The position numbers and the translations under genes are program-made. From a virus, in the IMG/VR virus record IMGVR_UViG_3300042197_001242, positions 1 to 21,655 of that record: a DNA stretch of 21,655 bases, one strand, 5' to 3'. Shown here in pieces: positions 1 through 21,655 of the stretch. Each line of letters opens with the position of its first letter. Within the stretch, counting starts at the first letter, position 1. A model generated the notes under the pieces. That model was not told the DNA's origin. It did no database searches and saw nothing but the letters and a program-made list of their open reading frames with translations.

Positions 1-11
1 GGAGGAAAAAA

Positions 12-449
12 ATGACTACCACGGTAGAACCTACTGTTGAATGGTCTCAAGACCAAATGGTAGAAGTAATTCTTAATGAACCTGATGACTTTCTGAAAGT
101 TCGTGAAACTTTGACACGCATCGGAGTTGCATCGAGAAAGGAGAAAAAACTGTATCAATCTTGCCATATTCTTCATAAGCAAGGTAGATACTTCATCGTT
201 CACTTTAAGGAACTATTTGCTCTTGACGGCAAGCACGCAAACTTGACTGTGAATGATGTTCAAAGACGTAATCGTATTGTTCGTCTTCTAGCTGATTGGG
301 GACTTATTACAGTTGTTAAAGAGGACAGCGTAACCGATATTGCACCACTCAATCAAATCAAAGTTCTTGCCTATAAGGACAAGGGAGATTGGATTTTGGA
401 GCAGAAGTATAATATTGGTAAAAAGGGCAAAGCAGTAGAAACCGAATAA
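12..449 (+). CDS. regA: RegA translational repressor
   Basis: This is the T4-family RegA protein, an RNA-binding repressor that blocks ribosome loading on many early phage mRNAs. The 145-residue product matches my memory of T4 RegA along its length: a segment containing DDFLKVRETLTRIG, then LYQSCHIL, then YFIVHFKE, then LADWGLI, and a C-terminal KYNIGK. It carries about 15 extra N-terminal residues compared with T4 RegA. An internal ATG at 57 would give a T4-length protein, but a GGAGG at 1-5 sits six bases before the ATG at 12, so I chose that start. In T4 regA lies between genes 62 and 43; here hsp20 and two small genes are inserted before 43. A strong terminator follows at 454-482. Confidence 0.95.
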   Translation: MTTTVEPTVEWSQDQMVEVILNEPDDFLKVRETLTRIGVASRKEKKLYQSCHILHKQGRYFIVHFKELFALDGKHANLTVNDVQRRNRIVRLLADWGLITVVKEDSVTDIAPLNQIKVLAYKDKGDWILEQKYNIGKKGKAVETE

Positions 450-453
450 AGAT

Positions 454-482
454 AAGCGGGTTTTCATCACCCGCTTTTTTTA
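454..482 (+). terminator. Intrinsic terminator after regA
   Basis: An 8-bp stem (454-461 with 469-476) has a 7-base loop and runs into a T tract. It starts five bases after the regA stop codon and would end transcripts arriving from the upstream clamp-loader/regA region. Confidence 0.9.
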
Positions 483-496
483 TAATAATGTATAAT
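481..496 (+). promoter_or_regulatory. Possible hsp20 promoter (-10 boxes only)
   Basis: Two overlapping-scale TATAAT hexamers lie at 481-486 and 491-496, immediately after the regA terminator. Neither has a good -35 at 16-18 nt, so the call rests on the -10 boxes and position. A start near 503 would place a small hairpin with a TTCG loop (about 505-520) at the 5' end of the hsp20 mRNA. Confidence 0.4.
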
Positions 497-556
497 TAGT
501 ATTGGATGCCTTCGGGGTCCACAAAACACAAACTCGCTTTTAAAGGAGCTACCATA

Positions 557-991
557 ATGACTAATCTTGCACGTTATACTGCTGCAGATCTTCCTACTTT
601 AATGGAAAAGATTACTCGCAACAGTATTGGAATGGATGAATATTTTGATCGTCTATTTCATCTACACGAGACAACTTCTAACTATCCTCCATATAATCTT
701 GTTCAAGTTAGTAATGTAGAATCAAGACTAGAACTTGCACTTGCCGGATTTAAAAAGAAAGAAGTTTATGTTTATACACAAGATGGAAAACTTTTTATTG
801 AAGGTCAAAAAGAAGATAAAGAAACAGAATCTAATTATCTTCACAAAGGTTTAGCACAAAGAAGTTTCAAGAGAGCATGGACACTCGCAGACGATACAGA
901 AGTCGCAGATGTATCCTTTGAAGACGGACTCCTCTCTATCAACTTGAAAAAGATTGTTCCTGACCATCATAAGCGTAAAGATTATCTATAA
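557..991 (+). CDS. hsp20: Hsp20-family small heat-shock protein
   Basis: This is an alpha-crystallin-type small heat-shock protein of 144 residues, of the kind commonly carried by cyanomyoviruses. Such proteins are ATP-independent holdase chaperones; a role in protecting phage or host proteins during infection is inferred. The N-terminal part ends in MDEYFDRLF, the typical entry to the family. The core follows: PPYNLVQ, then an ELALAGFKKKEV strand pair, then GKLFIEGQKE, then YLHKGLAQRSFKRAWTL, and a final DGLLSINLKK strand corresponding to the conserved GxLxI/L motif. I chose ATG 557 because AAAGGAGCT precedes it at 542-549. The longer frame from ATG 506 begins inside a leader hairpin and has no ribosome site. 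Its position between regA and gene 43 fits T4-like cyanophages. Confidence 0.9.
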   Translation: MTNLARYTAADLPTLMEKITRNSIGMDEYFDRLFHLHETTSNYPPYNLVQVSNVESRLELALAGFKKKEVYVYTQDGKLFIEGQKEDKETESNYLHKGLAQRSFKRAWTLADDTEVADVSFEDGLLSINLKKIVPDHHKRKDYL

Positions 992-994
992 ATA
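987..994 (+). promoter_or_regulatory. T4-type late promoter TATAAATA
   Basis: A perfect match to the T4 late promoter box overlaps the hsp20 stop codon. By T4 spacing, transcription would start near 1000. The next element is a terminator at 1023-1064, so this promoter would make only a very short RNA unless there is read-through. Confidence 0.55.
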
Positions 995-999
995 TAACT

Positions 1000-1064
1000 G
1001 AATATCGTCGGCGCTATGCCAAGGGAGGTAACTGGCAAAATCCAGTTGACACCTCCCATTTTTA
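1000..1064 (+). ncRNA. Candidate short late RNA, about 65 nt
   Basis: The stretch is bounded by a TATAAATA box (987-994) and a strong hairpin with a T tract (1023-1064), and holds no convincing reading frame. It has a small GGC/GCC hairpin at 1010-1020 before the terminator stem. This is inference only; it may simply be a leader that reads through into the next operon. Confidence 0.3.
1023..1064 (+). terminator. Terminator after hsp20, with an embedded -35 box
   Basis: The outer stem GGGAGGT/ACCTCCC (1023-1029 with 1051-1057) stacks on an inner stem AACTGG/CCAGTT (1030-1035 with 1042-1047). The loop is six bases, and a three-base GAC bulge lies on the 3' side at 1048-1050. Five Ts follow. 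The bulge is exactly what preserves the TTGACA of the next promoter. Confidence 0.85.
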
Positions 1065-1074
1065 TTGCTAGAAT
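1046..1074 (+). promoter_or_regulatory. Sigma-70-type early promoter for the gene 43 operon
   Basis: TTGACA at 1046-1051 and TAGAAT at 1069-1074 are separated by exactly 17 nt. The predicted start near 1081 gives a leader of about 15 nt before the first gene. The -35 lies in the 3' half of the preceding terminator stem. Confidence 0.8.
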
Positions 1075-1095
1075 AAATGGAGATTGAAGTGTATT

Positions 1096-1482
1096 ATGAC
1101 AATCAAATTAGTTCTTTTAAAGTCTGGTGAAGACATCATTTCTGATTTAACTGAAATGGTAGTTGGTGAAGAAGAAAATCGTGTCGTTGTTGGGTATTTT
1201 TTTAAAAAACCATGCATCGTTAAAATGAGAACGCCTTCACAAAATCTTCTAACTGAAGAAACTCAAGGTAATATCAGAAAGTCAAACTATGAGGTATCTT
1301 TGTTTCCATGGATGCCTCTTTCTAAAGAAGAAGTTATTCCAGTAACTGCTGATTGGGTAGTTACGCTTGTAGAACCAGTTGAAAAACTGAAAAATATGTA
1401 TATTGAGGATATTATCAATAATGAAACCATTAATAAAGTTGCTTCACCTAACCAACAATCAGATTCTAATCTCACAGATTGA
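1096..1482 (+). CDS. Small conserved cyanophage protein, Sm-like type (copy 1)
   Basis: This 128-residue protein has no sure function. It starts IKLVLLKSGEDIISDL, then has a strand ending KKPCIV, then LFPWMPLSKEEVIPV and a C-terminal ending of the form VVTLVEPVEKLKNMY. This strand pattern, with a conserved FPW segment, is typical of small proteins encoded near gene 43 in cyanomyoviruses. I recall that a protein of putative cyanophage origin was solved with an Sm-like (RNA-binding ring) fold, and this may belong to the same family; that is inference. The next gene is a clear shorter paralogue, overlapping by 62 nt. ATG 1096 is preferred over TTG 1084, which is too close to the GGAGA at 1079-1083. 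It is the first gene of the gene 43 operon. Confidence 0.8.
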   Translation: MTIKLVLLKSGEDIISDLTEMVVGEEENRVVVGYFFKKPCIVKMRTPSQNLLTEETQGNIRKSNYEVSLFPWMPLSKEEVIPVTADWVVTLVEPVEKLKNMYIEDIINNETINKVASPNQQSDSNLTD

Positions 1483-1693
1483 AGAAGTTGCTGCTGATAT
1501 TGGTGAACCAGACTGCAAACTAATCAAACCTTACGAAGTAAGTATAGTTGACAAAGAAAAAGTATTTTTATCTCCTTGGATGAATTCTTTTACTGAAGAA
1601 ACTACATTTAAAATTAGTTCTGATAAGATTTTAGCTCTTACCGAACCATCTCCCACCGTTCTTGGAAAATATGAGGACTTGATTAAAGAATGA
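1421..1693 (+). CDS. Small conserved cyanophage protein, Sm-like type (copy 2)
   Basis: A 90-residue paralogue of the preceding gene. Both share an N-terminal strand followed by IxSxIxE/IISDLxE, a central strand ending in a KP turn, the SPWM/FPWM segment, then KISSDKILALTEP versus PVTADWVVTLVEP, and a tyrosine-containing C-terminal helix. It lacks the long insertion of copy 1. The ATG at 1421 follows GAGG at 1405-1408. The gene overlaps its upstream paralogue and its stop overlaps the gene 43 start (ATGA), so the three are probably translationally coupled. Its function is unknown. If the Sm-like assignment holds, the pair could form a mixed ring, which is speculation. It is a small gene, but the homology to its neighbour makes it convincing. 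Confidence 0.8.
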   Translation: MKPLIKLLHLTNNQILISQIEEVAADIGEPDCKLIKPYEVSIVDKEKVFLSPWMNSFTEETTFKISSDKILALTEPSPTVLGKYEDLIKE

Positions 1694-4185
1694 GATTTTA
1701 CACTAATGTTCAGTTGATTGGAAATCAATTTTTGGTTCGTGGAGTAGAAGATGGTAAAAGATTTGAAAACAGAGATGAGTTTTTTCCAACTCTCTTTGTA
1801 AAGACTAAAAAAGATTCTAAGTATAGAACATTAAGTGGTGAAGCCGTAGAACCTATCAATCCCGGAACTGTAAGGGATTGTCGTGAGTTCTACAGAAAGT
1901 ATGATGAGATTGACGGATTTGAGATTTATGGGAACGACCGTTACATCTACCAGTATATTTCAGAGAAATATCCAGAGGATGAAATTAAGTTTGATATTAG
2001 TAAAATTAAACTTGTAACTCTGGATATTGAGGTTGCTTCTGAAGCAGGATTCCCTGATGTGGAGTCTTGCTCCGAAGAAATACTTGCAATCACGATACAG
2101 GACTATACAACTAAAGAGATTGTTACGTGGGGAGTTAGACCATTCAATAATAAACAAAGTAATGTAATCTATCATTACTGTCCAAGTGAATATGAACTTC
2201 TCAATCACTTTATTAACTATTGGATGATTGATGTTCCTGATGTTGTGACTGGTTGGAACGTTCAGTTGTATGATATTCCTTATATCTGCAAAAGACTTAA
2301 TCGTGTTCTTGGTGAGAAACTAATGAAGCGTTTTTCTAACTGGGGACTGGTAACAGAAGGAGAAACATTCATTCAAGGACGTAAGCACACTACCTTTGAT
2401 ATTGGTGGATTGACTCAACTTGATTATCTTGACCTCTATAAAAAGTTTACTTATAAGGCACAAGAATCTTATCGTTTGGATTACATCGCTGAAGTCGAAC
2501 TCGGACAGAAAAAACTAGATCACTCCGAGTTTGATACCTTCAAGGATTTCTATACTCAAGGTTGGCAAAAGTTTATTGAATACAACATCGTTGACGTAGA
2601 ACTTGTTGACCGTTTGGAAGACAAGATGAAACTGATTGAACTGGCACTTACGATGGCATACGATGCTAAAGTAAACTATGCCGATGTGTTTTATCAGGTT
2701 CGTATGTGGGACAATATTATCTACAACTATCTCAAGAAGCGTAATATTGTTATTCCTCCTAAGAACAAATCTCAGAAGAATGAAAAATATGCGGGTGCAT
2801 ATGTAAAAGAACCAATCCCAGGAAAGTATGATTGGGTTGTGAGTTTTGACTTGAACTCCCTTTACCCTCACTTGATTATGCAATACAATATCTCTCCAGA
2901 AACTTTGGTTGATGAAAAGCACCCAACAGTATCTGTAGATAAAGTGTTAAATGGAGAACTTACCTTTGAGTTGTATAAAGACTATGCGGTATGTGCTAAT
3001 GGTGCTATGTTCCGTAAAGACATTCGTGGATTTCTTCCCGAACTAATGGAAAAGATGTATCAGGATCGTGTCATCTTTAAAAAGAAGATGATTGACGCAA
3101 AGAAAGAGTATGAAAAAACCAAGAACAAGGAACTGGTCAAAGAGATCGCTAGATGTAATAACATTCAGATGGCAAAGAAGATTTCTTTGAACTCTGCTTA
3201 TGGTGCGATCGGTAATCAATACTTTAGGTATTACAAACTTGAAAATGCTGAGGCTATTACTCTATCTGGTCAAGTTTCTATTCGCTGGATTGAGAATAAG
3301 ATGAATCAGCATCTTAATAAGATTCTTAAAACGGATGGTGTTGACTATGTTATTGCTTCAGATACTGATTCTATCTATCTCAATCTGGGTCCTTTGGTTG
3401 AACGTGTATACAAAGGAAGAGAGAAAACTACTGAAAGCGTTGTTTCGTTCCTTGATAAGATCTGTCAAATGGAATTTGAAAAGTATATTGAAGGTTCTTA
3501 CAAAGAACTGGCTGAATATTTAAATGCATACGATCAAAAGATGCAAATGAAGCGTGAAAATATTGCTGATCGTGGTATCTGGACTGCGAAGAAGCGTTAT
3601 ATTCTTAACGTATGGGATAGTGAGGGTGTACGATATGAAGAACCTAAACTAAAAATGATGGGTATTGAGGCAGTTAAATCTTCCACTCCAGCACCTTGTC
3701 GTAAGATGATTAAAGATGCTCTCAAATTGATGATGAGTGGAACTGAAGATGAAGTGATTGACTTTATTGAAAATGCAAGAAAGAAGTTCAAATCTCTTCC
3801 TCCAGAACAAATTGCATTTCCACGTTCTGCGTCAGATGTGACAAAATATCAATCATCATCTAACATCTATGCCCCAAAAACTCCCATTCATATTCGTGGA
3901 GCACTTCTGTTTAATCATTACATCAAACAAAATAAACTAACAAATAAATACTCTCTTATTCAAAATGGGGAGAAAGTCAAGTTTATCTATTTGAAGAAAC
4001 CGAATAGTATTCATGAGAATATTATTTCTTTCATTCAAGAGTTTCCTAAGGAACTCAACCTTGACAAATATATAGACTATGACTTACAATTTGAGAAAGC
4101 ATTTCTAGAACCACTCAAGATCATCCTTGATGCGATTGGGTGGAAAGTAGAAAAGACTGTAAACCTTGAATCATTTTTTTCTTAA
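1690..4185 (+). CDS. 43: DNA polymerase gp43 (family B)
   Basis: Replicative phage DNA polymerase with 3'-5' proofreading, 831 residues (T4 gp43 is about 898). Exonuclease motifs are present: ExoI DIE at 112-114, ExoII with N190 and D195 in a TGWN...YDIPY context, and ExoIII Y298-x3-D302. Polymerase motif A is DLNSLYP at 387-393. Motif B has K497 and NSAYG at 501-505. Motif C is DTDS at 558-561. All catalytic aspartates look intact, and no intein, intron or split is visible. The C-terminal tail ends ESFFS, where T4-type polymerases contact the gp45 sliding clamp. The start ATG overlaps the stop of the upstream small gene in an ATGA arrangement, and its own stop overlaps the next ATG (TAATG), suggesting translational coupling. 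Confidence 0.98.
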   Translation: MRFYTNVQLIGNQFLVRGVEDGKRFENRDEFFPTLFVKTKKDSKYRTLSGEAVEPINPGTVRDCREFYRKYDEIDGFEIYGNDRYIYQYISEKYPEDEIKFDISKIKLVTLDIEVASEAGFPDVESCSEEILAITIQDYTTKEIVTWGVRPFNNKQSNVIYHYCPSEYELLNHFINYWMIDVPDVVTGWNVQLYDIPYICKRLNRVLGEKLMKRFSNWGLVTEGETFIQGRKHTTFDIGGLTQLDYLDLYKKFTYKAQESYRLDYIAEVELGQKKLDHSEFDTFKDFYTQGWQKFIEYNIVDVELVDRLEDKMKLIELALTMAYDAKVNYADVFYQVRMWDNIIYNYLKKRNIVIPPKNKSQKNEKYAGAYVKEPIPGKYDWVVSFDLNSLYPHLIMQYNISPETLVDEKHPTVSVDKVLNGELTFELYKDYAVCANGAMFRKDIRGFLPELMEKMYQDRVIFKKKMIDAKKEYEKTKNKELVKEIARCNNIQMAKKISLNSAYGAIGNQYFRYYKLENAEAITLSGQVSIRWIENKMNQHLNKILKTDGVDYVIASDTDSIYLNLGPLVERVYKGREKTTESVVSFLDKICQMEFEKYIEGSYKELAEYLNAYDQKMQMKRENIADRGIWTAKKRYILNVWDSEGVRYEEPKLKMMGIEAVKSSTPAPCRKMIKDALKLMMSGTEDEVIDFIENARKKFKSLPPEQIAFPRSASDVTKYQSSSNIYAPKTPIHIRGALLFNHYIKQNKLTNKYSLIQNGEKVKFIYLKKPNSIHENIISFIQEFPKELNLDKYIDYDLQFEKAFLEPLKIILDAIGWKVEKTVNLESFFS
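4061..4090 (+). promoter_or_regulatory. Possible sigma-70-type promoter in the end of gene 43
   Basis: TTGACA at 4061-4066 and TACAAT at 4085-4090 have an 18-nt spacer. It lies within coding sequence about 95 nt before the 54-aa gene that precedes uvsX. It would give uvsX and downstream genes a supply independent of gene 43. Confidence 0.5.
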
Positions 4186-4349
4186 TGGATTTACCTATTA
4201 ATGATGAAGAACTGAATACTATTGTAAGTGCTATGCATCTTGGTGGAGATGTAGCACTTTATCAAAAACTTAAACTGGTAAAAGAACTTAGAGAACAAGG
4301 TTTGCCTTATAAAAAAATACTTCGTGAAGAATACGGGATGGTAGCGTGA
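4185..4349 (+). CDS. 54-aa conserved-type small protein between 43 and uvsX
   Basis: A short frame of 54 residues beginning [10 protein letters not shown] and ending EEYGMVA. It exactly fills the gap between gene 43 and uvsX: its ATG overlaps the gene 43 stop (TAATG) and its TGA overlaps the uvsX ATG (TGATG). It is probably all-helical, with a pattern of leucines and lysines in the second half. I do not recognise a function. The perfect tiling between two core genes, the same strand and matching codon use support a real gene. It may act with UvsX or gp43, but that is only positional inference. Confidence 0.8.
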
Positions 4350-5353
4350 TGGATTTTCTTAAAGATATTGTAAAAGAGATTGGTGATGACTTCACAAAGT
4401 TAGCATCAGATATTGATGAAACGGAAACTTATGTTGATACGGGTTCATACATTTTTAATGCACTTGTTTCAGGTAGTGTATTTGGTGGTGTATCTGGGAA
4501 TAAGATTACTGCTATTGCTGGAGAGTCTTCTACTGGAAAGACTTTTTTCTCTCTCGCCGTGGTTAAGAACTTTCTTGATTCTAATCCCGATGGTTACTGT
4601 CTCTACTTTGATACTGAGGCTGCTATCACTAAATCTTTGATTGAATCCCGTGGAATTGATACTACTCGTCTCGTTGTTGTTAACGTTGTTACTATTGAGG
4701 AGTTTCGTACAAAGGCACTCAAAGCAGTAGATATGTATTTAAAGGCACCAGTAGAAGATCGCAAACCTTGTATGTTTGTATTAGATTCTCTGGGTATGCT
4801 TTCTACAACCAAAGAAATTACTGATGCTCTGAATGAAAAAGAAGTTCGGGATATGACTAAATCCCAACTCATCAAAGGTGCTTTCAGAATGCTTACACTC
4901 AAACTAGGTCAAGCAAATGTCCCACTTATTGTCACAAATCATACATACGATGTCATCGGAGCTTACGTACCAACAAAAGAAATGGGCGGAGGTTCTGGAC
5001 TCAAGTATGCAGCAAGTACGATCATCTATCTTAGCAAAAAGAAGGAAAAAGATGGAACAGAAGTGGTCGGCAATATTATCAAAGCTAAGACTGCTAAGTC
5101 GCGTTTGAGTAAGGAGAACAAGGATGTAGAGATTCGTCTTTTTTATGATGAGCGCGGTCTTGATCGTTACTATGGTCTTCTGGAACTTGGTGAGATTGGT
5201 GGACTTTGGAAGAATGTAGCAGGACGTTATGAGATGGATGGCAAAAAAATCTATGCCAAACAAATCCTAGCAAATCCTGAAGAGTATTTTACTCCAGAAG
5301 TGATGGAAAAACTTGATGAAATTGCAAGGCAAGAGTTTAGTTATGGGTCATGA
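4349..5353 (+). CDS. uvsX: UvsX RecA-like recombinase
   Basis: UvsX is the T4-type RecA/RAD51 homologue. It forms ATP-dependent filaments on single-stranded DNA and drives strand invasion for recombination-dependent replication and repair. The 334-residue protein has Walker A GESSTGKT at residues 58-65 and Walker [10 protein letters not shown] with D146. A loop-type glycine-rich stretch, [12 protein letters not shown], follows. The N-terminus ([12 protein letters not shown]) and overall order resemble T4 UvsX, which is longer (about 390 aa). I chose ATG 4349 over an in-frame GTG three bases upstream because it overlaps the previous stop in a TGATG arrangement. The gene overlaps the next start by four bases (ATGA), so it belongs to the replication operon. 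Confidence 0.96.
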
Positions 5354-5892
5354 TTAGGGTTATTAAAACTGCAATCAACGTAAGTAAAGTTATAGATCAA
5401 CTTAAAAAATATCCTCAGGACTGGGACCATCAGAAACATCTGAAGGATTCTCAGTCCTTAGTTGATAGAGGATTTGCCGACTTGCCAATAAGTGCTCTTC
5501 AACTTATAATGGGAGGAGTTAAGAAAAAAGACGACTTTGTTGGAGATTCCGAGATCAATATCAAAACTCCAGCTTATGAACATCACAGCGAAATAAGAAA
5601 AATAATCAGAAAGGAGTTTGGTAATAGAGAACTACATCGTTGTGGATTTCTTTCTCTTCCTGTTGATGAGATTGTTGGTGCTCATATTGATGAAGGAAGT
5701 TATTATCTAACAAGAGATAGATATCATCTTTCCATAATTGGAACATATCAGTATTTTTGTGGTGCTGATACTACGATTGTTGAACCCGGAACTCTTCTAT
5801 GGTTTAATAATAAACTACCTCATGGAACCGTGAATATCGGTGATGAGACAAGAATAACATTTGTATTTGACATGCCTCATGGACAAAGTTGA
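5350..5892 (+). CDS. 2-oxoglutarate/Fe(II) oxygenase-like protein (Asp/Asn hydroxylase type)
   Basis: A 180-residue protein with the hallmarks of non-haem iron, 2-oxoglutarate-dependent hydroxylases of the aspartyl/asparaginyl beta-hydroxylase group. The iron-binding HxD is H112-I-D114 and the distal histidine is H158 (LPHGTVN). R168, ten residues later, is suitably placed to bind the 2-oxoglutarate carboxylate, and a YHLSIIG strand lies between. Such enzymes hydroxylate proteins or small molecules; the substrate here is unknown. It sits between uvsX and 41, overlapping both genes (ATGA at 5350; 14 nt at the 3' end), so it is made early with the replisome. Cyanophages carry many 2OG-Fe(II) oxygenases, but their targets are mostly unknown. 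The fold assignment is fairly secure; the function is inferred. Confidence 0.8.
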
Positions 5893-7255
5893 AATTCTGA
5901 TCCTTCGCAATCTTCTTTATAATGAACAGTATCTTCGTAAAGTAGTACCTTTTATAAAATCTGAATATTTTGAAGATATAAATCAAAAGATTGTATTTGA
6001 AGAAATCTTAAAGTTTGTTCAGGAATATAATGAACCTGCAACAAAAGAAGTTCTTTGTATTGAAGTAGAAAAGCGTCAAGATATCAACGATACATCTTTT
6101 AAAGAAATCACCCAAATCATTAGTTATCTTGAAGATGTTCCAACAGAATTTAACTGGTTGGTCGATACTACTGAGAAGTGGTGTCGTGATCGTGCTATTT
6201 ACCTTGCTCTTATGGAATCAATCCATATTGCAGATGGTAAAGATGAAAAGAAAAATCGTGATAGTATTCCTAGTATTCTATCTGATGCCCTTGGAGTGTC
6301 TTTTGATACTCACATCGGACACGATTATCTGTTAGACTATGAATCACGTTATGAATCCTATCACAGAAAGGAAGAGAAAATTGAATTCGACCTTGAATAC
6401 TTTAACAAGATCACAAAAGGTGGTCTACCTAATAAGACTCTCAATATCGCTCTTGCTGGTACGGGTGTCGGAAAAAGTCTCTTTATGTGCCACGTGGCTG
6501 CTTCCGTCCTATTGCAAGGCAGGAACGTTTTGTACATCACTCTTGAAATGGCGGAGGAACGAATTGCTGAACGAATTGACGCGAACCTCCTGAATGTTCC
6601 TATTCAAGATATTGGCGAACTTCCTAAGCAGATGTTTGAAAGTAAGGTAACAAATCTTGCAAAGAAAACTCAGGGACAACTGATTATTAAAGAGTACCCA
6701 ACTGCCTCTGCTCACTCTGGACACTTTAAAGCACTTCTAAATGAACTTGCTTTGAAGAAATCATTTCGTCCAGATATTATCTTTATTGATTATCTGAATA
6801 TTTGCTCTTCTTCTAGATTCCGTGGCGGCAGTAACGTAAACTCATACACATTAGTTAAATCAATCGCAGAAGAACTTCGCGGTCTTGCCGTCGAGTTTAA
6901 TGTTCCAATCGTAAGTGCTACACAGACAACTCGTTCTGGTTATGGTTCTTCTGATGTGGAACTGACTGATACTTCTGAGAGTTTTGGTCTTCCTGCGACT
7001 GCTGACTTGATGTTTGCTTTGATTTCAACTGAAGATCTTGAAGGTCTTGGTCAAATTCTTGTAAAACAACTTAAAAATAGATATAATGACCCTACCATTC
7101 ACAAGCGTTTTGTGGTTGGTATTGATAGAGCTAAGATGCGTCTTTATGATTGCGAACAATCTGCTCAACAAGACATCCTTGACAACAGAAAGGATGAAGA
7201 GTATGATTATGAAGAAAAGAAACCTAAAAAAACATTTGAGGGATTTAAGTTTTGA
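5879..7255 (+). CDS. 41: Replicative helicase gp41 (DnaB-like)
   Basis: Hexameric 5'-3' replicative DNA helicase that partners primase gp61 in the T4-type primosome. The product is 458 residues (T4 gp41 about 475). An N-terminal helical domain (about 1-165) precedes a RecA-like motor. Walker A is GTGVGKS at residues 194-200, a TLEMAEERIAERIDAN segment follows, and Walker B-like IIFIDYLN comes later. A SATQTTRSGY stretch is the typical sensor region, and FKF ends the charged C-terminal tail. I chose ATG 5879 rather than the in-frame ATG 5861, since the product then begins [10 protein letters not shown] like family members and overlaps the oxygenase gene by only 14 nt. The gene ends in a TTGA overlap with mazG. 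Confidence 0.96.
   Translation: MDKVEILILRNLLYNEQYLRKVVPFIKSEYFEDINQKIVFEEILKFVQEYNEPATKEVLCIEVEKRQDINDTSFKEITQIISYLEDVPTEFNWLVDTTEKWCRDRAIYLALMESIHIADGKDEKKNRDSIPSILSDALGVSFDTHIGHDYLLDYESRYESYHRKEEKIEFDLEYFNKITKGGLPNKTLNIALAGTGVGKSLFMCHVAASVLLQGRNVLYITLEMAEERIAERIDANLLNVPIQDIGELPKQMFESKVTNLAKKTQGQLIIKEYPTASAHSGHFKALLNELALKKSFRPDIIFIDYLNICSSSRFRGGSNVNSYTLVKSIAEELRGLAVEFNVPIVSATQTTRSGYGSSDVELTDTSESFGLPATADLMFALISTEDLEGLGQILVKQLKNRYNDPTIHKRFVVGIDRAKMRLYDCEQSAQQDILDNRKDEEYDYEEKKPKKTFEGFKF
7179..7207 (+). promoter_or_regulatory. Sigma-70-type promoter inside the end of gene 41
   Basis: TTGACA at 7179-7184 and TATGAT at 7202-7207 have a 17-nt spacer. The predicted start near 7214 is about 38 nt before the mazG start codon, so mazG may have its own early promoter. 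Confidence 0.6.
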
Positions 7256-7728
7256 TTAATATTGAAAAAGAAGTTCTTTCTGATGGTTCTACTAAATTTA
7301 CTATGACTGAAGAAACAAAAAAAGTTATTGACTCTGATAAGTATATTGAGTTCGTTCGTCAAACCACAAGTCCTGCAAGTAGTGACTTCGCACAACTTCT
7401 TGCACGAATGACTGAACTTGAAGCAAATGATGATGCTGATGTTCCTCGTCTTCTGACTGCTGCATTTGGTATTTCTGCAGAAGCAGGTGAGTTTACTGAA
7501 GTTGTCAAAAAGATTTTTCTTCAAGGCAAACCGTATACTGAAGAGAATGTTTTTCATATGAAGCGTGAACTTGGAGATATCTGCTGGTATATTGCTCAAG
7601 CGTGTATGGCACTTGATACCAACTTCCGTGAGATTATGGAAATGAACTATGAGAAACTAAGTGCTCGTTATCCTGAAGGAACTTTTAATGTTTATCGCTC
7701 AGAAAATCGTGTGGAGGGAGATCTATGA
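7252..7728 (+). CDS. mazG: MazG-type nucleotide pyrophosphohydrolase, TTG start
   Basis: MazG-fold enzymes cleave nucleoside triphosphates to monophosphates plus pyrophosphate and need divalent metal. This 158-residue protein shows the signature AEAGEFTE with E77, E80 and E83, and ELGD with E106 and D109, in the family order. After it comes a helix and a C-terminal NYEKLSARYPEGTF segment. Cyanophage MazG was once proposed to hydrolyse (p)ppGpp, but to my knowledge purified enzyme acts on ordinary (d)NTPs; supplying monophosphates for phage DNA would fit the neighbouring replication genes. The TTG at 7252 is chosen because GAGGGA at 7238-7243 lies eight bases upstream and it overlaps the gene 41 stop (TTGA). 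The next in-frame ATG is 17 codons in, without a comparable ribosome site. Confidence 0.92.
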   Translation: MINIEKEVLSDGSTKFTMTEETKKVIDSDKYIEFVRQTTSPASSDFAQLLARMTELEANDDADVPRLLTAAFGISAEAGEFTEVVKKIFLQGKPYTEENVFHMKRELGDICWYIAQACMALDTNFREIMEMNYEKLSARYPEGTFNVYRSENRVEGDL

Positions 7729-7898
7729 GTAAAGTAAGTATTGAAATGGATGTGCGTTCTGCTGCTGCAGTTCGTCAAGTTTTGTTTGAAGCACAGAAAG
7801 GATACACGAGTGATATTGTAAGCACTCCAACTCGTATCTTTGAACTTCGTGAAGTGATTGCTGACCTTGATGATGCAATCAGTCAAGTAGTTGAATAA
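7725..7898 (+). CDS. 57-aa small protein after mazG
   Basis: A 57-residue frame beginning MSKVSIEMDVRSAAAV and ending AISQVVE. It starts in an ATGA overlap with mazG and has a strong GGAGGGAG at 7713-7720. It is acidic, with an amphipathic helical C-terminal half (LREVIADLDDAI), and has no membrane segment. Its stop is followed within ten bases by a terminator, so it closes the early replication operon. I do not recognise a function. The ribosome site, coupling and codon pattern make it a confident gene. Confidence 0.85.
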   Translation: MSKVSIEMDVRSAAAVRQVLFEAQKGYTSDIVSTPTRIFELREVIADLDDAISQVVE

Positions 7899-7906
7899 TC
7901 ACTAAG

Positions 7907-7926
7907 ACCCGCAAGGGTTTTTTTTT
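7907..7926 (+). terminator. Terminator ending the early replication operon
   Basis: ACCC-GCAA-GGGT (7907-7918) is a compact hairpin with a GNRA-type loop, followed by an uninterrupted T run to 7926. The last T is also the first base of a late promoter box. Confidence 0.85.
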
Positions 7927-7933
7927 ATAAATA
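7926..7933 (+). promoter_or_regulatory. T4-type late promoter TATAAATA
   Basis: A perfect late box continues directly out of the terminator T tract. The predicted start near 7939 is about 22 nt before the next gene. This marks the switch from early to late genes. Confidence 0.8.
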
Positions 7934-7960
7934 TCCTTAGAAGAATATAACGATTTTCTA

Positions 7961-8851
7961 ATGGATATCAAAGAACTTAGAGGTTTGATGGAAGCATACC
8001 AACAGGTTAATGCTCCTGAGCAACTTGATGAAGTGTTAGACACTCCCGAAAAAGCAAATGAGTATGCCAGAAAAAATGTTAGATCTATGCTAGGTGCTTT
8101 TGCTAAGGGTGTTGCAAATAAAGATATTAGTCAACTAAAAACCATAGAAAAAAGAAAAAAGGGAGCAGAACTGGGAAAAAGAAAAGCAGAAAGAAAAGCA
8201 GCAGAAGAACAGAAAGAGTCGTTTGATATTTTTGATATTGTCCTTGAGTTTCTCCAAGTAGAAGGATACGCAGAAACTCTGGAAGAAGCAGAGTGGGTGA
8301 TGGCTAATCTGATTGATGAAGAAGCAGTTGCGATTATTCTTGAATCGATGCATAAAGATGAGGATGAAGAAGATGAAAAGGAAATGAAGAAGGGAAAGAA
8401 GAGTAAAAAAGAAGAAGAGGATGATGAGGATGAGGATGAGGATGAAGAGGAACTTGATGAAGCACTAACAGGTGAGCGTTACAAGAAAGTAATAAAAAAA
8501 CCAGGTGGAATGGCATATAGTCGTATGGTAAGTGCGGACCCAGCTAAGCGTGCCACAAGAGGTGGTAGAGGTGGTGAAAGTGATTTTGGTGCAGGTGATA
8601 GAGGAAGAGGAAACAAAGCAGCAAGAAGAGCAGGAACTTATCAAGAAGCATTTGAGTCCTGGCTTGATGAAGCGATGACTAACTATGAGAAGAATCGCAA
8701 GAGAGCAGCACAAAGAGCAGCAGCAAGAAATGCTGCAAGAGACCAAGGAAAGACTGGTGCTGTTCCTGGTGTAGGTTATGTAACTCCAAGAAGGGAGAGA
8801 GAAACCTGGACTGATGAGAGTGGTAAAACCAGACACGCAAAAGGTCTCTGA
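7961..8851 (+). CDS. Modular charged late protein, probable capsid-associated
   Basis: A 296-residue very charged protein of a type frequent in cyanomyovirus late regions. It has a Lys/Arg/Ala coiled stretch (about 60-85) and a helical module at 90-128 (FLQVEGYAETLEEAEW). An Asp/Glu/Lys low-complexity tract follows at 132-165. Next comes a segment starting LTGERYKKVIKKPGG at 169 with Gly/Arg-rich repeats, then a basic Arg/Ala tail. The N-terminus reads MDIKELRGLMEAYQQ, so L9-M10-E11 precedes A12. Further LDE-A tetrads occur at 165-168 and 235-238. These resemble T4 prohead protease (gp21) cleavage sites, (L/I)xE. A packaged, processed internal or scaffold protein is therefore inferred, not proven. 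Transcription from the TATAAATA at 7926 supports late expression. Confidence 0.85.
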   Translation: MDIKELRGLMEAYQQVNAPEQLDEVLDTPEKANEYARKNVRSMLGAFAKGVANKDISQLKTIEKRKKGAELGKRKAERKAAEEQKESFDIFDIVLEFLQVEGYAETLEEAEWVMANLIDEEAVAIILESMHKDEDEEDEKEMKKGKKSKKEEEDDEDEDEDEEELDEALTGERYKKVIKKPGGMAYSRMVSADPAKRATRGGRGGESDFGAGDRGRGNKAARRAGTYQEAFESWLDEAMTNYEKNRKRAAQRAAARNAARDQGKTGAVPGVGYVTPRRERETWTDESGKTRHAKGL

Positions 8852-8857
8852 TAAATA
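8850..8857 (+). promoter_or_regulatory. Late promoter-like GATAAATA
   Basis: This NATAAATA match overlaps the stop codon of the preceding gene. A start near 8863 would lie 13 nt before the terminator stem at 8876, so it may serve read-through to the tRNA or make a very short RNA. Confidence 0.4.
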
Positions 8858-8875
8858 ACCACGGAAGGTTGCTCT

Positions 8876-8905
8876 AACCCCTTGACTTTTTAGTTGAGGG
8901 GTTTT
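8876..8905 (+). terminator. Terminator after the late gene, overlapping the tRNA promoter
   Basis: A 12-bp stem (8876-8887 with 8892-8903, two G-T pairs) has a TTTT loop and is followed by Ts. The 5' arm contains the -35 TTGACT and the T tract runs into the -10 TATAAT. Confidence 0.85.
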
Positions 8906-8910
8906 ATAAT
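8882..8910 (+). promoter_or_regulatory. Sigma-70-type promoter for tRNA-Ala
   Basis: TTGACT at 8882-8887 and TATAAT at 8905-8910 are 17 nt apart. The predicted start near 8917 is only about three bases before the mature tRNA 5' end. Confidence 0.75.
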
Positions 8911-8919
8911 GTCCTTATT

Positions 8920-8992
8920 GGGGGATTAGCTCAATTGGTAGAGCAGAGCCTTTGCAAGGCTAAGGTTAGGAGTTCGAGTCTCCTATCTTCCA
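8920..8992 (+). tRNA. tRNA-Ala (anticodon UGC)
   Basis: The 73-nt cloverleaf folds fully. The acceptor stem is GGGGGAT/ATCTTCC with two G-T pairs, and the D arm is GCTC/GAGC with a GGT-containing loop. The anticodon stem is GAGCC/GGCTA with one mismatch at 27-43. The loop TTTGCAA gives anticodon TGC at 8953-8955, and the T arm is AGGAG/CTCCT with loop TTCGAGT. The third acceptor pair is G3:T70, the identity element for alanyl-tRNA synthetase, and the discriminator is A. No CCA is encoded. It would read GCA, the main alanine codon in the neighbouring Ala-rich late genes. Confidence 0.95.
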
Positions 8993-8995
8993 CTT

Positions 8996-9002
8996 CTAAA
9001 TA
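8996..9002 (+). promoter_or_regulatory. Late promoter variant CTAAATA
   Basis: TTCTAAATA follows the tRNA by three bases and precedes the next gene by 24 nt. The same motif occurs upstream of genes at 13210 and 20682, so it looks like a second class of late box. Confidence 0.5.
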
Positions 9003-9025
9003 CTTGAAAGAGTATTTGTATACAA

Positions 9026-10345
9026 ATGGCATTTGAACCATCTGAAGGATTATATGCTGGATTGTCTTTTGTTTCCACTGCAGATTTGAATGCAGCAAAA
9101 AATGATATTGGAAAATTTAAAGAACTTTATTTTGTTGCTTTAGAAAATTTGAAAAGTAATAAGGTTCTTGATGCAGCTGGGAATGCAACTAAGAATGGGA
9201 TGATTAAGATTATTGACCTTGACACATCATCCAAGAAACCAGAGGATATTTACGGAGATCTTGCTGCATCTATTTCTGCTGTATTGGGAACAAGATCAAA
9301 ACTCAAAAAAGATAAAATCCCCTCAAAGGTTTATTTGACTGGTAATAAATGGCACCCTGATGTTGAACCATTTAAGGTAAAAGCATTTGGAATGTCTGAC
9401 TATAATTCTTCTGATGTTATTTTAAAATTAAATGGAAATGACTTTGTTGGTATTTCTTTGAAAAAGAAACCAAAAGCAAATGCTCCAAGTCCTACTTTAA
9501 TCAATAATGCGTTTTCTGCATATATTAGTGGTCCAAAATTTAAAAAAGTTCTTGATAAAATTAATCAGCACAGAATAAAATATTTTGCTGGACTTATTAA
9601 AGAAGCATGTGAACCTGGTGGACCATTATTCAGATTTGCTGTGGCAGGCAATAAAAATATCTCTCAGTTAAATCCAAACAATCTGCAGGATGCAAAAATC
9701 TTGTGGGATATGCGTGTAATTAGAGACAAAGGTGGAGGAAAGACTGAAAAAATTCCTTTGATTAATTTGAAATCAGAATCCGATTTAAAAGATCCAAATG
9801 GATTAATTAAAAAAAGCGGAGCAACTCCATCGCAGGAAAGTTTTAGAAAATTTGTTAATGAAAAACTTCAAAGTTCTCCTGGAAAAATAAATCCACTTTT
9901 TAAAGGATTTCTTGATGCTATGAACGATCCTCAAGTAAAAGATAGTCTTGCTGATATTTTATTAACAAGAACTTTGAAACTCAATCTTTTAGATGTATTA
10001 GAGACTTGGGATAAATATGAGTTTGGATTTTATCTAACAGAAGGAGTGGGAACAGTAGATAAAAATTTGTCTCCAAACATAGGTAATGCAAATGTTTTGG
10101 AAATTAATAGTATAATGATTGCTATGGCAAAGTTATCAAAACAAGAAACGAAATTAGTTTTTGATGGTGATAAAACGACGCAAAAAAATGCTGCAAAAGT
10201 TTTCTTTACCCTATTGAAAGGAGATACTCCTATTCTTGAGATTGAATTAAGATATAAAGGAGACTTTTCTGCTTTTCCGCAATTTTTTGCCGGTATTACT
10301 CCCGAGTTTAAACAGTTGATTAAAATGGGTGATACTGGTATTTAA
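9026..10345 (+). CDS. Unknown late protein with possible PD-(D/E)XK-like core
   Basis: A 439-residue soluble protein whose product I cannot name. Residues 121-150 contain FGMSDYNSSD, then VILKLN, then FVGISLKKK. This D130 ... S144-L-K146 layout of two strands resembles the catalytic core of PD-(D/E)XK nucleases in their variant form with SxK. The C-terminal 80 residues include VLEINSIMIAMA and PILEIELRYKGDF strands as in an alpha/beta domain. It has no capsid-targeting N-terminus, signal or membrane segment. It stands alone between a CTAAATA box (8996) and an AATAAATA box (10344), so it is probably late. Use of AAA, GGA and AGA codons resembles its late neighbours. The nuclease idea is a weak hypothesis; the gene itself is certain. 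Confidence 0.85.
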   Translation: MAFEPSEGLYAGLSFVSTADLNAAKNDIGKFKELYFVALENLKSNKVLDAAGNATKNGMIKIIDLDTSSKKPEDIYGDLAASISAVLGTRSKLKKDKIPSKVYLTGNKWHPDVEPFKVKAFGMSDYNSSDVILKLNGNDFVGISLKKKPKANAPSPTLINNAFSAYISGPKFKKVLDKINQHRIKYFAGLIKEACEPGGPLFRFAVAGNKNISQLNPNNLQDAKILWDMRVIRDKGGGKTEKIPLINLKSESDLKDPNGLIKKSGATPSQESFRKFVNEKLQSSPGKINPLFKGFLDAMNDPQVKDSLADILLTRTLKLNLLDVLETWDKYEFGFYLTEGVGTVDKNLSPNIGNANVLEINSIMIAMAKLSKQETKLVFDGDKTTQKNAAKVFFTLLKGDTPILEIELRYKGDFSAFPQFFAGITPEFKQLIKMGDTGI

Positions 10346-10351
10346 TAAATA
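10344..10351 (+). promoter_or_regulatory. Late promoter-like AATAAATA
   Basis: The box overlaps the end of the preceding gene's stop codon and lies 20 nt before the ATG at 10372. It would drive the nucleotidyltransferase-like gene and the gene after it. Confidence 0.6.
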
Positions 10352-10371
10352 AAAGTATAAGATTTATCAAT

Positions 10372-11667
10372 ATGAAGAGTTTTTTCCAATTTCTAAATGA
10401 GGCAACTCAATCGCAAGCATCTATGCAAGCGAAGAAGTTAAACCTCAAGAGTGATGGACACGGTGGTTGGTTAGATACCCGTGGTAATTTTGTTGCGACT
10501 ACTGAAAAAGGAAAACTTGTTTTTGTTGATAGAAAAGGTAAGAAGAAGCAAGAAGAACCAACTGGAAAACCTGCTGCTGCAAAACCACAAGCAGCAGAAC
10601 CTGCAAAAGCAAAAGTAGCACCGGAAGAGAAACCAAAAACAACTTCATCAGTACAACCAACTTCTGATGTTGATACTGGTAGTGATACTTTAACTGTTGC
10701 GTTTGGTCGTTTTAATCCTCCAACAGTAGGACACGAGAAACTATTAAAGGCTGCAAGAAAGGCAGCAACTGGTGGAGATCTTAAGATTTATCCTTCAAGA
10801 ACTCAAGATCCTAAAAAGAATCCATTAGATCCTGATATGAAGATTTCGTTTATGAAAAAAATGTTCCCTGACTTTGAGGAGAACATTATTAATGACGATG
10901 AGATGAAATCAATCTTTAATGTATTGATTGCGGCATCGGAAGCAGGATATTCAAATGTTAATATCGTTGTAGGTTCTGACAGACAATCAGAGTTTGAAAA
11001 CCTTGCACAGAAGTATAATGGAGATCTATATAACTTTGATTTGATTCGTGTAATCTCTGCGGGTGTAAGAGATGCTGATGCTGAAGGTGTAGAAGGAATG
11101 TCAGCATCCAAGATGAGAAAAGCAGTTATTGAAGATGACTTTGATTCATTCCGTAGAGGAACTCCAAAGACACTTGATGATGGTGATACTCAAGCACTCT
11201 TTGATGCAGTTCGTCAGGGAATGGGATCTAAGAAAAAGAAGAAGGTTGCAGAACTCTGGCAGATTGCTCCAAAGTATGATGCCGAAACTCTTCGTGAAAA
11301 TTATGTAAATGGAAATATTTTTAGAATTGGTGATATTATTGAGAACTTAAATACTGGTCTTGTTGGTAAAATAATTCGTAGGGGAACTAACTATCTAATT
11401 TGTTTGACAAAGGAAGAGTATATGTTTAAATCTTGGATCAAAGATGTAATGGAATATCAAGAGAAAAGAGTTGAAAGTAAAATGAGAGCACCAGGAAAAC
11501 CAAATACTCTAGTTGGAACCGGTGGTTTCTTTAAGTATGCTGTAGATATGACACCTGGATTTGAGAAAGGAGATAAAACAAATCTTCAGTATGGCGCAAA
11601 ACCTTATAGTGGATATAAGCAATCAAATATCAGAGATTTCATAAATAAGTATAAGGTTAAGAAGTAG
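10372..11667 (+). CDS. Nucleotidyltransferase-like protein with capsid-targeting-like N-terminus
   Basis: A 431-residue modular protein. The first residues, [10 protein letters not shown] followed by AT, closely resemble the T4 capsid targeting sequence MKTYQEFIAE of internal protein III, including a (L/I)xE site for the prohead protease before Ala. [13 protein letters not shown] element (29-40) and an Ala/Lys/Pro-rich linker (57-100) follow. Then comes a cytidylyltransferase-superfamily domain with [10 protein letters not shown] at 112-121 (the HxGH-type motif) and SASKMRK at 244-250 (the SxTxxR-type motif). The C-terminal module (about 307-365) contains [16 protein letters not shown], which I associate with cyanophage late proteins. 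Such enzymes join a nucleotide to a phosphorylated substrate, as in NMN adenylyltransferase. The substrate is unknown, and packaging into the head is inferred. Confidence 0.85.
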
Positions 11668-11677
11668 CGGTATTAAA

Positions 11678-13171
11678 ATGTCTATTAATCCCCTGAATGA
11701 TATTTCTAGAGTGTATCTAGAGCAGGTTGTGGAATCTTCACATCTTGAAACTGATATGAAAAAGCGTGCTGAAAAGAATGAAAAAGCACGCAAAGAAATG
11801 ATGAAGACAAAAGCATATAAAGATATGGCAGCTGCCGCACGAAAGAAAATGGAAGAGGCACTTGATCCAGTAGGTCAAGAGGATGCTGATATTGATAATG
11901 ATGGCGATACTGATAAGTCTGATAAGTATCTTCACAATCGTCGTAAAACAATTGGTAAAGCAATCAAAAAGAAATCCGTAAAGGAAGGTTTCTCAAACTG
12001 GAGACAAGATCTTTCTGAGGTAATGGATGACGTTGAGAATGATAAGAAAATAAAAGAGAAAAAAATAAGTAATAAAATCAAGATCAATCCTAAACTTGGT
12101 GAAGCTGTAGAAAGTCTTGGCGGAACTTTGGTCGAAATGGTTGAAATTGATGGAGTATTGGATGATTTTACTGATAATGAACTTCAGTTTTTATCATACT
12201 CTCTGATAGAAAAAACTGTTGAGGAATTTTTCCTTGAGTGTTTAGATGAGGGATATGATTTGGAAGAAGTTCAAGATTCTCTAATGGAATCTCTTGAAGT
12301 TTCTTCGGAGATTTTAAGTGAAGCAAAAGTCACTCTGGGACATGACACTAAAATCAAGAGTGATAGACTTGAGAAAGTAAAGTCTGCTGTTAAGAAAGTT
12401 GGTGGTGCAGTTGCTCGTGGGGCTGGATATGCTGCAGGTGCTGCAGTAAGAGGTGCAAAGGCAGTTGGTAGAGAATTTAAGAAAGGATATGAGAGAGGAA
12501 GAGGTGGTTCTTCCTCGGACTCTGGAACTCAGTCATCTTCTTCATCTTCTTCTAGTTCAGAAAAGAGCCCTGGTCTTCTTTCAAGAATTGGATCTAAGTT
12601 GAAGAGTGGACTTAAGAAAGCAGTCGCAAGTGGTGCAAGAGCAGTTTCTAGAGGAGCAAGAAATGTTGCTCGTAAGATGGAAGGTGGAGAGACTAAAAAG
12701 GTAGAAACACCAAAGGCAACAACCAAAAAAGCAGCAGCACCAAAAGCAAAAGCACCTGCTGCAAAACCTGCTTCAAAGAGAAAGAGAAAGTCTAAGTTAG
12801 ATGATCTTCTTGCTTCAGTAAGAAATGAAGAAGTTCAAATTGATGAAAAGACTTTGACAAAAATGGAAATGAAAAAACGTGAAGAGATTGTCAAGTCTAT
12901 GAAAGATAAAGCATCTGACTTTGAGAAGAGATATCCTGGTCGTGGTAAAGAAGTAATGTATGCAACTGCTACTAAAATGGCAAAGAAAATGGCAGAGCAA
13001 ATGATGCCAGAACCACCAGTATCTACTGATTCTGCTATTGATAAAAAGAAAGAAATGCTGGATAAGCAGAAGATTTCAAATATGAAGATGCTTCAACAAA
13101 AGCAACAAATGCTTCAGAAACAAAAACTTCAGATGCAGAAAAGTGGAAAACTTCCTTTAGAAGCAGACTGA
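11678..13171 (+). CDS. Large low-complexity late protein, probable structural/internal
   Basis: A 497-residue modular, highly basic protein typical of cyanomyovirus late regions. In order it shows a Lys/Met/Ala helix (25-60) and an Asp-rich loop [14 protein letters not shown] (71-84) that looks like a single EF-hand/dockerin-type calcium site. A helical acidic domain follows (140-215), then Gly/Ala/Arg repeats (235-275) and a poly-Ser tract (about 278-293). Next are an amphipathic Arg/Ala segment and an Ala/Lys/Pro linker. A conserved-looking module follows (392-440: [14 protein letters not shown], then [20 protein letters not shown]), and the tail is Gln/Met/Lys-rich. Several LSE/LGE/IDE sites could be prohead protease targets. 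It follows the nucleotidyltransferase-like gene by ten bases with only a weak ribosome site, so it is probably co-transcribed. The exact role is unknown. Confidence 0.85.
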
Positions 13172-13174
13172 TTT

Positions 13175-13181
13175 CTAAATA
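13175..13181 (+). promoter_or_regulatory. Late promoter variant CTAAATA
   Basis: TTCTAAATA lies four bases after the upstream stop codon and 28 nt before the 57-aa gene at 13210. Confidence 0.5.
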
Positions 13182-13209
13182 GTTCTGAATCCAATTTACG
13201 GAGGACATT

Positions 13210-13383
13210 ATGGGCGCACTAGTAGAGATTGTAAGACCACTTCTTCTCGCAGCGATGAATTCTTGCCACACCAAGAAACTTGTCTGCGAACTTCTTGATC
13301 GTTATGTGAAGACTACTGATAATGATATTGATGATCTCATCTCACACACTGTAAGAACCGCACTTCTTAAAAACTGCAAGTGA
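13210..13383 (+). CDS. 57-aa helical small protein
   Basis: A 57-residue protein starting MGALVEIVRPLLLAAM and ending TALLKNCK. An excellent ribosome site (GGAGG at 13200-13204) precedes the ATG by five bases, and a CTAAATA late box lies just upstream. It is probably two helices, with an N-terminal amphipathic or membrane-associated segment and two internal cysteines. Its stop overlaps the GTG of the next tiny gene (GTGA). I do not recognise a function. The ribosome site and promoter make it a likely gene. Confidence 0.75.
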   Translation: MGALVEIVRPLLLAAMNSCHTKKLVCELLDRYVKTTDNDIDDLISHTVRTALLKNCK

Positions 13384-13547
13384 TCACTTGTTTAGTCACG
13401 AATTGGGGAATAACAGTTGTTCTAGGTCTTTTGTTAACCATGTCGGAATGGTTAGCTAAAACAAAAAGATTTGAGGAAAACGGAATCCTCGACTTAACAA
13501 ATCATTTCTTAAAAACAGTTTTAAACCATAAGGGGGACAAAAAGTAA
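13380..13547 (+). CDS. 55-aa small membrane protein, GTG start
   Basis: A 55-residue frame from a GTG that overlaps the previous stop by four bases (GTGA). The N-terminal third is strongly hydrophobic (NWGITVVLGLLLTM, about residues 8-21), consistent with one membrane helix. A charged, amphipathic remainder ends NHKGDKK. There is no independent Shine-Dalgarno, so expression would rely on coupling to the upstream 57-aa gene. Its stop codon lies in the loop of the following terminator. It could be a holin-like or regulatory micropeptide, but nothing visible decides this. I regard it as probably real because it fills the gap exactly. Confidence 0.6.
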   Translation: MITCLVTNWGITVVLGLLLTMSEWLAKTKRFEENGILDLTNHFLKTVLNHKGDKK

Positions 13548-13562
13548 AAGTCTCCCTTTTTT
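13530..13562 (+). terminator. Terminator fused to a late promoter
   Basis: A 9-bp stem (13530-13538 with 13550-13558, one G-T pair) has an A-rich loop and runs into six Ts. The T run continues directly into TATAAATA. Confidence 0.8.
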
Positions 13563-13569
13563 ATAAATA
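13562..13569 (+). promoter_or_regulatory. T4-type late promoter TATAAATA
   Basis: A perfect late box at the end of a terminator T tract, 33 nt before the virion protein gene. This is the same layout as at 7907-7933. Confidence 0.8.
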
Positions 13570-13601
13570 TTATTAGCAAATATTTTTTACGGAAGAAAGA
13601 C

Positions 13602-14360
13602 ATGGCACTCTGGGGAAATAACGATGCAGTAGGTGCTGGCGGTTTAGTATCTTTAAATTATTCCACCGGCGTTGTAACTGGAAGCGGAACGACTTTTGGT
13701 AATGTTGGCGCTGCTGCAACAGGTGATGTGATTAGGTTTGGATCACGCTCTGGAACATATTTCGGAGATGCAGTAATTGTAGGAATCGCAAGCACAACTC
13801 AATTGACTATTGGATCTACTGCAGGTCTTAGTGGTGCTGCAATTGCATCTACATCGTTTACAGTATCTCAACTTCCTAAGTATACAGTTCTTGATAGTTC
13901 ATTTAGTGCTAAAAATGATTCAGCACCAACACTATCAGCACTTCCTTTTGTAGGAACTGCAACAACTAATGCTGGTATCGGAACAAATATTATTCCGGTT
14001 ACGATTGGAAGTAACGATGTCATCGCTGGAGATACGCTTTTGAATGATGGCAACGATATTATTATCAGCACAATCGGAAGTTCAACAATCTCACTTGCTT
14101 CAACAATTTCAGCAGGAATCGCAACTGGAGCATCATTAACATTTAAGAGATTCTTTGATGGATACGACAAGTATGTTTATGGTGTTGCTGAGGGTGGAAT
14201 GACTGCCTCTACAGGAACAGCATATGACCTAACTCATGAAGGATGGGTTGGTGTTACAACTTATATGGGTTGTGACGGGAACTTAAGAGTTAAGAGTGAA
14301 GTTCTTGTTGCTATGTCTGGAATTACAACTGGCAACGCTCCCGTGTTCCCACCTGCATGA
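13602..14360 (+). CDS. Beta-rich virion structural protein
   Basis: A 252-residue Gly/Ser/Thr/Ala-rich protein starting MALWGNNDAV, an opening I associate with cyanomyovirus virion proteins. It is predicted to be almost all beta strand, with no charged linkers, unlike the preceding late genes. Residues about 38-90 and 135-184 look like two diverged copies of one module: a GDVI/NDVI entry, then a GIASTTQLTI/TIGSSTISLA strand pair, then an A-T/S-F exit. The C-terminal quarter (FDGYDKYVYGVAEGG onward) is distinct. The gene follows a strong late promoter and an SD-like GGAAG before ATG 13602. A role as a decoration, tail or fibre-associated protein is inferred; the exact position in the particle is unknown. 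Confidence 0.8.
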   Translation: MALWGNNDAVGAGGLVSLNYSTGVVTGSGTTFGNVGAAATGDVIRFGSRSGTYFGDAVIVGIASTTQLTIGSTAGLSGAAIASTSFTVSQLPKYTVLDSSFSAKNDSAPTLSALPFVGTATTNAGIGTNIIPVTIGSNDVIAGDTLLNDGNDIIISTIGSSTISLASTISAGIATGASLTFKRFFDGYDKYVYGVAEGGMTASTGTAYDLTHEGWVGVTTYMGCDGNLRVKSEVLVAMSGITTGNAPVFPPA

Positions 14361-14366
14361 TAATAT

Positions 14367-14759
14367 ATGATTTTTAATGAGTTGAATGAGGATAACTTCC
14401 TTTTATTCGCAATTAAATATTATGAAAATCCACAAGCAGTAACGCGAGAGGATTTTGATAAAGACTTAAATCACTTTAAGTATATTAAAAGATTATTGAA
14501 ACGATATAAGAATACTGGTCAGTTAAAAACTCATCTACTTCTTAATCATTTTATTATTCTTTATAATATTTTTGGTGAGGCAACGACTCCTATGCTATTT
14601 TTTAAAATAGAAAAAGAGTTATGGTCTGCTATGAAAACGTTTATTATTTTTTTGGGTAAACTACCGGAATACCCAAAGTGCTATATTCATGATATACAAG
14701 TTGATCTTTACTGTATGTCAGAACTTTATAAAATCTATAATGGAAAAGAAGAAGATTGA
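14367..14759 (+). CDS. Conserved-type cyanophage protein of unknown function, 130 aa
   Basis: A 130-residue mostly helical protein starting MIFNELNEDNFLLFAIKYY. It has a basic helix at 33-52 (FKYIKRLLKRYKNTG), then NHFIILYNIFGEATTPMLFF, and a Cys/Tyr-rich C-terminal part. I recognise the pattern as a small protein common in T4-like cyanophages but know no function. It begins six bases after the virion gene stop without a clear ribosome site. It may therefore be translated from the late transcript, and it overlaps the next gene by 20 nt. It is not predicted to be secreted or to cross a membrane. Confidence 0.85.
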   Translation: MIFNELNEDNFLLFAIKYYENPQAVTREDFDKDLNHFKYIKRLLKRYKNTGQLKTHLLLNHFIILYNIFGEATTPMLFFKIEKELWSAMKTFIIFLGKLPEYPKCYIHDIQVDLYCMSELYKIYNGKEED

Positions 14760-14961
14760 TCGCATCATTCAAATTATTAGAGAAAATATGGTAGTTGGTT
14801 CTGGTGGATTTACTGGAACAGCAGATCCTAAAGGACCTGTGGCTGGTTTTGATCCTGTGATGAGCAAAGTAAAAAAAAGATATATGAAAGGTAAGAGAAA
14901 ACCCTGGCTAGACTACCTAAAATCCCAAAATGGCAGAAGAAATCAAAGTAGCGATTCTTGA
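14740..14961 (+). CDS. 73-aa basic small protein, conserved type
   Basis: This 73-residue protein begins MEKKKIDRIIQIIRE. It contains a Gly/Pro-rich middle (GSGGFTGTADPKGPVAGFDP, about 20-39) and a basic tail (RYMKGKRKPWLDYLKSQ). The upstream in-frame start at 14689 would overlap the previous gene by 71 nt; ATG 14740 gives a 20-nt overlap and a more natural N-terminus. The Gly/Pro-rich motif is familiar from small cyanomyovirus proteins near structural genes. It may be a minor virion component, but this is inference. It overlaps the following gene by 32 nt. Confidence 0.75.
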   Translation: MEKKKIDRIIQIIRENMVVGSGGFTGTADPKGPVAGFDPVMSKVKKRYMKGKRKPWLDYLKSQNGRRNQSSDS

Positions 14962-15313
14962 ACAAAAACTTGAGGATCTAAAAGACATCATCGTAAAAAT
15001 TGATGATGCCATCGAAAAGATGAGTGAGGTAAATAGTAATGTAGGCAAAATGCTTGCCGTTCATGAACAAAGAATTACCAAACAAGAAGAAATTGACAAC
15101 TTACTCTTTGCTAAGATTGACAAACTCCGTGATAAAGTTGACCGGGATTATGACGCACTTGTTACAAGAGTACAAACCATAGAAAAAAGAGTTTGGATGG
15201 CCATCGGTGCTATTGCTTGCATTACCTTCCTGACAAATAATACTCGCATCATAGAAATCTTGACACCAGCACCAGAGGCGTCTATAATAGAGCAGAGAAA
15301 CTTTAAGGTTTAG
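14930..15313 (+). CDS. Coiled-coil protein with C-terminal membrane segment
   Basis: A 127-residue protein. Residues about 5-85 form a long heptad-like coiled coil (LEQKLEDLKDIIVKIDDAIEKM and on). They are followed by a hydrophobic helix at about 89-103 (VWMAIGAIACITFLT) and a short tail. This arrangement of coiled coil plus a tail anchor is common in small phage proteins of unknown role, such as membrane-anchored inhibitors or lysis regulators. No specific assignment is possible. It starts inside the upstream gene (32-nt overlap). Its 3' end contains a consensus sigma-70 promoter that would serve gp61. Confidence 0.8.
   Translation: MAEEIKVAILEQKLEDLKDIIVKIDDAIEKMSEVNSNVGKMLAVHEQRITKQEEIDNLLFAKIDKLRDKVDRDYDALVTRVQTIEKRVWMAIGAIACITFLTNNTRIIEILTPAPEASIIEQRNFKV
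15260..15288 (+). promoter_or_regulatory. Perfect sigma-70-type promoter for gp61-nrdA-nrdB
   Basis: TTGACA at 15260-15265 and TATAAT at 15283-15288 match consensus with a 17-nt spacer. The predicted start near 15295 is about 21 nt before gp61. It lies inside the end of the preceding coding region. Confidence 0.8.
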
Positions 15314-15315
15314 TT

Positions 15316-16284
15316 ATGGATTTTATTGATGTCAAATACATCAATTTGATATCTGCTCGGTTTCAAAAGTTTAAAAAAATAAAGAATAATCTTTATAACT
15401 TTAGATGTCCCATTTGTGGCGATTCTCAAAAGAATAAGAATAAAGCAAGAGGATATCTATATCAAGTAAAAAATAATACAAACTTTAAGTGTCACAACTG
15501 TGGAGTTAATACTTCTTTTAATAATTTCTTAAAGCAGATTGATTCTACAATCTATAAGCAATATACTTTTGAAAAATTTAAAGACGGAAAGACTGGAAAA
15601 AACTTTACTACAAAAGAACCAGTCTTTAGGTTTGATGCGCCTAAATTTAAACCAAAGTTAGATTTGCCAAAAGCATCATCAAATATTGATGCAAAAAAAT
15701 ATTTAGAAAATAGAAAACTTAATCCGGATAAATTTTATTACGCAGATCAATTTAAATCCTGGACAAACTCTTTAAAAGATGTCTTCGATGATACAACTAA
15801 AGATGAACCTAGGATTATTATTCCTTTGTTCTATCAAAATATTCTTGTCGGATTTCAAGGTAGAGCACTTGGTCCAAACAAGATTAAATACATTACCGTA
15901 ATGCTTAACGATGACGCACCAAAAATCTACGGTCTCGATGAGATTGAAAAAAACAAAACTGTATACATCACAGAAGGTCCATTTGATTCCACTTTCATTT
16001 CAAACGCGATTGCTCTTTGCGGAGCTGATGGTGATGTTAGTAAGTGGGGTATTGGTGATTGTGTTTGGATTTATGATAACGAACCAAGGAACGCTGAAAT
16101 CCACTCAAGAATCTCCCGTGTCATCGACAGAGGTGAGAGGGTCGTGATTTGGCCGTCCTTTTTAAGAGAGAAGGATATTAACGATATGATTTTGTCTGGA
16201 CTCGATGTTCAATCTGTGATAGAATCAAATACTTATTCTGGATTAGAAGCAAAACTTAAATTTACCACCTGGAAGAAAATATGA
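15316..16284 (+). CDS. 61: DNA primase gp61
   Basis: T4-type primase that lays RNA primers for lagging-strand synthesis in complex with helicase gp41. The product is 322 residues (T4 about 342). The N-terminal zinc-binding site is C31-x2-C34 and C59-x2-C62 (CPIC ... CHNC). The TOPRIM-type catalytic region has E220 in VYITEGPFDS and an acidic IYDNEP motif at 252-257 (D254, E256). The middle region includes IIIPLFYQNILVGFQGRALG, as in phage and bacterial primases. The gene starts two bases after the upstream stop and overlaps nrdA by four bases (ATGA). It is separated from gene 41 by the entire late block, so primase and helicase would be transcribed from different promoters. Confidence 0.95.
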   Translation: MDFIDVKYINLISARFQKFKKIKNNLYNFRCPICGDSQKNKNKARGYLYQVKNNTNFKCHNCGVNTSFNNFLKQIDSTIYKQYTFEKFKDGKTGKNFTTKEPVFRFDAPKFKPKLDLPKASSNIDAKKYLENRKLNPDKFYYADQFKSWTNSLKDVFDDTTKDEPRIIIPLFYQNILVGFQGRALGPNKIKYITVMLNDDAPKIYGLDEIEKNKTVYITEGPFDSTFISNAIALCGADGDVSKWGIGDCVWIYDNEPRNAEIHSRISRVIDRGERVVIWPSFLREKDINDMILSGLDVQSVIESNTYSGLEAKLKFTTWKKI

Positions 16285-18575
16285 GTAACGGAACAAAGGT
16301 ACAAAAGCGTGATGGTCGAATTGAATCTCTTGACCTAGACAAGATGCATTTGATGGTTGAAGAGGCATGTAAGGGTCTTGCAGGCGTGTCTGCGAGTCAA
16401 GTTGAAATGAAGTCGGGAATTCAGTTTTATAGTGGAATTTCGACTGGAGAGATTCAAGAGATTCTGATTCGTTCTGCTTCTGATTTGATTGATTTGGATC
16501 ATCCAAACTATCAATATGTTGCTGCTCGTCTACTTCTTTTTTCTGTAAGGAAGTCACTTTATGGAAAAATGAAAGAACTTCCACATCTTGAAGAACACAT
16601 TTATACTTGTGTTAATGTTGAAGTTTATGATAACGAAATTTTTAATAAGTACTCTAAAGAAGAGATTGATTCGGCTAACAGTTTTATCAATCATGATCGT
16701 GACATGCTATTCACTTATGCAGGTCTACGTCAGGTCGTTGATAAGTACCTCGTACAGGATAGGAGCAGCGGCGGTGTATATGAAACCCCACAATTTATGT
16801 ACATGATGATTGCTCTGACTATTTTTGCAGAGTATCCAAAAGAAACTAGAATGTCATATGTCAAGAGGTATTATGACGCAATCTCAAAGCACAAAATCAA
16901 CATTCCCACACCTATCATGGCGGGGGTTAGAACTCCACTTCGACAATTTGCTAGCTGTGTCCTTGTTGACGTTGATGACACCCTCGATAGTATCTTTAGC
17001 AGTGATATGGCTATTGGTAGATACGTGTCACAGAGGGCGGGCATCGGTATCAACGCAGGTCGCATCAGGGGTATCAACAGTAAAATCAGAGGTGGAGAAG
17101 TCCAGCACACTGGCGTTGTACCATTTCTCAAAAAGTTTGAAGCAACTGTCCGTTGCTGCACGCAAAATGGTATACGAGGAGGAAGCGCGACGGTCCACTT
17201 CCCAATCTGGCACCAAGAAATCGAAGACATTCTAGTTCTTAAGAATAACAAAGGAACTGAAGATAATCGAGTTCGTAAACTTGACTATTCTATTCAAATT
17301 TCTAAGTTGTTCTATGAAAGATTTATTCAAGACGGTGAAATCACCCTTTTCTCTCCGCATGATGTTCCTGGACTTTATGATTCTTTCGGACTCCCTGAGT
17401 TTGACGACTTATATGTTGCATATGAGAACGATTCGTCCATTCCGAAAAAAGTTATTAGGGCACAAGAACTTATTCTTAATCTTCTTAAAGAAAGGGCTGA
17501 AACAGGTCGTATCTACATCATGAATATTGACCACTGTAATTCTCACTCCTCCTTTAAGGATAAAGTGAGTATGAGTAATCTTTGTCAGGAAATTACTCTA
17601 CCTACAGATCCTCTTCAACATATCGATGGTGGAGGTGAGATTGCCTTATGCATTCTTTCTGCAATTAATGTTGGTAAAGTAAAATCTGATGAAGAACTTG
17701 AGGACCTTTGCGACCTTTCAGTTCGTGGTTTAGACGAGTTGATCGATTATCAAAAATACCCTGTAGTGGCGGCAGAAATCGCCACCAAGGCACGTCGTTC
17801 ACTTGGTATAGGGTTTATTGGTCTAGCACACTATTTGGCAAAACTTGGGTATAACTATTCATCTCAAGAAGCTTGTGATGCTGTCCATGGACTTTCTGAG
17901 TCATTCCAATATTATCTACTAAAAGCATCTAACCAACTTGCCAAGGAAAAGGGATACTGTGAATATTTTGGGCGTACCAAATATTCTGATGGTATTCTTC
18001 CAATTGATACATACAAGAAAGATGTGGATGAAATCTCTTCTATTCCTTACCAGCATGATTGGGAAACACTTAGAAAATCTATTCTTACCTACGGTCTCAG
18101 GCACTCAACACTGTCCGCACAGATGCCATCGGAGAGCAGTTCCGTTGTGTCAAACGCAACCAACGGAATCGAACCACCTAGAGGATACTTGTCCGTTAAA
18201 AAATCAAAGAAAGGGCCTCTTAAACAGATTGTTCCGCAATATCATACTTTAAAAAATAACTATACTCTTTTGTGGGAAATGCCTGACAATCGTGGTTATA
18301 TTAATATTGTTGCTGTGATGCAAAAGTTCTTTGATCAGGCTATTTCTGGTAACTGGAGTTACAATCCAGAGAACTATGATGATAATGAAGTTCCTGTGTC
18401 AGTTATGGCAAATGACTTTTTGACTACATACAAGTACGGGTGGAAAACTTCTTATTACCAAAACACTTACGACATTAAAACTGATGAGGTGATAGAAGAG
18501 AAACCCAATCTTCAAAATTTGCTAAGTGAGTTAAGTTCAGTAGAGGAGGGAGAGTGTGAATCCTGTGCAGTTTAA
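16281..18575 (+). CDS. nrdA: Ribonucleotide reductase class Ia, large subunit NrdA
   Basis: NrdA converts ribonucleotides to deoxyribonucleotides, supplying phage DNA synthesis together with NrdB. The 764-residue protein has an N-terminal ATP-cone-like region (KRDGRIESLDLDKM, about 9-22). Catalytic residues align with E. coli NrdA: C226 in QFASCVLVD, the N433-L-C435-Q-E437 centre, and C457 in GGGEIALCILS. The radical-transfer pair is Y725-Y726 (YYQNTYD), and a C-terminal redox pair C759/C762 (CESC) lies at the tail. It overlaps gp61 by four bases and nrdB by 20. Codons between about 16900 and 17250 are noticeably more GC-rich than the rest of the gene, around the substrate-binding region. Confidence 0.97.
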   Translation: MSNGTKVQKRDGRIESLDLDKMHLMVEEACKGLAGVSASQVEMKSGIQFYSGISTGEIQEILIRSASDLIDLDHPNYQYVAARLLLFSVRKSLYGKMKELPHLEEHIYTCVNVEVYDNEIFNKYSKEEIDSANSFINHDRDMLFTYAGLRQVVDKYLVQDRSSGGVYETPQFMYMMIALTIFAEYPKETRMSYVKRYYDAISKHKINIPTPIMAGVRTPLRQFASCVLVDVDDTLDSIFSSDMAIGRYVSQRAGIGINAGRIRGINSKIRGGEVQHTGVVPFLKKFEATVRCCTQNGIRGGSATVHFPIWHQEIEDILVLKNNKGTEDNRVRKLDYSIQISKLFYERFIQDGEITLFSPHDVPGLYDSFGLPEFDDLYVAYENDSSIPKKVIRAQELILNLLKERAETGRIYIMNIDHCNSHSSFKDKVSMSNLCQEITLPTDPLQHIDGGGEIALCILSAINVGKVKSDEELEDLCDLSVRGLDELIDYQKYPVVAAEIATKARRSLGIGFIGLAHYLAKLGYNYSSQEACDAVHGLSESFQYYLLKASNQLAKEKGYCEYFGRTKYSDGILPIDTYKKDVDEISSIPYQHDWETLRKSILTYGLRHSTLSAQMPSESSSVVSNATNGIEPPRGYLSVKKSKKGPLKQIVPQYHTLKNNYTLLWEMPDNRGYINIVAVMQKFFDQAISGNWSYNPENYDDNEVPVSVMANDFLTTYKYGWKTSYYQNTYDIKTDEVIEEKPNLQNLLSELSSVEEGECESCAV

Positions 18576-19746
18576 AATTTCTTCTACGGAAGAACCACAA
18601 ACAAATATTAAAGGAATGACGGTTTTTAATACTGAACAAGTGAATACTAAAAAGCAACCTATGTTTTTTGGTAAACCCCTTGGGATACAACGATATGATT
18701 CATACAAATATCCTGTATTCGATAAACTGACTACTCAGCAATTGGGATACTTCTGGAGACCCGAAGAGGTGTCTCTTCAGAAGGATCGTGGAGATTATCA
18801 AACACTTCGTCCAGAGCAAAAGCATATCTATACTTCTAACCTGAAGTATCAGATTATGCTTGATTCTATTCAGGGTCGTGGTCCTGGTATGGCATTTATT
18901 CCATATTGCTCTTTGCCAGAACTTGAAGCATGTATGGAGGTGTGGGGATTCATGGAAATGATTCACTCACGTTCATACACATATATCATTAAAAATGTAT
19001 ATTCAGATCCTAGTGAGGTGTTCGACAAAATAGTGACCGATGAACGCATTCTGGAACGTGCCAAAAGCGTTACAGAATCATATGATGACTTTATTCAATC
19101 ATCTCAAGAATATGGTGCTTCTAATATTTGGATGCACAATATTGAAGGAGTTTCATACGCAAAGGAAACACTTAACGATGTTAAACGAAAATTATACAGA
19201 GCAGTCGCAAACGTTAACATTCTTGAAGGTATTCGCTTCTACGTTAGTTTTGCTTGTAGTTTCGCCTTTGGCGAACTTAAGCTTATGGAAGGATCCGCTA
19301 AAATCATCTCTCTTATCGCAAGAGACGAAAATCAACATTTAGCCATTACGCAGAATATTCTGAACAAATGGCGCGATAGTGATGATCCAGAAATGAAGCA
19401 GATTATGAAAGAAGAAGAGGAGTGGACATATAAGATGTTTAATCGTGCCGTAAATGAAGAAAAGCGATGGGCAGATTATCTGTTCAAAGACGGCAGCATG
19501 ATTGGACTTAACGATAAACTTCTTCAACAATATGTTGAGTGGATTGCTAATAGGCGACTTAAGGCAATAGGACTAAAACCTCAATACGACATTTCAGCAA
19601 ACAATAATCCACTTCCTTGGACACAGCACTGGATTTCCTCCAAAGGACTCCAGGTGGCTCCCCAGGAAACAGAAGTAGAAAGTTATGTAGTTGGTGGAAT
19701 CAAACAAGATGTGAAAAAGGACACATTTAGTGGCTTTAAATTGTAA
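18556..19746 (+). CDS. nrdB: Ribonucleotide reductase class Ia, small subunit NrdB, GTG start
   Basis: The diiron-tyrosyl radical subunit that activates NrdA. The 396-residue product aligns well with E. coli NrdB. Iron ligands D103 (MLDSIQGR), E134, H137, E224, E258 and H261 are all present. The radical tyrosine Y141 lies in MIHSRSY, with conserved radical-path and C-terminal contacts (VAPQETEVESY). The start is a GTG at 18556: GGAGG at 18545-18549 sits six bases upstream and no ATG is near. It overlaps the end of nrdA by 20 nt. The first 30 residues are variable and precede MFFGKPLGIQRYD, where similarity to NrdB begins. A terminator follows the stop at 19770. Confidence 0.97.
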   Translation: MNPVQFKISSTEEPQTNIKGMTVFNTEQVNTKKQPMFFGKPLGIQRYDSYKYPVFDKLTTQQLGYFWRPEEVSLQKDRGDYQTLRPEQKHIYTSNLKYQIMLDSIQGRGPGMAFIPYCSLPELEACMEVWGFMEMIHSRSYTYIIKNVYSDPSEVFDKIVTDERILERAKSVTESYDDFIQSSQEYGASNIWMHNIEGVSYAKETLNDVKRKLYRAVANVNILEGIRFYVSFACSFAFGELKLMEGSAKIISLIARDENQHLAITQNILNKWRDSDDPEMKQIMKEEEEWTYKMFNRAVNEEKRWADYLFKDGSMIGLNDKLLQQYVEWIANRRLKAIGLKPQYDISANNNPLPWTQHWISSKGLQVAPQETEVESYVVGGIKQDVKKDTFSGFKL

Positions 19747-19762
19747 TAATACAATTAAAACT

Positions 19763-19770
19763 TATAGATA
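19763..19770 (+). promoter_or_regulatory. Late promoter-like TATAGATA fused to a terminator
   Basis: TATAGATA differs from TATAAATA by one base. It directly abuts the terminator stem, and the predicted start near 19776 falls inside the 5' arm. The same geometry recurs at 21063, which raises confidence. Confidence 0.4.
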
Positions 19771-19796
19771 GAGGAGGTAACCCCTCCTCTTTTTTT
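19770..19796 (+). terminator. Terminator after nrdB
   Basis: An 8-bp perfect stem AGAGGAGG/CCTCCTCT (19770-19777 with 19783-19790) has a five-base loop and seven Ts. The next ATG begins at the base after the last T. Confidence 0.9.
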
Positions 19797-19952
19797 ATGA
19801 TTCACATTACAGATATTTTCTCATTAAAGGCAAAAGTAGAAAAACTTAAATTTAAATTAGACGAAGAATTAATATCAAGCCACGAGAAGTGGATTGCTCA
19901 TAAATATCTGAATCATGTTTTAGATTATATTGATGAGTTGCGATTACGATAA
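19797..19952 (+). CDS. 51-aa small helical protein
   Basis: A 51-residue frame beginning MIHITDIFSLKAKVEKL and ending IDELRLR. It is charged and probably helical with a short coiled-coil stretch. Its ATG directly follows the T tract of the nrdB terminator with no free Shine-Dalgarno; the only GGAGG is in the 5' arm of that hairpin, 20 nt upstream. It overlaps the following GIY-YIG gene by 20 nt. The function is unknown. It is supported by its fit in the gap and its overlap, but the start site context is peculiar. Confidence 0.65.
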   Translation: MIHITDIFSLKAKVEKLKFKLDEELISSHEKWIAHKYLNHVLDYIDELRLR

Positions 19953-20370
19953 TCCGTGGTATTATAATGGAGAGCCTTTTGAATCTAAAGATATTGAAGA
20001 CTATTTTGGATTTGTTTATTTGATAGAAAATAAATTAAACGGTCGGAAATACATAGGTAGAAAATATCTATGGCAATTTAGAACTCCGAAAGGTAAAAGT
20101 CGTAAAGTTAAAACAGAATCAGATTGGAAAAAATACTATGGGTCTTGTCCAGAACTTAAAGAAGACGTTGACAAATTTGGCAGAGAGAATTTTAGTCGAA
20201 CTATCTTATCATTACATAAAACAAAGGGCAAAACAAATTTTGGAGAGACCAGTCAACTCTTCAAGCACGATGTCCTCACAGAATCACTTGACAACGGAGA
20301 ACCAGCATTCTACAATAGCAACATCTTGGGACGGTTCTACCGAAAAGATTATTATGGAAACAACGACTGA
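19933..20370 (+). CDS. GIY-YIG endonuclease-like protein (SegE type)
   Basis: A 145-residue protein with the GIY-YIG nuclease layout. FVYLIE (27-32) stands in for GIY, followed by ENKLNGRKYIG with YIG at 40-42. R43 and further basic residues come next, then SDWKKYYGSCPELKEDVDKFG (63-83), then NFSRTIL, and a likely catalytic E105 in NFGETSQLF. This matches the T4 SegE-type freestanding endonuclease domain rather than an intron-borne homing enzyme, and no DNA-binding tail follows. Such proteins cut DNA at specific sites and spread by homing, but in cyanophages many are fixed accessory genes. ATG 19933 is preferred to the TTG three bases upstream. It overlaps small genes at both ends and carries an internal promoter near its 3' end. 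Confidence 0.85.
   Translation: MSCDYDNPWYYNGEPFESKDIEDYFGFVYLIENKLNGRKYIGRKYLWQFRTPKGKSRKVKTESDWKKYYGSCPELKEDVDKFGRENFSRTILSLHKTKGKTNFGETSQLFKHDVLTESLDNGEPAFYNSNILGRFYRKDYYGNND
20288..20316 (+). promoter_or_regulatory. Sigma-70-type promoter inside the GIY-YIG gene
   Basis: TTGACA at 20288-20293 and TACAAT at 20311-20316 have a 17-nt spacer. The predicted start near 20323 would give the 57-aa gene at 20354 its own transcript. Confidence 0.65.
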
Positions 20371-20527
20371 AGATATTGTCGCGCACGTAAGAGGATGGTC
20401 TCTTGATCGCGCTGCTGACAAAACCGTTGATAGGGAGGATGCCAGAGCAATTCTTGCTGAGTTTTATGAATGGATTGAACCTGAAGATGATGAACTTGAG
20501 ATTGTCTCTCTAGAACCCGAAGATTGA
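20354..20527 (+). CDS. 57-aa acidic small protein
   Basis: A 57-residue strongly acidic protein beginning METTTEDIVAHVRGW and ending SLEPED. It has a helical centre (DREDARAILAEFYEWI). It overlaps the GIY-YIG stop by 17 nt and lies about 31 nt after a predicted start site. It could be a small early inhibitor-type protein by size and charge, but there is no specific evidence. A longer in-frame open stretch begins at 20138 inside the GIY-YIG gene; ATG 20354 is the sensible start. Confidence 0.7.
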   Translation: METTTEDIVAHVRGWSLDRAADKTVDREDARAILAEFYEWIEPEDDELEIVSLEPED

Positions 20528-20552
20528 CAATCTCTAAATATTCACTTATAAT
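20524..20552 (+). promoter_or_regulatory. Perfect sigma-70-type promoter with a late box in its spacer
   Basis: TTGACA at 20524-20529 and TATAAT at 20547-20552 are 17 nt apart. The spacer contains CTAAATA at 20534-20540, matching the late variant seen at 8996 and 13175. The -35 overlaps the stop codon of the 57-aa gene. Early start near 20559; late start near 20546. Confidence 0.8.
20534..20540 (+). promoter_or_regulatory. Late promoter variant CTAAATA
   Basis: CTAAATA within the spacer of the sigma-70-type promoter; the preceding bases TCT match the other two copies. Confidence 0.4.
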
Positions 20553-20555
20553 GTT

Positions 20556-20582
20556 AAGATTCACAACTAAGTGAATCTTTTT
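20556..20582 (+). terminator. Terminator-like hairpin after the 57-aa gene
   Basis: A perfect 9-bp stem (20556-20564 with 20571-20579) with a six-base loop and five Ts. It lies between the promoter at 20524 and the RlpA-like gene, so transcripts from that promoter begin at or inside its 5' arm. Confidence 0.75.
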
Positions 20583-20620
20583 CGCTATGAGACTTTGATT
20601 TTGATTTAGAGCCGTGGAAG

Positions 20621-20665
20621 ATGCCCTTTGAGAAAAGGGTGTACCCCTCTTCTATACGGATGTAG
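20621..20665 (+). other. Leader with 14-codon frame and two exclusive hairpins
   Basis: In the leader of the RlpA-like gene, a 14-codon frame (MPFEKRVYPSSIRM) follows a GGAAG. It spans two alternative hairpins sharing 20634-20639. One is CCCTTT-GAGA-AAAGGG (20624-20639). The other pairs 20631-20639 with 20645-20653 around a five-base loop, with one A-C mismatch. A translated or switching leader is possible but unproven. Confidence 0.35.
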
Positions 20666-20681
20666 AGTTCAACTAATTTTA

Positions 20682-21044
20682 ATGCTTTTTAAAACACTTT
20701 CAATTCTTGCTATTGCTACTGCAGGATTAGCACCCCTACAAGCAAAAGCAGCGAGCGGATGTTCCCTCGCATCACATTATGGAGTTGGTGATGGATATCA
20801 CGGGCAGACAACTGCTAATGGTGAACGATATAACGCTTATGGTAAATCAGTAGCACATAAAACACTTCCTTTTGGAACTAGATTGCGTGTAACCAATCAA
20901 TCAACTGGTAAGTCGGTAATTGTGCGTGTAAATGATCGCGGTCCTTATATCGCGGGTAGAGACCTTGACTTGTCTTACGGTGCATTCTCTACTATTGCTT
21001 CACCCAGTCAAGGTGTTGCTAGGATTTGTTACTCGCGGGTATAA
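20682..21044 (+). CDS. Secreted RlpA-like double-psi beta-barrel protein
   Basis: A 120-residue protein with an N-terminal signal peptide (hydrophobic residues 3-18, AKAA before a likely cleavage at about 23-24). A compact RlpA-like domain follows. Conserved segments are ASHYGVGDGYHGQTTANGE (30-48), AHKTLPFGTRLRVTN (58-72), VIVRVNDRGPY (79-89) and GRDLDLS (92-98). In bacteria RlpA proteins are septal lytic transglycosylases that cleave naked glycan strands; here there is no SPOR domain. Two cysteines (C27, C116) could form a disulfide in the periplasm. It may help degrade the cell wall at lysis or alter host septation. I chose ATG 20682 because it gives a clean signal peptide, though its ribosome site is weak. 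The in-frame TTG at 20628 would put a non-hydrophobic extension before the signal. Confidence 0.88.
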   Translation: MLFKTLSILAIATAGLAPLQAKAASGCSLASHYGVGDGYHGQTTANGERYNAYGKSVAHKTLPFGTRLRVTNQSTGKSVIVRVNDRGPYIAGRDLDLSYGAFSTIASPSQGVARICYSRV

Positions 21045-21062
21045 TGGTCTGAAAAACTGAAT

Positions 21063-21070
21063 AATAAATA
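21063..21070 (+). promoter_or_regulatory. Late promoter AATAAATA fused to a terminator
   Basis: A canonical NATAAATA box abuts the terminator stem at 21070. By T4 spacing the start is near 21076, inside the 5' arm, so the transcript would lose most of the hairpin. Confidence 0.6.
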
Positions 21071-21100
21071 GAGGAGAGCGGTTGCTACTCCTCTTTTTTT
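21070..21100 (+). terminator. Terminator after the RlpA-like gene
   Basis: A 7-bp outer stem AGAGGAG/CTCCTCT (21070-21076 with 21088-21094) and an inner AGC/GCT pair set (21077-21079 with 21084-21086) enclose a GGTT loop with one bulged A. Seven Ts follow and the next ATG is immediate. Confidence 0.88.
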
Positions 21101-21511
21101 ATGTTCAATTTTAACTTCGGAAAGAAGAAACCAGATAAGAAGCAGATAATCCTTATAAGCGCCATACTCGGTGGTATCTTAGCAACCCTCTCCCAGTGCT
21201 CTGGAGTGCCTCAGGAGCGTCTCTGGGACATTCTAGACGAGGTACAGAGGTCTCTGTTCCCACAGACCATTATCAACGATGTCCTGCTCCAAGATCCTGG
21301 TGTGGTGGAGAGGAGAGTTGAGAGGGATGTGGATAAGGCTATTCGTGAGTATGAACGCTTGACAGGTGACTCTTCTACACCTAGAATACCTTTGCCACGG
21401 TTGATAGAAAAAGTTCCGGATAAAGCTTTATGTCATTCTGAAGAGTGTAAAAAACTTGGAGGAGAAATGAGACTCTGTGCTCCGTGGATTGACACCTGTA
21501 AAGAGGAGTAG
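21101..21511 (+). CDS. Membrane-anchored protein with C-terminal cysteines
   Basis: A 136-residue protein. A basic N-terminus (MFNFNFGKKKPDKK) leads into one hydrophobic helix at 15-31 (IILISAILGGILATL), then C33. An extracytoplasmic-type remainder has an amphipathic charged helix (68-88) and four cysteines near the C-terminus (C111, C116, C126, C133). These could pair as disulfides outside the membrane. The sequence around C33 is a poor lipobox. It lies next to the secreted RlpA-like gene, so a lysis or envelope role is possible but unproven. AGG, CTC and CTG codons and higher GC from about 21140 onward differ from neighbouring genes, which suggests separate ancestry. Its start directly follows a terminator T tract with no free ribosome site. 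Confidence 0.75.
   Translation: MFNFNFGKKKPDKKQIILISAILGGILATLSQCSGVPQERLWDILDEVQRSLFPQTIINDVLLQDPGVVERRVERDVDKAIREYERLTGDSSTPRIPLPRLIEKVPDKALCHSEECKKLGGEMRLCAPWIDTCKEE
21359..21387 (+). promoter_or_regulatory. Sigma-70-type promoter inside the membrane protein gene
   Basis: TTGACA at 21359-21364 and TAGAAT at 21382-21387 are 17 nt apart. It is upstream of and in tandem with the promoter at 21489. Confidence 0.5.
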
Positions 21512-21517
21512 TACAAT
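21489..21517 (+). promoter_or_regulatory. Sigma-70-type promoter for the last (partial) gene
   Basis: TTGACA at 21489-21494 and TACAAT at 21512-21517 have a 17-nt spacer. The predicted start near 21524 yields an 80-nt structured leader before ATG 21604. Confidence 0.7.
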
Positions 21518-21523
21518 AATCAT

Positions 21524-21603
21524 ATGAGCGGTGAGGGTCCAAACCTCATATAAGTCTCACCCCTCCCATGCCTCTCATAGAAGCACAAACAGGGAGGTCT
21601 CTT
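21524..21603 (+). other. Structured leader that can mask the ribosome site
   Basis: CCTCCC at 21562-21567 is perfectly complementary to the Shine-Dalgarno GGGAGG at 21592-21597. Upstream GAGGG (21533-21537) can instead pair with CCCTC (21561-21565), and GGTGAG (21530-21535) with CTCACC (21556-21561). Two exclusive states are therefore possible. Confidence 0.35.
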
Positions 21604-21655
21604 ATGGGGCAGCAGCATGACGGATCATGCACCATCCTTCTAAGATGTAAGATGG
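21604..21655 (+). CDS. Start of a further gene, cut by the window end
   Basis: ATG 21604 has an ideal Shine-Dalgarno (GGGAGG at 21592-21597, six bases before). The frame begins MGQQHDGSCTILLRCKM and is open to the end of the window. An in-frame ATG 12 codons upstream (21568) lacks a ribosome site. A strong promoter lies at 21489-21517. Too little is visible to identify the product. Confidence 0.5.
   Translation, partial: MGQQHDGSCTILLRCKM

Follow-up and report, generated by a model that had tools for sequence, protein, structure and literature searches.

Late genes controlled by a hairpin at the start of the message are known from phage T4, where e and 49 have been named as examples (PMC3014915; PMC2988022). 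In T4 e, soc, 49 and I-TevI, and also in mobE of phage Aeh1 and in segB (all Straboviridae), the promoter lies at the 5' arm of the hairpin, as it does in the cyanophage element described here; late RNAs lack this arm, while early and middle read-through RNAs fold the complete hairpin. The 3' arm of these T4-type switches contains the Shine-Dalgarno sequence and the block is translational. A similar asymmetry is found in IS10/Tn10, where transcripts that enter from outside fold a silencing structure and those made from the inner promoter are without its 5' arm; there, however, the ribosome binding site is sequestered without a terminator, and the unit is a mobile element rather than a phage gene unit. 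Phage “moron” units, as mentioned in PMC1524935, carry their own promoter and terminator. To the extent of that mention they resemble the present case in that a gene has its own promoter and is shielded from its neighbours, but in morons a separate promoter and terminator flank the gene, whereas in the cyanophage element the two are fused and placed in front of it. The open-access literature searched contains no description of fused terminator-promoter elements in cyanophages, which is weak evidence of novelty.

The window, i.e. the whole stretch of DNA that was analysed, is a 21,655-base IMG/VR record of a T4-like cyanophage with Kyanoviridae relatives at 74-78% identity, and it contains two copies of the element, both on the + strand. 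Copy 1 (19763-19799) follows nrdB (18556-19746, + strand), the last gene of the upstream unit that this copy would end. Its late box TATAGATA (19763-19770) is a T4-type box and a one-base variant of NATAAATA. The last A of TATAGATA is at the same time the first base of a terminator hairpin (19770-19790) with an 8-bp stem and the 5-nt loop TAACC. The 5' arm AGAGGAGG occupies 19770-19777 and the 3' arm CCTCCTCT 19783-19790, and the seven T that follow the hairpin (T-tract, 19790-19796) run directly into the ATG at 19797. The structure has the sequence of an intrinsic terminator, a GC-rich stem followed by a U-tract. The sequence-only reading that drew attention to this locus had placed the box, the stem, the seven Ts and the start codon correctly to the base. 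It also had transcription starting, at T4 spacing, after six of the eight bases of the 5' arm, and this agrees with the +1 of 19776 that T4 spacing predicts; the predicted leader (19776-19796, + strand) is, as it had said, 21 nt long, pyrimidine-rich and devoid of a Shine-Dalgarno sequence. The complete hairpin (19770-19796) folds with -12.6 kcal/mol (z -3.2), compared to -0.6 kcal/mol for the RNA that would begin at the predicted +1 (19776-19796).

Directly behind copy 1 lies a 51-aa ORF of unknown function (phrog_566; 19797-19952, + strand), the end of which is overlapped by the start of a gene for a SegE-like GIY-YIG nuclease (19933-20370, + strand; PF19835, E=1e-53). The two are probably on one transcript, and the nuclease gene is found downstream of the 51-aa ORF in at least 49 of 70 members of this ORF family. 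I-TevI of the T4-type switches is likewise a GIY-YIG nuclease. A weak late promoter in front of such a pair would fit products needed in low amounts. Inside the 51-aa ORF, at 19900-19906, the conserved HKYLN codons of most family members read CATAAATAT. This is a perfect late box and lies about 30 nt upstream of the start codon of the nuclease gene, so that a late promoter is possibly embedded in this coding sequence.

The arrangement is probably best explained as a self-exempting terminator, a variant of the switch known from T4 genes e and 49 and from I-TevI. The -10 region of a promoter would abut (here overlap by one base) the 5' arm of a hairpin that belongs to an intrinsic terminator, with the T-tract of this terminator extending up to the start codon. 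A polymerase arriving from upstream, from nrdAB in the case of copy 1 and from the RlpA-like gene in the case of copy 2, would transcribe the whole hairpin and stop, or else leave a read-through RNA with its start codon behind a stem. A polymerase starting at the fused promoter, here a gp55-type late box, would begin within the 5' arm, produce an RNA that cannot form the hairpin and thus pass, giving a transcript with a short pyrimidine-rich leader and no Shine-Dalgarno sequence. The downstream gene would in this way be expressed only from its own promoter. Promoter activity, the position of +1, termination in vivo and translation from the leader are what we infer here. In the two window copies the main effect is, in our view, termination, with a block of translation as a likely second one.

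The sequence-only reading had noted that the layout recurs at 21063, and it does so as copy 2 (21063-21101), with a consensus late box. This box, AATAAATA (21063-21070, + strand), matches NATAAATA exactly and is followed by a terminator hairpin of 10 bp with one bulged A (21070-21094, + strand) and by a T-tract (21094-21100, + strand) which abuts the ATG at 21101. The gene behind it encodes a 136-aa protein of unknown function (phrog_3316; 21101-21511, + strand), and its orthologue GC852 in S-PM2 has the same element. Copy 2 folds with -14.0 kcal/mol when complete (z -3.8) and with -4.1 kcal/mol from the predicted +1 at 21076; the weak stem that the predicted late RNA retains (-4.1) counts against the self-exempting reading. 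The window has two instances of the combination of box, abutting GC stem, T-tract and ATG, compared to none in 300 dinucleotide shuffles of it, while a plain terminator scan of the window gave no excess (9 found, 11.2 expected). What is unusual is thus the combination of features and not the terminators alone. The ordinary order is also present, with a terminator at 7904-7921 and a separate ATAAATA at 7927; because the two orders coexist in the window, the fused one is a choice and not the outcome of compactness alone.

The genes behind the two copies, the 51-aa ORF (family A) and the 136-aa ORF (family B), are unrelated. Among their relatives, 52 and 43 distinct ones, respectively, keep the box, the register and the hairpin, with arms that covary. 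The element was found in 52/66 distinct upstream regions of family A and 43/50 of family B (95 variants in total), and the family A members without it are mostly at other genome positions. With the box pattern itself used for calling the elements, the boxes are ATAGATA (28), TTAAATA (16), CTACATA (4), ATACATA (3) and GTAAATA (1) in family A and ATAAATA (42) and CTAAATA (1) in family B, so that TAAATA is present in 43/43 of the latter. In all 95 variants the stem starts between -1 and +3 nt from the end of the box. Median folding energies are -11.8 (A) and -13.8 (B) kcal/mol for the complete hairpin and -0.1 (A) and -3.5 (B) kcal/mol from the predicted +1, which was taken as the sixth base past the box. 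This position is a purine in 94/95 variants, which is partly automatic given the purine-rich 5' arm, and the predicted leader has a Shine-Dalgarno-like word in 1/52 (A) and 0/43 (B) cases. Covariation was measured by swapping 3' arms among variants, with the loops left ungapped by the MAFFT alignment; the mean loss in folding energy per swap is about 3 kcal/mol (z -9.1 for A, -7.3 for B). Native arms therefore fold better than swapped ones, which shows that the arms covary and, in turn, that the hairpin is under selection.

The same variants bear on what the hairpin does. The main rival explanation is that it acts chiefly as a block to translation, like the hairpins of T4 e, soc, 49 and I-TevI, with the T-tract secondary: long early RNAs would carry the stem against the start codon and late RNAs starting in the 5' arm would be free. 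We consider this an unlikely primary function, although it has the T4 precedents behind it (PMC3014915; PMC2988022) and fits a part of the variants well, since many relatives lack a T-tract, and in several of them the distance between hairpin and start codon is 0-3 nt (S-SM2, Bellamy). Variants with four or fewer T in the final eight bases before the start codon make up 18/52 in family A and 6/43 in family B, and most of them have a strong stem, usually close to the start codon, as in TTAAATAGGGGAAGTTAACTTCCCCTCATG of S-SM2. By contrast, 33/52 (A) and 37/43 (B) variants, both window copies included, have at least six T in these eight bases. The 3' arm is rich in C and U and there is no Shine-Dalgarno sequence in the leader; in T4 e and 49 that sequence is carried by the 3' arm. 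The claim that upstream RNA is stopped while the element's own RNA passes agrees with predicted folding and register; because T-poor variants mostly retain a strong hairpin, termination nevertheless cannot be the whole function in all variants, and a block of initiation on read-through RNA can account for the T-poor ones. The layout also occurs with neither a T-tract nor a GC-rich stem, in S-SM2 at 45949 and in Bellamy at 59431 (record coordinates). Here ATAAATA leads directly into an AT-rich stem, TTACATAC/GTATGTAA, and the stem in turn into the ATG of a conserved ORF of 46-50 aa (MEDKK...).

The loop of copy 1 contains UAAC, like the operator loop of T4 gene 43 (PMC3014915), and the hairpin could in principle be an operator for an RNA-binding repressor of the gp43 or RegA type. 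This is very improbable, as the loops vary in length and sequence, inside each of the families A and B as well as from one to the other. With no loop shared by the two families, the idea of one protein that binds the loops of both was rejected.

Screens beyond the window covered 16 T4-like phage genomes (14 cyanomyoviruses, T4 and the Pelagibacter phage HTVC008M) together with the window itself. A strict terminator scan with the late box only gave too few matches and hairpins were screened instead; a loose RNAfold screen gave much background within genes (TAAATA 24.8 per 1000, permutations roughly 10-18) and was replaced by a search for TAAATA in intergenic DNA, directly next to a perfect stem with its end no more than 10 nt from a start codon. 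This layout was found for 10/1016 TAAATA, compared to about 1.4 per 1000 for permuted, non-overlapping hexamers, and for 0/1016 in the same genomes when the stem was moved 6-9 nt further from the box. T4 yields exactly two matches, genes e and 49, which share the box-stem register of the cyanophage elements and speak for the self-exempting as well as for the translational reading. A collection scan for TAAATAGGGG hairpins gave a proximity to start codons like that of a permuted hexamer (45/121 and 42/120), since neither T-tract nor spacing was required there.

Terminators that run into a start codon were compared with control terminators that have no start codon nearby. Among the 28 in the first set, a late box lies at the stem in 4 and a sigma-70 -10 box in 14, giving 18/28 with an abutting promoter box as against 7/175 controls (p=1.8e-13). 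A held-out set (S-SSM7, the greater part of DSL-LC03 and 50-kb segments from three other genomes) gave 4/10 against 0/33 (p=0.0017), and pooling resulted in 22/38 against 7/208 (p=1.6e-15), with no significant signal at other box-stem registers of the pooled terminators. These counts bear on another alternative, namely that the hairpin does no more than terminate the upstream unit, that the A/T-rich box is there by chance, and that the gene depends on read-through or on a different promoter. Copy 1 would suit such a role, with its weak box and as the only strong + strand terminator found by the terminator scan between 7.9 kb and the end of nrdB. Such an explanation is nonetheless improbable: box and register are kept in 95 variants at unrelated genes, the strong excess is seen at this register only, and terminators without a start codon behind them rarely have the box (7/208). 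The sequence, its register, its conservation, the covariation, the predicted folding and the statistical coupling belong to the observed part of the case for a self-exempting terminator.

The layout is not specific to late promoters, and fusion is commoner with sigma-70 promoters. Most sigma-70 members, of which one example is at 168325 in Syn9, have a -35 matching TTGACA at 4-6 positions with a spacing of 16-18 nt, an extended TGN -10, or both, and the RNA that would begin at their predicted +1 folds weakly. In IMG/VR, hexamers abutting a GGGG..CCCC-T6 hairpin were scanned and distinct cases counted among the matches listed: a start codon stands directly behind in 65/107 cases for TATAAT, compared to 13/81 for the scrambled TAATAT (p=4e-10), and in 31/105 for TAAATA, compared to the same 13/81 (p=0.037). 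The genes behind the elements include, by family match, those for a RusA-like resolvase (S-PM2), a GIY-YIG nuclease, a glutaredoxin and Mom-like modification proteins; talC- and purC-like proteins were assigned by inspection of N-termini only. The RusA-like resolvase is a functional counterpart of T4 gene 49. The nearest record of the Mom-like family is from a Roseobacter phage, and the sigma-70 form may therefore extend beyond cyanophages. In host cyanobacterial DNA (1.36 Mb around psbD) the count was 0/7, a sample too small to argue against a host origin. A restriction of the element to homing endonucleases was considered and dropped, since it is missing from most GIY-YIG genes at other positions.

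The late promoters themselves differ in how convincing they are. Upstream of cyanophage genes, sense to antisense counts are 245:8 for ATAAATA, 111:7 for CTAAATA and 28:4 for ATACATA, but 20:9 for ATAGATA and 25:19 for TTAAATA, and the cyanophage late consensus by this orientation bias is (A/C)TAAATA. Because of this difference the box of copy 2 is a consensus box and that of copy 1 a weak late variant. T4 late promoters have an AT-rich segment right after the box (PMC2988020), whereas here GAGGAGG follows in copy 1 and GAGGAGA in copy 2. The 8-bp box of a T4-type late promoter stands about one helical turn before +1; copy 2 has this box exactly and copy 1 with one mismatch. Genome-wide support for the late form is modest, with a late box in 5/38 terminators running into a start codon and the 31/105 for TAAATA against 13/81 (p=0.037). 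The proposal that the composite element insulates early from late transcription holds in so far as the element is real, recurrent and conserved, and proves too narrow with respect to the commoner sigma-70 fusions; as far as sequence can tell, the earlier interpretation is partly supported, right in mechanism and too narrow in scope.

With its CU-rich 3' arm, its T-tract terminator, its leader without a Shine-Dalgarno sequence and its sigma-70 promoters in other copies, the cyanophage element differs from the T4 switches and falls outside the Shine-Dalgarno-sequestering class. It is best called a terminator-type, promoter-class-independent variant of the T4 e/soc/49/I-TevI switch. The architecture is statistically solid and recurrent, and the T4 precedents keep it from being categorically new. 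On balance we lean towards the view that a compact module serves marine cyanophages, and also some other phages of marine origin, as a general device: a -10 box, of either the sigma-70 or the gp55 type, is fused to an intrinsic terminator that reaches the start codon, making single genes deaf to neighbouring transcription and yet switchable. This would be a simple answer to the problem of running co-directional genes on separate schedules in tightly packed phage genomes, and it would extend the late-only hairpin of T4 to transcription termination and to sigma-70 promoters. If true, it would define a class of regulatory element with its own type of leader (short, CU-rich, no Shine-Dalgarno sequence) that precedes RusA-like resolvase, talC, purC, glutaredoxin, Mom-like and GIY-YIG genes. 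Standard annotation assigns a terminator to the gene before it and a promoter to the gene after it, and in this way misses a fused element. Specific predictions follow for every copy, and the compact size (<50 bp) offers a design for insulated promoters in cyanobacteria.

Three further observations concern the rest of the window. Near the end of the record, 21562-21598 matches the Rfam abiF RNA (RF03085, 44.8 bits, gathering 37), which is named after the AbiF abortive-infection system; no AbiF gene is visible before the record ends at 21655. At 20524-20590 a perfect sigma-70 promoter (TTGACA-17-TATAAT) has the late box CTAAATA (20534-20540) within its spacer, and a 9-bp hairpin (20556-20579) and a short T-run follow, upstream of the gene for an RlpA-like lytic transglycosylase; early and late promoter overlap here, and the site is possibly a third fusion, richer in AT. 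Finally, the gene at 19933-20370 falls under PHROG 447, which is labelled NAD synthetase, yet the protein is a GIY-YIG nuclease of the SegE type; the label, repeated in P-TIM68, looks wrong.
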